A stretch of 64,000 nucleotides of DNA from Chelativorans intermedius (GTDB lineage: Bacteria; Pseudomonadota; Alphaproteobacteria; Rhizobiales; Rhizobiaceae). Shown here one piece after another: positions 1 to 64,000 of the stretch. Where the stretch lies: contig NZ_JAODNW010000007.1 of assembly GCF_025398255.1 (NCBI RefSeq), positions 124,001 to 188,000 on the forward strand. Direction: 5' to 3'. Both the position numbers and the translations under genes were made by a program. Each line of letters opens with the position of its first letter. Position 1 is the first letter of the stretch. The notes under the pieces are model-generated. The model did not search any database and was not told the DNA's origin. It was given only the letters and a program-made list of their open reading frames with translations.

Positions 1-1
1 C

Positions 2-130
2 GGCATGGAGGCGCTGCCCGCCAACGCCGTGGTGCGCCGCTGGTGGGACGCGATGGCCGACATCATGGAGACCCTGCCCGACAACGCGCCGGTGCAGGTG
101 CCTCTCGCAAAGATGTTTCACCTGCAATAG
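2..130 (+). CDS. rhaM: L-rhamnose mutarotase, 3' end only (partial)
   Basis: Only the last 42 codons are present; the gene enters from beyond the left edge and stops with TAG at 128-130. The visible tail contains RRWWDAMADIMET, then LPDNAPV and a final KMFHL, which matches the conserved C-terminus of the RhaM/YiiL rhamnose mutarotase family (a WW-x-x-MADIM stretch, a PDN stretch and a terminal VFHL-like stretch). Family members interconvert the alpha and beta anomers of L-rhamnose in the cytoplasm. The SDR gene begins 56 bp downstream on the same strand, so the two are probably co-transcribed in a deoxysugar catabolic operon lying mostly to the left. A related fucose mutarotase-like role cannot be excluded from so short a fragment. 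Confidence 0.8.
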   Translation, partial: GMEALPANAVVRRWWDAMADIMETLPDNAPVQVPLAKMFHLQ

Positions 131-186
131 GCGGGCGGCGCAGGCGGCCGCTCTGACCGCGCCTCATCAACCGGAGGGAGGGCGAC

Positions 187-933
187 GTGAACAGGATCGA
201 CCTTGAAGGCCAGGTGGCCGTGGTAACAGGCGGCGCGCAGGGAATCGGCCTTGCCATCGCCAGGAGATTGATCGACTCGGGCGCGCGGGTGAGCCTGTGG
301 GATGTGAATGCCGCGCTCCTTGCGGAAGCGGCCGGCATGCTGGGGCCTGCGGCATCGGCCAAGACGGTCGACATCACCGATCTGCCGGCGCTGGAGCGCG
401 TTCACGCGGAGGTGGAGAAGGAGGTGGGGCCGATCTCCATCCTGGTGAACTCGGCCGGCATTGCCGGCTCCAACGCGCCGCTGGAGGAATACGATCCCGA
501 CGAATGGCGCCGCGTGGTGGAGATCAATCTGAACGGCACCTTCTATGTGAACAGGGTGGTGGTTCCCGCCATGAAGGCGCGCAATTACGGGCGCATCGTC
601 AACATATCCTCGGTCGCCGGAAAGGAAGGCAATCCCAATCTCTCCGCCTATTCGGCGGCCAAGGCGGGGGTCATCGGGCTCACCAAGTCGCTGGGCAAGG
701 AGCTTGCCGGCTACGACATCGCGGTCAACGCCATCACGCCGGCCACCGCCAGGACGCGGATCCTGGACACCCTCACCGAGGAGTTCATCCAGTACATGCT
801 GTCGCGCATTCCGCGCGGTCGCTTTCTGGAGGTGGAGGAGGCCGCCGCCATGGTGGCCTGGCTGGTCTCGAAGGAGAACAGCTTCACCACCGCCTCGGTC
901 TTCGATCTCTCCGGCGGCCGCACGACCTATTGA
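187..933 (+). CDS. SDR family NAD(P)-dependent oxidoreductase, probably in L-rhamnose/deoxysugar catabolism
   Basis: A 248-residue classical short-chain dehydrogenase. It shows the cofactor motif TGGAQGIG at residues 14-21, an acidic Asp39 after beta-2 that favours NAD over NADP, NSAG at 88-91, catalytic Ser141/142, and YSAAK with Tyr155 and Lys159. Translation starts at GTG 187 after a strong GGAGGGAGGG ribosome site. It follows the rhamnose mutarotase-like gene, so it may be the sugar 1-dehydrogenase or the 2-keto-3-deoxy-L-rhamnonate dehydrogenase of a non-phosphorylating rhamnose route. That assignment is inference from context: SDR motifs do not reveal substrate. It ends 33 bp before the convergent XRE gene. 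Confidence 0.85.
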   Translation: MNRIDLEGQVAVVTGGAQGIGLAIARRLIDSGARVSLWDVNAALLAEAAGMLGPAASAKTVDITDLPALERVHAEVEKEVGPISILVNSAGIAGSNAPLEEYDPDEWRRVVEINLNGTFYVNRVVVPAMKARNYGRIVNISSVAGKEGNPNLSAYSAAKAGVIGLTKSLGKELAGYDIAVNAITPATARTRILDTLTEEFIQYMLSRIPRGRFLEVEEAAAMVAWLVSKENSFTTASVFDLSGGRTTY

Positions 934-966
934 AGCGGAAGACCCCGTCGCCGGGCCGGATGGCGC

Positions 967-1935
967 TCAGCCGCCCGCCTTTCCGGCGATCGCGTATTTC
1001 TCGATCATGGCCTCCAGGCAGGCCACGGCGTCCGCCCCTTTGAGCGCGTTGTGCCAAAGCCGCGCCGCAATGTCCTCGTGCAGCGCCATGGCCTCGGATG
1101 CGGAGGTGATCAAGGCGACACCCAGTCGGACATTGGGCCGCTCGCCGAGCCGGAACGGGCTGATGGCGAGAATGGAGCGGTCCGCCTGGCGGAAGATCTG
1201 GAAGCTCGTCGCCGGCACGGGCTCGCGCACGATGCCGATCTGCACGCCGATGGGCTGCTCGCGCAGCATCGTCAGGATGTATTCGGCCTCGCCGCGCGCC
1301 ATCCGCCTGCGGCGCTCGATCGTCTCCGCCGGCAGGTCATGGCGGCCCACCAGACCGTGCAGGAGAAACCGTTCGAGATCGGCAGAGGAAATGAGGCTGA
1401 CGATCAGCGGGCGGCGGGCGCGGAAGGCTTCCTTCCGCGCCTTGAGAATCTCCATCAGCGCCTCGACGGCCTCCTCCGAGGCGCCGTCGGGATCGGCCCC
1501 TTCGGGGATCGATTCCTTCATCACCTCCCCCAGCACCGTGTCATAGGCGTCGGAGGTGAGAAGGTAGGAGACCGGGCTGAAGAGGCCGATGATCTGCTCG
1601 CAGGATTCTTCGAGCTGGCGCATGCGCTCGAAGAAGGCCGTCGCGGTGCTCACATATTCGACGCCGACACCCAGAAGGCTGGGCAGGGAGACGCCCAGCT
1701 CGTTGGCAATCGAGGTCAGCATCTCGATCTTGCGGATCTCGCCCTTTTCTGCACGATAGAGCGCGGCGCGGGAGATTCCGAGCTTCTGCGCCAGCGCGTC
1801 GGGCGTGAGGCCCTTGCCCAGACGGTAGGCGCGCAGCCGGGCGCCAATATCGCTGAAACGGATCGAGTCTTCTTGCGTCAAGGCAGATTCCCGTGACTTG
1901 CGAGGCTGTCGCCTTATCGGGCGGCGCGTGCCCAT
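967..1935 (-). CDS. XRE-family transcriptional regulator, likely local regulator of the TRAP/orotate operon
   Basis: A 322-residue protein with an N-terminal Cro/C1-type helix-turn-helix at about residues 30-85 (LRAYRLGKGLTPDALAQKLG, then ISRAALYRAEKGE). A roughly 230-residue C-terminal region that I do not recognise may bind an effector. The gene diverges from the TRAP-pyr operon across a 156-bp AT-rich region carrying several TTCTC/GAGAA repeats, the usual arrangement for a local regulator. The ATG at 1935 lacks a clear Shine-Dalgarno sequence, so the true start may lie a little downstream. Whether it represses or activates, and which ligand it senses (orotate or dihydroorotate would fit), is not visible in the sequence. 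Confidence 0.82.
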   Translation of the reverse strand: MGTRRPIRRQPRKSRESALTQEDSIRFSDIGARLRAYRLGKGLTPDALAQKLGISRAALYRAEKGEIRKIEMLTSIANELGVSLPSLLGVGVEYVSTATAFFERMRQLEESCEQIIGLFSPVSYLLTSDAYDTVLGEVMKESIPEGADPDGASEEAVEALMEILKARKEAFRARRPLIVSLISSADLERFLLHGLVGRHDLPAETIERRRRMARGEAEYILTMLREQPIGVQIGIVREPVPATSFQIFRQADRSILAISPFRLGERPNVRLGVALITSASEAMALHEDIAARLWHNALKGADAVACLEAMIEKYAIAGKAGG

Positions 1936-1954
1936 TTGTCAACGGACGGCTCAA

Positions 1955-2012
1955 TTCTCGCCATCAAGATCAATTATTATACGAAAATCGAGAAAGTCTC
2001 ATTTTTGAGAAA
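1955..2012. promoter_or_regulatory. Repeated TTCTC/GAGAA half-sites between divergent promoters (candidate operator)
   Basis: TTCTCG at 1955-1960 pairs with CGAGAA at 1989-1994. The perfect inverted repeat TCTCA-TTTT-TGAGA lies at 1997-2010. GAGAAA recurs at 1990-1995 and 2007-2012. On the minus strand a perfect TATAAT (plus-strand ATTATA, 1976-1981) would serve the XRE gene. The cluster sits just upstream of the plus-strand -35 element. It is a candidate binding region for the divergently encoded XRE protein; no binding data exist. Confidence 0.5.
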
Positions 2013-2017
2013 AATCG

Positions 2018-2045
2018 TTGACACGCTATTGTGTGCTGCTAGGCT
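2018..2045 (+). promoter_or_regulatory. Candidate sigma-70-type promoter of the TRAP/orotate operon
   Basis: A perfect TTGACA at 2018-2023 is followed after 16 bp by TAGGCT at 2040-2045, a weak -10. The start codon of the TRAP binding protein is 46 bp further on, after an AAGGAAAGAGGTGG ribosome site. The strong -35 with a poor -10 would suit an activated or inducible promoter, which is inference. Confidence 0.45.
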
Positions 2046-2091
2046 GGGCCTTTCCGTGCCGATCCGTGCCAATAAGGAAAGAGGTGGAACG

Positions 2092-3114
2092 ATGAACCAT
2101 TCAATTCGCAAGCTGGCCGCAACGGCCGTTCTTGCCGCGGCCGGTGCCGCATTCGCATCCGGCGCCTGGGCGGCGGAGTTCGTGGCCAAGATCGGCCATC
2201 TGGAATCGACCCAGCAGTCCCGGCATGTCCATCTGGAAAAGGTGGCCGAGCTCGTGGCCGAGCGCACGGATGGCGCCGTGGAGTTCCAGATCTTTCCGCA
2301 GGGCCAGCTCGGCCAGCAGCGCGAGATGACGGAAGGCGTGCAGCTCGGCACGCTGGAGGCGACCGTCGCGCCGGCGGCTTTCCTCGGCGGCTTCAATCCC
2401 GCCATCTCCATCCTCGACATTCCCTTCCTGCTGCCCGAGGATGAGGAGAAGGCGCAGGCGCTGCGCGCCGGTGCCTTCGGCCAGGCGCTGTGCGATTCCT
2501 TCGACACGCGTGGCGTGGAGTGCCTGATGTTGTGGCCGAACGGCCGCAAGAACTTCACCTCCAGCAAGCCCATCGCCGGAATGGAGGATTTTTCGGGCCA
2601 GAAGTTCCGCGTCATGGATTCCAACATCCTGATCGAACAGTTCAACGCCCTGGGCGCCTCCGCCATCGCGCTGCCCTTCGGCGAGCTTTACACCTCGCTG
2701 CAGACCGGCGTGGTCGATGGTCAGGAAAACCCGCTCGACACCATCCGCGCGATGAAGTTCTACGAGGTCCAGGATCATCTGGTGCTCTCCAACCACGGCG
2801 CGATGGAGGACGTGATCCTCTTCAACACCGCTTTCTGGAACGGCCTGCCGGAGAACTATCAGACGATCATCGTCGACGCCTTCAGGGAGGTGATCCCCGA
2901 TCTGATCGCCCACAAGCAGGCCGCCGTCGCCGCGTCGCTTGAGGAGATCAAGGCAGCCGGCGTCACGGTGCACGAGCTTTCCCCGGAGGAGAAGGCCGCC
3001 TTCCGGGAGGCCATGTATCCGGCCACCCGCGCCGCCTATGTCGAGCGGGCGGGCGCAGAGGGCGAGGAGCTGATCGCGCTCTACGAGCAGGAATACGCCA
3101 AGCTTTCCGAGTAA
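2092..3114 (+). CDS. TRAP transporter substrate-binding protein (DctP family), candidate orotate/dihydroorotate receptor
   Basis: A 340-residue periplasmic solute-binding protein of the DctP/TRAP family. A signal peptide occupies about residues 1-26 (positive start, hydrophobic run, cleavage near GAWA/AEF). The family pattern follows: an early KIGH strand, QIFPQGQLG, and KFRVMDSN with the arginine that normally clamps a substrate carboxylate. I start at ATG 2092 because of its ribosome site and signal peptide; the frame is open further upstream, but that would bury the signal. It is the first gene of an operon whose enzymes act on orotate-pathway carboxylates, so an orotate-like ligand is inferred. 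Other carboxylates remain possible because TRAP receptors cannot be assigned by sequence alone. Confidence 0.9.
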   Translation: MNHSIRKLAATAVLAAAGAAFASGAWAAEFVAKIGHLESTQQSRHVHLEKVAELVAERTDGAVEFQIFPQGQLGQQREMTEGVQLGTLEATVAPAAFLGGFNPAISILDIPFLLPEDEEKAQALRAGAFGQALCDSFDTRGVECLMLWPNGRKNFTSSKPIAGMEDFSGQKFRVMDSNILIEQFNALGASAIALPFGELYTSLQTGVVDGQENPLDTIRAMKFYEVQDHLVLSNHGAMEDVILFNTAFWNGLPENYQTIIVDAFREVIPDLIAHKQAAVAASLEEIKAAGVTVHELSPEEKAAFREAMYPATRAAYVERAGAEGEELIALYEQEYAKLSE

Positions 3115-3128
3115 AGGCTGGGGGGCCT

Positions 3129-3154
3129 GCGGGCGCGGCCTTGGCCGCGCCCGC
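3129..3154 (+). other. Stable intercistronic hairpin between dctP and dctQ genes
   Basis: A perfect 12-bp GC stem (3129-3140 with 3143-3154) closes on a two-base TT loop, 15 bp after the binding-protein stop codon, with no T-run. Such hairpins commonly protect the upstream message 3' end, giving more binding protein than permease. That role is inferred. Confidence 0.6.
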
Positions 3155-3209
3155 TCTTGCCCGTTCGCAACGGCGAAACGGCCCGTTGAAGGGCCCGTGG
3201 AGCAGCTGA

Positions 3210-3713
3210 ATGCGCAATGTGCTTTCGATCCTGCGCACCGCGGAGCGGTCGGCGCTGGTGGTGATATTCCTGGCGATGGTGGGCCTCTACTTCGTCAATG
3301 TGGTGGTGCGCGCCACTGAAAGCCCGCTGGCCTCCGATCTCGCATGGATCGAGGAGGCCGTCAGGATCATGAACCTCTATCTGGTCTTCCTCGCCATCGG
3401 CTACGCGCTCGAGATCGGCCGTCATGTGGCGGTCGACACCTGGCGTGCGCGCATCGCCGCGGCCACGGGGCTGCCGCTCCGCCGCATCATCGACGCGGTG
3501 GGCCTGCTCTTCTCGCTCTATCTCGCATGGCTCGGCTGGAAGATGACGGGATTCGTCTTCGGCACCGGCCAGGAGAGCCCGACGCTCGGCATCCGCATGG
3601 GCTGGATCTATGTCGCGCCCACCATCGGCTTCGCGCTGCTTGCGCTGCGCTATCTGCTCGGTCTCCTGGGCCTCCTCGACCGCCAGCCGCCAGGGGAGGC
3701 GCAAGACGCATGA
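3210..3713 (+). CDS. TRAP transporter small permease (DctQ family)
   Basis: A 167-residue inner-membrane protein with four predicted hydrophobic segments (about residues 15-35, 50-70, 92-112 and 132-155). It has the size and layout of the DctQ small subunit, which pairs with DctM and is required for TRAP transport driven by an ion gradient. It lies between the binding protein (95-bp gap with a hairpin) and DctM, whose ATG overlaps its stop codon in ATGA, so translation is coupled. Sequence alone does not indicate the substrate; that comes from the operon. Family assignment is firm on size, topology and position. Confidence 0.88.
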   Translation: MRNVLSILRTAERSALVVIFLAMVGLYFVNVVVRATESPLASDLAWIEEAVRIMNLYLVFLAIGYALEIGRHVAVDTWRARIAAATGLPLRRIIDAVGLLFSLYLAWLGWKMTGFVFGTGQESPTLGIRMGWIYVAPTIGFALLALRYLLGLLGLLDRQPPGEAQDA

Positions 3714-4996
3714 TCCTGCTTCTCCTCATCGTCGCCGTCGCCGCTCTGCTGCTCGTCACGGGGTTCGAGATGTTTCTCGTGCTCGGCGTGCCGGCCCTCT
3801 TGATCAAGCAGATCTTCTACGGCACGCTGCCCGACCCCGTGGTGGTGCAGAAGGTGGTGGGCGGCATCAACCACTCGACCCTGCTTGCCATTCCCTTCTT
3901 CATCCTGGCGGCTGAGCTCATGGGCGAGGGGCAGATCGCCCGGCGGCTGACCGGCCTCGTCCAGTCGCTGCTCGGCCATCGCAAGGGCGGCGTGGGTTAC
4001 ACCATCATCGGCGGCTCCATGGCCTTCGGCTCCGTTTCCGGTTCCGCGCCCGCCACCGTGGCGGCCATGGGCCGGCTCGTGTTTCCCGAAATGCGCAAGG
4101 TGGGCTTCAGCGAGAAGTTCTCGCTCGGCCTCATCGCCTCCAGCGCCGAGACCGCGCTTCTCATTCCGCCGTCCATCACCTTCATCATCTATGGCTGGAT
4201 GACGGGCACCTCCGTCGCGCGGCTTTTCGTGGCCGGCCTGGCGGCCGGGCTCGTGCTCGGCCTCGTCTTTGCCGTTCTGGTGGCCATCGAAGCGCGCCGC
4301 AGCGGCGTCTCGGCGGGCGAGCGCATCGGCTGGGCAGGGCGGCTCGCCGCCATCCGCCATGCCGGCTGGGCGCTTGGCATGCCGGTGATCATCCTGGGCG
4401 GCATCTATTCGGGGTTCTTCACGCCCACGGAGGCCGCCGCCGTCAGCGTCGTCTACGCCATTTTCGTGGAGGCCGTGGTCTTTCGCGAGCTCAGCCTCGG
4501 CAAGCTGTTCAGGGTAACCGAGCGCGCCGCCGTCTCCACCGCCATCATCTTCATCCTGCTGGCGCTTGGCGGCCTTCTGTCCTACTTCATCACGCTGGCC
4601 CAGGTGCCGAACCACATTCTGGGCTTCCTGTCGGCCGTCGATGCCGGGCCGGTGGTCTTCCTGCTGGTGGTGAACGTGGCCTTCCTGATTGCCGGCATGT
4701 TCATCGACCCGAACTCGGCGCTGCTCATCCTCGTGCCGCCGCTCTATCCCGTCGCCACCGCGCTCGGCGTCGATCCGGTTCATTTCGGCATGATCGTCAC
4801 GCTCAACATCTCGGTGGGGATGATCACGCCGCCCTTCGGGCTCGACCTGTTCGTCGCCTCCTCCACGCTGGGCAGGCCGGTGATGACCATCATCTCCGGC
4901 ATCTGGCCCTTCGTGCTCGCCAATCTGGTGGCGCTGGCGATCATCACCTATGTGCCCCCGATTTCCACCTTCCTGCCCGATCTGGTGTTCGGATGA
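3710..4996 (+). CDS. TRAP transporter large permease (DctM family)
   Basis: A 428-residue polytopic membrane protein, starting MILLLLIVAVAALLLVTGFE and containing about 12 hydrophobic segments. Stretches typical of DctM include a GGSMAFGSVSGSAPATVAAMG loop region, ALLIPPSITFIIYG and VGMITPPFGLDLFV. It forms the ion-coupled translocation unit with DctQ. The ATG at 3710 overlaps the DctQ stop, and its own stop overlaps the next start at 4993. The frame is open upstream to 3344, but that is a shadow of dctQ. A TRAP permease joined without a gap to PyrK and PyrD genes is unusual and supports import of an orotate-pathway compound. Confidence 0.92.
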   Translation: MILLLLIVAVAALLLVTGFEMFLVLGVPALLIKQIFYGTLPDPVVVQKVVGGINHSTLLAIPFFILAAELMGEGQIARRLTGLVQSLLGHRKGGVGYTIIGGSMAFGSVSGSAPATVAAMGRLVFPEMRKVGFSEKFSLGLIASSAETALLIPPSITFIIYGWMTGTSVARLFVAGLAAGLVLGLVFAVLVAIEARRSGVSAGERIGWAGRLAAIRHAGWALGMPVIILGGIYSGFFTPTEAAAVSVVYAIFVEAVVFRELSLGKLFRVTERAAVSTAIIFILLALGGLLSYFITLAQVPNHILGFLSAVDAGPVVFLLVVNVAFLIAGMFIDPNSALLILVPPLYPVATALGVDPVHFGMIVTLNISVGMITPPFGLDLFVASSTLGRPVMTIISGIWPFVLANLVALAIITYVPPISTFLPDLVFG

Positions 4997-5844
4997 CCGA
5001 CATGCTGACGCAGAACCCGCCCATGGCCTCCGGCCGGCCCCAGCCGACCGTCTTCGAGCGCGATCTGGCGGTGCGCGCCAACCAGCCGGTGAATGGCGAA
5101 TACATGCGTCTCGTGGTGGAGGCGCCGCCGGAGATGCTGGCGCGCTGCCGGGCCGGGCAGTTCTTCCACCTGCTGTGCCCATCCGCCGGCACCGACCAGC
5201 CCTATCTGCGCCGACCGATGAGCATCTACGGCTTCTATCCGCAGGAAGGCACGTTGCACTTTCTCTACAAGGTCGCGGGCGCAGGCACGCGGGCGCTGTT
5301 CCATCTGGCGCCGGGAGACCGGCTCAACGTGTTGGGGCCGCTCGGCCGTGGCTTCCATATCGCCGAAGACTGGCAGAGGCTCGTACTCCTTGCCCGCGGT
5401 GTCGGTCTTGCCACCCTGGCGCCTCTGGCGCTGGAGGCGCATCGGCTCGGCCGGCATCTGACGGCGATCTGCAGCGCGCGCCGGCCCGACCTTCTGATGT
5501 CGGTCGACTATTTCCGCCATCTCGGCGCCGATGTCATCACGGTTACCGATGCCGAGGGCACCTCGGACGTGGCGCATCTCGAAAGCCTTCTGGAGGGCCT
5601 GATTGCCGGTGCGGGTGTGGACGCCTTCTACACATGCGGCTCCAACCGGCTGCTCGCCCTCCTGCAGCGCATGGGCAAGCGTCACGGCATCCCCGGCCAG
5701 ATCGCGCTCGAGCAGCAGATGGCCTGCGGCCTCGGCATGTGCCATTGCTGCGTGCGCCCATTCCGCAAGGACGGGGCCACCGTGCAGCTGCGCGTGTGCC
5801 GCGAGGGGCCCGTCTTCGACATGCAGGAGGCGATGCCGTGGTAG
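4993..5844 (+). CDS. pyrK: Dihydroorotate dehydrogenase electron transfer subunit (PyrK-like)
   Basis: A 283-residue protein of the ferredoxin reductase-like PyrK family: an N-terminal FAD-binding barrel (about 15-110, with LRRPMSIYG), an NAD-binding Rossmann region (about 115-240), and a C-terminal 2Fe-2S motif with Cys245, Cys250, Cys253 and Cys269 (C-x4-C-x2-C-x15-C) before EGPVF, closely matching known PyrK spacing. It passes electrons between NAD(H) and the FMN of the class 1B PyrD. The reaction is reversible, so with NADH it can drive orotate reduction. Its start overlaps dctM by 4 bp, and its stop lies inside the start of pyrD. Cys252 is an extra cysteine in the motif. Confidence 0.88.
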   Translation: MTDMLTQNPPMASGRPQPTVFERDLAVRANQPVNGEYMRLVVEAPPEMLARCRAGQFFHLLCPSAGTDQPYLRRPMSIYGFYPQEGTLHFLYKVAGAGTRALFHLAPGDRLNVLGPLGRGFHIAEDWQRLVLLARGVGLATLAPLALEAHRLGRHLTAICSARRPDLLMSVDYFRHLGADVITVTDAEGTSDVAHLESLLEGLIAGAGVDAFYTCGSNRLLALLQRMGKRHGIPGQIALEQQMACGLGMCHCCVRPFRKDGATVQLRVCREGPVFDMQEAMPW

Positions 5845-6782
5845 ATCTCTCGGTCGACATCGCGGGCCTCACGCTCAAGAACCCCGTCATGCCGGCCTCC
5901 GGCACCTTTTCGGAGGAGCTGGCGGAGGTCTTCGACATCGAGTGCCTCGGCGCGCATGTGACGAAAACCATCACCCGCGGCTTCCGCGATGGCAATCCGA
6001 CGCCCCGCGTGTGCGAGGTCGGCGGCTCGATGCTCAATTCCATCGGCATCCCGAGCAAGGGTGTGGCCGCCTTCCTCGAGAAGGTCGTGCCCTTCTACCG
6101 GGACTATGAGACGCCCTTGGTGGTCTCGATTTCCGGCAACACGGCAGACGAGTTCGCCGCGCTGTGCGCGGAGGTCTCGGTCGAAGGCGTGGCCGCCATC
6201 GAGGTCAACATCTCCTGCCCCAACATCGAGGAGGACGGCAAGGCCTTCGCCATCCGCCCCTCCTCCACCTATGAGGTGATGCGCAAGCTGCGCCGGGCCA
6301 CCCGCCTGCCCCTGTGGGCGAAGCTCACGCCCAATACGGGCGAGACGCCGGAGGTGGCACGGGCGGCCGAGGAAGGAGGCGCGGATGCGCTGGTGGTCGC
6401 CAACACACTGCTCGCGATGGCCATCGACATCCGCACCCGCCGGCCCAAGCTCGGCAACCTGATGGGCGGGCTTTCCGGCCCGTCGCTGAAGCCCATTGCC
6501 CTGCGCATGGCCTACCAGTGCGCCAAGGCAACCGGCATTCCGGTGATCGGCTGTGGCGGCATCGCCACTGCGGAGGATGTGGTGGAGTTCCTGATCGCCG
6601 GCGCCACTGCCGTGCAGGTTGGCACGGCCACCTTCATCAATCCCACGGCGATGCTCACCATCATCGCCGATTTGGAGCGCTATCTGGAGCGCGAGGGGAT
6701 CGCCTCCGTGCGCGACCTCATCGGCACCGTGATCGACGGGGAGCAGAAGGCGGGTGTGGTCTTCATGGAGGCCGCGCCATGA
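5838..6782 (+). CDS. pyrD: Dihydroorotate dehydrogenase, class 1B, inferred to work as NADH-dependent orotate reductase
   Basis: A 314-residue TIM-barrel flavoprotein. It has class 1 features: [10 protein letters not shown] near residues 15-24, [15 protein letters not shown] near 43-57, and NISCPN with catalytic Cys127 where class 2 enzymes carry serine. The partner PyrK gene directly upstream marks it as class 1B. I chose GTG 5838 because AGGAGG (5825-5830) sits 7 bp before it; it overlaps pyrK by 7 bp. A class 2 enzyme elsewhere in the window (38978-40069) can serve biosynthesis. This copy, in an operon with an importer and a carbamoylase, is therefore inferred to reduce orotate to dihydroorotate. 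Direction in vivo is not proven by sequence. Confidence 0.88.
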
Positions 6783-8062
6783 CGGCGGCCCGGCACATTG
6801 CCATGGACGAACGCGAGGAGGAACGGCGCCTCGCCGCCTTCCTGTTCGAGGAAGTGGCAAGGCTTTCGCCAGATGTCGAGGGCGTGAGCCGCCCCGCCTT
6901 CTCCGACGTGGAGACCAGAACGCTCTCCTTCCTCGGGGATTTCGCGCGCAGCCAGGGCCTCGAGGTCTGGTACGATGCCGGCCGCAACGCCAATTTCTGC
7001 CTGCCGGGCGCACGCCGGGCGGCGCGCTACATCCTCGTCGGCTCGCATGTGGACAGCGTGCCCTTCGGCGGCAATTTCGACGGGCTTGCCGGCGTCGTGA
7101 CCGGCCTTCTCTGCCTGCTGCGGGCAAAAAGGCGGGGCATCCGCTTTCCCGTTCCTGTTCACGTGCTGGCCATGCGCGGCGAGGAAAGCGCCTGGTTCGG
7201 CCCCTGCTACATCGGTTCCAAGGCGCTAACCGGAACGCTGGGCGCGCAGGAGCTCAAGGCGAAGCACAAGGGCGACGGACGGTCGCTCGACGCCCATATG
7301 GCCGATGTCGGCGTCGACATGGACCGGGTACGCGCCGGCGTGCCCCTCATCGACCTGTCGGCGGTCGCTGCCTATGTGGAGCTGCACATCGAACAGGGGC
7401 CCCTTCTCATCGGCAAGGACATCCCGGCCGCCGTCGTTTCCGGCATTCGCGGCAACATTCGCCACCGTGCCGTGCGCTGCCTGGGCGAGGCCGGCCATTC
7501 CGGCGCCGTGCCGCGCGCGTTCCGCCGCGATCCCGTCCTTGCCATGGCCGATCTGCTGGTGCGCCTCGACGAAAGCTGGGCAACCATCCTTGCAAAGGGC
7601 GACGATCTGGTGTTGACCAGCGGCATCGTGGCCACGGATCCGGAGAAGCATGCCATGTCGCGCATACCCGATTCGGTCTCCTTCAGCCTCGATATCCGCA
7701 GCCAGAGCGCGAGGACGCTGGACGAGATGCGCGACCTTCTGCGTGCCGAGATGCGCCAGATCGAGCGCGACCGCAAGGTACGCTTCGAGCTGGACGAGGA
7801 AATGCGCGTCGAGCCGGCCTTGTGCGATTCCGTCCTTGTCGAGCGGCTGTTGCGGGCGATGGGCCGGTCGGGGCAGGAGCCCTTCGTGATGTCGAGCGGC
7901 GGTGGGCACGATGCCGCCGTCTTCGCGGGCGCAGGCGTTCCCTCCGCCATGGTGTTCGTGCGCAATCAGAACGGCTCGCACAACCCGCAGGAAGCGATGG
8001 AGCTTGCCGACTTCCTCGCCGCCACCGACATTGTTCACGAGTTCCTGACGGAAGCGCCATGA
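6779..8062 (+). CDS. M20-family Zn-dependent N-carbamoyl-L-amino acid amidohydrolase, candidate ureidosuccinase
   Basis: A 427-residue member of the allantoate deiminase/HyuC family. Metal-site motifs are in order: [15 protein letters not shown] (His and Asp ligands), [17 protein letters not shown], and a C-terminal GGGHDA. Family members hydrolyse N-carbamoyl amino acids or allantoate to amine, CO2 and ammonia. Here it sits between PyrD and dihydroorotase with 4-bp overlaps on both sides, so its likely substrate is N-carbamoyl-L-aspartate, giving L-aspartate. That activity (ureidosuccinase) is known from orotate-fermenting anaerobes. The specificity is inferred from position; a role with another ureido acid is the alternative. 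Pyrimidine synthesis has no step for this enzyme, which is the main argument that the operon is catabolic. Confidence 0.87.
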
Positions 8063-9102
8063 AGAAACTGACGATCAGAAGGCCGGACGACTGGCATCTC
8101 CACCTGCGCGACGGCGCGGTGCTCAAGGCCGTCCTGCCCTACACCGCAGCGCATTTCGGCCGCGCCATCGTAATGCCCAATCTGGTGCCGCCGGTGGTCA
8201 CATGCGCCGATGCCGAGGCTTACCGCCGCCGCATCATGGCCGCCCTGCCCGAAGGCCTGGACTTTACGCCGCTGATGACGCTCTACCTCACCGAGGAGAC
8301 GGACGCGGCGGATGTCGAGGCCGGGTTCCGCGATGGTCTGGTCACGGCCGTCAAGCTCTATCCGGCCGGCGCCACCACCAACTCGCAGAGCGGCGTGCGC
8401 GACATCGCCCGCGTCTACCCCGTGCTGGAGCGCATGGCGGAAATCGGCATGCCGCTGTGCGTGCATGGCGAGGTGACCGACCCGCGGATCGACATCTTCG
8501 ACCGCGAGGCCGTCTTCATCGAGACGGTGCTGGACCCGCTGCGCCGCCGCATCCCCGGCCTGCGCGTGGTCATGGAGCATGTCACCACGCGGGAGGGGGT
8601 GGACTATGTCCGCGCCCAGGACGGGACCATGGGGGCGACGATCACCACCCACCACCTGATGATCAACCGCAATGCCATTCTGGCCGGCGGTATCCGCCCG
8701 CATTACTACTGTCTGCCGGTCGCCAAGCGCGAAGAGCACCGCCTTGCCCTGCGCAGGGCCGCCACATCGGGCGATGCCCGTTTCTTTCTCGGCACGGATT
8801 CAGCGCCCCATGTCGATCCGCTCAAGGAGTGCGCCTGTGGCTGCGCAGGCATCTTTTCCGCGCCCAACACGTTGTCCTGCCTGGCGCATGTCTTCGAGGA
8901 GGAAGGGGCGCTCGACCGCCTGGAGGCGTTCACATCGCTCAACGGGCCCGGCTTTTATCGCCTGCCGCCCAACGAGCAGCATGTTACGCTGGAGCGCCGC
9001 GACGCGCCCGTCGCGTTCCCCGCAAAGGTGGAGACGGGCGAGGGGACGGTGACGGTTTTCGATCCCATGACGCCGATCTTCTGGAGCGTCAGCATGCCGT
9101 GA
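8059..9102 (+). CDS. pyrC: Dihydroorotase, E. coli PyrC type (inferred catabolic)
   Basis: A 347-residue amidohydrolase matching the length of E. coli PyrC. Visible motifs: [10 protein letters not shown] near residues 10-19 (two zinc histidines), [13 protein letters not shown] with the lysine expected to be carbamylated, [18 protein letters not shown], and LGTDSAPH with the catalytic aspartate. It interconverts dihydroorotate and N-carbamoyl-L-aspartate. The ATG overlaps the amidohydrolase stop by 4 bp. No aspartate transcarbamoylase is nearby, and the gene is coupled to an uptake system, so it probably works in the hydrolytic direction. A second, biosynthetic dihydroorotase would be expected elsewhere in the genome but is not visible here. 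Confidence 0.92.
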
Positions 9103-9172
9103 GCCGCCCGCGGCCGGCGCATGGGGAGCGGTGTATTTCGGGCTATCGCGACAGGGTGTAAAGGAGAAGCAA

Positions 9173-9496
9173 ATGTTCATCGAGCTCGCAAAGGGTCTCA
9201 ACGAAAGGGGGGCCGGCGTGCGCGCCTATGATGCGTGCGCCCGCGCGGCGCGTGCCCGCATGGCAGGCGAGCCGGAAAATGCCGCCGCGCTTCTGCTCAT
9301 TTCCTACGCCGCCCAGCTTTTCGTCGATGCCTATGACGACCAGCCGCTGAGCGTGGCTGCGGCGGGCGAGGAGTTCGAGCAGTTCAGCAAGATCGTGACC
9401 ACGCTCGAGGACGCCTACGGGAGCGGCTCTGCCGAGGCGAAGGTGGACGCGCTCAACAGGGTGGCGGCCATGCTGGTTTCGGCGCGGAGGGGCTGA
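9173..9496 (+). CDS. Hypothetical protein at the end of the orotate operon
   Basis: A 107-residue, probably cytoplasmic and largely helical, alanine-rich protein with no signal peptide or membrane segment. I do not recognise the family. The start at ATG 9173 has a good AAGGAGAAGCAA ribosome site. It lies 70 bp after pyrC on the same strand and ends at a hairpin region, so it may be the last gene of the operon or a separate small gene. Its sequence has an FEQFSKIVTTLEDAYG stretch but no catalytic motif I can name. Confidence 0.65.
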   Translation: MFIELAKGLNERGAGVRAYDACARAARARMAGEPENAAALLLISYAAQLFVDAYDDQPLSVAAAGEEFEQFSKIVTTLEDAYGSGSAEAKVDALNRVAAMLVSARRG

Positions 9497-9534
9497 ACGC
9501 CCTCCGCACGCGACACACCTGCCGCGCGGGAGAA

Positions 9535-9559
9535 GGCCGGAGGCCCTGTGGCCCCGGCC
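9535..9559 (+). terminator. Hairpin after the orotate operon (candidate terminator)
   Basis: GGCCGG-A-GGCC pairs with GGCC-CCGGCC around a CTGT loop, giving a 10-bp GC stem with one bulged A, followed only by a weak TGTTTC. A second 8-bp hairpin (9484-9491 with 9500-9507) straddles the stop codon of the preceding gene. The two together probably end or attenuate the operon transcript. Confidence 0.45.
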
Positions 9560-9808
9560 TGTTTCGATTCTGCGTTCCGGCCCTGCAAACCCGCGACGGA
9601 AGGATAAAAAAGGCGCCGCCGCGGCCGGCCCGTGCGCGCAGTCCGACAGCCGCTCCACACCTGTTGTTGACCGTTAGGCTCTTGGCATTCACCGCCACCT
9701 CGTGCAGTTGTTGGGGAGGAAGGAGATCGGATCGAGACGGGCCTCGGCCTCGTTTCCCGGTCTCCGGCAGGGTCGGACGACATGGCTTATCGGGTTCCGC
9801 CGCATCCC
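9560..9808. other. Intergenic stretch without a supportable gene
   Basis: The full gap between the two neighbouring genes runs from 9497 to 9823. Beyond the hairpins at its left end I see only GC-rich, non-coding-looking sequence, an A-rich patch near 9604-9611, and a possible weak -35 (TTGACC, 9667-9672) for the GlxA-type regulator. No RNA gene is recognisable. Confidence 0.4.
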
Positions 9809-9823
9809 GGGGAGGGTGCCGTC

Positions 9824-10786
9824 ATGAACGATGCCGCGGTGCAGGGGCAGCAATTCGCCTTTCTGCTGGTCGACAGGTTCTCGATGTTTTCGCTCGCCGC
9901 GGCGATCGACACCTTCCGCTCGGCCAATCGCCTGATGGGCCGCGATTTCTACCGCTGGACGACCGTCTCCGCGGATGGCGAGGCGGTGATGGCCTCCAAC
10001 GGCCTGCCCATCAAGGTGGACCATGCGATCGGCGATGTGCCGCCCGTCGACATCCTGTTTGTGTGCGTCGGGCTGACGACGGAGTTCCCCGGAAAGAACA
10101 GGGTGCTGGCGGCGCTGCGCGCCTGGGGGCGCCAGGGCCGTGCGCTCGGCGCTCTGGCGGCCGGTTCCCTGCTTCTGGCGGAGGCAGGGCAGCTCGACGG
10201 TCATCGCTGCACGATCCACTGGGAGAATCGCGCCGGTTTCAGGGAGCGTTTTCCCGAGATCGAGTGCACCGGCAATGTCTACGAGATCGACCGTAAACGC
10301 TATACCTGCGCCGGGGTCTCCACCTCGATCGACCTGATGCTGGAGATCATCCGCGCCGATTTCGGCAGCAGCCTCGTCAATGAGGTTGCCAACCAGTTCC
10401 AGCACGAGCGGATTCGCTCTCCCGTTGACCGGCAGCGCGTCGGCCCCGAGCGCGACCTCGCCGGCAAGTCGGAGAAGCTGCAGAAGATCGTCGCTTTGAT
10501 GGCGGAAAAGCTGGACGAGCCTCTGTCGGCGGCCGATCTGGCCAGGGCGGCGGGCCTTTCGGTGCGGCAGGTTGAGCGGCTTTTCCTGCGCCATCTGGGG
10601 CAGACGCCTGGCCGCTACTACATGCGGCTCAGGCTCGAGCGGGCGCGCCAGCTTCTGCGCCAGACGAACATGCCCATCCTGGACGTGGCCGTGGCAACAG
10701 GTTTTACCTCGCACTCCTATTTCGCCCAGAGCTACCGCCAACAGTTCGGCAGGCCGCCGAGCGACGAGCGGCGAACAACCTACTAG
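9824..10786 (+). CDS. GlxA-family transcriptional regulator (DJ-1/PfpI-like domain plus AraC helix-turn-helix)
   Basis: A 320-residue regulator. Residues about 8-175 form a class I glutamine amidotransferase-like domain (FAFLLVDRFSMFSLAAAID at the start, IHWEN and CAGVSTSIDLMLEII further on). Residues about 225-315 form an AraC-type double helix-turn-helix (LSAADLARAAGLSVRQVERLF, then PILDVAVATGFTSHSYFAQSY). I start at ATG 9824 with GGGGAGGG 8 bp upstream rather than at the upstream ATG 9782. Relatives control use of betaine, carnitine, arginine and similar compounds. The next gene is an amino acid symporter, so the likely target is that transporter. Confidence 0.88.
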   Translation: MNDAAVQGQQFAFLLVDRFSMFSLAAAIDTFRSANRLMGRDFYRWTTVSADGEAVMASNGLPIKVDHAIGDVPPVDILFVCVGLTTEFPGKNRVLAALRAWGRQGRALGALAAGSLLLAEAGQLDGHRCTIHWENRAGFRERFPEIECTGNVYEIDRKRYTCAGVSTSIDLMLEIIRADFGSSLVNEVANQFQHERIRSPVDRQRVGPERDLAGKSEKLQKIVALMAEKLDEPLSAADLARAAGLSVRQVERLFLRHLGQTPGRYYMRLRLERARQLLRQTNMPILDVAVATGFTSHSYFAQSYRQQFGRPPSDERRTTY

Positions 10787-10840
10787 TGGGCTGACTTGTC
10801 GAGATAGATGGGTACCCATCTGTTGGGACCGCACCACTAG
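10783..10840. promoter_or_regulatory. Nested palindrome upstream of the AGCS symporter
   Basis: A perfect 16-bp palindrome AGATGGGTACCCATCT lies at 10806-10821. It is enclosed by a second inverted repeat, CTAGTGG (10783-10789) and CCACTAG (10834-10840); the left arm includes the stop codon of the GlxA-type gene. Position suggests an operator for the symporter or a processed mRNA structure. There is no T-run, so it is not an ordinary terminator. Confidence 0.5.
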
Positions 10841-10933
10841 ATTGTGTATAAGGCGACTATGGTTGTTGCGCGCAACCGATAATAAACGGCAGAAGAGCGC
10901 AATTTACGACTGTTGGCTTCTTGGCGGAAAGAG

Positions 10934-12373
10934 ATGGAGGAGGGGACCTTGGACGTCGTTGTCGGCTTCTTCGGCCTGATAGAAGATTTGACGTGGGGCT
11001 GGGCTCTGGTCCCCCTTCTCGTGGTGTTCGGCGTGTTCATCACGGTGATGAGCGGCTTCGTCCAGTTCGAGTATTTCGGACGGATGTTCCGGGTTCTTTC
11101 ATCGAAGAACCAGACCGCCGACCCCAACGCGGTGAGCGCGCGCGCCGCACTCCTCGTCTCCGTGGGCGGCCGCGTCGGCGGCGGAAACATTGCCGGCGTG
11201 GCGGTGGCGATCACGCTCGGCGGTCCCGGCGCCGTGTTCTGGATGTGGGCCACCGCCCTCATCGGCATGGCCACCAGCCTTGTCGAATGTTCCCTTGCCC
11301 AGCTCTTCAAGCGCTCGCAGGGCGACGGCACCTATCGCGGCGGACCGGCAAGCTATATCCTCCACGGGCTGGGCCGGCAGTATCGCTGGCTTGCGGTTCT
11401 CTATGCAGTCTGTCTGATCGCCGCCTTCGCGTTCGGTTTCAACGCGTTTCAGGGCAACACCTTTGCCGGGGCCGCAAAGGACAGCCTGGGCATCGACAGG
11501 ATCTGGACGGCGCTTCCGCTGACAGTCATCGCGGGCTTCATCGTCTACGGCGGCATTCGCCGCATCGCCAAGGCGGCCGACGTGATCGTTCCGATCATGG
11601 CGCTCGGCTACCTCGGAATGACGATCGTCATCATCCTCATCAACATCACCGAGATACCGGGCGTTCTGTGGACCATTCTCGCCAATGCCTTCGGACTGGA
11701 GGAGGTGGTGGGCGGCGGCATGGGTGCGGCAATCGCCCAGGGCATGCGCCGCGGCCTGTTCTCCAACGAGGCGGGCCTGGGCTCGGCGCCCAATGTGGCG
11801 GCCACGGCCGATGTCCGCCATCCCATCAGCCAGGGCATCACCCAGTCGTTCTCTGTCTTCATCGACACGATCGTGATCTGCTCCTGCACCGCCTTCATCA
11901 TTCTTCTGAGCGATGTCTATGTGCCGGGTGCGACGGACATAGACGGCGTCGTGCTCACCCAGCAATCGCTGGTCTCGCATGTGGGCGAATGGGCGCAGTA
12001 TTTCCTGACCTTCGCGATCCTGCTCTTCACCTTCAGCTCGATCATGTACAACTACTATCTGGGCGAGAACGCGCTTGCGGTCATGACCACCAATCCCGTC
12101 TCCGTGCACGTGCTGCGGATTGCGGTGATGGCCATCGTGTTCCTGGGTGCCACGGCGCCGGGCGCCACGGCGGTGTTCTTCTTCTCCGATCCGCTGATGG
12201 GCCTGCTGGCGCTGGTGAATCTCATGGCGATCATCATGCTGTTCCCGATCGTCCTGCGCATCCTTGCCGACTTCCGGGAACAGTTGAAGCATGGTGTCGC
12301 GCGGCCGGTTCTGTCGCCCGAGAAGTTCCCCGACCTGGACATCGACCCCACGGCCTGGAAGCACGGCAAGTGA
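10934..12373 (+). CDS. Alanine/glycine:cation symporter family protein (AGCS)
   Basis: A 479-residue sodium/alanine (AGCS) symporter with about 11 membrane segments. Family stretches include [55 protein letters not shown] and [13 protein letters not shown]. It imports small neutral amino acids with sodium or protons. ATG 10934 is given, but an in-frame TTG at 10949 is better placed after GGAGGAGGGG (10936-10945) and may be the real start, shortening the protein by 5 residues. The GlxA-type gene upstream is the probable regulator. A strong bidirectional terminator follows. Confidence 0.9.
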
Positions 12374-12383
12374 TGCCGCGATG

Positions 12384-12413
12384 AAGGAAGGCCGCTTTCG
12401 GGCGGCTTTCCTT
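12384..12413. terminator. Bidirectional terminator between the AGCS symporter and edd
   Basis: AAGGAAGGCCGC (12384-12395) pairs with GCGGCTTTCCTT (12402-12413) over 12 bp with one G-U, around a 6-base loop. Flanking A- and T-containing arms allow it to work for both convergent transcripts, the symporter from the left and edd from the right. Confidence 0.7.
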
Positions 12414-12421
12414 GGCTTGCC

Positions 12422-14236
12422 TCAGAAGATTGCGGCGCCTTCCTCGGCGCGCGAGACCAGCGCCCGGAACCCGGCAAAAAGCTCGCGTCCCATGCCGGTG
12501 TGCGAGGGGGCGAGGTCCACCGGGCGCGGGGTGCGCGCGGCCAGCTCCTCCGCGTCCACCTTGAGCTCCAGCGTGCCGGCCTCGGCGTCGAGGCGGATGA
12601 TGTCGCCGTCCTCCACCTTGGCGATGGCACCGCCATCCGCCGCCTCGGGCGTCACGTGAATGGCGGCCGGCACCTTGCCGGACGCGCCGGACATGCGCCC
12701 GTCGGTGATGAGCGCCACGCGGTAGCCGCGGTCCTGCAGCACGCCCAGGGTCGGCGTCAGCTTGTGCAGCTCCGGCATGCCGTTGGCCTTCGGTCCCTGG
12801 TATCGGATGACGGCGATGAAATCGCGCTCCAGCGTGCCCGCCTTGAAGGCCGCCAGCAGCTCCTCCTGCGCGGAAAAGACGATGGCCGGCGCCTCCACCA
12901 CGCGGTGCTCGGGCTTGACCGCCGAGGTCTTGATGATGGCCTGGCCGAGATTGCCCTTCAGCACGCGGATGCCGCCCGTCCGCTGGAACGCCTTGGCAAC
13001 CGGCACCAGCACCTTTTCGTTGCCGCTCTGCCTGGGGGCCGGTTCCCGCGCCACGGTGCCGTCTTCGGCCAGCTTCGCCTCCACGGCATAGGACCTGAGG
13101 CCGGGGCCCCAGATGGTCTGCACATCCTCGTGCAGGAATCCGCCGTCCAGCAGCTCGCGCACCAGGAAGCCCATGCCGCCTGCGGCGTGGAAGTGGTTCA
13201 CGTCGGCAAGCCCGTTCGGATAGACGCGCGCAAGCAGCGGAACATGTTCGGAGATATCGGCGATATCGGCCCAGGTCAGCTTGATCCCGGCCGCCGCCGC
13301 GATGGCGACGAGGTGCATGGTGTGGTTGGTCGAGCCGCCGGTGGCGTTGAGCCCCACCACGCCGTTGACGATGGCGCGTTCGTCGATCATGCGGCCGACG
13401 GGCGTGAACTCGTTGCCGAGCGCGGTGATGGCCAGCGCCCGCTTCGCGGCCTCCTTGGTGAGCGCCTCGCGCAGCGGCGTGTTGGGGTTGACGAAGGAGG
13501 AGCCCGGCGTGTGCAGGCCCATGATCTCCATCAACATCTGGTTGGAATTGGCCGTGCCGTAGAAGGTGCAGGTGCCCGGTCCGTGATAGGACTTGGCCTC
13601 CGCTTCCAGCAGCGCTTCACGGCCGACCTTGCCCTCCGCATAGAGCTGGCGCACCTTGGCCTTCTCGTCGTTGGGCAGGCCGCTGGTCATCGGCCCGGCG
13701 GGAATGAAGACCGCCGGCAGATGGCCGAAGCTCAGCGCTGCAATCATCAGCCCCGGCACGATCTTGTCGCAGATGCCGAGAAAGACGGCAGCATCGAACA
13801 TGTTGTGCGACAGGCCGACCGCCGCGGCAAGCGCGATCACATCGCGCGAGAACAGCGAAAGCTCCATTCCCGGCTGGCCCTGGGTCACACCGTCGCACAT
13901 GGCCGGCACGCCGCCGGCCACCTGCGCCACGCCGCCTGCCTCGTGCGCTGCCTTCTTGATGATCCCCGGATAGGGCTCGTAGGGCTGGTGCGCGGAGAGC
14001 ATGTCGTTATAGGCGGTGATGATGCCCAGATTGGGCACCGAGTCGCCGGCAAGGGCGGCCTTGTCGCCCGGCGCGCAGGCGGCAAAGCCATGGGCCAGGT
14101 TGCCGCAGGACAGCACGGTGCGGTGCGGCCCCTTGGAGGCGGCGTGCTCCACGCGCGCCAGATAGGCTTCGCGGCTGGCGCGCGAGCGCTCGCGGATACG
14201 GGCTGTGACGGCTTCGATCTCTCGTCGTGCGGTCAT
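12422..14236 (-). CDS. edd: Phosphogluconate dehydratase (Entner-Doudoroff)
   Basis: A 604-residue dehydratase of the IlvD/Edd family converting 6-phosphogluconate to 2-keto-3-deoxy-6-phosphogluconate. Cysteines expected to hold the iron-sulfur cluster are seen in [23 protein letters not shown] and GICDKIVPG, followed by [13 protein letters not shown]. Its length matches E. coli Edd. The ATG at 14236 overlaps the pgl stop (ATGA), so it is the last gene of a zwf-pgl-edd operon. The aldolase gene eda is not in the window. A long open frame on the opposite strand (12500-14266) is a GC-driven shadow. Confidence 0.96.
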
Positions 14237-14949
14237 GGCTTGCTGTCCTTTTTCGCGGCCCAGTAGATGTGGACGGGCTGGGCGGCATTCTCGATAACGG
14301 CGCGCACCGGCGGCATCGGTCCGTCCTTCGCCGCGAGTGCGGCTTCGAGCACCCTTTTCTTTTCCTCCCCCTCGATGTGCAGCACGATGTGGCGCGCCGG
14401 GCACAGAACCGGCATGGAAAGCGTCAGGCGCGGCTCCACGGCGCTCGGCGCATGGACGGGCAGGACGTGCCGCGGGCTCTGCGGGTCGAGCAGCGCGTCG
14501 AGGTTCCCCGCGTCAGGAAAGAACGACGCCGTGTGCCCATCGGTTCCCATGCCGAGCACCACGGCATCCAGCGGCTGCCGCAGCGTGGCGATCTCCTGCT
14601 CGGCCACCGCCGCCGCCGCCTCGACGTCGGCAGTGTCGTGATAGAGGCCCACGAAGGCGGCGCGCGCGGCCTCGTTCTGCAGCAGGTGCTGGGCGGCGAG
14701 CCGCGCGTTGGAGCGGTCGGAGGCGGGCGGGACGAAGCGCTCGTCCACCAGCGTCACCGTCACGCGCGCCCAGTCGATCTTCCGCTGCGACAACGCCTTG
14801 AAGAAGGGGGGCGGCGTGCTGCCGCCGGACACCGCAATCGTCGCCGCGCCGCGCGCGGCCACGGCCTTCTCAAGGCGTTCCGCCACGGCGTCGGCCAGCG
14901 TCTCCGCCAGCATCCGGCGTTCGGCGAATTCGTGCCAGACGGCCTTCAT
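14233..14949 (-). CDS. pgl: 6-phosphogluconolactonase
   Basis: A 238-residue DevB/NagB-fold lactonase that hydrolyses 6-phosphogluconolactone to 6-phosphogluconate. Characteristic stretches are [16 protein letters not shown] near residues 38-53, [10 protein letters not shown] near 66-75, and [17 protein letters not shown]. It lies 2 bp after zwf and overlaps edd by 4 bp, the standard alphaproteobacterial operon order, so all three are almost certainly translated from one message. Confidence 0.95.
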
Positions 14950-14951
14950 GG

Positions 14952-16424
<1,473 letters not shown>

Positions 16425-16491
16425 TGTCGCTCCGCCTGCGCTTGGTCGCCGTAAGGGCCCATTATTCGAGGATGCTCTTAGTCTAATCGAT

Positions 16492-16515
16492 TTAAGAATG
16501 CCAGTTAAGAATGCC
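16492..16515. repeat. Tandem direct repeat upstream of zwf (candidate regulator site)
   Basis: TTAAGAATGCC occurs twice, at 16492-16502 and 16505-16515, separated by AG, giving a 13-bp period close to one and a quarter helical turns. It lies 68 bp upstream of the zwf start in the region divergent to an SDR gene. Such repeats often bind a protein dimer on one face; the binding protein is unknown. Confidence 0.45.
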
Positions 16516-16686
16516 GGCCCCGATGCCTTCCCGATGGCGGGGCGATCCTCCCTGCCTCGTCACGATCGGCAGCGGCAGGCTTTCCCGCCGCGCCGGACTC
16601 GGGCAGGATAGGCCAGCGGAGCCGCAATACAAGCCGTGCAGGCGGGATTGGCGGCCCGGAAGGATGGGATCGGCAGGGAAATTGCG

Positions 16687-17433
16687 ATGCGACTGAAGGA
16701 CAAGGTGGCGATCATCACGGGGGCGGCATCTGGTTTCGGAGAGGGCATGGCCAGGCGCTTCGCCGAAGAGGGCGCAAAGGTGGTGATCGCCGACCTGGAT
16801 GCCGCCGGTGCGCGCCGCGTGGCAGGCGAGATCGGCGCGGCGGCTCTGCCCGTTGCCGCCGACGTCTCGCGCAAGGCCGACGTGGAGGCCATGGTGAAGG
16901 CCGCGCTCGACGCCCATGGCCGCATCGACATCATGGTCAACAATGCAGGCTTCACGCACCGCAACTGCGGCCTTGTCGAGGTGGACGAGGAAACCTTCGA
17001 CCGCATCACCGCGGTCAACATGAAGGCGATCTACCATGCCGCGCTTGCCGTCGTGCCCGTCATGGCGGGTCAGGGCGGCGGGGTGATCCTCACCACCGCT
17101 TCCACGGCCGGGCTGCGCCCGCGCCCCGGCCTGACCTGGTACAACGCCTCCAAGGGCTGGGCGATCGCCGCCACCAGGTCGATGGCGGTGGAGCTGGCGC
17201 CCAGCAACATTCGCGTCAACTGCCTGTGCCCGGTGGCCGGGGAGACCGGCATGCTCTCCCTGTTCATGGGCGAGGACACGCCCGAGAATCGCGCCCGGTT
17301 CCGCGCCTCGATCCCGCTCGGACGGCTCTCCACGCCGCTCGACATTGCCAATGCCGCGCTGTGGCTGGCTTCCGACGAGGCAGCCTTCATCACCGGCGTG
17401 GCGCTGGAGGTGGATGGCGGGCGCTGCATCTGA
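16687..17433 (+). CDS. SDR family oxidoreductase
   Basis: A 248-residue classical short-chain dehydrogenase with TGAASGFG at residues 11-18, an acidic residue after beta-2 (IADLDAA) that favours NAD, NNAG near 89-92, a catalytic serine in ILTTAST, and YNASK as the active-site tyrosine/lysine motif. The ATG at 16687 has an AGGGAAA ribosome site; the frame continues upstream but without support. It diverges from zwf and is followed 39 bp later by an SLC13 permease, so it may oxidise a transported hydroxyacid. Its substrate cannot be named from the sequence. Confidence 0.85.
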   Translation: MRLKDKVAIITGAASGFGEGMARRFAEEGAKVVIADLDAAGARRVAGEIGAAALPVAADVSRKADVEAMVKAALDAHGRIDIMVNNAGFTHRNCGLVEVDEETFDRITAVNMKAIYHAALAVVPVMAGQGGGVILTTASTAGLRPRPGLTWYNASKGWAIAATRSMAVELAPSNIRVNCLCPVAGETGMLSLFMGEDTPENRARFRASIPLGRLSTPLDIANAALWLASDEAAFITGVALEVDGGRCI

Positions 17434-17472
17434 TAGAGGCGGGGCGTCCCGCCACTTCGAAACCCGTTTTTC

Positions 17473-19245
17473 ATGACCTACGACCAGATCTTTCTTTTCA
17501 CGCTGCTCGGCCTCGTCTTCGCCCTTCTGGTGTGGGGCCGGATCCGCTACGATCTGGTGGCGTTTGCCGCCCTCATCGTCGCCGTCGCGGGCGGCGTGGT
17601 GCCGGCCGATCATGCCTTCATGGGCTTCGGCCACGAGGCCGTTGTCATCATTGCGCTGGTGCTCATCGTCTCGCGGGCCATGGTGAACGCCGGCGCGGTG
17701 GAGCTTGTGGCCCGTTTCGTGCTCTCGGCCGGGCGTTCCCTGTCCACGCATATCGGCATCATGTCGGTGGTGGGGGCCGCCCTTTCCGCCGTCATCAACA
17801 ATGTCGCCGCGCTCGTCATGCTTATGACCCTCGACATGGAGGCAGCGGAGAAGGCCAGGCGGCCTGTCGCGCAGTCGCTCATGCCGCTGTCCTTCGCCAC
17901 GATTCTGGGCGGCATGATCACCATGATCGGCACGCCTCCCAACATCGTGGTGGCCCAGTTTCGCGACAGGGCGCTGGGTGCGCCGTTCTCCATGTTCGAT
18001 TATTCCCCGGTCGGCCTCGTCTGCGCGCTGGTCGGCATCGCCTTCGTGACCACCATCGGCTGGCGCCTGATACCCGACACGGGCAAGCGCGCCACGGCCG
18101 GCGGGGGCGGCGAGACCGGCCTGTTCGTCGTCGAGGCGGGGGTCAAGGAGGGGTCCAAGGTGATCGGCCGCTCGCCCTCCGACCTCTATCCCCTTGCCGA
18201 CGAGCACGACGTCTCGATTCTCGGCCTGGTGCGCCGCGGCAAGCGCCTGCCGGGCTTTGCGGCCAGCGAGGAGATCCGCAAGAGCGATCATCTTGTCCTG
18301 GAGGGCGACCCGAAGTCCATCGAAGCCTTCATCGGCGCGGCGGGCCTGAGCCCGGCGGGCGCCGACGAGCACGGAGGGCTGACCGGCAAGTCGCTGACGC
18401 TGGTGGAAGCCATCGTGCCCGACAATGCGCGCATGGTGGGCCGCACTGCCCTCGACCTGCGGCTGCTCTACCGGCGCGGCGTCACGCTGCTGGGCGTGTC
18501 GCGCCAGGGCCGGCGCTTCCGCGAGCGCGTGCGCAACCTGCCCATCCAGCCCGGCGACGTCGTGCTGCTGCTCGGGCCGGAGAGCCGTGTGGCCGATGCG
18601 GCCGAGTGGCTCGGCGTGCTGCCGCTCGCGGAGAAGAGCCACACCGTGATCCAGCGCAGCAAGGCGCTGTTCACCATCGCCGTCTTCGCCATCGCCGTCG
18701 CTCTAGCGGTGGCGGGGCTTCTGCCCCTCGCCGTAGCGCTGGCCGGGGCGGTCGCCGTCTATGCGCTGTTCAGCGTGGTCGGCCCGCGGGAGGTCTATGA
18801 GGCGGTGGAGTGGCCGGTGATCGTGCTTCTGGGCTCGCTCATTCCGCTCGGCCTGGCCCTGGAGGAATCGGGCGGCACACGCCTCATCGCAGAGGCCATC
18901 GTGGCGCAGACCGGGGCGCTGCCGGCCTGGGCAATCCTGGCCATTCTGATGGTCGTGACCATGACGCTGTCGGACTTCCTCAACAACGTGGCAACGGCGC
19001 TGATTGCCGCCCCCGTGGGGCTGTCGGTCGCCCGCGCGCTCGACGTCTCGCCCGATCCCTTCCTGATGGGGGTCGCGGTGGCCGCCTCCTGCGCCTTCCT
19101 CACGCCCATCGGCCACAAGAACAACACCATCATCATGGGACCGGGCGGCTACCGCTTCGGGGACTACTGGCGCATGGGCCTACCGCTGGAGCTCCTCATT
19201 CTCGCCGTCGGTGTGCCGGCGATCCTGTTCTTCTGGCCACTGTGA
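17473..19245 (+). CDS. SLC13/DASS family permease with two internal TrkA-C domains
   Basis: A 590-residue membrane transporter. Two membrane halves (about residues 1-195 and 395-590) flank a soluble centre of about 190 residues that reads as two TrkA-C (RCK-C) ligand-binding repeats (EAGVKEGSKVIGRSPSDL and EAIVPDNARMVGRTALDLRLL). The hallmark SNNVA-like helices appear as ALSAVINNVAALVM with IGTPPNIVV, and DFLNNVATALIAAP later. Relatives carry sulfate, dicarboxylates or citrate with sodium. The stop lies 66 bp inside the convergent LysR gene. The substrate is not determinable; the SDR upstream may be a partner. Confidence 0.88.
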   Translation: MTYDQIFLFTLLGLVFALLVWGRIRYDLVAFAALIVAVAGGVVPADHAFMGFGHEAVVIIALVLIVSRAMVNAGAVELVARFVLSAGRSLSTHIGIMSVVGAALSAVINNVAALVMLMTLDMEAAEKARRPVAQSLMPLSFATILGGMITMIGTPPNIVVAQFRDRALGAPFSMFDYSPVGLVCALVGIAFVTTIGWRLIPDTGKRATAGGGGETGLFVVEAGVKEGSKVIGRSPSDLYPLADEHDVSILGLVRRGKRLPGFAASEEIRKSDHLVLEGDPKSIEAFIGAAGLSPAGADEHGGLTGKSLTLVEAIVPDNARMVGRTALDLRLLYRRGVTLLGVSRQGRRFRERVRNLPIQPGDVVLLLGPESRVADAAEWLGVLPLAEKSHTVIQRSKALFTIAVFAIAVALAVAGLLPLAVALAGAVAVYALFSVVGPREVYEAVEWPVIVLLGSLIPLGLALEESGGTRLIAEAIVAQTGALPAWAILAILMVVTMTLSDFLNNVATALIAAPVGLSVARALDVSPDPFLMGVAVAASCAFLTPIGHKNNTIIMGPGGYRFGDYWRMGLPLELLILAVGVPAILFFWPL

Positions 19246-20142
19246 GGGCGGCCGGCGAAGGGATTCTCGCAGGAAGTCGATCACCACCCGCACCTTGCGG
19301 GGGAGGAAGGCGCGGCTGGGATAGACGGCGTAAGCGGCTGTCTCGAAGGTTGTGGCCGTGACGTCGTGGCCAGGAAAGAGATCGACCAGTGCGCCGCGTT
19401 CCAAGTCACTACCGATCAGCCAGTCCGGTAGCAGCGCCGGGCCGAGTCCGGCCAACGCGGCATCGCGGATGCTGCCCACCGGGGAAAGGGTGAGGTCACC
19501 GTCAACCGGCACGTCCTCCAACCTGCCGGACGGTTCGCGGAAAATCCAGCGCGAGCGATATGCGGGAAGGTCGAAGAGGATGCAGCGGTGTTTTGCCAGT
19601 TCCGTGGGCACCGCCACCGGATGCCTGTCGCGATAGTCGGGGCTGGCGACGACGCGGTATCGCGTGTCCGCAAGCTTGGCGGCGACAAGGTCGCCCTCGA
19701 CGCGCGGGCCGAGCCTGACGGCGAGATCTATGCGCTCCGCCACGAGATCGAGATTGGCATCGCTGAAGATGCAGTGCAGGCCAAGCTGCGGGTATCGCAT
19801 TCTAAGCGCGCCCAGGAGCGGCACGATGCGGTGTTGGCCGAAGGCGATCGAGGCCGTCAGGCGCAGCGTCCCCGCCGGCAAATCTGCCGCCGCCCGGACC
19901 TCGCCCCTGGCCAGTTCCAGCTCGGCCAGCACCGGCTCGATGCGTGCCAGGAAGCGCTCCCCCGCCTCCGTCAGGCCGATGCGGCGCGTGGTGCGCTGAA
20001 AGAGCCTGGCGCCGAGCTCCGCCTCCAGCGCCTTGATGCCACGGGAGACGGAAGAGGGGTCGAGGTCGCGCTTCTTTGCCGCCGCGGCGAAGCTGCCGCT
20101 GGCGACGACATCAGCGAAGAGAGAAAGCTGCTCCGTATCCAT
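19180..20142 (-). CDS. LysR-family transcriptional regulator
   Basis: A 320-residue LysR protein. The winged helix-turn-helix fills residues 1-60 (LSLFADVVASGSFAAAAKKR, then DPSSVSRGIKALEAELGARLF), followed by the periplasmic-binding-like effector domain (about 90-300). The C-terminal 22 codons overlap the convergent SLC13 gene by 66 bp. It diverges from a carboxymuconolactone decarboxylase-like gene across 100 bp that contains a 7-bp inverted repeat, so those two genes are its likely targets. The inducer is unknown. Confidence 0.92.
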   Translation of the reverse strand: MDTEQLSLFADVVASGSFAAAAKKRDLDPSSVSRGIKALEAELGARLFQRTTRRIGLTEAGERFLARIEPVLAELELARGEVRAAADLPAGTLRLTASIAFGQHRIVPLLGALRMRYPQLGLHCIFSDANLDLVAERIDLAVRLGPRVEGDLVAAKLADTRYRVVASPDYRDRHPVAVPTELAKHRCILFDLPAYRSRWIFREPSGRLEDVPVDGDLTLSPVGSIRDAALAGLGPALLPDWLIGSDLERGALVDLFPGHDVTATTFETAAYAVYPSRAFLPRKVRVVIDFLRESLRRPPSQWPEEQDRRHTDGENEELQR

Positions 20143-20164
20143 TCATGTAAATATCGCATGAAAC

Positions 20165-20193
20165 TTGTGCAGGACAACGGATTTAATGCACAA
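20165..20193. promoter_or_regulatory. Inverted repeat in the LysR divergent promoter (candidate operator)
   Basis: TTGTGCA (20165-20171) and TGCACAA (20187-20193) form a perfect 7-bp inverted repeat with a 15-bp spacer between the divergent LysR and AhpD-like genes. The layout agrees with an interrupted dyad for a LysR-type protein. Its function is inferred from position. Confidence 0.5.
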
Positions 20194-20242
20194 ACCATCA
20201 TGTGCATCCTCGCGCCGGTTCTACCAGGCAAGAGAGGTCGAC

Positions 20243-20803
20243 ATGCATTCCTTCCAGATTCACACGCCCGATACCGCGCCCGAGCCGTCACGCGCCTTGC
20301 TTCGCGAGGTGGGCGAGAACTGGGGATTCATTCCCAATTTGCACGGCGCGCTGGCCGCCAGCCCTGCGGCGCTGAAGGCCTACGAGGCCCTGTTCGCACT
20401 GGCCGAAGAGACGGACTTCACCCCGGTGGAGCGGCAAGTTGCATTCCTCACCGTCTCGACTTTTCATGGCTGCGAATATTGCGTGGCCGCCCATACATTC
20501 CTGGCGCGGCAGGCGGAATTGCCGGAAGCGGAGCTTGCGGCGTTGCGCGGCGGCCGGCCGCTGGAGGATGCACGGCTGGAGGCGCTGCGCCGCTTCGTGC
20601 TGGCGCTCGTGCACGAGCGGGGCAAACTGGAGGCACGGGAGGTGGAAGCGTTCATGCACGCTGGCTACGAGACCCGGCACGTCCTCGACCTGCTTGTGAT
20701 CATCGCTGCCAAGACCGTCTCCAACTATGCCAACCATTTGGTGGCCACGCCGAAGGAGACCTTCATGGCCGACCCGGCCCTTGCCTGGAGCGCCCGGAAA
20801 TGA
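20243..20803 (+). CDS. Carboxymuconolactone decarboxylase/AhpD-like peroxidase-related protein
   Basis: A 186-residue alpha-helical protein of the AhpD-like superfamily. The core motif is HGCEYCVAAH, a C-x2-C-x3-H active site near residues 74-83 as in alkylhydroperoxidase D. Such proteins reduce peroxides or act as thiol-disulfide partners, but many are uncharacterised. Start ATG 20243 has a GAGAGG ribosome site. Its stop overlaps the next gene's start in ATGA, so the two products are made together. Its divergent neighbour is a LysR regulator. Confidence 0.82.
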   Translation: MHSFQIHTPDTAPEPSRALLREVGENWGFIPNLHGALAASPAALKAYEALFALAEETDFTPVERQVAFLTVSTFHGCEYCVAAHTFLARQAELPEAELAALRGGRPLEDARLEALRRFVLALVHERGKLEAREVEAFMHAGYETRHVLDLLVIIAAKTVSNYANHLVATPKETFMADPALAWSARK

Positions 20804-21669
20804 CTGCTGTCGCCATTCTCGGTCTGGGTGCGATGGGCGTACGCATGGCTGGGCGGCTTCTCGCCGCAGGTCATCAGGTGATCGTCTGGAACCGCACGCC
20901 GGACCGGGCAGAGCACCTTGTGGAAGGCGGCGCCCGTTTGGCTGCATCGCCCGCTGAGGCCGCCGCCATATCCGAATGCTGCATTGCGATGGTGCGCGAC
21001 GAGGAAGCCTCCTGCGCGGTCTGGCTGGGAGAGGGCGGGGCGCTGGCCGCGCTGCCCGAGGAGGCACTCGCGGTCGAGTGCTCGACCGTTGGCCCCGCCT
21101 GGGCGCGTACGCTTTCCGCTCGTGCCGCCAGTCGCAGCATCGGCTTTCTCGATGCGCCCGTTGTCGGGTCGCGGCCCCAGGCGGAAGCAGGAGAGCTGAT
21201 ATTCCTCGCCGGCGGCGATGCGGCAGCGGTGGAAAAGTTCCGTCCGCGCGCGGCGGAAATGGGCAAGGCGCTGCGTCACTGCGGGGAAAGCGGTGCCGGG
21301 GCAGCGGCGAAGCTGATCGTCAACGGCTTGTTTGCCGTCCAGCTGGCGGCGATGGCGGAGATGATCGGCCTGGCGGACGGCATTGGGGTCGATGCCGACA
21401 GGGTGTTGCCTATCCTGTCCGATACGGCGGTCTTCAGCCCGGCGATGCGCGGGGCGGGAGCTGCCATGCTGGCTGGCGACTGGAAGCCGCTCTTCCCGAT
21501 CGACCTGGTGGCGAAGGACTTGAGGCTCGTTGCCGATGCCGGGCGGGAGGGCAGTGCTGCGACGCCGCTGACGGCGCTTGCCATGCAGATCTATGCTGAG
21601 GCGAGAGACGCGGGCCTGGGCGGGGACAACATTAACGGCATCGTGCAGCGCTACCGGCCTGCTTGCTGA
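20800..21669 (+). CDS. NAD(P)-dependent oxidoreductase of the 3-hydroxyisobutyrate dehydrogenase family
   Basis: A 289-residue beta-hydroxyacid dehydrogenase. The N-terminal GLGAMGVRMAGRLLAAGH (residues 7-24) is the Rossmann dinucleotide motif; DAPVVGSRPQAEAGEL corresponds to the substrate-binding DAPVSGG motif, and GAAAKLIVNGLF carries the catalytic lysine in the usual G-x3-K-x3-N pattern. Family members oxidise 3-hydroxyacids or reduce succinic semialdehyde-like substrates. It is coupled to the AhpD-like gene by a 4-bp overlap and is presumably controlled by the same LysR. The arginine after the first strand (VWNRTPDRA) suggests an NADP preference. Confidence 0.87.
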   Translation: MTAVAILGLGAMGVRMAGRLLAAGHQVIVWNRTPDRAEHLVEGGARLAASPAEAAAISECCIAMVRDEEASCAVWLGEGGALAALPEEALAVECSTVGPAWARTLSARAASRSIGFLDAPVVGSRPQAEAGELIFLAGGDAAAVEKFRPRAAEMGKALRHCGESGAGAAAKLIVNGLFAVQLAAMAEMIGLADGIGVDADRVLPILSDTAVFSPAMRGAGAAMLAGDWKPLFPIDLVAKDLRLVADAGREGSAATPLTALAMQIYAEARDAGLGGDNINGIVQRYRPAC

Positions 21670-21688
21670 GGTTTTGGCCTGAGGGCAG

Positions 21689-22975
21689 TCAGATCCTGTC
21701 CCTCAGCGCATACCAGTTGAGCGCCAGGAACAGGAGGAGGGGGCGCAGGCGCTGTCCGCCGGGGAAGGGCGGGATCTTCAGCTCCTTGAAGAGGTAGAGC
21801 CGGTCGCGGTTTCCCGTCACGGCCTCCGCATAGAGCCGGCCCATGAAGTTCGCCAGCAAGACGCCATGGCCGGAATAGCCGCCCGCCGAAATGACGCCGG
21901 GCATCACCTCGCGTACGAAGGGCCGTCGCGGAACGGTGATGCCCACATAGCCGCCCCAGGCGTGAGTGATCTCCACATCCCCGAGCGCGGGATAGATTTC
22001 GCTGATCTGGCGTCGGATCTGCGAGCGGATGTCCTTCGGGTCGTTTCTCGAATAGGCCTCGCGGCCACCGAACAGCAGACGCCCGTCCCGCGACCTGCGG
22101 AAGTAGCGCACCACGAAGCGCGAGTCGTCAACGCTCTCGCCCCCCGGCAGCACGGGGCTGTCCTTGCCCAGCGGCACGGTCGCCCCGATGAAGGAGCCGA
22201 TGGGCATGAGATGGGCCGCAGTGACGGGCTCCAGCGTTTCGCCATAGGCGTTGGTTGCCAGCAGGCATCTTTCGGCGGTGATCGTCCCATGCGGCGTGGC
22301 GATTCGCACCTTGCCGGCCGCCGTGGAAATTCTTTGCGCCTTCGTCTGCTCGAAAAGCCTGGCGCCCGCCGCCGCTGCCACACGTGCCGTGCCCACAACC
22401 AGCTTGAGCGGATGGATATGGCCGGTGCCCGTGTCGCGCGTGCCGCCGAAATAGCGTGTGGAGCCCAGGCGTTCCGCCGTCTCCTGCCGGTCCATGAAGG
22501 CGATGTGGGGATAGCCGAAACGCTCCGCCATGATCTCGGCATGCGCCCGGTACTCGTCCACATAGCGCCGCTTGTGCGCGACGGAAAGCTGGCCGGGCAT
22601 GTAGTCGATCTCGATGCGATTGGCCGCGGCGAAGTCGAGAAGATGCGCCTTGGCCTCCTCCGCCAGGTCGAAGAGCGCCTTGGCGCGGTCAAAGCCCAGC
22701 TCGGCCTCCAGCTCCTCCGCCCATGCGCGCTGGCCGGTGCCCAACTGGCCGCCATTGCGCCCCGAGGCACCGTCGCCGAAGCGATGCGCCTCCACCAGCG
22801 CGACATCGACGCCCGCCCTGGCGAGATGCGCGGCGGCCGACAGACCCGTGAAGCCGCCTCCGACAATGGCGACGTCCACGGCAAGATCGCCGTCGAGCGG
22901 CGGATAGTCCGGCCGCTCGCCCACCGTCGCTTCGTACCAGGAGTAGCCAGGGGAAATGGGGGATTGGTAGGGCAT
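21689..22975 (-). CDS. puuB: FAD-dependent oxidoreductase, probable gamma-glutamylputrescine oxidase
   Basis: A 428-residue DadA/PuuB-type flavoprotein. The FAD motif AIVGGGFTGLSAAAHLARAG is near residues 36-55, followed by GRNGGQLGTGQRAWAEELE, which resembles PuuB. The C-terminus has HAWGGYVGIT and GYSGHGVLLANFMG. PuuB oxidises gamma-glutamylputrescine to the aldehyde, releasing ammonia and peroxide. It follows the PuuA-like gene after 74 bp on the same strand, which supports the assignment. I start at ATG 22975 (MPYQSPISPGYSWYE); the open frame extends 26 codons further into the puuA stop. puuC and puuD are not in the window. Confidence 0.83.
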   Translation of the reverse strand: MPYQSPISPGYSWYEATVGERPDYPPLDGDLAVDVAIVGGGFTGLSAAAHLARAGVDVALVEAHRFGDGASGRNGGQLGTGQRAWAEELEAELGFDRAKALFDLAEEAKAHLLDFAAANRIEIDYMPGQLSVAHKRRYVDEYRAHAEIMAERFGYPHIAFMDRQETAERLGSTRYFGGTRDTGTGHIHPLKLVVGTARVAAAAGARLFEQTKAQRISTAAGKVRIATPHGTITAERCLLATNAYGETLEPVTAAHLMPIGSFIGATVPLGKDSPVLPGGESVDDSRFVVRYFRRSRDGRLLFGGREAYSRNDPKDIRSQIRRQISEIYPALGDVEITHAWGGYVGITVPRRPFVREVMPGVISAGGYSGHGVLLANFMGRLYAEAVTGNRDRLYLFKELKIPPFPGGQRLRPLLLFLALNWYALRDRI

Positions 22976-23049
22976 GTTCCGAGCGAAGAGTGAGGGGCCG
23001 GCAGCAAGGATGAGGAAACGGGCAGGCCGAACCTGCCGCGCGCTGAAGA

Positions 23050-24483
23050 TCACACGTTCAACAACAGATATTCCCGCTCCCAGGGGCTGATCACCTTCAT
23101 GAAGGTCTCGAACTCGGCTCGCTTGATCGCCGCATAGGTGGTGGTGAAGGATTCGCCCAGCACCTCGCGCAGCGCCTCGTCGCCCTCGAACAGCGCCACG
23201 GCTTCCAAAAGCCCGCGCGGCAGCTCGATTGCATCCTGGTTCACGGCGGTGCCGGCCGGCGCATCGGGCTCGATCTTCTCCAGAATGCCGATAAGCCCGC
23301 AGGCCAGCGAGGCGGCAAGCGCCAGATAGGGATTGGCGTCGGAGGAGGGGATGCGGTTTTCCACGCGCCGCGACTCCGGGTCCGAGCGCGGCACGCGGAA
23401 GGCGGTGGTGCGGTTGTCATAGCCCCAGCGCGTGTTGACCGGGACGGCGCTGCCCTGTGTCAACCGCCGGTAGGAGTTCACGTAAGGGGCGAGCATGATG
23501 AGAGCATTGGGGATGTGGCGCTGCAGCCCGCCGATGAAGTGGTGGAAGATTTCCGTCTCGCCGCCGGCTTTATCGGAAAAGGCATTGCGGCCGTCCTTCG
23601 CCCACACCACCGACTGGTGGATGTGCATGGCCGAGCCCGGCTGGTCCTGTATGGGCTTGGCCATGAAGGTGGCATAGGTGTCGTGCTTCAGTGCCGCCTC
23701 GCGGATGGTGCGCTTGAACAGGAACACCTGATCGGCAAGCTCCACCGGGTCGCCGTGTCGAAGGTTGATTTCGAGCTGTCCGGCCCCCTCCTCGTGTATC
23801 AGCGTGTCGATCTCCAGACCCTGCGTCTCAGAAAAGTGGTAGATGTCGTCGATCAGCTCGTCGAACTCGTTGACCCCGGCGATGGAATAGCCCTGGCCGC
23901 CGCCGATCGGCCGGCCGGTGCGGCCGACGGGCGGGGTGAGCGGGTAGTCGGGATCGGGATTCTTGTCCACCAGATAGAACTCGATCTCCGGCGCCACGAT
24001 GGGCTTGAGCCCGTGCTCGGCATAGCGTTCCACCACGCGCCTCAAGACGTTGCGCGGGCTGAACTCGACCACGCGCCCGTCCTGGTGCACCAGGTCGCAG
24101 ATCACCTGCGCGGTGGGGTCGCTCTCCCATGGCACAACAGACAGCGTGGACAGGTCCGGCACGAGCTTCAGATCGCCATCGTCCTCCGGATAGACGAAAC
24201 CGTTTCCGCTTTCCGGGTACTCGCCGGAGATGGTCGTCATGAAGACGGCCGAGGGCAGCGCCAGGGAGGTGTTGGAGGTGAATTTTTTCGACGGCATCAT
24301 CTTGCCGCGTGCAACGCCCGCCTGATCCGGCGTGATGCACTCGATGTCCTCGATGCCGCGCCATTCCAGCCAGGCAGTGGCCTCCTTCCAGTTCCTGACA
24401 CCGCGCAGGTTTCTCAGAAATGCCGGCGTGCGAAGCTGCCCGCTTCGCTTGCCGCTGCGGCTTGCCTTTTTGTCGTCCAGCAT
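23050..24483 (-). CDS. puuA: Glutamine synthetase family protein, probable gamma-glutamylputrescine synthetase
   Basis: A 477-residue member of the glutamine synthetase superfamily. Visible active-site stretches are APEIEFYLVDKNPD (glutamate/metal site), EEGAGQLEINLRHGDP, the GSAMHIHQSV histidine site, and VNTRWGYDNRTTAFRVPRSD. It lacks the adenylylation-loop region and the usual N-terminus of GlnA and is paired with a PuuB-like oxidase, so it probably ligates glutamate to putrescine or another amine. The first ATG is at 24483; an upstream TTG at 24513 is less likely. Other amine substrates are possible. Confidence 0.83.
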   Translation of the reverse strand: MLDDKKASRSGKRSGQLRTPAFLRNLRGVRNWKEATAWLEWRGIEDIECITPDQAGVARGKMMPSKKFTSNTSLALPSAVFMTTISGEYPESGNGFVYPEDDGDLKLVPDLSTLSVVPWESDPTAQVICDLVHQDGRVVEFSPRNVLRRVVERYAEHGLKPIVAPEIEFYLVDKNPDPDYPLTPPVGRTGRPIGGGQGYSIAGVNEFDELIDDIYHFSETQGLEIDTLIHEEGAGQLEINLRHGDPVELADQVFLFKRTIREAALKHDTYATFMAKPIQDQPGSAMHIHQSVVWAKDGRNAFSDKAGGETEIFHHFIGGLQRHIPNALIMLAPYVNSYRRLTQGSAVPVNTRWGYDNRTTAFRVPRSDPESRRVENRIPSSDANPYLALAASLACGLIGILEKIEPDAPAGTAVNQDAIELPRGLLEAVALFEGDEALREVLGESFTTTYAAIKRAEFETFMKVISPWEREYLLLNV

Positions 24484-24616
24484 CAAGCACCAGGGATTGC
24501 TTCGGATGATCAAGTATAGACGGCGGGTGATCGGGAAGGGAAGGGGGGCTTTTCACCATCCCTGAAGACCGCTTCCGCCCAGGCCCATGGCATGGCGCGT
24601 CACGCCGATGCTGCAC

Positions 24617-24628
24617 TGCATAAATGCA
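24617..24628. promoter_or_regulatory. Short palindrome in the puuA upstream region
   Basis: TGCATAAATGCA has perfect 5-bp arms and lies 134 bp upstream of the puuA start and 85 bp upstream of the small plus-strand ORF. Related TGCA-containing motifs recur nearby (24612-24615 and 24684-24693). It could be an operator for either gene, on weak evidence. Confidence 0.25.
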
Positions 24629-24712
24629 TGGCCGGCATGCCTGAAACCCGCTACCTCCACACCCTCCCGGCCTTTATATCCATGCTGCAGTGCACAGTGA
24701 CAGGAGAGCAGG

Positions 24713-24877
24713 ATGCGCATGCGTCGCTTCATGGCCGGCTTCGGCGAGTTCTTCGATACGGTGGGCAGCGCCATCGCGGTATCGGCTGCGTTGCGCGACC
24801 GCAGGCCCGCCCGCCCGGACGACCTGATGCGTCTTGGCATCGACCCCGAGCGGTTTCGCGAGATGACCCGCCGCTGA
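24713..24877 (+). CDS. Small conserved-looking protein of 54 residues, DUF1127-like
   Basis: A 54-codon ORF that begins ATG CGC ATG CGT after a good CAGGAGAGCAGG ribosome site and ends TGA at 24875-24877. The product starts MRMRRFMAGFGEFFDTVGSA and has an arginine-rich second half, then DLMRLGIDPERFREM. The layout (basic start, amphipathic helix, then a D-L-x-x-LGID motif) resembles DUF1127-type small proteins common in rhizobia, several of which affect RNA or phosphate and carbon metabolism. Assignment is tentative. The structured intergenic repeat begins 6 bp after its stop. Confidence 0.6.
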   Translation: MRMRRFMAGFGEFFDTVGSAIAVSAALRDRRPARPDDLMRLGIDPERFREMTRR

Positions 24878-24882
24878 ACCTT

Positions 24883-24987
24883 TACAGCATTTTGCAGCCA
24901 GATGAGATCATCTGGCGTCACACAAATGCAGCAAAAACAAAGAGATGGACCGGATCAGCGTTTCATTGAAACGATGAACCGGTCTAG
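24883..24987 (+). repeat. Structured interspersed repeat, copy 1 (about 105 bp)
   Basis: Matches 40989-41092 in the same orientation with about 8 differences over 105 positions; the final 38 bases are identical. It contains two palindromes: CAGATGA-GA-TCATCTG (24899-24914) and a longer imperfect one built on CCGG, GTTTCA-T-TGAAAC and CCGG (24950-24982). It ends in GGTCTAG, whose CTA (24984-24986) is the stop codon of trmB on the minus strand. It fills a convergent gap and resembles the short intergenic mosaic elements of rhizobia. Confidence 0.85.
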
Positions 24988-25682
24988 CGGCGCACAAAGG
25001 TCAGATAGGCGGGCCTGCGCCCCTCGCGCAGCGCCTTGGCCTCATAGCGCGTGCCCGGCCAGCCCTCATAGGGCCTGCGCCAGTCTTCCGCGCTTTCCGC
25101 CCGCCAGTCGAAGGCGGGGTGGGCGCGGCAGTGAAGCAGCGTCCAGTTCACATAGGTGTCGATGTCGGAGGCGAAGCGGAAGATGGCTCCGGGCTGCATG
25201 ACGCGCGCGAAGCGGTCGAGATTGGCCTGGCCGACGAAGCGCCGCTTCCAGTGCTTCTTCTTCGGCCAGGGATCCGGGTACAGCAGGTCGATGCCGGAAA
25301 GACAGGCATCCGGCAGCCAATCGAGCAGCGCGGCGGCATCGTCGTCATAGACGCGCAGATTGGCTGGAACCTTTTCCCCCAGCGCCGACAGCAGCTTGGC
25401 CATGCCGTTGACGAAGGGCTCGACGCCGATGAAGCCCGTCTGCGGATGGTGCTCCAATTCGCAGAGCAGGTGCTCGCCCCCTCCGAACCCGATCTCCAGC
25501 CGCGCCGCCTCCACCGGCCGCGCGAAAAGCGAACGGACGTCGGCCGGCGGCGGCTGGTGAAGGTCGAGACCGAGGCGCGGCAACAGCCTCTCCAGCGCCT
25601 CCTGCTGGCCGGCGCGCAGGCGCTTGCCGCGGCGGCGGCCGAAGAAGGCTTCGCTCGCCCTTTCGGGGTGACTGGCCGTCAT
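24984..25682 (-). CDS. trmB: tRNA (guanine-N7-)-methyltransferase
   Basis: A 232-residue TrmB that makes m7G46 in tRNA using S-adenosylmethionine. The SAM-binding [14 protein letters not shown] is near residues 62-75, and the catalytic [14 protein letters not shown] stretch near 136-149 is diagnostic. It lies 15 bp after metK on the same strand, so the SAM maker and a SAM user are co-transcribed. Its TAG stop is contributed by the edge of the interspersed repeat, so the last residues may have been set by the repeat insertion. Confidence 0.95.
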
Positions 25683-25697
25683 TGCCGCCTGCGATCC

Positions 25698-26975
25698 TCA
25701 CGCGGCGGCGGCGAGGGCCTGTTTCAGCGCCTTGACCAGATCCATGCGTTCCCACGAGAAGGAGCCGTCGCGCCCCGGCTTGCGGCCGAAATGGCCGTAG
25801 GCGGCGGTCTTGGCATAGACGGGACGGTTGAGATCCAGATGCCGGCGGATACCGGAGGGCGAGAGATCCATCACCTGCCGGATGGCGATTTCCACCTCCT
25901 CCTCCGTCACGCGCCCGGTGCCGTGCAGGTCCACATAGACCGAGAGCGGCTGCGCCACGCCGATGGCATAGGAGAGCTGGATGGTGCAGCGCTCGGCCAG
26001 ACCGGCGGCCACCACGTTCTTGGCCAGGTAGCGCGCCGCATAGGCGGCGGAACGGTCGACCTTGGTTGTATCCTTGCCGGAGAAGGCACCGCCGCCATGC
26101 GGCGCGGCGCCGCCATAGGTATCGACGATGATCTTGCGGCCCGTCAGGCCAGCATCGCCGTCCGGTCCGCCGATCACGAACTTGCCGGTGGGGTTGATGT
26201 ACCAGTTGCAGTCCTCGGCGATGGCGATTCCGCCTTCCGACAGCGCTTCGCGGATATAGGGCTCGACGACCGCACGCACCTTCCTGTTGTCCCAGGTGGG
26301 GTCGAGATGCTGGGTCGACAGCACGATCTCGGTGACGGCGACCGGCTTTCCGTCGACATAGCGAACGGTCACCTGGCTCTTGGCATCGGGGCCCAGTTTC
26401 GCGGCCTCGCCCTCGCCCGCCTTGCGGGCCTCGGAAAGGCGCTGAAGGATGCGGTGGGCATAGTAGATCGGCGCGGGCATGAGATCCGGCGTCTCGCGGC
26501 AGGCATAGCCGAACATGATGCCCTGGTCGCCGGCACCTTCCTCGCCTTGCCGGTCGGCGGCGTTGTCGACGCCCTGGCCGATGTCTGGAGACTGGCCGTG
26601 CAGCAGCACGTCGATCCTGGCCGTCTTCCAGTGGAAGCCGTCCTGCTCGTAGCCGATGGAGCGGATGGCGCGGCGCGCAGCGGACCTGAACTTCGTCGGA
26701 TTGATGACCGGATGGCCGCTCTTGTCCTTCATGATGTTGCCGGCCTTGTCGCGTTTCAGCAGGCTGTCCGGCACACGCACTTCGCCGGCGATGACCACGC
26801 GATTGGTGGTCGCCAGCGTTTCACAGGCCACACGGACCTTCCAGGGGTCCATGCCGACCTTTCTTGCCTCGCGATAGACCAGATCGACGATCTCGTCGGA
26901 GATCCGGTCGCAGACCTTGTCTGGATGACCTTCGGAAACGGATTCGCTGGTGAAGAGATAGTTCTTGCGCGCCAC
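25698..26975 (-). CDS. metK: S-adenosylmethionine synthetase
   Basis: A 425-residue MetK that makes SAM from ATP and methionine. Motifs seen are [15 protein letters not shown] at the start, [17 protein letters not shown] (adenosine-binding region), [18 protein letters not shown] and [11 protein letters not shown]. Translation starts at GTG 26975 (VARKNYLF) with GAGGGG close upstream. The gene follows the XRE gene and precedes trmB, the usual rhizobial order. I see no riboswitch in the 147 bp before it. Confidence 0.96.
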
Positions 26976-27122
26976 GGGTAACCCCTCTGAGAAAAAAGCC
27001 GGCACGGCGCCGGCATCTGGCGGGCATCTTGTTAGCCAATCGCCAGCGATCCGGTCAAGAAAAATGGCTTTCGCCGGCGTCTTCCGCGCCGCGGCGAAGG
27101 ACGTTTCCTCGTTAAGGGAGGG

Positions 27123-27542
27123 CTATTCGCTGGCGGGGGTTTCGGCGGCCAGCGCCTTGACCAGTTCGAGAACGCGCCGCCGCACCTTGGGGTCGGAGAT
27201 CTTCACGAAGGCACGGTTGAGCTGGATGCCCTCGGAGGTGTTGAGGAAGTCGGTGACGAAGGCCGCTCCTTCCTCCGCCATGCCCGGGGCCGGCGCGCCG
27301 TCCTCGCCGGGTGCGCCCTCGAAGAAGAAGGACACCGGCGCGTTCAGGATCGAGGCAATGGCCTGCAGGCGGCTGGCGCCGACGCGGTTCGTGCCCTTCT
27401 CGTATTTCTGGATCTGCTGGAAGGTGATGCCCAGGCTCTCTCCCAGCTTCTCCTGGCTGATGCCCAGCATGTTGCGGCGCAGTCTTATCCTGCTTCCCAC
27501 ATGGACATCTATCGGATTCGGTTTCTTCTTGTTGTTTTGCAT
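27123..27542 (-). CDS. XRE-family transcriptional regulator of the lnt-metK region
   Basis: A 139-residue regulator. The Cro/C1 helix-turn-helix lies at about residues 15-70 (GSRIRLRRNMLGISQEKLGE, SLGITFQQIQKYEKGTNRVG), followed by a short acidic linker and a helical tail ending in VRRRVLELVKALAAE. The start at ATG 27542 (MQNNKKKPNPIDVHVG) matches the conserved N-terminus of this alphaproteobacterial family; the upstream extension is unlikely. It sits between lnt and metK, a conserved position in Rhizobiales. Relatives affect quorum, motility or surface traits, but its targets here are unknown. Confidence 0.9.
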   Translation of the reverse strand: MQNNKKKPNPIDVHVGSRIRLRRNMLGISQEKLGESLGITFQQIQKYEKGTNRVGASRLQAIASILNAPVSFFFEGAPGEDGAPAPGMAEEGAAFVTDFLNTSEGIQLNRAFVKISDPKVRRRVLELVKALAAETPASE

Positions 27543-27678
27543 CGATCCCTCGGTATCGGCTGGAGACACCCAACGAGCTCGCGCCTCACCTGCGGGTCCG
27601 CCCCCCGGCTGCAAACGCGTAAATTGTTAGCGTGCCAAATTGTTCGCGTACGCATATGTGGAGCGCTGGCGACCAATG

Positions 27679-29208
27679 TCAAATCGCTCGGCTACGTATG
27701 CTTAATAGCAATGAAAGAATGCCAAAAAGCGCGACAAATGTCAGCTCACGCATCCACATATGCCGGCTATCTACAATTTTTGCCCCTGAAAGCGGCAATT
27801 TCACGTCCAGAACGCCAGCCGCGCGGGGCCTCAGGGCGTCGATGATCCGGCCGTTGGCGTCGATGGCCGCCGAGGCGCCGCCGGCGGCCGCGACGATCAG
27901 CGGCAGCCCCGTTTCCACGGCGCGAAGCTGCGCCTGACGCAGATGCTGATAGACGGCTGGCGTTCCAGAAGACCCGGCAAAGGAAACCGGATTGATGACG
28001 AGGTGCGCTTCGCCCGCCATCTCCGCTCCGGGACCGGGGATGGCAGCCTCGGTGCCGATCAGCGGCAGTGCCCTTGTCTTCCCGCTGACCGGCAGCAGGC
28101 GGCGCCGGCCGTCCTGCGCAAGGCGCGCTGCCCCCGCACCTTCGAGAAGGGCACCCACCGGCCAACCGTCGGGAAAAAGCGTCGGATGCACCTTGTCCGA
28201 GGCATCGACGATCCGTCCTTCCTCGTCCACGACGACAAGCGCGCTGTAGAGATGCCGTGTGCCGGCCTCGGCGCGAAGGGCCCCGGCAAGCAGCACCTGT
28301 CCCTCCTCCACGGCGCCGGCCAGGGCGCCGAGCAGGTCCGGCCGCTCGGCCAGCACGAAGGGCACGGCCCTCTCCGGCCACAGGATGAGCCGGGGAGCGG
28401 AAGCTCCCTGCGTTCCGGGGCTGCGCGAAAGGCTCACATAGCGTTCCAGGGCCTTCTCGAATGGCTGTCCGGGCGTTTGTATTCCGGGCTGGACGATGCG
28501 CACCGCCAGCCACTCTGCGGCCTGCGGCGATGTGGCGAGCCGCACCGCGCCGTAGCCGGTCATGGCCGCTGCCAGCAGAAAGGCCATGGCCAGGCCGGCC
28601 TGCGCCTGCCGGCCGGTGGCCAGAAGCGCCGGTGCCGCGAAAACGAACACGGCAAGCGCGCCGACGCCCGCCACGCCCACGAGGCCGGCCGCCTGCATGA
28701 GAACCGGCACCGGCATCGCGGTGTAGCCGATGGCATTCCATGCCAGATCGGGGATGAGGCCGGCGCGCAGCCACTCCGCAACGCCGAAGCCGAAGGCCAG
28801 TGCAGCGATTCGGCCCGCCCCATCGCTCCACAGCCCGCAGGCCAGAAGCGTGGCCAGGCCGTGGAAAACGGCCAGAAGTGCCGGCAGGCCCAGCATGGCG
28901 AGCGGCGCAGCCCAGGCCGCAAGACCGGGTGTTGCGGAAAGGCCGGGCCCCACCCACCACAGGCCGGCCAGAAAGTAGCCGAAGCCGAACCACCATCCCA
29001 CCGAAAATGCCGGCAGGAGCCGCGCAAGGCGGCCGCTGCCCTCCACGGCGCCGTCGAGCAGCCAGACAAGCAGCGGAAAGGCCAGGAAGCAGGCGGCGGT
29101 GAAGTCCACCGGGGCGAGCGCCAGCGAGGCGACGGCTCCGCCGAGAAAGGAGAGAAGCCGGCGCTGCCACCCCCATGCCAGGATCACTCGACCGGCAAGA
29201 CGCTCCAT
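27679..29208 (-). CDS. lnt: Apolipoprotein N-acyltransferase homologue lacking the catalytic cysteine
   Basis: A 509-residue protein with the Lnt layout: about six N-terminal membrane segments (residues 20-220), a nitrilase-like domain (about 232-480) and a C-terminal membrane anchor. Lnt transfers the third acyl chain to lipoproteins using a Glu-Lys-Cys triad. Glu279 (WPER) and Lys339 (SDKVH) are present, but the nucleophile position reads LIGTEAA with Gly385 (GGC, 28054-28056) where family members read LICYE. The FGEY stretch is also altered (FPDGW) and NDAWFG is NPVSFAG. The frame is intact over its full length and the neighbourhood (XRE, metK, trmB) is the normal lnt location. It is probably inactive as a classical acyltransferase or has a changed role. 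Confidence 0.85.
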   Translation of the reverse strand: MERLAGRVILAWGWQRRLLSFLGGAVASLALAPVDFTAACFLAFPLLVWLLDGAVEGSGRLARLLPAFSVGWWFGFGYFLAGLWWVGPGLSATPGLAAWAAPLAMLGLPALLAVFHGLATLLACGLWSDGAGRIAALAFGFGVAEWLRAGLIPDLAWNAIGYTAMPVPVLMQAAGLVGVAGVGALAVFVFAAPALLATGRQAQAGLAMAFLLAAAMTGYGAVRLATSPQAAEWLAVRIVQPGIQTPGQPFEKALERYVSLSRSPGTQGASAPRLILWPERAVPFVLAERPDLLGALAGAVEEGQVLLAGALRAEAGTRHLYSALVVVDEEGRIVDASDKVHPTLFPDGWPVGALLEGAGAARLAQDGRRRLLPVSGKTRALPLIGTEAAIPGPGAEMAGEAHLVINPVSFAGSSGTPAVYQHLRQAQLRAVETGLPLIVAAAGGASAAIDANGRIIDALRPRAAGVLDVKLPLSGAKIVDSRHMWMRELTFVALFGILSLLLSIRSRAI

Positions 29209-29285
29209 CGCAACATCCGTCGTGGCGAATCGGAAAGACAGACTTACCAGCAGCCGCGCCCGGTTCCAAATGGCGTGCTGCCGGC

Positions 29286-30473
29286 TCAGGCCCGTGCCAG
29301 CGCCTGCTCGATGTCCCGCAACAGGTCTTCCGGGTCCTCGAGCCCCAGCGACAGGCGCAGCGTGCCGGGGCCGATGCCCGCCTCGGCGCGCGCCGCCTCG
29401 TCGAGGTTCTTGTGCGTCGTCGTGGCGGGATGGGTAACGAGGCTCTTGGCGTCGCCCAGATTGTTGGAGATCCCGATGATTCCGAGCGCGTTCTCGAAAG
29501 CGAAGGCCGCTTCCTTGCCGCCGGCAAGGTCGAAGCAGACGAGCGTCGAGCCGCCCTTCATCTGGCGCGCCACGATGTCGGCCTGCGGGTGATCGGCGCG
29601 GCCGGGATAGATGACGCGGGAGACCTTGGGATGACCGGCCAGGAAATCGGCCACGCGGCCGGCATTCTCCGTCTGCTGGCGCACGCGCAGCGGCAGCGTC
29701 TCCAAGCCCTTCAGCAGCGTCCAGGCGTTGAAGGGAGAGAGGCTGGGGCCGGTATGGCGGAAGTAATCGTGCAGGTGCTCGTCGATCCACGCCTTGTCGG
29801 AGAGGATGACGCCGCCCAGGCAGCGCCCCTGGCCGTCGATGTGCTTGGTGGCGGAATAGACGACGACGTGAGCGCCGAGCTCCAGGGGTTTTTGCAGGAT
29901 GGGCGTGGCAAAGACATTGTCGACGACCAGCCGCGCGCCGATGCTGTCGGCCAGGCTGGCGATGGCGGCGATGTCGCAGACCTCCAGCGTCGGGTTGGTG
30001 GGACTTTCCAGGAAGAAGAGCCGGGTGTTGGGGCGCACCGCCTCCTCCCAGGCCGCAATCCGCGCCCCGTCGACCAGCGTGGTCTCGATGCCCCATCGCG
30101 GCATCAGGGTCTCCACCACCCAGCGGCAGGAGCCGAAGAGCGCCCGCGCTGCCACCACGTGGTCGCCCGCCCTCAGCGAGCACAGAAGCGCGGCCGAGAC
30201 GGCGGCCATGCCGGAGGCCGTGGCGCGCGCATCCTCTGCCCCCTCCAGCGCGCACATGCGCTTCTCGAACATGTCGACGGTGGGATTGGCATAGCGCGAA
30301 TAGATGAAGCCCGGCTCCTCGCCCTTGAAGCGAGCTTCGGCGGCCTCGGCGCTTTGGTAGAGGAAGCCCTGGGTGAGGTAGATCGCCTCCGACGTCTCGC
30401 CGAACTGCGAGCGCAGCGATCCGCCATGCACGAGAGCGGTTTGGGGTTTCCAGTCGTCGGGATTCTTCGTCAT
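29286..30473 (-). CDS. metZ: O-succinylhomoserine sulfhydrylase
   Basis: A 395-residue PLP enzyme of the cystathionine gamma-synthase family that makes homocysteine from O-succinylhomoserine and sulfide. The PLP lysine lies in VVYSATKHIDGQGR; SRYANPTVDMFE and SPTNPTLEVCDI are also typical. The leader carries a SAM-II riboswitch, which fits methionine synthesis and separates it from degradative paralogues. It lies 77 bp before the lnt homologue on the same strand. Confidence 0.94.
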   Translation of the reverse strand: MTKNPDDWKPQTALVHGGSLRSQFGETSEAIYLTQGFLYQSAEAAEARFKGEEPGFIYSRYANPTVDMFEKRMCALEGAEDARATASGMAAVSAALLCSLRAGDHVVAARALFGSCRWVVETLMPRWGIETTLVDGARIAAWEEAVRPNTRLFFLESPTNPTLEVCDIAAIASLADSIGARLVVDNVFATPILQKPLELGAHVVVYSATKHIDGQGRCLGGVILSDKAWIDEHLHDYFRHTGPSLSPFNAWTLLKGLETLPLRVRQQTENAGRVADFLAGHPKVSRVIYPGRADHPQADIVARQMKGGSTLVCFDLAGGKEAAFAFENALGIIGISNNLGDAKSLVTHPATTTHKNLDEAARAEAGIGPGTLRLSLGLEDPEDLLRDIEQALARA

Positions 30474-30485
30474 CGTCTCTGCCCA

Positions 30486-30510
30486 ACAAAAACCGGCCGC
30501 GAAAGCCGGT
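30486..30510 (-). terminator. Intrinsic terminator in the metZ leader with a competing antiterminator
   Basis: On the minus strand ACCGGC and GCCGGT (30505-30510 with 30492-30497) form a 6-bp stem with a 7-base loop followed by TTTTTGT, 13 bp before the metZ start. GGCCGCG just after the aptamer (30522-30528) can pair with CGCGGCC (30495-30501), which overlaps the terminator's 3' arm, so the two structures exclude each other. Confidence 0.65.
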
Positions 30511-30529
30511 CGAGCATCGAGCGCGGCCT

Positions 30530-30582
30530 TTTAGCGACTTCTTTAACGTGGCTGCAAGCCGACCGGCCAAATCACCACGGGA
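30530..30582 (-). promoter_or_regulatory. SAM-II riboswitch upstream of metZ
   Basis: Read on the minus strand, the leader contains CGTGGTGATTTGGCCGGTC, then GGCTTGCAGCCACGTTAAA, then GAAGTCGCTAAAA. This matches the compact SAM-II (metA-type) pseudoknot aptamer known upstream of metA and metZ in alphaproteobacteria. It binds S-adenosylmethionine and lowers expression when SAM is plentiful. It starts at the predicted transcription start and is followed by a terminator/antiterminator pair. Confidence 0.92.
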
Positions 30583-30589
30583 TAAAATC

Positions 30590-30618
30590 CCTTTAGACGC
30601 GGGAATGGCTTGCGTCAA
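30590..30618 (-). promoter_or_regulatory. Candidate metZ promoter
   Basis: On the minus strand TTGACG (30613-30618) and TAAAGG (30590-30595) are separated by 17 bp. The expected start, near 30583, is directly before the first base of the SAM-II aptamer, which supports the call despite a weak -10. Confidence 0.5.
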
Positions 30619-30666
30619 TCGTACGCGGCGCTAAACGTCGCAGGTCAGCCTTTTGGGGAAGAAGCC

Positions 30667-31758
30667 ATGGCATCTGCGGGCATCCTGCCGGATAAGGAGA
30701 TCGCGGCGCTGTTCGAGGCCGGCGCGCTGTCGGCGGCGCGCCCGCTCGATGCCGATCAGATCCAGCCGGCAAGCCTCGACCTGCGGCTGGGCGAGGTGGC
30801 CTATCGCGTGCGTGCCAGCTTCCTTCCTGGTCCCGGCTGCCGCGTGGCCGAAAAGCTGGAGCGGCTGAAGCTGCATCAGTTCCGGCTTGACGAGGGCGCC
30901 GTTCTCGAGGTCGGCTGCGTCTATATCATCCCGCTCATGGAAAGCCTCGCTCTGCCGGCGGATGTCTCGGCTTCGGCCAATCCGAAAAGCTCGACGGGCC
31001 GGCTCGACATTTTCACCCGGGTGATGAGCGACCGCGGCCAGGAATTCGACAAGATCGCGGCCGGCTATGCCGGGCCGCTTTATCTGGAGGTAAGCCCGCG
31101 CACCTTTCCCATCGTGGTGCGCCCCGGCTCCAGGCTTTCGCAGATACGCCTGCGCCGCGGCAACGCCCAGCTCGACGGGGAGGCCCTGGCCGCCCTGCAT
31201 GCGCGCGAGACGCTGGTGGCCGCGGAAAGGCCGAACATCTCCGGCGGCGGCATCGCCCTTTCCATCGACCTCGGCGGCGGGCCGGGCGGGCTCATCGGCT
31301 ATCGCGCCAAGCACCACACGGGGCTCATCGACGTCGACCGCAAGGCCGCCTATGCGGTGCCGGACTTCTGGGAGCCGCTCTACAATCACGGGGCGGCCGA
31401 TCTGGTGCTCGACCCGGACGAGTTCTACATCCTGGTCTCGCGCGAGGCGGTGCATGTGCCTCCCGCCTATGCGGCGGAGATGACGCCCTTCGACCCGCTT
31501 GTGGGCGAGTTCCGCGTTCACTATGCGGGCTTCTTCGACCCCGGTTTCGGCCACTCTGCGGCCGGTGGCACCGGCAGCCGCGCCGTGCTGGAGGTGCGCA
31601 GCCACGAGGTGCCCTTCATTCTGGAGCATGGCCAGATCGTCGGCCGCCTCGTCTATGAGCGCATGAGCGCCCTGCCGGACCGGCTCTATGGCGCTGGCCT
31701 CAAGTCGCACTATCAGGGCCAGGCGCTCAAGCTGTCGAAGCATTTCCGCGCCGGCTGA
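30667..31758 (+). CDS. dcd: 2'-deoxycytidine 5'-triphosphate deaminase, long two-domain form
   Basis: A 363-residue Dcd of the long form found in alphaproteobacteria, about twice the length of E. coli Dcd. Two dUTPase-like halves are seen: the first includes QPASLDLRLGEVAYRVRASF and SANPKSSTGRLDIFTRV, the second IALSIDLGGGPGGLIGYRAK and GFFDPGFGHS. Dcd deaminates dCTP to dUTP, supplying dTMP synthesis. Start ATG 30667 has a GGGGAAG ribosome site. It diverges from metZ and its riboswitch. Confidence 0.93.
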   Translation: MASAGILPDKEIAALFEAGALSAARPLDADQIQPASLDLRLGEVAYRVRASFLPGPGCRVAEKLERLKLHQFRLDEGAVLEVGCVYIIPLMESLALPADVSASANPKSSTGRLDIFTRVMSDRGQEFDKIAAGYAGPLYLEVSPRTFPIVVRPGSRLSQIRLRRGNAQLDGEALAALHARETLVAAERPNISGGGIALSIDLGGGPGGLIGYRAKHHTGLIDVDRKAAYAVPDFWEPLYNHGAADLVLDPDEFYILVSREAVHVPPAYAAEMTPFDPLVGEFRVHYAGFFDPGFGHSAAGGTGSRAVLEVRSHEVPFILEHGQIVGRLVYERMSALPDRLYGAGLKSHYQGQALKLSKHFRAG

Positions 31759-31788
31759 GCCCGCCCACCGGCAGGCGCCGGCATGCCC

Positions 31789-32577
31789 TCAGGGCTGCCC
31801 GGCTCCGCGCAGGGCCCTCACCTCCTCCCGCAGTGCCTTAAGCTCCGTCAGGATCGCGGCCTGTTCCTGCTGCAATGCGCTGCGCTCGGCCGTGGCTTCC
31901 GCCTCGTGCTCGGCCTGCATGGCCGAGACGATGATGCCGATGAACAGGTTGAGCACCGTGAAGGTGGTGCACAGAATGAAGGGAATGAAGAACAGCCAGG
32001 CCCAGGGATAGACCTCCATGACCGGCCGCACGATGCCCATGGACCAGCTTTCCAGCGTCATGATCTGGAACAGGGAATAGGCGGAGTGGCCGATGGTGCC
32101 GAACCAGTCGGGAAATTCCTGCCCGAAGAGCTTCGTGGCCATGACCGAGAAGACGTAGAAGAGCAGGCCGAGCAGCAGGATGATCGAGCCCATTCCCGGC
32201 AGTGCGGCCACCAGCCCGCCGACCACCCGCTTGAGCGAGGGAACCACGCTCACCAGCCGCAGCACCCGCAGGATGCGCAGCGCGCGCAGGACCGAAAGGT
32301 TGCCCGTCGCCGGCACGAGCGCGATGGCCACCACCGCCAGGTCGAAGATGCGCCAGGGATCGCGGAAGAAGCGCAGCCGGTAGACGAGGAAACGCAGCAG
32401 GAGCTCGATCACGAAAACGGCAAGGATGATCCGGTCGAGCACGATGAGCAGCGGGCCCGCAGCAGCCATCGCCCGTTGCGACGTCTCCAGGCCCAGGGTG
32501 AAGGCGTTGACGACGATGAGAGCGATGATCGCCGCCTCGAAACGGGGCGATTCGATGATTTGCTTGAGCGCGTTCAC
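31789..32577 (-). CDS. BacNav-type voltage-gated sodium channel (ion transporter family)
   Basis: A 262-residue, six-helix ion channel. The voltage sensor S4 has arginines every third residue (Arg98, 101, 104 and 107 in VLRALRILRVLRLV). The pore filter reads TLESWSM at residues 174-180, nearly identical to the TLESWxS filter of bacterial sodium channels such as NaChBac. After S6 a C-terminal helical tail (about 220-262, QAEHEAEATAERSALQQEQ) should form the four-helix bundle of the tetramer. GTG 32577 is given; TTG 32586 is an alternative. In alkaliphilic bacilli such channels affect motility and pH control. The role here is unknown but suits a saline habitat. Confidence 0.88.
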   Translation of the reverse strand: MNALKQIIESPRFEAAIIALIVVNAFTLGLETSQRAMAAAGPLLIVLDRIILAVFVIELLLRFLVYRLRFFRDPWRIFDLAVVAIALVPATGNLSVLRALRILRVLRLVSVVPSLKRVVGGLVAALPGMGSIILLLGLLFYVFSVMATKLFGQEFPDWFGTIGHSAYSLFQIMTLESWSMGIVRPVMEVYPWAWLFFIPFILCTTFTVLNLFIGIIVSAMQAEHEAEATAERSALQQEQAAILTELKALREEVRALRGAGQP

Positions 32578-32703
32578 GGTTGGCAACGTCGGTTGATGGA
32601 GACCCCGGCGCAGAAGTGGTGCGCAAACGCCGCCGCGTCAAGCGCTGCCGCCACGGAAAAGCCGCTTGACAGGCCGCCTCCGCGCAGCGATTTAATTGGC
32701 CGC

Positions 32704-32778
32704 GCGCGGGCGTAGTTCAGTGGTAGAACGCAAGCTTCCCAAGCTTGATGTCGTGGGTTCGATCCCCATCGCCCGCTC
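32704..32778 (+). tRNA. tRNA-Gly(CCC)
   Basis: A 75-nt cloverleaf including an encoded CCA (32776-32778). The acceptor stem GCGGGCG pairs with CGCCCGC, the discriminator is T, and the T-arm contains GGTTCGATCCCC. The anticodon arm CAAGC-TTCCCAA-GCTTG gives anticodon CCC, reading GGG glycine codons. Confidence 0.97.
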
Positions 32779-32945
32779 CAGCCTCTGCAAGAGCTTCTTC
32801 CAGTTCCCGAAAGTAAATTGAGCGCACGGGCGACCGGCGTTCTTGAACAAGCCGGCGGAAACATATACTTCGCTATCGCCATCGCCGCACAGGGGGGAAG
32901 TCTGATCTTGGCGGGCGGCGTCCAGGAACGAGGATTTCTCCGGGT

Positions 32946-34106
32946 ATGATCAAGCGATTCGTCATTGCATTCGTCCTCCTTGTGCTGATTGTCGGGGGGT
33001 TGGTGGGCTACAACCTGTTCCGCGACAGGATGATCCGGCAATTCTTCGCGAATATGCCGGTGCAGCCGGTTCCGGTCTCCACCGTGGTTCTCGAACCCAC
33101 CAGTTGGACGCCCACCATCGAGGCCATCGGCACGGTGAGCGCCATCAACGGCGTCGATCTGACCGTCGAGGTCTCCGGCATCGTCAGCCACATCGGCTTC
33201 GAGGCCAACGATCATGTCGAGAAGGGTGCCGTCCTGGTGCAGCTCGACGACGCCATCGAGCGCGCCGAGCTGGCCGCTGCCGAGGCGCGGGCCAATCTGG
33301 ACCAGACCAGCCTGCGGCGGGCGATCGAGCTGCAGCGCCGCGAGGTCGGCACGGATGTGAATGTCGATTCCGCCCGTGCCGCTGCGCAGGTCTCCGCCGC
33401 GGCGGTGGAAAAGGCCAGGGCGGCACTCGACCAGAAGCAGATCCGCGCGCCCTTTTCCGGCGTGATCGGCATTCCGAAGGTGGTGCTCGGCCAGTACATC
33501 ACGCCGGGAACCATCGTCGCCACCCTGCAGGACCTGACCACGATGCGGGTCGACTTCACCGTTCCCGAACAGTCGTTCTACCTTCTGGAGATCGGCCAGC
33601 CGGTGCGCCTTGGCGCGGACGGCGCAGACGGCACCCCGCACACCGGCATCGTTCGCGGCATCGACCCCAAGATCGACCCGAGCTCGCGCCTCGCCAATGT
33701 GCGCGCGGAAGTGGCCAATCCCGATGGCAGGCTGACGCCCGGCCAGTTCACGCAGGTGCATGTGGTGATGCCGGAGGAGGGCGACGTGCTGACCCTTCCC
33801 CAGACTGCTGTGGTCACCAGCCTCTACGGCGACCACGTCTATGTCGTGCGCCCGAGCGACGAGGGTGGAGAAGGCGTGGGCGAGGCCGATGCGGACACCG
33901 GGGAAGCTGCGGCACTTGTGGTGCGCCAGGTCTTCGTGAAGACGGGCCGCCGCAGCGGCGACATGGTTGAGATCCTCGACGGCCTGTCGGCCGGCGACCG
34001 GGTGGTGACCGCCGGCCAGAACCGCCTGAGCAACGGCGCGCCGGTCACCCTCGCCGAAGAAGGCACGCAAGGCGCCGGCGGCACGGCGCAGGCGGTGATG
34101 CAATGA
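32946..34106 (+). CDS. RND efflux periplasmic adaptor (membrane fusion protein)
   Basis: A 386-residue MFP of the HlyD/AcrA type. An N-terminal membrane anchor (residues 5-24) precedes a barrel-sandwich domain (ISHIGFEANDHVEKGAVLVQLDD), an alpha-hairpin (about 95-155), QIRAPFSGVIGIPKVVLGQY, and a beta-barrel (about 195-290). It links the inner-membrane pump to an outer-membrane channel that is not in the window. Its stop overlaps the pump gene by 4 bp. It lies 167 bp after the tRNA; I see no other feature in that gap. Confidence 0.92.
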   Translation: MIKRFVIAFVLLVLIVGGLVGYNLFRDRMIRQFFANMPVQPVPVSTVVLEPTSWTPTIEAIGTVSAINGVDLTVEVSGIVSHIGFEANDHVEKGAVLVQLDDAIERAELAAAEARANLDQTSLRRAIELQRREVGTDVNVDSARAAAQVSAAAVEKARAALDQKQIRAPFSGVIGIPKVVLGQYITPGTIVATLQDLTTMRVDFTVPEQSFYLLEIGQPVRLGADGADGTPHTGIVRGIDPKIDPSSRLANVRAEVANPDGRLTPGQFTQVHVVMPEEGDVLTLPQTAVVTSLYGDHVYVVRPSDEGGEGVGEADADTGEAAALVVRQVFVKTGRRSGDMVEILDGLSAGDRVVTAGQNRLSNGAPVTLAEEGTQGAGGTAQAVMQ

Positions 34107-37100
34107 ATTTCTCCGACATCTTCATCCGCCGCCCGGTCCTGTCGACGGTGCTGGGCGCCATCATCCTGCTTCTCGGCTTCCAGAGCCTCGTCAACCTGCA
34201 GGTGCGCCAGTATCCGGAAGTCGAGGAAACGGTCGTCACGATCACCACCTCCTATCCTGGCGCCAGCGCCGACCTGATTCAGGGCTTCATCAGCGCGCCC
34301 ATCGCGCGTGCCGTCTCCACCACCGAGAACATCGACTATGTCACCTCCCAGAGCCGTCCTTCGATGAGTCAGGTGACGGTGCAGATGAAGCTCGGGTCCG
34401 ATCCCGACACGGCGCTCACCGAGGTGATGTCGAAGGTTCAGGGCGTGCGTGGCGAGCTGCCCGACGAGGCGGAGGATCCGGTCATCGTCAAGGGAACGGG
34501 CGGCCAGTTTGCCATCATGTATCTGGCGCTGCAGAACCCGAACATGACCGCCGAGCAGCTCACCGAATACATCGACCGCGTCATCCGCCCGCGCGTCTCC
34601 ACGATCCAGGGTGTGGCGGAGGTGCAGATCCTCGGCGCGGCGGACTATTCGATGCGTGTGTGGATCGACCCGATCAAGCTCGCCGCCCGCGCCATGACGG
34701 CGAGCGAGGTGCTGGATGCCATCAACGCCTCGAACTTCCTCTCCTCGCCCGGCAAGACGCAGAACGACAGGGTCGCGTCTTCCATCACCGTGCAATCCAC
34801 CCTGCAGACGCCGGAAGCCTTCGCCGCGCTGCCGCTGAAGTCGGACGGCAATGGCGGTGTGGTGCGCCTGCGCGATGTGGCCCGTGTCGAGCTTGCCGCC
34901 GAGAACACCGACACGATCGTCAACTTCAACGGCGAACCGGGCACATTCATCGCCATCTTTCCCACCCCTGCGGCCAATCCGCTGGACACGGCCGCGGCGG
35001 TGCTCAAGGAACTGCCCCTGATCCAGGAAAGCCTGCCGGAAGGCATGACCATCACCATGGTCTATGACGCGACGGAGCAGATCGCCGCTTCCATCGAGGA
35101 GGTGTTCAAGACCATCGGCGAGGCGGTGGTGATCGTCATTCTCGTCATCCTGCTCTTCCTGGGCTCCTTCCGCTCGGTGCTGATGCCCATCATCACCATT
35201 CCTCTGTCGCTGGTCGGCGTTTGCTTTGTGCTTTTCGCCTTCGGCTACTCGATCAACCTGCTCTCCCTGCTCGCCATGGTGCTGGCCATCGGTCTTGTGG
35301 TCGACGATGCCATCGTCGTGGTGGAAAACATCCATCGCCACATGGAGGAAGGGCTGTCCGCCATCCAGGCGGCCTTCAACAGCATGCGGGAGATCTCCTC
35401 GGCCATCATCGCCATGACGATCACGCTCGCCGCCGTCTTTGCACCGCTGGCCTTTACCGGCGGGCTCACCGGCGCGCTGTTCCGCGAGTTCGCGGTGACG
35501 CTTGCCGGTTCCGTCATCCTGTCGGGCGTTGTGGCGCTCACCATCACCCCCATGATGTCGGCGCGCCTACTCAAGCCGGGAGAGCCCGGCCGTTTCCAGG
35601 CGCTGGTGGACCGCAGCTTCGAGCGCATCGAGAACCTCTACGAGCGGCTGGTCGCCGGGTCTCTGAAATACCGGCCGGTGACCCTGATGGTCGTCGTCGC
35701 GCTCGTTTCGGTCACGGCCTTCATGTTCTTCAAGACCTCCAGCGAGCTGGCGCCGGAGGAAGACCAGGGGGCGCTGTTCTCGCTGGTCACGGCACCGCGC
35801 CATGCGACATCGCAGTACACGGCCGGCTATGTCGACGAGATGATGGAGGCCACCCGCGACCTGCCGGAGCTGAGAGCCAGCTTCTCCGCGGTCGCCTTCG
35901 GCGGCGACACCAACGAGGCCTTCGCCGTCTGGGCCCTCAAGGACTGGGCGGAGCGGCAACGCACCCAGGCTGAGATCCAGCAGGACATTCAGGCGCGAAT
36001 CTCCGGGTCCACGGGTGTCGAGGCGCTGGTCTTCTCCCCGCCCACATTGCCGGGCGCGGGCGGCGGGATGCCGATCTCGCTGGTCATACAGTCGACGGGC
36101 GCCCCGAGCCAGGTCTATGAGGTGGCCGAGGCCATCAAGCAGCAGGCGGAAGCCTCCGGCCGCTTCATCGTGGTGCAGAACTCGATGTCCTATGATGCGT
36201 CGCAGGTGACGATCTCCATCGACCGCGACCGCGCGGCGGCGCTCAACCTGCCGGTCAGCCAGATCGCCCGTACGCTGAGCCTGCTGGTGGGCGGCGGCTC
36301 CGTTGCCCGTTTCGACCGCGATTCCAACAGCTACAACATCATCATGCAGGTGCCTCAGGAATACCGCGACAACCCGGAGAGGCTGGGGGATCTGTTCGTG
36401 CGCAGCGCGACCGGCGAGATGGTGCCGCTGTCGGCGGTGGTGAACATCTCCACCAATGCCTCTCCGGCCTCCATCGAGCAGTTCAACCAGTTGAACTCCG
36501 CAACCATCTCGGCGCTGCCGCGGCCCGGCGTGACCACGGGCACCGGCCTGCAGACGCTGGAGAGTATCGCCAGGCAGAACCTGCCTGCCGGCTTTTTTAT
36601 CGACTATTCCGGCCAGTCGCGGCTGGAGCAGGAACAGGGCAACACCATTCTCATCGCCTTCGTGCTTGCGGTGGTGGTGATCTATCTGGTTCTTGCCGCG
36701 CAGTTCGAAAGCTTCCGTGATCCGTTCATCATCCTGATGTCGGTGCCGCTTTCGATCTTCGGCGCCATCGTGCCGCTCAATCTCGGGCTCGGTACGCTCA
36801 ACATCTACACGCAGGTCGGCCTCATCACGCTGATCGGGCTGATCACCAAGCACGGCATCCTGCTTGTGGAATTTGCCAACCAGCAGCGCGAGATCCACGG
36901 CATGCGCCGGCGCGATGCCATCGTCGCCTCGGCCCGCGTGCGCCTGCGGCCCATTCTGATGACGACGGGGGCCATGTCTCTCGGCGTCATCCCGCTCATC
37001 ACGGCCTCCGGCGCGGGTGCGGCGGCGCGCTATTCCATGGGGCTGGTGATCTTCACCGGCATTCTGGTGGGAACCGTCTTCACCCTCTTCGTGGTGCCCA

Positions 37101-37186
37101 TGTTCTACACCTATCTGGCCTCGAAGGACCTGCCGGAGCACGCGGAGAAGCCCGATCCCAAGCTGATGCCTGCGTTGCAGGAATGA
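34103..37186 (+). CDS. RND multidrug efflux permease (HAE1/AcrB-MexF type)
   Basis: A 1027-residue pump of normal family length with 12 membrane helices and two large periplasmic loops. The fourth helix has GLVVDDAIVVVENIHRH, with the paired aspartates that relay protons. Other stretches are RRPVLSTVLGAIILLLG at the start and GLITKHGILLVEFANQQR. It exports hydrophobic compounds by proton antiport as a trimer with the upstream adaptor. Sequence does not identify the substrates. No TetR-type regulator or outer-membrane factor flanks it, so control lies elsewhere or it is constitutive. Confidence 0.95.
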   Translation: MNFSDIFIRRPVLSTVLGAIILLLGFQSLVNLQVRQYPEVEETVVTITTSYPGASADLIQGFISAPIARAVSTTENIDYVTSQSRPSMSQVTVQMKLGSDPDTALTEVMSKVQGVRGELPDEAEDPVIVKGTGGQFAIMYLALQNPNMTAEQLTEYIDRVIRPRVSTIQGVAEVQILGAADYSMRVWIDPIKLAARAMTASEVLDAINASNFLSSPGKTQNDRVASSITVQSTLQTPEAFAALPLKSDGNGGVVRLRDVARVELAAENTDTIVNFNGEPGTFIAIFPTPAANPLDTAAAVLKELPLIQESLPEGMTITMVYDATEQIAASIEEVFKTIGEAVVIVILVILLFLGSFRSVLMPIITIPLSLVGVCFVLFAFGYSINLLSLLAMVLAIGLVVDDAIVVVENIHRHMEEGLSAIQAAFNSMREISSAIIAMTITLAAVFAPLAFTGGLTGALFREFAVTLAGSVILSGVVALTITPMMSARLLKPGEPGRFQALVDRSFERIENLYERLVAGSLKYRPVTLMVVVALVSVTAFMFFKTSSELAPEEDQGALFSLVTAPRHATSQYTAGYVDEMMEATRDLPELRASFSAVAFGGDTNEAFAVWALKDWAERQRTQAEIQQDIQARISGSTGVEALVFSPPTLPGAGGGMPISLVIQSTGAPSQVYEVAEAIKQQAEASGRFIVVQNSMSYDASQVTISIDRDRAAALNLPVSQIARTLSLLVGGGSVARFDRDSNSYNIIMQVPQEYRDNPERLGDLFVRSATGEMVPLSAVVNISTNASPASIEQFNQLNSATISALPRPGVTTGTGLQTLESIARQNLPAGFFIDYSGQSRLEQEQGNTILIAFVLAVVVIYLVLAAQFESFRDPFIILMSVPLSIFGAIVPLNLGLGTLNIYTQVGLITLIGLITKHGILLVEFANQQREIHGMRRRDAIVASARVRLRPILMTTGAMSLGVIPLITASGAGAAARYSMGLVIFTGILVGTVFTLFVVPMFYTYLASKDLPEHAEKPDPKLMPALQE

Positions 37187-37204
37187 GGGCCGGCCCGCCC
37201 TTGC

Positions 37205-37239
37205 GCCGGCCATGCGCAGCCCGTATGTGCATGGCCGGC
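37205..37239 (+). terminator. Hairpin after the RND permease gene
   Basis: GCCGGCCATG (37205-37214) and CATGGCCGGC (37230-37239) form a perfect 10-bp stem, 18 bp after the RND stop. No T-run follows, so it may be a Rho-type end, an attenuator or an mRNA-stabilising structure. Confidence 0.4.
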
Positions 37240-37266
37240 ACTTGACGTTCTCGAAGGGGTGAAGCC

Positions 37267-37530
37267 GTGTCCGCATTGACGAGATTTCTGGGCGACAGCC
37301 CGCTGCGCGTGATCGTGAAGCTGCTGGTGATCTCGCTCATCGTCGGCTTCGTCATGAGCGCCTTCCACTGGTCGCCCTGGGACATTCTCGATGCCCTGCG
37401 CGATGCCATCCTGCGTGTCTGGAACATGGGTTTCTCCGCCCTCGAGAACGTCTTCCGCTACATCCTGCTGGGGGCGGTCATCGTGGTGCCCGTCTTCCTC
37501 ATCCTCCGGCTCTTGAGCTACCGGCGGTAG
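37267..37530 (+). CDS. Small membrane protein, DUF6460-like
   Basis: An 87-residue protein with two hydrophobic segments (about residues 15-35 and 60-82) around an amphipathic FHWSPWDILDALRDAI stretch. It resembles the DUF6460 family of small inner-membrane proteins common in Rhizobiales, with no known function. Start is GTG 37267. It lies 80 bp after the RND pump on the same strand, separated by a hairpin, so co-transcription with the pump is uncertain. Confidence 0.75.
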   Translation: MSALTRFLGDSPLRVIVKLLVISLIVGFVMSAFHWSPWDILDALRDAILRVWNMGFSALENVFRYILLGAVIVVPVFLILRLLSYRR

Positions 37531-37627
37531 GCTGGCCCATCGGAAACATGGGCACAGTGCCTTGCGCGCCACCCGGCGCACGAGGCAGTGATGCCGCATC
37601 GCCCTGCCCAGCCGCGCGGACCGAATC

Positions 37628-38971
37628 GTGGATCAAGCCTTGCCCGAAGCCCGCCCACGTCCGCCCGTCGAGGTGACGAACCGGCGCGTCCTTGCGATCG
37701 CGGTTCCGATGACCCTCGCCTATCTCACCACGCCGCTGCTCGGCATCACCGACACCGCGGTGGTGGGCCAGCTCGGCGAGGCGGCGCTGCTGGGCGGCCT
37801 GGCGGCCGGGGCCATCGTCTTCGACGTCGTCTTCAACACCTTCAATTCCCTGCGCGCGAGCACCACGGGGCTGGTGGCGCAGGCGCATGGCCGCGGCGAT
37901 GCGGAGGAGGAGCGCGCCATCCTCATGCGCTCGCTGGCCGTGGCGGCCGCGGCGGGCGTGGTTCTCATCGTGCTGACGGCCGCCGTCATTGCGCTGGGCA
38001 CATGGTTCATAAGCCCCGAGCCCCCTGTGGCAGAGGCCATGGAGCTCTATATCGGCATCCGCATGCTGGCCGCGCCGCTCACCCTCATGAACTTCACCAT
38101 ACTGGGCTATGTCCTGGGGCGCGGCGAGGGCGGCCTGGGGCTCTTGCTGCAGGTCGTCCTGAACGGTTCCAACGTCGCGCTTTCTGTTCTCCTGGGGCTG
38201 GTGCTCGGCTGGGGGCTGGAGGGCGTGGCCTGGGGCACGGTGTGCGGCGAGGCCGCCGGTGCGGCGGTCGGCTTTGCGGTTCTGGCGCGGCGTTTCGCCG
38301 GCGCGCCGCTGCCTGCTGCCGCACGCGTTCTCGATGTGGCGGCGATGACGCGCATGCTGGCGCTCAACGGCGACATCATGGTGCGCTCCTTCGCCCTCCT
38401 GGCCGCCTTCGCGCTCTTCACGCGGCAGGGCGCACAGCTCGGCACCGTCACGCTGGCGACGAATGCGGTGCTTTTGAACTTCTGGCTGATTTCCGGTTAC
38501 TTCCTCGACGGTTTCGCCACCGCCGCCGAGCAGCTGGCCGGGCGGGCGGTCGGTGCGCGCCAGGCCGTCGCCTTCCGTCGGGCGGTCTGGCTCACCACGC
38601 TTTGGGGTTTTGCCCTGGCCGCGGCGGCGACGGCCATCTTCCTGATCTTCGGGGAGGGCCTCGTGGCCTTCGTCACCACCGCGCCGCAGGTGCGCGAGAC
38701 GGCGTCGGCCTATCTCCCCTGGGCCGCGCTCGTCGCCCTCAGCGGCGTGCTAGCGTTCGAGATGGATGGTGTCTTCATCGGCGCCACCTGGTCGCGCGAC
38801 ATGCGCAACATGATGCTCTTGTCCCTTGCCGTCTATGTGGCGTGCGTCTTCGGCCTTGGCGCCGCCTTCGGCAATCACGGCCTGTGGGCGGCGCTGCACG
38901 TCTTCATGATCGCGCGCGGGCTGAGCCTCGCCGCCATCCTGCCGAAGCGGGCGCGCCAGACATTTGCCTGA
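37628..38971 (+). CDS. MATE family efflux transporter (DinF-like)
   Basis: A 447-residue multidrug and toxin extrusion protein with 12 membrane segments in two related halves (about 20-225 and 235-440). Family stretches include VPMTLAYLTTPLLGITDTAV at the start of helix 1 and GFATAAEQLAGRAVGARQ in helix 8. It exports cationic or other drugs with sodium or protons. Start is GTG 37628. It converges with pyrD with a 6-bp gap and no obvious terminator. Confidence 0.92.
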   Translation: MDQALPEARPRPPVEVTNRRVLAIAVPMTLAYLTTPLLGITDTAVVGQLGEAALLGGLAAGAIVFDVVFNTFNSLRASTTGLVAQAHGRGDAEEERAILMRSLAVAAAAGVVLIVLTAAVIALGTWFISPEPPVAEAMELYIGIRMLAAPLTLMNFTILGYVLGRGEGGLGLLLQVVLNGSNVALSVLLGLVLGWGLEGVAWGTVCGEAAGAAVGFAVLARRFAGAPLPAAARVLDVAAMTRMLALNGDIMVRSFALLAAFALFTRQGAQLGTVTLATNAVLLNFWLISGYFLDGFATAAEQLAGRAVGARQAVAFRRAVWLTTLWGFALAAAATAIFLIFGEGLVAFVTTAPQVRETASAYLPWAALVALSGVLAFEMDGVFIGATWSRDMRNMMLLSLAVYVACVFGLGAAFGNHGLWAALHVFMIARGLSLAAILPKRARQTFA

Positions 38972-38977
38972 CATGAC

Positions 38978-40069
38978 TCAATCGAGCGGCTGGGCCGCCC
39001 ACGCCTCCACACGGCTGTCCCGGATTTCGGCGATGGATGTCACGCCGCGGGATTCCAGATAGGCATCCATTTCCCGCAGGATGCGCGCGGCAAGGCCGGG
39101 CCCCTCGTAGATCATGCCGGTGTAGAGCTGCACAAGGTCAGCCCCGGCCCGGATCTTCTCCAGCGCCGTTTCCGCCGAATCGACGCCGCCCACCCCGATG
39201 ATCGGCAGCCACGGCCCGATCAGCCGGCGCATCCTGGCAAGCACGCGGGTCGAGCGGGCAAAGAGCGGCGCACCGGACAGGCCGCCCGGTTCCCCGCCGG
39301 CGGGGTCTCGCACGCCTCGGCGCGACAGGGTGGTGTTGGAGACGATGAGCCCGTCCACCCGCTTGTCCAGCACCTCCGCCGCGATGTCGGCCAGCGCCGC
39401 CTCGGAAAGGTCGGGCGCGATCTTCAGGAAAACCGGGGTGGGCGCCCCAAGGCCCCTGTTCTGCCTGTCGCGGGCGGCCATCACGCGCGACAGAAGCTCG
39501 CCGAGCGCCTGGCGCTCCTGCAGGGCCCGCAGGCCGGCCGTATTGGGCGAGGAAATGTTGACCGCCAGGTAGGAGGCCACGGTGGAGAAGACACGCACCC
39601 CCTCCTCATAGTCCGCGATGCGGTCGGCGCTGTCGCGGTTGGCGCCGATATTCACGCCCACGATGCCGCCGTGCGGCGCCCTCGCCAGCAGGCGGGAATA
39701 GGCGCTCTGGTGGCCTTCGTTGTTGAAGCCCAGCCGGTTGATCACGGCGCGCTCCTCGATCAACCGGAAAACGCGCGGCCTGGGGTTTCCTTCCTGCGGG
39801 CGCGGCGTCACCGTGCCGCATTCGGCAAAGCCGAAGCCCAGCCGCAGCAGCGCATCCGGCACCTCGGCATTCTTGTCGAAGCCGGCGGCCATGCCCAGCG
39901 GATTGGGAAAGTGCAGCCCCGCCAGGGTGCGCGACAGCCGTTGCGAGGCCGGCGGCGGGCAGGAGAGCGGAACGCCGGTCTTCAGCGCGGCGATCGACAG
40001 GGCGTGCGCCCGCTCCGGGTCGAGCGAGGTGAGCAGCGACCGGCTCGCAAGGTCGATGAAACGCTTCAT
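38978..40069 (-). CDS. pyrD: Dihydroorotate dehydrogenase, class 2 (quinone-linked)
   Basis: A 363-residue membrane-associated flavoprotein. An N-terminal helical extension (RFIDLASRSLLTSLDPERAH) binds quinone, and NPLGMAAGFDKNAEVPDALLRLG and NISSPNTAGLRALQ follow. The catalytic residue is serine (NISSPNT), which defines class 2 and contrasts with the cysteine in the class 1B enzyme at 5838-6782. It makes orotate for UMP synthesis using respiratory quinones. Its start overlaps the DUF952 stop by 4 bp. The presence of both classes supports a separate, non-biosynthetic role for the other. Confidence 0.96.
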   Translation of the reverse strand: MKRFIDLASRSLLTSLDPERAHALSIAALKTGVPLSCPPPASQRLSRTLAGLHFPNPLGMAAGFDKNAEVPDALLRLGFGFAECGTVTPRPQEGNPRPRVFRLIEERAVINRLGFNNEGHQSAYSRLLARAPHGGIVGVNIGANRDSADRIADYEEGVRVFSTVASYLAVNISSPNTAGLRALQERQALGELLSRVMAARDRQNRGLGAPTPVFLKIAPDLSEAALADIAAEVLDKRVDGLIVSNTTLSRRGVRDPAGGEPGGLSGAPLFARSTRVLARMRRLIGPWLPIIGVGGVDSAETALEKIRAGADLVQLYTGMIYEGPGLAARILREMDAYLESRGVTSIAEIRDSRVEAWAAQPLD

Positions 40070-40410
40070 TCTGTGGGTGGAAAACGATGCCGGCCATCGG
40101 GGCCGAGTGGCAGGGGCCGCACCCAGCGCACCGCCGCCAGCGGCAGGGGAGCATAGAGATGCGGGAAGAGCTGGCCGCCGCGCGAGACCTCATATCGCAG
40201 CGCTTCTCCAAGGGCGGTCTCGTCCACCGCCACCAGCACGAGGTCGGTCTGGCCGGAAAAGTGCTTCTCGGCGGTCTCGCGAAGCTGGGTCCCGGTGGAG
40301 AAATGGATGAAGCCGTCCGCGCGGTCCACCGGCGCGCCGTCGAAAACGCCTTCCCGCTCGGCCTCGTGCCACAGCGCGGCGGGACAGATCTTGTAGATCA
40401 GCTTTGCCAT
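40066..40410 (-). CDS. DUF952 family protein
   Basis: A 114-residue cytoplasmic protein. DUF952 features are YKICPAALWHEAEREGVFDG at the start, DGFIHFSTGTQLRETAEKHF, LVLVAVDETALG, and a C-terminal FPHLYAPLPLAAVRWVRPL. The fold is related to ADP-ribosyltransferase-like or glutathione S-transferase-associated domains, and no biochemical role is established. It overlaps pyrD by 4 bp, an arrangement common in rhizobia, so the two are translated together. Confidence 0.88.
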   Translation of the reverse strand: MAKLIYKICPAALWHEAEREGVFDGAPVDRADGFIHFSTGTQLRETAEKHFSGQTDLVLVAVDETALGEALRYEVSRGGQLFPHLYAPLPLAAVRWVRPLPLGPDGRHRFPPTE

Positions 40411-40544
40411 CAGGGCGCCTATAATGCCATTGGCGGGGGAGCGAAAGTGGCTCCGCGCGCCGATGCCGATTTTTGCACGATCCTATTTGCGGCGCATTCC
40501 TTGCCTATGCCGGGGCAGGCAACCGAAATCTGGGAGTAAGACCG

Positions 40545-40985
40545 ATGCGAATTCCGCGTGCCGCCGCCATCCTGGCGCTTGTGGCGATGCTTCCCACCCC
40601 CCTTCATGCCGAGGAAACGGGGCGCTTCCATCTGGAAAAGACGGACAGCGGCTACATGCGCATGGACACCCGCACCGGGGCCATCTCGCTGTGCCGCGAG
40701 CGGTCGGGCGATCTCGTGTGCAGCGTGGCCGCCGACGAGCGGGCGGCTTATGAGGCCGAGATCGAGACGTTGCGCGAACGCCTCGCCGCCCTGGAGGCGA
40801 GGGTGGAGGCACTCGAAGAGCGTGCCGGCGGGCAAGCCTCGCAGCTGCCTTCCGAAGAGGAGTTCGAGCAGACGCTGGGCCTCATGGAGCGCTTCTTCCG
40901 CCGTTTCATGGACATCGTGAAGGGGCTTGAGCAGGATTTCAACCAGCCGGAAGGCGGCGAGACGGGCACGCCCGAACGCACGTAA
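40545..40985 (+). CDS. Periplasmic hypothetical protein with a coiled coil
   Basis: A 146-residue protein with a signal peptide (residues 1-23, MRIPRAAAILALVAMLPTPL, cleavage near LHA/EE). A short beta-rich part contains DTRTGAISLCRERSGDLVCSV, with two cysteines about 9 apart that could form a disulfide. Then comes a heptad-like coiled coil (about 68-95, YEAEIETLRERLAALEARVE) and an acidic tail. The family is unknown to me; such proteins are frequent in Rhizobiales. The second copy of the interspersed repeat begins 4 bp after its stop. Confidence 0.78.
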   Translation: MRIPRAAAILALVAMLPTPLHAEETGRFHLEKTDSGYMRMDTRTGAISLCRERSGDLVCSVAADERAAYEAEIETLRERLAALEARVEALEERAGGQASQLPSEEEFEQTLGLMERFFRRFMDIVKGLEQDFNQPEGGETGTPERT

Positions 40986-40988
40986 GCC

Positions 40989-41092
40989 TACAGCATTCTG
41001 CAGCCGGATGGAATCATCTGGCGTCGCACAATGCAGCAAAAACAAATAGATGGGCCGGATCAGCGTTTCATTGAAACGATGAACCGGTCTAG
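40989..41092 (+). repeat. Structured interspersed repeat, copy 2 (about 104 bp)
   Basis: Same orientation and ends as 24883-24987, with about 8 differences. In the first palindrome the changes largely keep pairing (CCGGATGG against TCATCTGG with G-U pairs), which suggests that structure matters. It again fills a convergent gap, starting 4 bp after a plus-strand stop and supplying the stop codon CTA (41089-41091) of the minus-strand gene. Outside these two sites I found no further copy in the window. Confidence 0.85.
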
Positions 41093-41466
41093 ACCGCGGT
41101 CATCCCGAAGAAGCGCAGAACCAGCGAGGCGGCGAAGAAGGTGCAGGCGACGGTGTAGCTGCGCCGGGCGAAAAGCGCGTAGACATCGCGCAGCACGCAG
41201 AGGAAGACGGCCCTGCCGGACGCACCCGCCGGGCGGGAGCTTTTGTCCAGATAGCCCCACACCTCGGTGTGCCGCGGGTTCTGCCGCGGCGCGATCAGCG
41301 CCTTGACCACGAGAATCTCCGCCATGGCCAGCGTGAGCAGGGCGCCCGCCATGAAGGCGAGGGCGGGATCGAAGGACAGGCTGATCATGATAAGCCCGAT
41401 GGCAAACGCGCCGAACATCACGGCCCGGCCGATGCACACAAGCGCGATCCTGCGAATCTTCTCCAT
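41089..41466 (-). CDS. Inner-membrane hypothetical protein
   Basis: A 125-residue protein with three likely membrane segments (about residues 8-30, 33-57 and 100-120). A polar centre contains APRQNPRHTEVWGYLDKSSR. I do not recognise the family. The ATG at 41466 is chosen; another ATG lies 12 bp upstream and neither has a strong ribosome site. The last codon and TAG stop abut the repeat, as trmB does in copy 1. It diverges from the response regulator gene. Confidence 0.7.
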   Translation of the reverse strand: MEKIRRIALVCIGRAVMFGAFAIGLIMISLSFDPALAFMAGALLTLAMAEILVVKALIAPRQNPRHTEVWGYLDKSSRPAGASGRAVFLCVLRDVYALFARRSYTVACTFFAASLVLRFFGMTAV

Positions 41467-41646
41467 TGCTGGCCCCATTGCGTCAGCGCGCCGGCGGGTC
41501 GAACCGGGGCAATGCGGCTTGCCCATTTTGCGCCCTTGCGTGCCGCCGGACAAGAACAATCGCGCAACTGGCTTGAAAAGCGCGGCCATCCCCGCATAAT
41601 CAGGCTTCCTGCCCACACAAGCAGAAAGACGAAACGCGGCGGGACA

Positions 41647-42318
41647 ATGGGGGAGGAACGCTTGCCGGGCTACCGTTTCGTGGTCGCCGATGACCATCCG
41701 CTGTTCCGCGGCGCGCTGCGGCAGGCGCTGGGTGGGCTGGATGATGGCTGCACCATTCTCGAGGCGGGCGATTTCGACGAGGTCAAGGCGCTGATCGCCC
41801 AGGACCCGGACATCGATCTCGTGCTTCTCGACCTGGCGATGCCGGGTGCCAGCGGCCTTTCGGGGCTTGTGGCGCTGCGCGGGCTCAACCCCGCCATGCC
41901 CATCGTCGTCGTCTCGGCCTATGACGATCCGCAGACCATCCGCCGCGCTCTCGATCTCGGCGCCTCCGGCTTCATCTCCAAGTCGGCGCGCATGGAGGAG
42001 ATGTGCGAGGCCGTCAGCACGGTGCTCGAAGGCGGCATCTATACGCCCGGCGAGATCGAGCTCGGCGAGGAAGGCGATCCCGAAATCTCCGATCTCATCG
42101 GCCGTCTTCAGACGCTCACGCCACAGCAGTCGCGCGTGCTCGCCATGCTGGCGGAGGGGCTGCTCAACAAGCAGATCGCCTATGAGCTCGGCGTCTCGGA
42201 GGCCACCATCAAGGCGCATGTCTCCGCCATTCTCCAGAAGCTCGGCGTCGACAGCCGCACCCAGGCGGTGATCCGGCTTTCGCGCATCGGCACCGATCCG
42301 CTTTCGGAAGGCGTGTAG
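41647..42318 (+). CDS. LuxR/NarL-type response regulator, CrbR-like partner of the adjacent SSS kinase
   Basis: A 223-residue two-domain regulator. The receiver (about 10-125) has acidic Asp15/16 and phosphoacceptor Asp62 in LVLLDLAMPG, with Lys in FISKSA. The LuxR-type helix-turn-helix lies at about 153-205 (LTPQQSRVLAMLAEGLLNKQ, IAYELGVSEATIKAHV). It is tail-to-tail with the sodium/solute-symporter-linked hybrid kinase gene. That pairing is the CrbS/CrbR two-component system, which controls acetyl-CoA synthetase and acetate use in Pseudomonas and Vibrio. The same target here is inference; no acs gene is in the window. Confidence 0.88.
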   Translation: MGEERLPGYRFVVADDHPLFRGALRQALGGLDDGCTILEAGDFDEVKALIAQDPDIDLVLLDLAMPGASGLSGLVALRGLNPAMPIVVVSAYDDPQTIRRALDLGASGFISKSARMEEMCEAVSTVLEGGIYTPGEIELGEEGDPEISDLIGRLQTLTPQQSRVLAMLAEGLLNKQIAYELGVSEATIKAHVSAILQKLGVDSRTQAVIRLSRIGTDPLSEGV

Positions 42319-42322
42319 GGCC

Positions 42323-42337
42323 CGCCCCCTGGGGGCG
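42323..42337. terminator. Hairpin between convergent regulator and kinase genes
   Basis: CGCCCCC and GGGGGCG (42323-42329 and 42331-42337) form a very stable inverted repeat in the 42-bp gap between the two convergent stops. It lacks T-runs, but its position suggests a transcription end for both genes. Confidence 0.45.
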
Positions 42338-42360
42338 CAGGCCGCCGTCCCGCGGGGGCT

Positions 42361-45300
42361 CTACTCGGCGGCCTGCATCTGCCGGTAACGGGTAAGAAGG
42401 GCGCGCAGGCCGGCAGGCTTCAGCGGCTTGTTCAGCACGGTCACGTCCATGGCCTCGGCCGCGGCGCGCACCTCGCTCGTGCGGTCGGCGGTCACCAGCA
42501 CGGCGGGAATCTCCATCCCCCAGGCGCGGCGCAGCCGGCGCACGGCCGAAAGCCCGTTCTCCCCATCCAGGTGATAGTCGGCCAGGATGATGTCCGGCCG
42601 CGCGGAAGGGGGGCGGTGTTCCTCCAGCTCCGAAAGGTCGAGGGCGGTGCGCACCCGGCAGCCCCAGCCTTCCAGCAGAAGCCGCATGCCCTCCAGAATG
42701 CGCTCGTCATTGTCGATGCACAGGACATCGAGCCCCGCCAGCGCCACCCCGGCGCGTGGCCGCACCGGCGCCCGCTCGGCGCTGGGCGTCTGTGCCGGCG
42801 CGTCGCTGGCCGGCAGGATCACGGAGAAGCAGGTGCCCTTGCCCGGCTCGGAGCGGATGCGGATCTCGAGCCTGAGAACCCGCGCGATGCGGTCTACGAT
42901 GGACAGCCCCAGCCCCAGCCCCCGCGCCTCGCGCATGCCTTCGTCGAGCCGCGTGAACTCCCGAAACACCGTGTTGAGCGCGTTCTCGGCAATGCCGATG
43001 CCCGTGTCGAGCACCTGCAGCTCCAAAAGCGCGCCGCGCCGCCGCACGCCCACCAGCACCCGTCCCCGGCGTGTGTACTTGACCGCGTTGGAGACCAGAT
43101 TCTGGACCAGCCGGCGGAACAGGTTGCGGTCCGTCCTCACGGACAGCGAGGAGGGCACGATGGTAAGCCCCAGTCCCTTCTCGGCGGCAAGCGGCTGGAA
43201 ATCGGTGGCGATCTGGCCCAGCAACCCGTTGAGGCGGAAGACGCTCGGCGAAGGCTTCAGCGCGCCCGTGTCGAGGCGCGAGATGTCGAGCACCGCGCCC
43301 AGGATCGTCTCCACCGAATCCAGCGAGGATTCGATATTGCTGACCAGCGCGCGCAGCTCGCCCGTCGTCCTGTCCTTGAGCGGTGCGCAGTAGAGCCGGG
43401 CGGCATTCAGCGGCTGCAGGATGTCGTGGCCGGCCCCGGCCAGGAAGCGGGTCTTGGAAAGGTTGGCTTCCTCGGCCAGCATCTGCGCCTGCGCCAGCTC
43501 CTGGTTGAGGCGCACGAGCTCGGCCGTGCGGCTGGCCACGCGCTGCTCCAGCGTCTCGTTGGCGCGCTTGAGCGCCTCGTCCGCCTCGACGCGCGCCGTG
43601 ATGTCGGTATAGGTGGCGACGATGCCGCCGCCCGGCATCAGGTTGGAACGGATTTCCACGATGCGCCCGCTCTTCTTCAGACGCAGCTCCCAGGGCGAAC
43701 CGAAGGAGATGAGCCGGTCGGGCACCGTCTTTTCGGCATCCGGGTCGAGGTTGCCGCAGGCGATCAGGTGGTTGACGATCTGGCCGAGGGAGACGCCGAC
43801 CTGGCCCATCGTGTCGGGCAGGTCGAAGAGGGTACGGAACTGACGGTTCCAGCAGGTGAGGCGGAAATCCTGATCGAAAACGGTGATGGCCTCCTCCATC
43901 TGGTCGAGCGCGGTCTGCAGCAGGTCTCGGTTGTGCTGCAGCGCGATGGAGGCATCGTCGAGCAGCTTCATGGCCTCGCGCGGCGAGCCGTCGTTGCGCT
44001 GGAAGAGGAGGGAGAGAATGAGCCTTGCGGAGGACGAGCCGACGGCGCTTGCCAGAAGCTGTTCGGAAAAGCGGATGACGGCCATGCCCGCCTGTTCGTT
44101 GCCGTTGAGCGGCACGCCCTGCTGCGCCTCGAAGGTGAGGAAGGAGCGCTCGGTGCGCTCTACCCCGAGATAGCGCGAGATGGTGTCCTTCAGGTCGTTG
44201 ACGGTGACTGCCGTGCGGAAGCGGCGCAGGTTGGGCATGGGCGCGGTGTCGCGCGGCACGAAGATGGCGGCCTGTATGCGCTCCAGGGGGCTGGCGGCGC
44301 GCGACAGGGAGCCGAGAATGAAGAACAGGGTGTTGAGCGAGAGGCTCCACAGCACGCCGTGGTTCAGCGGTTCGGCCACGGTACCGAACAGGGCCTGGGG
44401 CTTCAACGCCTCGATGCCGAAGGGACCGTGGACGATGATGCCCGTTCCGGCCGGGGCGAGCGAGGGAAAGAGCAGCGTATAGGCCCAGACGGCAAAGCCT
44501 GCGCCCATGCCGAGCAGGGCGCCGCGGCTGTTGGCGCCGCGCCAGATGAGCCCCCCGAAGAAGGCGGGCGCGAACTGCGCGATGGCGGCAAAGGAGATGA
44601 GGCCGATGGCCGCCAGCCGGATGTTGGTGGTGATCTCCCGATAGTAGAGAAATGCGGCGAACAGGATGATCAGGATCGCGGCACGGCGGATGTTGAGGAT
44701 GACGGCCGACCAGTCCTCCTTTTCGCCGCTGTCTGAGCGCAGAAGCCGGCGCACGAAAAGCGGGATGACGAGATCGTTGGAGATCATGATCGACAGCGCC
44801 ACGCTCGCCACGATGACCATGGCCGTGGCCGCCGAGAGCCCGCCGATGAAGGCAAAAAGCGCCAGAAGGTCGTGGCCGGACAGAAGCGGCAGCGCAAGGA
44901 CGTAGAGATCGGCATTCGTCCTCTCCCCCACCAGATGCAGCCCGGCAAAGGCGATGGGGATGACGAACAGGTTGATGAGCACGAGATAGAGCGGAAAGAG
45001 CCAGCTTGCCGTCTTCAGCTCGTCGGGATGCTTGTTCTCCACGATGGTGACGTAGAACTGGCGCGGCAGCATGACGATGGCGCAGGCCGAAAGCGTCGTC
45101 ATGACGATCCAGGTGGCAAGCGAGGTCGCAGACGCAAAGGCGTCGGCCACCTGCGGCCGGGCGGCCACGCGGGCCGCGAGGTCCGCCGGCCCGTCGAACA
45201 TCACGAAGGTGACGGCGACACCGACGGCCAGAAAGGCGGCAAGCTTGACGATCGACTCCACCGCCACGGCGAGCACGAGGCCGTGCTGGTGTTCCGTGGC

Positions 45301-45849
45301 GTCGGCATGGCGGGTGCCGAACAGCACCGCGAAGAGGGCGAGAAGCATGGCGACGATCAGCGAGATGTCACCGATCATCAGGTCGATGTTCGGCGGGGCG
45401 CCGTTGTAGTGCTCCACCATCAGGTTCACCGAATCCGAGATCGCCTTGAGCTGCAGGGCGATGTAGGGAATGGTGCCGGCGGTGGCGATGAGCGTGGCGA
45501 TGAGGGCCACGGCGAAGCTCTTGCCGTAGCGTGCCGCCAGGAAGTCGGCGATGGAAGTGATCTTCTCGCTCTTGGCGAGCCGGATGATGCGGGCGATGAG
45601 CCGGCCGGCGAAGAGGAAGACGAGCGCCGGGCCGATATAGATGGCGAGGAATTCGAAGGCACGCTCCGAGGCAAGCCCCACCGAGCCGAAAAAGGTCCAC
45701 GAGGTACAGTAGATGGCCAGGCTCAGCGCGTAGATGAACGGTCGCGATCCCGCCTTGCGGATCGCTGCACGCCTGTCGCCATGGCTTGCAATCACGAACA
45801 GCAGCGTGACATAGGCGATGGCGATGATGCCGATGACCCACCCTTGCAC
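42361..45849 (-). CDS. Hybrid sensor histidine kinase with sodium/solute symporter domain, CrbS-like
   Basis: A 1162-residue protein. Residues about 1-510 are a 13-helix SLC5/SSS transporter-like domain. A STAC-type linker (about 540-630), a PAS domain (about 650-760), a HisKA domain with phosphorylated His808 in [12 protein letters not shown], an ATPase domain ([23 protein letters not shown]) and a C-terminal receiver with Asp1091 (LADYHLDG) follow. CrbS proteins sense or transport a small carboxylate such as acetate and signal to a LuxR-type regulator. I prefer GTG 45849 ([14 protein letters not shown]) to the upstream open frame. It is convergent with its likely partner. Confidence 0.92.
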
Positions 45850-46028
45850 TGCGAGCGGACCCTCATCCTCCCAAGATGGCAGAGCCAAGCACAGAGCGTG
45901 CGCGCTGCGCAATGCTTCTTTCGCATGGGCAGGCGTGGCAGGCGGCGGTTACCATTCGCACGGCTTCTGCTATTCTCATCGCGTGCCGGCCGGAAACGGC
46001 GCTGGGCGTTGGCTTGGAGGAAATGGAA

Positions 46029-46445
46029 ATGCTGAATGAATTCAAGGAATTCATTGCCCGCGGCAATGTGATGGACCTCGCCGTGGGTGTCATCATCGGC
46101 GGTGCGTTCTCGCTGATCGTCAAGTCGCTCACCGACGACATCCTCATGCCCCTCGTCGGCGCCATATTCGGGGGGTTCGATTTCTCGAACTACTTTCTCC
46201 CCCTCGCCTCCGGCGTCACCGCCACCACGCTCGAGGCGGCGCGCGAGCAGGGCGCGGTTCTCGCCTATGGCAACTTCATCACCGTGGTGATCAATTTCCT
46301 CATTCTCGCCTGGATCGTCTTCCTGATGGTCAAGGCGGTGAACACCCTGCGGCGCAAGCAGGCCGAACAGCCGGCCGCCCCGGCCGCCCCGCCGCAGGAT
46401 GTCCAGCTTCTCACCGAGATCCGCGACCTCCTCGCCAGGAAATAG
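46029..46445 (+). CDS. mscL: Large-conductance mechanosensitive channel
   Basis: A 138-residue MscL. The start is [20 protein letters not shown], with [22 protein letters not shown] forming TM1; TM2 is [22 protein letters not shown], and a C-terminal helix follows ([14 protein letters not shown]). It opens on membrane tension to release solutes during hypo-osmotic shock. ATG 46029 is chosen over 46023 because GGAGG (46016-46020) lies 8 bp before it. The osmolyte genes a few kb away fit an osmotic-stress theme. The 179-bp gap to the divergent kinase gene shows no other feature. Confidence 0.96.
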
Positions 46446-46479
46446 ACGGCAACCCGCCCGAAGACAGGGAACCACAGAA

Positions 46480-47643
46480 ATGGGCCTGATGGAGATGTTG
46501 CGCGCCGAAGCGCGCGCGGCGCCGGCGAGCGGCATCGTGTCGGTGGTGGACCATGCACGGGGCCGCCAGGGGCTCATTCCGCTGTGGGTGGGGGAGGGTG
46601 ACATGCCGACCCCCGGCTTTATCCGCGAGGCAGCGGCGGCCAGCCTCGCGGCGGGCGACACCTTCTACACCTGGCAGGCCGGCATTCCCGATCTGCGCGC
46701 GGCGCTGGCGCGCTATCATAGCCGCACCTTCGCCCGCGGCTTCGCACCGGAGGAGTTCATCGTCGTGGGCGGCGGCATGCAGGCCATCCAGCTCGCCCTG
46801 CATGCGGTGGCCGGCGCCGGCGACGAGGTGGTGTATCTGAGCCCGGCCTGGCCCAACTTTCCCGCCGCCCTTGGCGTTGCCGGCGGGCGGCCGGTGCCGG
46901 TGTGCCTGGATTTCTCGGAGAATGGCTGGAGCCTCGATCCCGGCCGCATCGAGGCGGCGATCACGCCGCGCACGCGCGCCCTTTTCATCAATACGCCGTC
47001 CAACCCCACAGGCTGGACGGCGGACCGCGATACGCTGCAATCGGTGCTCGACCTTGCGAGAAGGCGGGGGCTGTGGATCATTGCCGATGAGATCTACACC
47101 CGGTTTTTCTATGCCGAAGACCGCGCGCCTTCTCTTTTCGACATCGCGCAGGAAGACGACCGTATCCTCTTCGTGAACTCGTTCTCGAAGAACTGGGCGA
47201 TGACGGGCTGGCGGATCGGCTGGATCCGGGCGCATCCCGCGCTGGGCCCGATGTTCGAGAACCTGGTGCAGTATTCCACCTCCGGCGTGGCCGAGTTCAT
47301 GCAGCGCGGGGCCGTGGCCGCCCTGGACGGGGGAGACGCCTTCATCGGGGAGCAGGTGGCCCGGGCGCGCCACAACCGCGACCGGCTCTGCAGCGCCCTT
47401 GGGGAGAGCGGCCGTGTGCGGCTGGCGGTGCCGGAGGGCACCTTCTATCTCTTCCTCGCCGTCGAAGGCGTGGAGGGAACCGCGCGCTCCGCGATTCGCA
47501 TCGTCGATGAGACGGGCGTCGGTCTGGCGCCGGGTGCCGCGTTCGGGCCGGGCGGCGAACGCTTCTTCCGCCTGTGCTTCAACCGCGGGGCGGATCAGAT
47601 CGAGGAGGCGGCGGACAGGCTGGCCGCGTGGATCGGGCGATAG
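46480..47643 (+). CDS. PLP-dependent aminotransferase, class I/II
   Basis: A 387-residue fold-type I aminotransferase. NTPSNPTGWT (about residues 168-177) and the PLP lysine in NSFSKNWAMTGWRIGW (about 230-245) are visible, and the final RLCFNRG carries the arginine that binds a carboxylate. It transfers an amino group between an amino acid and a 2-oxoacid; the substrate range is not clear. It starts 34 bp after mscL and ends 1 bp from the convergent hemA stop. Confidence 0.9.
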   Translation: MGLMEMLRAEARAAPASGIVSVVDHARGRQGLIPLWVGEGDMPTPGFIREAAAASLAAGDTFYTWQAGIPDLRAALARYHSRTFARGFAPEEFIVVGGGMQAIQLALHAVAGAGDEVVYLSPAWPNFPAALGVAGGRPVPVCLDFSENGWSLDPGRIEAAITPRTRALFINTPSNPTGWTADRDTLQSVLDLARRRGLWIIADEIYTRFFYAEDRAPSLFDIAQEDDRILFVNSFSKNWAMTGWRIGWIRAHPALGPMFENLVQYSTSGVAEFMQRGAVAALDGGDAFIGEQVARARHNRDRLCSALGESGRVRLAVPEGTFYLFLAVEGVEGTARSAIRIVDETGVGLAPGAAFGPGGERFFRLCFNRGADQIEEAADRLAAWIGR

Positions 47644-47644
47644 C

Positions 47645-48922
47645 CTAACCGCCGGCCTTGGAAACCACCAGGGGAATGACGCGGTCGGAGCGGGCGGCGG
47701 GCGCCTTCTCGGTGTCCTGGAAGGGAATGCCGAGTGCCTGCCATGTCTCCAGAAGCGCCTCTTTGAGCGTCTCGATGAGCGCGTCGGAGTGGAAGGGCGT
47801 GGGCGTGATGCGCAGGCGCTCCGTGCCGCGCGGCACGGTGGGATAGTTGATCGGCTGGATATAGATGCCGTGCACCTCCAGAAGCCGGTCGCTGGCCGCC
47901 TTGCAGAGCTCCGGGTCGCCCACCAGCAGCGGCACGATGTGCGTCTGCGAGGGCATCACCGGCAGGCCGGCCTCGGTCAGCACGTCCTTGGTGCGCTGCG
48001 CCTGTCGCTGATGCCGCTCGCGCTCGGCGCTCGATGTCTTGAGGTGCCGGATGGAGGCCGTGGCCGCTGCCGCGATGGCCGGCGGCAGCGCCGTCGTGAA
48101 GATGAAGCCCGGCGCGTAGGAGCGCACGGCATCGACGATGGCGGCCGAGCCGGTGATGTAGCCGCCGATCACGCCAAAGGCCTTGGCCAGCGTGCCCTCG
48201 ATCACGTCCATGCGGTGGGCAAGCCCCTCGCGCTCGGTGATGCCGCCGCCGCGCGCGCCATACATGCCGACGGCGTGCACCTCGTCGATGTAGGTCATCG
48301 CGTTGTAGATCTTCGCCAGATCGGCAATCTCGGCGATGGGCGCGATGTCGCCATCCATCGAATAGACCGATTCGAAGGCGATCAGCTTGGCGCGCTCGCG
48401 CCCGGCGGCCTTCAACAGGCTTTCCAGATGGTCGAGATTGTTGTGGCGGAAGATCTTCTTCTCCGCGCCGGAACGGCGGATGCCCTCGATCATCGAGGCG
48501 TGGTTCAGCTCGTCCGACAGGATGAGACAATCCGGCAGCAGCTTTCCGATGGTCGAAAGCGACGCTTCGTTGGAGATGAAGCCCGAGGTGAAGACGAGGG
48601 CGGCCTCCTTGCCGTGCAGGTCGGCCAGCTCCGCCTCGAGTTCCACCAGCGGGTGATTCGTGCCGGAAATGTTGCGCGTGCCGCCGGCCCCCGAGCCCAT
48701 GCGGCCCGCCGTCTCGCGCATGGCGGCGATCACATCCGGGTGCTGGCCCATGCCCAGATAGTCGTTGGAGCACCAGACGGTGATTTCCCGTGTCTTGCCC
48801 TGCGCGCGCCAGATGGCGCGCGGGAAGGCGCCGGCGATCCGCTCCAGATCCGCAAACACACGGTAGCGCCGCTCCGCGTGCAACTGGTCGATTGCCTCGG
48901 AAAAAAACCGTACGTAGTCCAT
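47645..48922 (-). CDS. hemA: 5-aminolevulinate synthase (C4 pathway)
   Basis: A 425-residue PLP enzyme condensing glycine and succinyl-CoA, the first haem/tetrapyrrole step in alphaproteobacteria. Motifs: [12 protein letters not shown] near residues 51-62, [13 protein letters not shown] near 76-88, [12 protein letters not shown] near 211-222, and the PLP lysine in [14 protein letters not shown]. The length is typical. AGGAAAG lies 6 bp before the ATG. The stop is 1 bp from the convergent aminotransferase stop, with no terminator between. Confidence 0.97.
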
Positions 48923-49018
48923 TGTGTCTTTCCTGGGTTTCGGGCGCGATCATAGTCGCCCGCCCGCCCCGCGTCCATCACCGCAAGCAGGGCAAAATGC
49001 CACGTCGCGGCACCGCCC

Positions 49019-49534
49019 TCAGCGCGCCGGCGGGCCGTTCTCCAGGTTGAAGGAAGCCGCGGCCTCGCGCACGCTCATCATGTCGGCCACGGTCCACAGC
49101 GCATCGATGATCCTGCGGCGCTCTGCCGGGTCGAGACGCGCAAACCGCGCGGCGAAATCGCGTCCCAGCGGCTCCGGCGCGTTCGCCACCAGCGCCATGC
49201 CCTTGTCGGTCAGTCGCGTGTGAACGATGCGCCTGTCCTGGGCCGAGCGGTAACGCTCTATGATGGCGCGCTCCTCCAGCTTGTCGAGGATGGTGATGAC
49301 GGTGGCCGGGCTCAAATCCGCGTGCGCCGAAAGCGCCGTGGTGGTCACCTCGCCGAGCGCGGCGATTGCCCTCAGGATGGCAAGCTGGGGGGCGGTGAGG
49401 CCGATGGCCTTGGTCAGCGCCTTGGATTGCAGATCGTGGGCGCGCAGGATGCGGCGCACGGCCTTTTCCACGATGCGCAGCTCCTCATGGGGGAACCGGC
49501 GGGCGGATTGTGCGTTCTGGGGCTGCGGGTTCAT
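49019..49534 (-). CDS. MarR-family regulator, probable repressor of the NAGGN osmolyte operon
   Basis: A 171-residue winged helix protein. The DNA-binding core spans about residues 40-125 (LTAPQLAILRAIAALGEVTT, LSAHADLSPATVITILDKLE) with the wing RYRSAQDRRIVHTRLTDKG. I start at ATG 49534 (MNPQPQNAQS). It diverges from asnO; a 7-bp inverted repeat brackets the asnO -10 element in the 93-bp gap, so it probably controls asnO-ngg-peptidase and itself. The signal it senses is unknown. Confidence 0.9.
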   Translation of the reverse strand: MNPQPQNAQSARRFPHEELRIVEKAVRRILRAHDLQSKALTKAIGLTAPQLAILRAIAALGEVTTTALSAHADLSPATVITILDKLEERAIIERYRSAQDRRIVHTRLTDKGMALVANAPEPLGRDFAARFARLDPAERRRIIDALWTVADMMSVREAAASFNLENGPPAR

Positions 49535-49549
49535 GCTGGGGCTATTTAT

Positions 49550-49583
49550 TTGACATCGAATTATCACAACTATAATTAATTCG
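49550..49583 (+). promoter_or_regulatory. asnO promoter with a palindromic operator around the -10
   Basis: Perfect TTGACA (49550-49555) and TATAAT (49571-49576) are separated by 15 bp. CGAATTA (49557-49563) and TAATTCG (49577-49583) form a perfect inverted repeat around the -10. The short spacing and the embedded repeat suit repression by the divergent MarR protein. The minus strand offers GATAAT for the marR gene itself. Confidence 0.65.
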
Positions 49584-49627
49584 CTGTCCAGCGCAAACAC
49601 AAGTCAGAAAGGGATCAGCCGCTTCAC

Positions 49628-51403
49628 ATGTGCGGAATTTGCGGAGAATTGAGATTCGACGGCGCCCGGCCCTCGCCCGTCGCCTTGTCGAAGATGATGG
49701 ACAGCCTCGCCCCGCGCGGGCCGGACGGGGCCGGCGTGGTGATGCATGGCAACGCTGCCCTCGGCCATCGGCGGCTGAAGATCATCGACCTGTCGGAGAA
49801 GGCGCGCCAGCCGATGGAGGACCCCGAACTGGGGCTTTCCATCTGCTTCAACGGCTGCATCTACAACTACCCGGAGCTGCGTGCCGAGCTTGAAGCCAGG
49901 GGCTATCGCTTCTTCTCCAACGGCGATACGGAGGTGATCCTGAAGGCGTGGCACGCCTGGGGAGAGCGTTGCGTGGAGCGCTTTCACGGCATGTTCGCCT
50001 TCGTGCTTGCCGAGCGCGACACCGGCCGCTTCGTCATGGCGCGCGACCGCTTCGGCATCAAGCCGCTTTATCTGTCGCAGACGCCGGAGGCCGTGCGCTT
50101 CGCCTCCTCGCTGCCGGCGCTTCTCGCCGCGGGCGACGTCGATACCTCCATCGACCGGGTGGCGCTGCATCACTACATGACCTTCCACGCCGTTGTGCCG
50201 GCGCCGCACACCATCCTCAACGGCGTGCGCAAACTGCCTCCCGCCACCATCCGCGTCATCGAGGCCGATGGCAGGACGCACGACCGCGTCTATTGGGACC
50301 CACCCTACGAGCGCGACCCGGCTCTTGCCGCCCTAAGCGGCGAGGAATGGCGCGACCGGGTGCTCGACGCGCTGCGCCTCGCCGTCAAGCGCCGCATGGT
50401 GGCGGATGTTCCCGTCGGCGTGCTGCTTTCGGGGGGTGTGGACTCCAGCCTGATCGTCGGCCTTCTGGCGGAGGCCGGGCAGAGCGGGTTGATGACCTTT
50501 TCCGTCGGCTTCGAGGAGGCAAATGGCGAGAAGGGCGACGAATTCGCCTATTCCGACCTCATCGCCGAGCGCTTCGGCACCGACCATCACAAGATCTTCG
50601 TACCCTCCGAGAAGCTGATGGAGGCTCTGCCCGGCACCTTCCGCGCCATGTCGGAGCCCATGGTCTCCTACGACAATGTCGGCTTCTACCTGCTCTCGCA
50701 GGAGGTCTCGAAGCACATCAAGGTCGTCCAGTCGGGCCAGGGGGCGGACGAGGTGTTTGGCGGCTATCACTGGTACCCGCCGCTGATGAGCTCGAACGAC
50801 GTGGTGGGCGACTATGCCAGGGTCTTCTTCGACCGCCCGCACGAGCGGCTGCGCAAGGAGCTTTCGCCCGAATGGATGATCGAGGAGGATGCGAGCCGCG
50901 CCCTGGTGGCCGCCCACCTGACGCGGCCCGGTGCCGACACGCCCGTGGACGCCGCATTGAGGCTCGATTCCTCGGTGATGCTGGTGGACGATCCGGTCAA
51001 GCGCGTTGACAACATGACCATGGCCTGGGGGCTGGAGGCGCGGGTGCCCTTCCTCGATCACGAGCTTGTCGAGCTTGCCGCGCGCATCCCGCCCGAGGAG
51101 AAGCTGAAGCATGGCGGCAAGGGTGTCCTGAAGGAGGCGGCGCGGCAGATCATCCCCAGCGAGGTGATCGACCGAAAGAAGGGTTATTTCCCCGTGCCGC
51201 AGCTCAAATATGTGGACGGTCCCTATCTCGATCTGGTGCGCGATGCGCTGGGCGCCCAGGCGGCGCGCGAGCGCGGGCTGTTCCGGCAGGACTATCTGGA
51301 CAGACTCTACGCAGCTCCGGCCGATCACATCACCCCCCTGCGCGGCTCGGAGCTGTGGCAGGTGGGGCTTCTGGAGTTGTGGCTGCAGACCCACGGGATT
51401 TGA
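49628..51403 (+). CDS. asnO: N-acetylglutaminylglutamine amidotransferase (NAGGN synthesis)
   Basis: A 591-residue asparagine synthetase-like enzyme. Cys2 (MCGICGE) is the glutaminase nucleophile, and the N-terminal glutaminase domain runs to about 200. The synthetase domain has the ATP loop LLSGGVDSS near residues 266-274 and QGADEVFGGYHW. In rhizobia and Pseudomonas AsnO amidates N-acetylglutaminylglutamine to make the compatible solute NAGGN. The next two genes complete the known set. No strong ribosome site is seen, but Cys2 fixes the start. Confidence 0.93.
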   Translation: MCGICGELRFDGARPSPVALSKMMDSLAPRGPDGAGVVMHGNAALGHRRLKIIDLSEKARQPMEDPELGLSICFNGCIYNYPELRAELEARGYRFFSNGDTEVILKAWHAWGERCVERFHGMFAFVLAERDTGRFVMARDRFGIKPLYLSQTPEAVRFASSLPALLAAGDVDTSIDRVALHHYMTFHAVVPAPHTILNGVRKLPPATIRVIEADGRTHDRVYWDPPYERDPALAALSGEEWRDRVLDALRLAVKRRMVADVPVGVLLSGGVDSSLIVGLLAEAGQSGLMTFSVGFEEANGEKGDEFAYSDLIAERFGTDHHKIFVPSEKLMEALPGTFRAMSEPMVSYDNVGFYLLSQEVSKHIKVVQSGQGADEVFGGYHWYPPLMSSNDVVGDYARVFFDRPHERLRKELSPEWMIEEDASRALVAAHLTRPGADTPVDAALRLDSSVMLVDDPVKRVDNMTMAWGLEARVPFLDHELVELAARIPPEEKLKHGGKGVLKEAARQIIPSEVIDRKKGYFPVPQLKYVDGPYLDLVRDALGAQAARERGLFRQDYLDRLYAAPADHITPLRGSELWQVGLLELWLQTHGI

Positions 51404-51407
51404 TCTG

Positions 51408-53210
51408 ATGTCGGGAAGGGATGGGGCCCATCGAGGGCGCAGCGACAAGGCGCTCGGCCATCGCCTCAAGCGGTTGCGCAGCGAGATTATGAACCCGGCG
51501 CCGGGACAGGGCGAAAGGGAGGACGCGAAGCAGGCGAAATCCGTCGCCCTCGATCTCGGCTGGGGCAGGCTGCTTTTCGCCCAGACCTACGAATCCAACC
51601 GGGCGCTTGCCGATGCCTTGCGGGAAGAGGGGCCGGCGCGCCGCGACATCGCGTTCTACATCCGCGATCCGCACGTGCTCCTGGCGCTGGCGCCGCAGGA
51701 GCTGTTCCTCGATCCTTCCCACACCTACAGGCTGGATCTGGCCACCTATCGCCCTGGCCAGCGCCGGCCACGCGGCTTTTTCATTCGTCGGCTTTCCACC
51801 GAGGCCGACGCCGATGCGGTCAACGCCATCTATCAAAGCCGCGGCATGGTCACGGTCAGGCCCGACTTCTTCTGGCGCAAGCGCGACAGCCGCGCCATCA
51901 CCTATCTGGTGGCCGAGGACGAGCGCACCGGCGACATTCTGGGCACGGTCACGGGGGTCGACCATCGCCGTGCCTTCCGCGACCCGGAAAACGGCTCCTC
52001 CCTCTGGTGCCTGGCGGTCGACCCTCAAAGCCCCCATCCCGGTGTCGGCGAGATGCTGGTGCGGCGGCTTGCCGAGCATTTCCAGGCGCGCGGCGCCAGC
52101 TTCATGGACCTCTCGGTGATGCACGACAACGAGCAGGCCATCGCGCTTTACGAGAAGCTGGGCTTCCACCGCGTCCCCATCTTCGCGGTGAAGCGCAAGA
52201 ACCCGATCAACGAGCGGCTGTTCACCCATCCGCCGGCCGCCTACGAGCAGCTCAACCCCTATGCGCGCATCATCGTGGACGAGGCGCAGCGGCGCGGCGT
52301 CGCCGTCGACATCACCGATGCCGAAGGCGGCTTCTTCCGGCTGTCCTTCGGCGGTCGTTCCATCCACTGCCGTGAGAGCCTTTCGGAGCTGACATCGGCG
52401 GTCGCCATGTCGATCTGCGACGACAAGGCGGTGACGCGCCGCGTGGTGGAGCGGGCCGGACTTGCCGTGCCCGAGCAGATCGACGCGGCAAGCGGGCGCG
52501 ACGAGCTGGCGGCGTTTCTGGCCAGGCACGGGCGTGTCGTCGTGAAGCCGGCGCGCGGCGAGCAGGGGCGCGGCGTTGCCGTGGGAATCGAGACGATCGA
52601 GGATCTGGAAAAGGCCGTGGCCGCGGCGCGCGAGGTTTGCGACCGGGTTCTCGTGGAAGCCTGTTTCGAGGGGGAGGACCTGCGGCTCGTCGTCATCGAC
52701 TACCGGCTCGTGGCGGCGGCGGTGCGCCGGCCGCCGCGCGTGGTCGGCGACGGCGTGAGCAGCATCGAGAAGCTGATCGCCCATCTCTCCCGCCGCCGCT
52801 CGGCCGCCACGGGCGGCGAGAGTTCGATCCCGGTGGACGAGGAGACGCGGCGTTGCCTCTCTGCGGCGGGCTATGCGCTGGATTCCGTACCGGCCGAGGG
52901 CGAGGAAGTGGTGGTGCGCAAGACGGCCAATCTGCACACCGGCGGCTCCATCCACGACGTGACGGAGGAGGTGCACCCCGCGCTGGTGGACGCGGCCTGC
53001 AGGGCCGCGCGCGCCATCGACATTCCGGTTGTGGGAATCGACTTCATGGTACGGTCGCCAAGCCGGTCCGAATATGTTTTTATCGAAGCGAATGAGCGGC
53101 CGGGCCTGGCCAATCACGAACCGCAACCCACCGCCGAACGCTTCGTCGATCTTCTGTTTCCCCGCTCGGGCCCGAAATCTGCGAAGCAGGCGCTCGGCTC
53201 CAAGGAGTGA
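51408..53210 (+). CDS. ngg: N-acetylglutaminylglutamine synthetase (acetyltransferase/ATP-grasp fusion)
   Basis: A 600-residue two-domain enzyme. A GNAT acetyltransferase domain (about residues 123-265, LWCLAVDPQSPHPGVGEMLV) precedes an ATP-grasp ligase domain (about 310-590, VVKPARGEQGRGVAVG and FIEANERPGLANHEPQP). It acetylates and joins two glutamines to form the NAGGN precursor. It begins 4 bp after asnO, and the order asnO-ngg-peptidase is the known osmoprotectant cluster. Confidence 0.93.
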   Translation: MSGRDGAHRGRSDKALGHRLKRLRSEIMNPAPGQGEREDAKQAKSVALDLGWGRLLFAQTYESNRALADALREEGPARRDIAFYIRDPHVLLALAPQELFLDPSHTYRLDLATYRPGQRRPRGFFIRRLSTEADADAVNAIYQSRGMVTVRPDFFWRKRDSRAITYLVAEDERTGDILGTVTGVDHRRAFRDPENGSSLWCLAVDPQSPHPGVGEMLVRRLAEHFQARGASFMDLSVMHDNEQAIALYEKLGFHRVPIFAVKRKNPINERLFTHPPAAYEQLNPYARIIVDEAQRRGVAVDITDAEGGFFRLSFGGRSIHCRESLSELTSAVAMSICDDKAVTRRVVERAGLAVPEQIDAASGRDELAAFLARHGRVVVKPARGEQGRGVAVGIETIEDLEKAVAAAREVCDRVLVEACFEGEDLRLVVIDYRLVAAAVRRPPRVVGDGVSSIEKLIAHLSRRRSAATGGESSIPVDEETRRCLSAAGYALDSVPAEGEEVVVRKTANLHTGGSIHDVTEEVHPALVDAACRAARAIDIPVVGIDFMVRSPSRSEYVFIEANERPGLANHEPQPTAERFVDLLFPRSGPKSAKQALGSKE

Positions 53211-53213
53211 TTC

Positions 53214-54371
53214 GTGGCGCGACTGAAGATCGACGTCGACTACCTCACCGAGCAGCTCAGGGCCCTTCTGGCCATCGACAGCCCCACCGGATACACCGAC
53301 ACCATCGTCCGCCACGTCACGGAGGAGCTGGAGCGGCTGGGCCTTGAGCCGGAGCTGACGCGGCGCGGCGCCATCCGCGCCATCTGGCGCGGCGAAAGCC
53401 GGCGCGGGGCGCGGGCCATCATCACCCATGTCGACACGCTGGGCGCCCAGGTCAAGCGCATCAAGGAGACCGGCCGCCTGGAGCTCGTGCCCATCGGCCA
53501 CTGGTCGGCCCGCTTCGCGGAGGGTGCGCGGGCCACCATCTACACCGAGAAAGGCAGCTTCCGCGGCTCGATCCTGCCGCTCAGGGCTTCGGGCCACACC
53601 TTCAACGACGGGGTGGACCAACAGCCCGTCGGCTGGGAGCATGTGGAACTGCGCATCGACGCCCTGGCCTGGAGTCGCGAAGACACGCTGGCGCTCGGCA
53701 TCGACGTCGGCGACTATGTGGCCATCGACCCGCAGCCGGAGTTTCTCGACAACGGCTTCATCGTCTCGCGCCATCTCGACGACAAGGCGGGCGTGGCCAT
53801 CGCGCTCGCCTCGCTGGAGGCCATGGGCCGGAACAAGGCGCGCACGCCGGTGGACACGCACTGGCTGTTCACCATCTCCGAGGAGGTGGGCGTTGGTGCG
53901 GCCGCCATCGTCACACCGGAAATCGCCTCCATGGTGACCATCGACAACGGCACCACGGCCCCGGGGCAGAACTCCTCCGAATTCGGCGTCACCATCGCCA
54001 TGGCCGACCAGTCGGGGCCCTTCGACTATCATCTGACCAAGAAGCTGGTGGACCTGTGCCGGGAGGAGGACATCCGCTTCCAGAAGGACATCTTCCGCTA
54101 CTATCGCTCCGACTCCGCCTCCGCGCTGGAGGCCGGCCACGACGTGCGCACGGCGCTGATCGCCTTCGGCGTCGATGCCTCGCACGGCTATGAGCGCATC
54201 CACGTCCACGCCCTGCGCTCGGTGGCGGAGCTCACCACCGCCTATGTCGTGAGCCCGCTGGAGATCGAGCGCGACGTGGAGGATGTCTCCGACATCGAAG
54301 GCTTCACCGAACAGCCCACGGAAGCGGCCAAACAGCCGACCCGCCCGCGCAAGCTGCCGCAGCCGCGATAG
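53214..54371 (+). CDS. M42-family peptidase of the NAGGN osmoprotectant system
   Basis: A 385-residue metallopeptidase. Zinc-site stretches are ITHVDTLGAQV (His and Asp), HLDDKAGVA with the bridging Asp, and TISEEVGVGAA with the Glu pair. It starts at GTG 53214, 3 bp after ngg. Such M42 genes accompany asnO-ngg in most NAGGN clusters; a role in breaking down the dipeptide osmolyte is plausible but unproven. A hairpin follows its stop. Confidence 0.9.
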   Translation: MARLKIDVDYLTEQLRALLAIDSPTGYTDTIVRHVTEELERLGLEPELTRRGAIRAIWRGESRRGARAIITHVDTLGAQVKRIKETGRLELVPIGHWSARFAEGARATIYTEKGSFRGSILPLRASGHTFNDGVDQQPVGWEHVELRIDALAWSREDTLALGIDVGDYVAIDPQPEFLDNGFIVSRHLDDKAGVAIALASLEAMGRNKARTPVDTHWLFTISEEVGVGAAAIVTPEIASMVTIDNGTTAPGQNSSEFGVTIAMADQSGPFDYHLTKKLVDLCREEDIRFQKDIFRYYRSDSASALEAGHDVRTALIAFGVDASHGYERIHVHALRSVAELTTAYVVSPLEIERDVEDVSDIEGFTEQPTEAAKQPTRPRKLPQPR

Positions 54372-54394
54372 GCCCGCCCCCTTGGTGAGCGGGC
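54372..54394 (+). terminator. Hairpin after the NAGGN operon
   Basis: GCCCGC (54372-54377) and GCGGGC (54389-54394) form a 6-bp stem with an 11-base loop, directly after the peptidase stop codon. No T-run follows, but the position indicates an operon end. Confidence 0.45.
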
Positions 54395-54420
54395 GCCTGC
54401 GCCGCTTTGTTCGACCAGGT

Positions 54421-54437
54421 ATGAAAATCAATTTCAT
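54421..54437. promoter_or_regulatory. Palindromic candidate operator upstream of the Gfo/Idh-ABC operon
   Basis: ATGAAA (54421-54426) and TTTCAT (54432-54437) are perfect 6-bp arms with a 5-bp spacer. A -35-like TTGACT follows at 54465-54470 with a weak -10. The RpiR-type regulator at 63396 would be a natural candidate to bind it; that link is inference. Confidence 0.45.
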
Positions 54438-54537
54438 GTCTTCCTAAAAATTTGCGCGGAAACGTTGACTGAAGGGGAAATCTGTCACAACCTAAGAAAA
54501 ATAATTACGTCAAAGCGCTTCCGAGGGACAGCCGGAA

Positions 54538-55698
54538 ATGAGAGTTGGCATTATCGGGCTCGGGTTTCGTCTCGGCTATCTGGGGCATGTGTTCAGCGCC
54601 CTCGACGCGACATTCGAGATCGCCGGCTATGTGGACCCGGCGCCCGCCGGCCTGGCGACCCTCAGGGAGCACGGGATCTCCGCTGGCCGGGCCTATGCCT
54701 CGCCGCAGGAACTGGTGGCCCGCGAGACGCTCGATCTTCTGATGATCGGTTCGCCCAACCACATGCATCTGGAGCACATCCGCTGCGGCCTCGATGCCGG
54801 TCTGAAGGTGTTCTGCGAGAAGCCGATCGTCACGACGCTGGACCAGACCTACGCCCTTGCCCGTCTTCTCGCCCGCCATGGGCAGGAGCGGCTGATGGTC
54901 GGTCTGGTGCTGCGCTACTCGCCGCATTTCCGCCGCGTCATGGCGGCGCGCGAGGAGGGCCTTCTGGGAGACGTCGTCTCCATCGAAGCCTGCGAGCATA
55001 TCGAGCCGGCGCATGGCGCCTTCTTCATGCGCGACTGGCGTCGCTACGAGCAATTTTCCGGCAGCTTCATGCTGGAGAAGTGCTGCCACGACCTCGATCT
55101 CTACAACGGCATCGTGGGGGCACGGCCTCTGCGCGCGGCAAGCTTCGGCGGGCGCAAGAGCTTCGTGCCCGAGAATGCGCCGGCCAATGACGGCATCGAC
55201 GATATGGGCGTCTATCACCGCAAGCCGAGCGGCTGGCTCGGCAGCGACAGGGTGTTCGACAGCGATGCCGACATCGTCGATTTCCAGACGGCGATCGTCG
55301 AATATGCGAGCGGGGCCGCCATGGCCTTCCACACCAATCTCAACGTGCCGGACCAGTTCCGCCGTTTCTGCATCATCGGCTCGAAGGGCATGGCCGAGGG
55401 CGATTTCATCCGCGGCTATCTGGACATTCACGACGCGCATACCGGCAGCAAGCTGGTGGAGGAGAGATACGCCAACCGCACGGCGCTCTCCCAACACTAT
55501 GGCGCCGACGAGCAGATGGCGGCAGACATCATCGCCCACATGCGCAGCGGCGCGCCGCTGCCCGTCTCCGCCGTCGAGGCCATGGAGGCGGGCGTTCTGG
55601 CGCTGGCGATCGACGAGGCGCGGCGCAAGAGGCAGGTGGTCGATCTTTCTCCCCTCTGGGAGCGCTTCGACGAGGCGCTCATGCCGCAGGCGGCGTGA
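54538..55698 (+). CDS. Gfo/Idh/MocA family oxidoreductase
   Basis: A 386-residue NAD(P)-dependent dehydrogenase. The Rossmann motif GIIGLGFRLGYLG (residues 4-16) and CEKPIVTT (about 97-104) are typical, and EKCCHDLDLYNG carries the catalytic histidine. Family members oxidise sugars, inositols or their acids. It is the first gene before a CUT1 sugar ABC transporter with a 9-bp gap, so it should act on the imported compound. GAGGGA lies upstream of ATG 54538. Confidence 0.88.
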   Translation: MRVGIIGLGFRLGYLGHVFSALDATFEIAGYVDPAPAGLATLREHGISAGRAYASPQELVARETLDLLMIGSPNHMHLEHIRCGLDAGLKVFCEKPIVTTLDQTYALARLLARHGQERLMVGLVLRYSPHFRRVMAAREEGLLGDVVSIEACEHIEPAHGAFFMRDWRRYEQFSGSFMLEKCCHDLDLYNGIVGARPLRAASFGGRKSFVPENAPANDGIDDMGVYHRKPSGWLGSDRVFDSDADIVDFQTAIVEYASGAAMAFHTNLNVPDQFRRFCIIGSKGMAEGDFIRGYLDIHDAHTGSKLVEERYANRTALSQHYGADEQMAADIIAHMRSGAPLPVSAVEAMEAGVLALAIDEARRKRQVVDLSPLWERFDEALMPQAA

Positions 55699-55707
55699 GG
55701 CGTGGCG

Positions 55708-56592
55708 ATGACGATCCGACAAAGCGCCATTGTCTTCGCCTGGGTCCTGCTTGCGCCAGCCCTGCTCTACGTCCTGGTGATCGTCGCCTATCCGCTCGTC
55801 GACACCATCAATCTCTCCTTCACCAATGCCTCGCTGCGGCGCACCTATGACCGGGTGGGCTTCGAGAACTACCGCAACATCTTCCAGCGCGGCTTTTCAG
55901 ACGTGATCGTGCGCACGCTCGTTTGGACGTTCTGCTCGGTCGCGCTGAAGATGCTGATCGGCACCTTCGGCGCGGTGATGCTTAATGCCGCCGTGCCTGG
56001 CCGCACCCTCTTTCGCGTGCTCACCATGCCGCCGTGGATCGTGCCGATGGCCATCGGCATCTTCATGTGGGGCTGGATGTACAACGGCGAGTTCGGCATG
56101 ATCTCCGGCCTGCTTCAGCGCCTCGGCATCGTCGAGGGGCCGCTGCCCTTTCTCGCCTATGGCACCACCGCCTTCTGGGCCACCATCGTCACCGATGTGT
56201 GGATCGGCGTGCCCATGGTGACGATCTATCTGCTGGCCGCCATCCAGTCGATCCCGCGCGACCTCTACGAAGCGGCGTGGGTGGACGGTGCCGGCCGCTT
56301 CTACCGCTTCCGCCGCATCACCCTGCCGCTCATCGTGCCGGCGCTCATCACCATGTCGATGCTGTCGCTGATCGCCACCTTCAACTCCTTCGACATCATC
56401 TGGATTCTGACCCAGGGCGGGCCTTCCGGCCAGACGACGACGATGATCATCGACACTTACCGCACGGCCATCGGCTCCTACAAGTTCGGCGAGGGTGCCG
56501 CGCGCGCCGTGCTGATCTGCATTTTCCTGTCGGTCTTCTGCTTCCTCTATTTCCGCCTCGTCAGCCGCTTTTCGGGAGCGACGATACGATGA
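55708..56592 (+). CDS. ABC sugar transporter permease 1 (CUT1, MalF-like)
   Basis: A 294-residue inner-membrane protein with six segments. The cytoplasmic EAA loop is EAAWVDGAGRFYRFRRITLPLI, which contacts the ATPase. Start ATG 55708 has TGAGG 7 bp upstream; GTG 55702 is an alternative. The stop overlaps the second permease in ATGATG. It belongs to a four-gene CUT1 transporter for an oligosaccharide or sugar-like solute. Confidence 0.92.
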   Translation: MTIRQSAIVFAWVLLAPALLYVLVIVAYPLVDTINLSFTNASLRRTYDRVGFENYRNIFQRGFSDVIVRTLVWTFCSVALKMLIGTFGAVMLNAAVPGRTLFRVLTMPPWIVPMAIGIFMWGWMYNGEFGMISGLLQRLGIVEGPLPFLAYGTTAFWATIVTDVWIGVPMVTIYLLAAIQSIPRDLYEAAWVDGAGRFYRFRRITLPLIVPALITMSMLSLIATFNSFDIIWILTQGGPSGQTTTMIIDTYRTAIGSYKFGEGAARAVLICIFLSVFCFLYFRLVSRFSGATIR

Positions 56593-57452
56593 TGAGCAAG
56601 CCCAACACCATGATCGACCGCTATCGCTGGTATGAGCTGGCGGGCATCTACGCCGGCGTGGCGCTGTTTCTGGGCTTCGTGCTGGCCCCCTTCGTCGAGG
56701 GGTTCCTGGTCTCGCTGAAGCCGCTCACCCACCTGTTCTCCTCGCCATACAGGTTCTGGCCGGAGAAGGCCTCCTTCGATGCCTATTTCACCATGTGGGA
56801 GCGGGTGCCGCTGCTCGGGCGCTACATCTTCAACTCCATCCTCATTGCCTCGGTGGGCACGCTGATCGGCGTGATCCTCATAACGCCGGCGGCCTACGCC
56901 TTCGCCCGTTTCGAGTTTCGCGGGCGCGGCCCGCTGCTCGGCGCGTTTCTGGCCGTCAACATGTTTTCCGGCGCGGTGCTGCTCATCCCGCTCTTCCGGC
57001 TGATGCGCACCCTCGGCCTGCTCAACACCTATTTCGCCATGATCGTGCCGGGCGTGGCCTTCATCATTCCCACCGGCATCTGGCTGCTGCGCACCTACAT
57101 GCTGCGCATCCCGCAGGAGCTGGAGGAGGCGGCGCTCGCCGACGGCGCCAGCCGCTTCTACACCTTCCGGCGCGTCATCCTGCCGCTCGCCATGCCCGGC
57201 ATTTCGGTGGTGGCCATCTACTCGTTTCTCACCATCTATGCGCAGCAGTTCATCTATGCGCTCACCTTCAATTCGAAGACCGAGTACATGCCGCTGCCGG
57301 TTGGCCTCTACGCCTTTTTCGGCCGCCAGGACGTGATCTGGAACGAACTCATGGCGGCAAGCTTCCTGGGCGTCCTGCCGGTCTTCGTCGTCTTCATCTT
57401 TCTGCAGCGCTATCTCGTGGCGGGAATGACCGCCGGCGCCTTGAAAACGTGA
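56589..57452 (+). CDS. ABC sugar transporter permease 2 (CUT1, MalG-like)
   Basis: A 287-residue membrane protein with six segments. The EAA loop is EEAALADGASRFYTFRRVILPLA. A long first periplasmic loop (KPLTHLFSSPYRFWPEKAS) is typical of MalG relatives. It overlaps permease 1 by 4 bp and partners with it as a heterodimer in the membrane. Confidence 0.92.
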   Translation: MMSKPNTMIDRYRWYELAGIYAGVALFLGFVLAPFVEGFLVSLKPLTHLFSSPYRFWPEKASFDAYFTMWERVPLLGRYIFNSILIASVGTLIGVILITPAAYAFARFEFRGRGPLLGAFLAVNMFSGAVLLIPLFRLMRTLGLLNTYFAMIVPGVAFIIPTGIWLLRTYMLRIPQELEEAALADGASRFYTFRRVILPLAMPGISVVAIYSFLTIYAQQFIYALTFNSKTEYMPLPVGLYAFFGRQDVIWNELMAASFLGVLPVFVVFIFLQRYLVAGMTAGALKT

Positions 57453-57565
57453 ATTCACCGCGCGGAACGGCACTGCGCGGCGAATGGGGAGAAAAGGAAG
57501 ACAAGAACCAGATGAACACACCGCAGGAAACCTCCACCTTCAGGGAACCAAGAAAGGGAACGGAC

Positions 57566-58777
57566 ATGATCAGAACAGGATTGCTCGGCGCGGCCACGGC
57601 CGCCCTTCTGGCGGCCGCCTCAGCCACGGCGCAGGCGGACACGGCCATCACCATGATCCAGTGCGGCGACTCGCTGGCCGAGGGCTATGACCGCTTCATT
57701 GCCGAGTGGGAGGAAAACAACCCCGGCTACACGGTCGATGTGGAGATCATCGGCTGGTCGCAGTGCCAGGAGAAGATCACCACCCTGGCCGCCGCCGGCA
57801 CGCCGGTGGGGCTGGCCTATGTCGGCTCGCGCACGCTGAAGCAGTTCGCCGAGAACGACCTCATCGTGCCCGTTCCAATGAGCGAGGAGGAGAAGGCGTC
57901 CTACTATCCCAACATCGTTTCCACCGTCACCTATGACGGCACCCAATGGGGCGTTCCCGTCGCCTTTTCCACCAAGGCGCTCTACTGGAACAAGGATCTG
58001 TTCGCGCAGGCCGGCCTCGACCCGGAGACGCCGCCGAAAACCTGGCAGGAGCTCTACGACATGGCCGCGACAATCAAGGAAAAGACGGACGCGGCGGGCT
58101 ACGGCCTTTCGGCCAAGACCTTCGACAACACCATGCACCAGTATCTGCACTGGGTGTACACCAACAATGGCCAGGTGATCGACGAGAACGGCGAGATCGT
58201 GCTCGACAGCCCGCAGAACCTGGAGGCGCTCGCCTGGTACGGCAAGATGGTCGACGTCGCCCAGGAGGGGCCGACGGCCTATGAGCAGGACGATCTGACC
58301 GCGCTGTTCAACGACCGGAAGGTCGCCATGATCCAGCAGGGCCCCTGGGTGCGCGTGCGCCTCAACGAGGAGCTCAACTGGGGCGTGGCGCCCCTGCCGC
58401 TCGGCCCCCAGGCAAAGGGTCCCGGCACGCTGCTCATCACCGACAGCCTGGCCGTCTTCAAGGGCACCGGCTATGAGGACAAGGCGATCGACCTCGCCAA
58501 ATGGCTGACCAACCCGGTGCACCAGTTCTTCTACGAGAAGACGCATGGCCTCACGCCGCTGCGCCCCGTGCCGGGTGTGGAGCAGATGGTGGAGGAGGAT
58601 CCCACCTGGAAGCCTTTCCTCGACGGCATCGCCTTCGGCGGGCCCGAGCCGCTTTTCACCGACTACAAGGCGTTCCAGAACGCCATGATCGACATGGTGC
58701 AGGCGGTGGTGACGGGAACGAAGGAGCCCGAGGCGGCGCTCAAGGAGACCGCCGGGGAGATCGAAGCCTACAGGTAG
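57566..58777 (+). CDS. ABC sugar transporter substrate-binding protein (CUT1)
   Basis: A 403-residue extracellular solute-binding protein, family 1. A signal peptide covers about residues 1-23 (MIRTGLLGAATAALLAAASA, cleavage near AQA/DT). ITMIQCGDSLAEGYDRFIAE and FNDRKVAMIQQGPWV are typical binding-lobe strands. ATG 57566 has AAAGGGAACGG upstream; the open frame to the left is a shadow of the permease gene. A strong hairpin follows its stop. Its ligand is not identifiable. Confidence 0.92.
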   Translation: MIRTGLLGAATAALLAAASATAQADTAITMIQCGDSLAEGYDRFIAEWEENNPGYTVDVEIIGWSQCQEKITTLAAAGTPVGLAYVGSRTLKQFAENDLIVPVPMSEEEKASYYPNIVSTVTYDGTQWGVPVAFSTKALYWNKDLFAQAGLDPETPPKTWQELYDMAATIKEKTDAAGYGLSAKTFDNTMHQYLHWVYTNNGQVIDENGEIVLDSPQNLEALAWYGKMVDVAQEGPTAYEQDDLTALFNDRKVAMIQQGPWVRVRLNEELNWGVAPLPLGPQAKGPGTLLITDSLAVFKGTGYEDKAIDLAKWLTNPVHQFFYEKTHGLTPLRPVPGVEQMVEEDPTWKPFLDGIAFGGPEPLFTDYKAFQNAMIDMVQAVVTGTKEPEAALKETAGEIEAYR

Positions 58778-58792
58778 CCTGCACCGGCGATG

Positions 58793-58824
58793 GGCGAAGC
58801 CGCTGCCCGTGCTGCGGCTTCGCC
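58793..58824 (+). other. Intercistronic hairpin after the sugar-binding protein gene
   Basis: GGCGAAGCCGC (58793-58803) and GCGGCTTCGCC (58814-58824) form a perfect 11-bp stem with a 10-base loop, 15 bp after the stop, in the 170-bp gap before the ATPase. Like the one after dctP, it probably protects the binding-protein message. I see nothing else in the gap. Confidence 0.55.
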
Positions 58825-58947
58825 GCCCGCGGCCGTCGCGCCGCGCAGCACGGATGGCAGAATGCAGGTTGATCGCGCAATCGAGACGACATCGGTCCGC
58901 CACATCCCCCGCCCAGGGCGGCCGGGGACGGCGGCAAGTGAGGTGCC

Positions 58948-60081
<1,134 letters not shown>

Positions 60082-60098
60082 GCGGGAAAGCGCGGCGC

Positions 60099-61181
60099 CT
60101 ACCAGACCATGCCGCGCGCCGCCACCTTCTCGACCCGTGTCACCACCCCGCCGCGGTGGAAGACCATCTCGTCGAACAGGTTGGAGACCACGCAGGTGTG
60201 ATTGGGCACGATTCGGATCGTCTCGCCGATTGTGGGCCTCGCGTCCATGCAGCGCGACAGGTCCAGCACCCCGTGCTCTTCCGAAAGGCCGGTGATGGCG
60301 GCATCGGGATATTCGATCACGTGACCGAAATCGGCAAAGCCCAGAAGATCGGAGGTCAGCGCCTTTGAACCGGCGTCGATCACCGCCCGCTCGGCGGTCG
60401 GCCGCGAGACCACGGTGGCCAGGATGTGCATGGCGCAGTCGGCGAGGGCGCAGTGCCCCGCGCGCACCATCGCCCGGTCGTTGTAGACATAGGTGCCGGC
60501 CCGGTGCTCCGTGGCGGAAGGCACCAGATGCGCCTCGAACAGGCTCGGCGTGCCGCCATTGCTGACGATGGGGCAGGCAAGGCCCTCGCGCGCGCAGAGC
60601 GCCGCGGCCTGCGACAGCCAGGCTTCCACCGCCGCCGCGCTTCGCGGCTTCGGATAGGTCATCAGCCCGCCGAAGCGCAGGCCGCCGCTGCCGGCGATCT
60701 GCCTGGCAAGCGCTGCGGCCTGCTGCGGCGTCTGCACCCCGCAGCGCCCGCCGCCCGTGTCGCACTCGACGAGCACCGCAAGCGGCCTTTCGGGCGAGAA
60801 GCGGCGTGCCAGCTCCTCGATCGCGATCGCGCTGTCGGCCGTGACCTTCAGCGCCCGGATGCGGCGATTGAGCGCGGCAAGCCGTTCGAGCTTCTCCGCG
60901 CCCAGGATGTTGTAGGTGATGAGAATGTCCTCGAAGCCGGCCGCGGCGAAGACCTCCGCCTCGCTCACCTTCTGGCAGTTGATGCCGGCCGCGCCCGCCA
61001 TCCTCTGCGCTTCGGCCACGGCAATGATCTTGTGTGTCTTGATGTGCGGGCGGAACGCAAGGCCATGCGCGTCCATGTAGGCCTGAACGCGCGCGATGTT
61101 GGCCGCCATCACGTCCTCGTCGATGACCGGCCGTGGCGTCGAAAGGCTCAGGATGTGATTGCTGGGATGGGCCGAAATCAT
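60099..61181 (-). CDS. DSD1-family PLP enzyme (D-threonine aldolase/D-serine dehydratase-like)
   Basis: A 360-residue fold-type III PLP enzyme. FRPHIKTHK holds the PLP lysine (Lys48), and IVPNHTCVVSN near the C-terminus gives the His-x-Cys metal site of D-serine dehydratase and D-threonine aldolase. These enzymes cleave D-beta-hydroxy amino acids with a divalent metal. Its start overlaps the M81 peptidase gene by 4 bp, and it converges on the ABC ATPase gene. The substrate is unknown. Confidence 0.88.
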   Translation of the reverse strand: MISAHPSNHILSLSTPRPVIDEDVMAANIARVQAYMDAHGLAFRPHIKTHKIIAVAEAQRMAGAAGINCQKVSEAEVFAAAGFEDILITYNILGAEKLERLAALNRRIRALKVTADSAIAIEELARRFSPERPLAVLVECDTGGGRCGVQTPQQAAALARQIAGSGGLRFGGLMTYPKPRSAAAVEAWLSQAAALCAREGLACPIVSNGGTPSLFEAHLVPSATEHRAGTYVYNDRAMVRAGHCALADCAMHILATVVSRPTAERAVIDAGSKALTSDLLGFADFGHVIEYPDAAITGLSEEHGVLDLSRCMDARPTIGETIRIVPNHTCVVSNLFDEMVFHRGGVVTRVEKVAARGMVW

Positions 61182-62653
61182 GCCGAAGCAGCCTCCTGAT
61201 CGTGCGGGTTCTCCACCATCGGCCAGATGTCGCGCCGCGCCTTCCGATAGGGCGTCCTTGCCGGATCGTTGGGATAGGGCGTGCCGGCGGCGCAATAGAT
61301 GATCTTCGTGGCGATGCGGGAAAAGGCGCTGTAGAAATGGTTGGTCGATTTGATGACGAGGATCTTCTTCGTGCGCGGGTCGATGCCCATCACCTCGAAA
61401 AGGCTGGGATCGAAGCTTTGCGCGCGCGTCGTGTTGAGAACGATGTCGATCCCGGCCAGCCGGATATGGGCGGCATCGCCGAAGGGCGCCAGGCTTTCGC
61501 CGAAGCGCATCTGGGCATTGCGCACCAGCCGCACCACCTCAACATGCCCGTCGACGGGATCGCCCGTTCCCCGTGCCGATTTCGCGCCGAAGCGCAGCGG
61601 AATCTCCGCTCCCTCGCCCGCCGCCATGCAGATCTGAACCGCGATGGGGTCCCATATGGTGCCGACGGCGGCATCCTTCGCGCCGCGGCGCAGCAGCTCG
61701 GCCAGCACGATGGTGGCATCTCCCGCCGTGCCGCCGCCCGGATTGTCCCACATGTCGGCAATGACGACCGGCCCTTCCGGCGCGGCCAGCGCTTCCGCCA
61801 CCGCGTCCTTCTCGTCCACCTGCGGCATGAGAAAGGAGCCGCGCTTGGAAAACAGCTCCATGCCGAGCTCGCGTGCCAGCCGTGCTCCCTTCTCCGCCTT
61901 GCCGTTGCTGACGCAGATGATCTTGGTGCCCATTTCGGGCACATCGCCCGCCATGAAACCGTGGATGACCGAGAGGGACAGGATGTCGGGGTCGCGCGCC
62001 TCGATCTGCGTCAGCCGGTCCACGAAGGAGCGCATGGGCTCGCGCGAGGTGGGGAAGACGTCGATCATGCGGCAGTCGAAGACGGACATGACGGGCCTTG
62101 CCCGCCCCTCCAGCGCTGCCACCGCGATGCGCCAGAGGTCCTCCGCGCGCTCCACGAAATCGGTATGCGGAAATTCCTTGAACGCAACGAAGAAATCGGC
62201 GAGCGCCGTGCGCTTTGCCGTCAGATGGCTGTGCGGGTCGAGTTCGGCGCACAGCAGAACGTCGGGGCCGATGATCTCGCGGATGCGGGCCAGAAGGTCG
62301 CCTTCCGGGTCGTCATAGCCGTTCGCGACCATGGCGCCGTGCAGACCCAGCACCACGCCATCGACCGGCATGGCGGCCCTGAGCTGCTCCACGATCTCGT
62401 CGCGCAGCTCTTCATAGGTTTCGCGGTTGATGAGCCCCGCCGGATCTGCCCAGGCGGCTGTTCCCTCGATCAGCGTCCAGCCCTTCCGGGCCGCCACCCC
62501 GCGCCCGACGGTGATGGGTGCCGTGCAAAGCGTCGGCGTCGGCGGGTGCCGGCCCGGCGGTGCGTAGAGCGAAGCCTCGAAAGCCCGGCGGTCGATGCAG
62601 ATGGGCGAAAACGTGTTGGTCTCAGTGGCAAGTGCAGCGGTGAACAGACGCAC
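61178..62653 (-). CDS. M81-family metallopeptidase (MlrC-like)
   Basis: A 491-residue protein of the MlrC family, whose founder cleaves linearised microcystin. N-terminal ALATETNTFSP and GLHGAM, the ELDPHSH metal-binding stretch near residues 138-144, KEFPHTDF, and DMWDNPGGGTAGDAT are conserved features. Many homologues with no microcystin link occur beside ABC transporters and DSD1-like enzymes in rhizobia, so a role in breaking amide or ester bonds of an imported compound is more likely. Its stop overlaps the DSD1 start. Confidence 0.9.
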   Translation of the reverse strand: MRLFTAALATETNTFSPICIDRRAFEASLYAPPGRHPPTPTLCTAPITVGRGVAARKGWTLIEGTAAWADPAGLINRETYEELRDEIVEQLRAAMPVDGVVLGLHGAMVANGYDDPEGDLLARIREIIGPDVLLCAELDPHSHLTAKRTALADFFVAFKEFPHTDFVERAEDLWRIAVAALEGRARPVMSVFDCRMIDVFPTSREPMRSFVDRLTQIEARDPDILSLSVIHGFMAGDVPEMGTKIICVSNGKAEKGARLARELGMELFSKRGSFLMPQVDEKDAVAEALAAPEGPVVIADMWDNPGGGTAGDATIVLAELLRRGAKDAAVGTIWDPIAVQICMAAGEGAEIPLRFGAKSARGTGDPVDGHVEVVRLVRNAQMRFGESLAPFGDAAHIRLAGIDIVLNTTRAQSFDPSLFEVMGIDPRTKKILVIKSTNHFYSAFSRIATKIIYCAAGTPYPNDPARTPYRKARRDIWPMVENPHDQEAASA

Positions 62654-62683
62654 CCTTTCGGCCTTTCTTCTTGCTGTGCACCG

Positions 62684-63175
62684 TCACGAGGCGCCCATCG
62701 GGTGGGGAAGATAGCCGGTGAAACCGGCAATCTTCCATCTGCCCTGGTGCAGGCGGCAATAATAGAGCGTCTGCCACTTCAGAATGTCGCGGGTGCCGTC
62801 TGCAAGCTGGATGCTGCCATCGAACTTCTTGCGCGCCAGCGCCGTCTCGCCCTCGATCTCGATGTCCTCCAGCGTGGTGGTGGCAAAGAGCGCGGCCCTC
62901 GGGTCCTCGCCATAGCTGCGGGCCGCAAACGCCCGCGCCTGGCGCAGCCACTCGTCGCGATAGGCGGCAAGGGTGGGAAAGTTGAGGCGCCACAGGTCGG
63001 GATTCTCCTTGCCGCAGGCGTCGATGCCGATGAAGCCGTCCTGTATGAAATCCTCCGCGACCATGTTCCAGTCGGTGGCGAGGAAGGCGTCGATGTCGCG
63101 TTCGACCAGCATGGTCCAGATGGCATGGCGGGCGGTGTCGGAGCCGGGAAACGGGTTGGCGAAGGGATCGCGCAT
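62684..63175 (-). CDS. NTF2-like/SnoaL-fold protein
   Basis: A 163-residue protein with the cone-shaped NTF2-like pattern: an N-terminal helix (TARHAIWTMLVERDIDAFL), AEDFIQDGFIGIDACG, and C-terminal strands KWQTLYYCRLHQGRWKIAGF. Such proteins are small enzymes or ligand binders, often isomerases or dehydratases; its activity is unknown. It is the first gene of the leftward unit, 30 bp before the M81 gene, and diverges from the RpiR regulator over 220 bp. Confidence 0.78.
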   Translation of the reverse strand: MRDPFANPFPGSDTARHAIWTMLVERDIDAFLATDWNMVAEDFIQDGFIGIDACGKENPDLWRLNFPTLAAYRDEWLRQARAFAARSYGEDPRAALFATTTLEDIEIEGETALARKKFDGSIQLADGTRDILKWQTLYYCRLHQGRWKIAGFTGYLPHPMGAS

Positions 63176-63395
63176 CTAAATTCTTTTCATAAATTCCGCT
63201 TTGTTATAGCCAAAATCGCTTCTGTGTGGTGAATTGTCAATTGATGCAGAAAATAATTTGCGTAGATGGCACCCTGTCTTCCCTGGCCCGAGGCGATGGC
63301 GGCGGATCCCAGACCGTCCCTGGCGGTTGGCGGCGGGATGGCAGGGGCCGCGCCCTGCGGGGGCGGTTGGCGGAAGCAGAGCCGGGGAGGCGCGC

Positions 63396-64000
63396 ATGGA
63401 CATTCTGATGATGCTGCAGGAGCGCAGGGACCAGCTTTCCCAGGCCGAGCAGCGCATCGCGGACATCCTGTTCGACGATTTCGATTTCGCGGTCAATGCC
63501 TCGATCATCGAACTTGCCAGAAGGGTGGAGGTCTCGCCGCCCACGGTCACGCGCTTCTGCCGCAGGCTCGGCTGCCAGAGCTTCTCCGACTTCAAGGTGC
63601 GCCTGGCCAAGACATCCTTCATCGGCGCGCGCTATCTCAATCCCGAGGCCAGGGCCGCCTCTCCCGCCGAGGTTGCCGAGGACATCGTCAGCAAGGCGCA
63701 GTCGGCGCTCTTTTCCTTCCACCGCGCGCTCGATGTCGCGCGGCTGGAACAGGCGGCCGAGCGGATTGCCGCAGCGCCGATGATCTATGCCTTCGGCTCC
63801 GGCGGCAATTCCTCGATGATTGCCAACGAGATCCAGAACCGCCTCTTCCGGCTCGGCCTGCGGGTCTCCGCCAGCACCGACCACGGCATGCAGCTCATGC
63901 TGGCGGCCGCCGCCCAGCCCGACGACGTGCTGGTCGGCTCCTCCTTCTCCGGCCGCAATGCGGAGCTCGTGCGCGCCTTCCGCCTCGCCCAGGACGGCGG
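63396..64000 (+). CDS. MurR/RpiR-family transcriptional regulator (3' end beyond window)
   Basis: The first 201 residues are present. An RpiR helix-turn-helix fills about 1-75 (IIELARRVEVSPPTVTRFCR, RLGCQSFSDFKVRL), and a SIS sugar-phosphate-binding domain starts near 120 (MIYAFGSGGNSSMIANEIQN). GGGGAGG precedes ATG 63396. The protein normally binds a phosphosugar or sugar-like effector. Its position next to the leftward catabolic unit and the facing sugar ABC operon makes it their probable regulator. Confidence 0.9.
   Translation, partial: MDILMMLQERRDQLSQAEQRIADILFDDFDFAVNASIIELARRVEVSPPTVTRFCRRLGCQSFSDFKVRLAKTSFIGARYLNPEARAASPAEVAEDIVSKAQSALFSFHRALDVARLEQAAERIAAAPMIYAFGSGGNSSMIANEIQNRLFRLGLRVSASTDHGMQLMLAAAAQPDDVLVGSSFSGRNAELVRAFRLAQDG

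Follow-up and report, generated by a model that had tools for sequence, protein, structure and literature searches.

Do the genes for a TRAP transporter, PyrK, PyrD, an M20 amidohydrolase and PyrC, which lie together in a stretch of Chelativorans intermedius DNA (the window; 64,000 nucleotides), serve to make pyrimidines, or to take up orotate and break it down? We consider it very probable, judging from gene content and comparison with other genomes, that they form a regulated system for orotate uptake and degradation. The evidence is set out below together with the readings that compete with it.

Organization of the operon

A preliminary description had placed seven consecutive genes between positions 2092 and 9102; the coordinates of the open reading frames, all on one strand, and the family matches bear out this order. 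The overlaps from dctQ onward, put at 4–7 bp, measure 4, 4, 7, 4 and 4 bp; a gap of 95 bp separates P from Q. All seven genes are present, but the list was incomplete: a conserved eighth gene, here called U, follows PyrC.

2092–3114, + strand: TRAP solute-binding protein (P), DctP family, proposed orotate receptor; PF03480 above cut-off, 65% identical to PDB entry 4NN3
3129–3154, + strand: RNA hairpin between P and Q; fold z-score −2.12 for 3112–3212
3210–3713, + strand: TRAP small permease DctQ (Q); PF04290, E = 2.2e-25
3710–4996, + strand: TRAP large permease DctM (M); TIGR00786 384 bits, cut-off 268
4993–5844, + strand: PyrK-type electron transfer subunit; PF10418 (DHODB Fe–S domain) 44.5 bits, cut-off 23.9
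5838–6782, + strand: class 1B PyrD, proposed orotate reductase; NF005574 361 bits, cut-off 269; GTG start
6779–8062, + strand: M20 amidohydrolase of the hydantoinase/carbamoylase family, proposed N-carbamoyl-L-aspartate amidohydrolase (ureidosuccinase); TIGR01879 258 bits, cut-off 204
8059–9102, + strand: dihydroorotase PyrC, Escherichia coli-type dimer; TIGR00856 (pyrC_dimer) 422 bits, cut-off 293
9173–9496, + strand: uncharacterised 107-residue helical protein U, proposed M20 partner; recurrence in loci, M20 fusions, AlphaFold pLDDT 89.8

P, Q and M are adjacent and match PF03480, PF04290 and PF06808 above the cut-offs, as expected of a DctPQM TRAP transporter. By limiting read-through, the hairpin may lead to an excess of the binding protein. 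As the preliminary description had it, pyrB, carA and pyrE are not among the seven genes; family profiles recognise no pyrB, carA/B or pyrE among the genes from 967 to 9496, which is not the content of a de novo pyrimidine operon. Separate pyrB–pyrC, class 2 pyrD and pyrE genes are found elsewhere in the host genome, which also has a separate PreA. The class 2 PyrD, presumably the host's biosynthetic enzyme, lies within the window.

38978–40069, − strand: class 2 (quinone) PyrD, context, outside the operon; TIGR01036 374 bits, cut-off 200

The genes could be a second anabolic pyrimidine operon, used for instance at low oxygen, in which an NAD-linked PyrD replaces the quinone enzyme; many bacteria use class 1B PyrD and PyrC for biosynthesis. 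Such an operon would have no place for an importer or an M20 hydrolase, the window's operon lacks pyrB and pyrE, and the host keeps its class 2 PyrD and pyrB–pyrC elsewhere, so that we find this explanation barely credible.

The receptor and its probable ligand

4NN3 is the orotate-binding TRAP receptor of Maridesulfovibrio salexigens (Vetting et al. 2015). PMC11668362 describes 4NN3 as crystallised with orotic acid bound and as having a Lys where its relatives have Arg. The window receptor carries this signature Lys as K153, in place of the usual Arg, and R173, F196 and N213 also match the 4NN3 signature; high identity and signature residues together place it in the 4NN3 group. The Asn reported for 4NN3 (position 76 of 4P47) aligns with Gln75 or Gln76 of the window protein, and this residue therefore differs. 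The nearest named relatives of the window receptor include Stappia species. Orotic acid as a TRAP ligand is already published, and is reviewed in PMC5812351.

One genome (G587) contains a copy that is 100% identical to the 4NN3 stretch, in the gene order P-Q-M-M20-PyrC-PyrE with a divergent XRE gene and, ∼2 kb beyond the latter, PyrK-PyrD. Two more genomes of the G587 family (L205 and L206) have all parts, including U, in a single cluster. Orthology to 4NN3 supports orotate as the predicted imported substrate, and so does the neighbourhood of the 4NN3 gene, which contains M20, PyrC, PyrE and PyrK/PyrD. The window and the M. salexigens receptor are thus alike in identity, signature Lys and matching neighbouring enzymes. 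They differ in that the organisms are distant and in that PyrKD lies within the window operon; furthermore, the PyrD and PyrK of G587 are 45% and 30% identical to those of the window, respectively, and no U was found at the G587 locus.

The enzymes

By sequence, PyrK and the class 1B PyrD are genes for a proposed NAD-linked orotate reductase. PyrK keeps the four-Cys Fe–S motif, its Cys residues aligning with those of PyrK in 1EP1_B; its score against the nearest 'electron transfer subunit' equivalog (119 bits) is well below the cut-off of 270, which counts against the degradation reading. PyrD has SCPN at 126, and its best solved relatives are 5UE9, 1EP1 and 5KSW. PyrC is a dihydroorotase by its TIGR00856 score, and its best solved chains are 4LFY and 6CTY, with 1XGE also matching. 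In public records the PyrD of such clusters (PyrC in one record) is labelled with pyrimidine-biosynthesis terms, which the degradation reading would correct.

The nearest solved chain to the M20 enzyme is 3N5F, an N-carbamoyl-L-amino acid hydrolase. The metal-site motifs are present. Beyond TIGR01879, the nearest models are those for allantoate amidohydrolase and for a generic Zn-dependent hydrolase, and the enzyme scores below the cut-off of each. Hydantoin utilisation clusters (hydantoinase plus N-carbamoyl-L-amino acid hydrolase) share the M20 family with the window, but here the ring-opening enzyme beside the carbamoylase is a dihydroorotase equivalog and PyrKD is present. Alignment of 83 operon M20 enzymes gave 115 positions that are at least 95% conserved, 13 of which are shared by fewer than half of the 22 comparison enzymes, a set that may include enzymes of the same function, as some adjoin a PyrE-like gene (it comprises 22 of the 23 loci L146–L168, L166 being too short). 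R295 is mostly Lys in the comparison enzymes. As a candidate specificity residue, none of the 13 positions is a clear carboxylate ligand; the substrate is not readable from the sequence, which also counts against degradation.

The true substrate might be an orotate analogue, such as a hydantoin acid or a substituted form of orotate, with orotate as a stand-in. Ligands of screened receptors can be analogues, and the M20 subfamily is broad, its nearest models falling short as described; yet PyrC and PyrD exceed the dihydroorotase equivalog and dihydroorotate dehydrogenase cut-offs, and the three enzymes fit one known route, leaving this reading very unlikely.

For degradation of orotate itself, periplasmic orotate would be bound by the TRAP receptor and imported via Q and M. 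Electrons would pass from NADH through PyrK to PyrD, which would reduce orotate to dihydroorotate; PyrC would open the ring to give N-carbamoyl-L-aspartate, and M20, perhaps with U, would convert this to L-aspartate, CO2 and ammonia.

Recurrence in other genomes

Among related loci, 71 extend far enough downstream to be scored; 63 of these have PyrK and PyrD and 64 have M20. The recurrence of PyrK and PyrD beside the receptor gene is far above chance. The set recurs in many Alphaproteobacteria. PyrE is in the cluster at 50 loci, and PyrC is optional (33 of 71). In six loci (L025, L026, L028, L029, L030 and L049) an MFS transporter replaces the TRAP genes beside the same core. At seven of the 71 the TRAP genes have no such enzymes nearby, which counts against the degradation reading. 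L034, L036 and L037, which have PyrK without M20, were considered as counter-evidence and dropped, since XRE-M20-PyrC-PyrE lies at a second locus in these genomes; the system is therefore split in them. L033, L035, L038 and L039 (G306, G382, G216 and G060) fall outside this explanation: either their best M20 match was no more than 32% identical, or no match reached E ≤ 1e-40.

The frequency of PyrE bears on the idea that the importer supplies orotate to PyrE for nucleotides while the other enzymes merely balance the pool. The Nitratireductor PyrE, at 391 bits against 245, is above the orotate phosphoribosyltransferase equivalog cut-off, and the Variovorax copy, at 221, is below it. The window operon has no pyrE. 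Salvage of orotate would not require PyrK/PyrD, nor would it have a use for M20, which is nevertheless more constant than PyrE (64 versus 50 loci). Salvage as the main role is therefore unlikely; given the PyrE genes of the relatives, part of the orotate may nevertheless feed nucleotide synthesis.

Alternatively, the imported compound could be dihydroorotate or N-carbamoyl-L-aspartate, with PyrKD oxidising: class 1B enzymes are reversible and TRAP receptors are able to accept several related acids. The ligand of 4NN3 was orotic acid (PMC11668362), and a cell using carbamoyl-aspartate would not need PyrKD, yet it is found at 63 of the 71 loci. We regard this as quite improbable.

Regulator, candidate operator and candidate promoter

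967–1935, − strand: XRE-family regulator, divergent from the operon; HTH_31/HTH_3 above Pfam cut-off
1996–2010, palindromic, no strand: operator candidate GTCTCA-N4-TGAGA; no other exact copy in the 4.18 Mb genome
2018–2045, + strand: promoter candidate TTGACA-16 bp-TAGGCT; starts 7 bp past the operator

The regulator has an N-terminal helix-turn-helix and a second, C-terminal domain (AlphaFold pLDDT 86.0). Foldseek matched its model to 19 structures at E ≤ 0.001, the best at 7.3e-5; the majority are proteins of PLD fold, and some (ComR) match through the helix-turn-helix. The HKD motif (HxK....D) is found in none of 29 aligned rows, and the modelled C-terminal domain probably has a phospholipase-D-like fold without this motif. 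In joining a DNA-binding domain to a presumed PLD-like domain it resembles TrmB-type regulators (the Foldseek match TrmBL2), but its DNA-binding part is an XRE helix-turn-helix and the overall similarity is weak.

The motif TCTCA-N4-TGAGA, allowing at most one mismatch and no more than 300 bases ahead of the receptor gene, occurs in 64 of 80 loci and in 10 of 400 random stretches. All 64 loci with the site have an XRE gene nearby; the site is absent from all 12 loci without XRE and from four with it. Among 22 further loci (L032 has TRAP genes and the rest are mostly without them), a scan for exact matches found it only in L024, L032 and L047. In the same kind of scan, none of eight 4NN3-group loci showed an exact operator close to its receptor gene, the sole exact copy (L200) being ∼10 kb away, which counts against the degradation reading; the Desulfovibrio locus L130 has the site with at most one mismatch. 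Conservation of the operator is thus shown for only part of the family. When 24 upstream regions (the window and 23 hand-chosen loci) are aligned, TTGACA is conserved. We suggest that the regulator acts at the palindrome adjoining the −35 box and that its second domain probably senses orotate or a pathway intermediate.

The small protein U

The U gene is listed as an open reading frame from 9131; we place its start at the ATG at 9173, which has AAGGAG upstream. The window protein has no match in Pfam or NCBIfam. BLAST finds U at 57 of the 71 related loci, and a profile search brings in L101 as well as two fusions. Four loci (L024, L047, L079 and L128) encode M20 and U as one protein, with U at the C-terminal end, which suggests that U is perhaps a partner of the M20 enzyme. 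Of 11 class genomes that have a close PyrK, only two have U, which is not essential to the system. In G298, U adjoins a hydantoinase-like amidohydrolase, with no PyrK and no close M20. Both points weigh against the degradation reading.

Foldseek comparison of U gave 142 matches at E ≤ 10 and none at E ≤ 0.001. The best match contains a CheA P1 domain, with E = 0.15 and a TM-score of 0.48, and we therefore claim no homology.

Relation to known routes and significance

Orotate fermentation by Clostridium (Zymobacterium) oroticum, worked out biochemically in the 1950s, uses an NAD-linked orotate reductase, dihydroorotase and ureidosuccinase. The window's operon is predicted to share the three reactions of this route and its NAD-linked orotate reductase. 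It differs in that it belongs to a proteobacterium and in that the genes lie together with those for a TRAP importer, a new small protein and an XRE regulator whose second domain is probably PLD-like, all in one operon. Reductive uracil and thymine degradation (PreTA, dihydropyrimidinase and β-ureidopropionase) likewise reduces the ring, opens it and removes the carbamoyl group, but with different dehydrogenase and ring-opening enzymes.

The preliminary description read the operon as a reverse pyrimidine pathway, and the 4NN3 orthology, M20, the conserved linkage and the separate host biosynthetic genes favour that interpretation. We infer the catabolic direction from M20, which has no place in synthesis, from its linkage at 64 of the 71 loci and from the separate host genes. 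Among the papers listed in a literature search (subscription papers lay mostly outside it), no title or beginning of an abstract named a gene for the carbamoyl-aspartate step or an orotate catabolic operon in Proteobacteria, and none dealt with the clostridial fermentation; the passages of PMC6022934 that were consulted contained nothing on bacterial orotate degradation. The chemistry itself is known from the clostridial route, and TRAP–orotate binding was already published.

The window yields a complete, testable gene set, with a candidate ureidosuccinase gene, a candidate subunit, and a regulator with its operator. We give about even chances to a broader view, in which these genes represent a widespread mobile orotate-scavenging module of Proteobacteria and sulfate reducers, in many lineages of which the final step would fall to a two-part ureidosuccinase, made up of M20 and a helical subunit that belongs to no known family, and the regulator would be a new XRE class with a PLD-like sensor. 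If this is true, orotate would be a source of nitrogen and carbon in the sea, and in milk too, where the genes would be those found on Klebsiella plasmids beside lacYZ.

Gene content of the operon

The seven genes that the preliminary description assigned to orotate import and breakdown are borne out by gene calls, overlaps and family matches. The features discussed here are as follows.

967-1935 (-), divergent XRE regulator gene
1996-2010, putative operator, 7 bp before TTGACA at 2018
2092-9102, operon for TRAP P (the receptor), Q and M, PyrK, class 1B PyrD, M20 amidohydrolase and PyrC
5838, GTG start of PyrD, which overlaps PyrK by 7 bp
9173-9496, gene for the small protein U
9782-10786, gene for an AraC-type regulator with a DJ-1/PfpI domain
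38978-40069, quinone-type PyrD of the host

PyrK has the four Fe-S cysteines (CGLGMCHCCVRPFRKDGATVQLRVC), PyrD the SCPN motif, PyrC the HxH, KLYPAG, VHGEV, EHVTT and LGTDSAP motifs and the M20 enzyme GSHVDSV, NFDG, RGEES, HIEQG and GGGHDA; we take these to have the functional meaning expected for such enzymes. The AraC-type regulator downstream is GbdR-like (338.6 bits against a cut-off of 480) and is probably unrelated to the operon.

The host has separate biosynthetic genes: an aspartate carbamoyltransferase adjoins a dihydroorotase (L042), a quinone-type PyrD lies within the window and PyrE is on another contig. The operon is therefore probably dispensable for pyrimidine synthesis, judging from a search that covered the genes for aspartate carbamoyltransferase, dihydroorotase, PyrD and PyrE. 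PreA, of uracil degradation, is also encoded in the genome.

The receptor and its likely ligand

The best match of the receptor among solved structures is PDB entry 4NN3, with 65% identity and an E value of 2.6e-136 (1.6e-51 for the second-best chain). The structure list names it merely as a DctP subunit; orotic acid is bound in it according to an excerpt of PMC11668362, and an excerpt of PMC5812351 counts it with the TRAP ligands newly reported by Vetting et al. (2015). The former excerpt gives 4NN3 a lysine at position 152 of 4P47, where related receptors have arginine. Aligned through 4P47, Lys153 of the window receptor falls at this lysine position, and Arg173, Phe196 and Asn213 occupy the remaining listed positions. 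At position 76, for which Asn is given in 4NN3, the window receptor differs, having Gln75 or Gln76.

The 4NN3 gene was sought in 288 genomes of one family, reached via a Desulfovibrio locus (L130), and was matched in 19. As the copy in one of these (G587) is 100% identical to 4NN3, we infer that this genome is Maridesulfovibrio salexigens. Its cluster (L199) runs PyrD-PyrK, a gap of ∼2 kb and XRE, followed by P-Q-M-M20-PyrC-PyrE divergent from XRE. Eight of the 19 neighbourhoods were read, and in all eight XRE, P, Q, M, M20, PyrC, PyrE, PyrK and PyrD lie within the fetched stretch, with PyrK identities of 29-32%; two (L205 and L206) also encode U. A receptor known to hold orotate thus sits near the same kinds of enzyme as that of the window.

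Distribution among genomes and plasmids

The receptor alignment was used to scan a genome collection described as holding 84,980 species. A relative is encoded at 142 of the 197 sites that matched the pattern, and the 80 best were retained. These are mostly from Alphaproteobacteria (Stappia, Nitratireductor, Aminobacter, Mesorhizobium, Celeribacter, Pseudooceanicola, Thalassospira and Pseudovibrio, among others), with one Desulfovibrio and one Desulfobulbaceae locus. Many of these alphaproteobacterial genera are marine. Nine loci with less than 7.5 kb downstream were left out of the counts. The genes, whose order the preliminary description proposed to seek in other genomes, recur among the other 71: M20 in 64, PyrK in 63, PyrD in 63, XRE in 61, U in 57, PyrE in 50 and PyrC in 33 (BLAST E ≤ 1e-6; a minimum identity of 40% was applied to P, M, XRE, M20 and PyrK alone). 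PyrK is missing from eight loci: L130 keeps M20, PyrC and PyrE, and seven (L077, L088, L107, L111, L120, L127 and L129) have receptor or TRAP genes alone; near these seven orotate-group receptors the enzymes, the XRE gene and the operator are all absent. More than one open frame was matched for PyrD in L051, M20 in L061, PyrK and PyrC in L066, and TRAP-M and PyrK in L070, where broken or duplicated genes or assembly errors may be the cause.

An annotated orotate phosphoribosyltransferase lies within many clusters (L022, L023, L046 and L048 besides the 50 receptor loci) and would fit either salvage or regulation. Three alphaproteobacterial genomes split the system into XRE-PyrK-PyrD and XRE-M20-PyrC-PyrE, each part with its own regulator copy (L171, L172 and L173 with L036, L034 and L037).

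PyrK was matched at E ≤ 1e-15 in 14 of 385 alphaproteobacterial genomes drawn (at least 50% identity in 11, that of the window included). It also matches 80 of 72,556 plasmid records. Fifteen plasmid regions among the matches listed (30 of the 80) were read, and 14 hold the PyrK-PyrD-M20 core beside a TRAP transporter, an MFS transporter or none recognised; they span Alpha-, Beta- and Gammaproteobacteria. The remaining region (L027; NZ_CP040821, 2091-11039) has PyrK-PyrD without M20 or PyrC, amid xanthine dehydrogenase-family, ring-hydroxylating dioxygenase, cupin and asparaginase genes, and is perhaps a different pathway employing this dehydrogenase.

Of the 80 plasmid records, 53 are from Klebsiella. 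The two Klebsiella plasmids that were read, both typed IncFIB (L029, CP120874; L050, NZ_CP050823, 8941-14557), have lacY-lacZ beside a complete MFS-type version (PyrK, PyrD, M20, PyrC, XRE and U). At least 80% of the stretch of MFS gene, operon and lac genes is found in 49 records among the 5000 best-scoring, and the stretch has no near-identity match in complete E. coli genomes. Two plasmid records among the matches listed are of milk origin. Since milk contains both orotate and lactose, a dairy niche for this version is our guess.

The regulator and its putative operator

Alignment of 24 upstream regions of our choosing (the window, 22 of the 80 loci and the cluster L022) shows GTCTCA-N4-TGAGA followed by TTGACA. 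No other exact copy of the window site occurs in the genome, nor any match to the reversed pattern. When up to one mismatch is allowed, 64 of the 80 loci have the site in the 300 bases upstream of the receptor gene, against 10 of 400 random stretches, which were drawn from the same loci and perhaps include the true site in some cases. An XRE gene accompanies the site in all 64 loci, and none of the 12 loci that lack XRE carries the site; four (L071, L072, L112 and L125) have XRE and no site. Lying immediately before the −35 box, the candidate site would suit an activator as well as a repressor.

The model of the second XRE domain has good confidence, and its structural matches are to PLD-fold proteins and TrmBL2. 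Target-normalised TM-scores range from 0.15 to 0.59 across the 19 matches with E ≤ 0.001, a few of which (ComR) arise through the helix-turn-helix, so a PLD fold is probable rather than certain. None of the 29 rows examined has the catalytic HKD motif.

The small protein U

The listed ORF for U, after PyrC, begins at 9131; its start was set at 9173 from relatives and a ribosome-binding sequence. U of the window has no Pfam or NCBIfam match, and two relatives match these far under cut-off only; a profile from 68 members found more copies. The model is all-helical (pLDDT 89.8), and fold comparison gave no significant match. U is fused to the C-terminus of M20 in four loci (L024, L047, L079 and L128), which, with its frequent neighbourhood, makes it a likely partner of M20.

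Among the 385 alphaproteobacterial genomes (E ≤ 1e-5, up to 12 candidates scored per genome), U was found in three: that of the window, G015, where it lies ∼6 kb beyond the XRE gene, and G298. In G298 its gene (L169, 8883-9293) overlaps that of an amidohydrolase of the dihydroorotase/hydantoinase group near what we take to be ureide-metabolism genes, and matches to PyrK (E ≤ 1e-15) and to M20 (E ≤ 1e-40) are absent from the genome. This context speaks against a general need for U, as does the finding that just two of the 11 genomes encoding a close PyrK have U.

Novelty and proposed pathway

In the open-access library searched, which covers few subscription papers, orotate, TRAP transporter and carbamoyl were not found together, and no paper was found with the names tried for an enzyme hydrolysing carbamoyl-aspartate or for a pathway of orotate degradation. 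TRAP, solute-binding protein and orotic acid are joined in two papers, PMC11668362 and PMC5812351. The author of the preliminary description had not seen such a system described for aerobic Proteobacteria. The chemistry has long been known and the ligand of the receptor is already published, orotic acid being listed as a TRAP ligand in the excerpt of PMC5812351. The operon as a whole, U, and the regulator together with its putative site appear new within the literature searched.

In the proposed pathway, the TRAP transporter would import orotate, NADH would reduce it through PyrK/PyrD and PyrC would open the ring; M20, with U as its likely partner, would hydrolyse N-carbamoyl-L-aspartate, and aspartate and ammonia would pass into metabolism. 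Orotate reduction by NADH is favourable, and clostridia use this route. PyrC is optional, probably because the housekeeping dihydroorotase is reversible, and PyrE of many relatives may tap some of the orotate for UMP.
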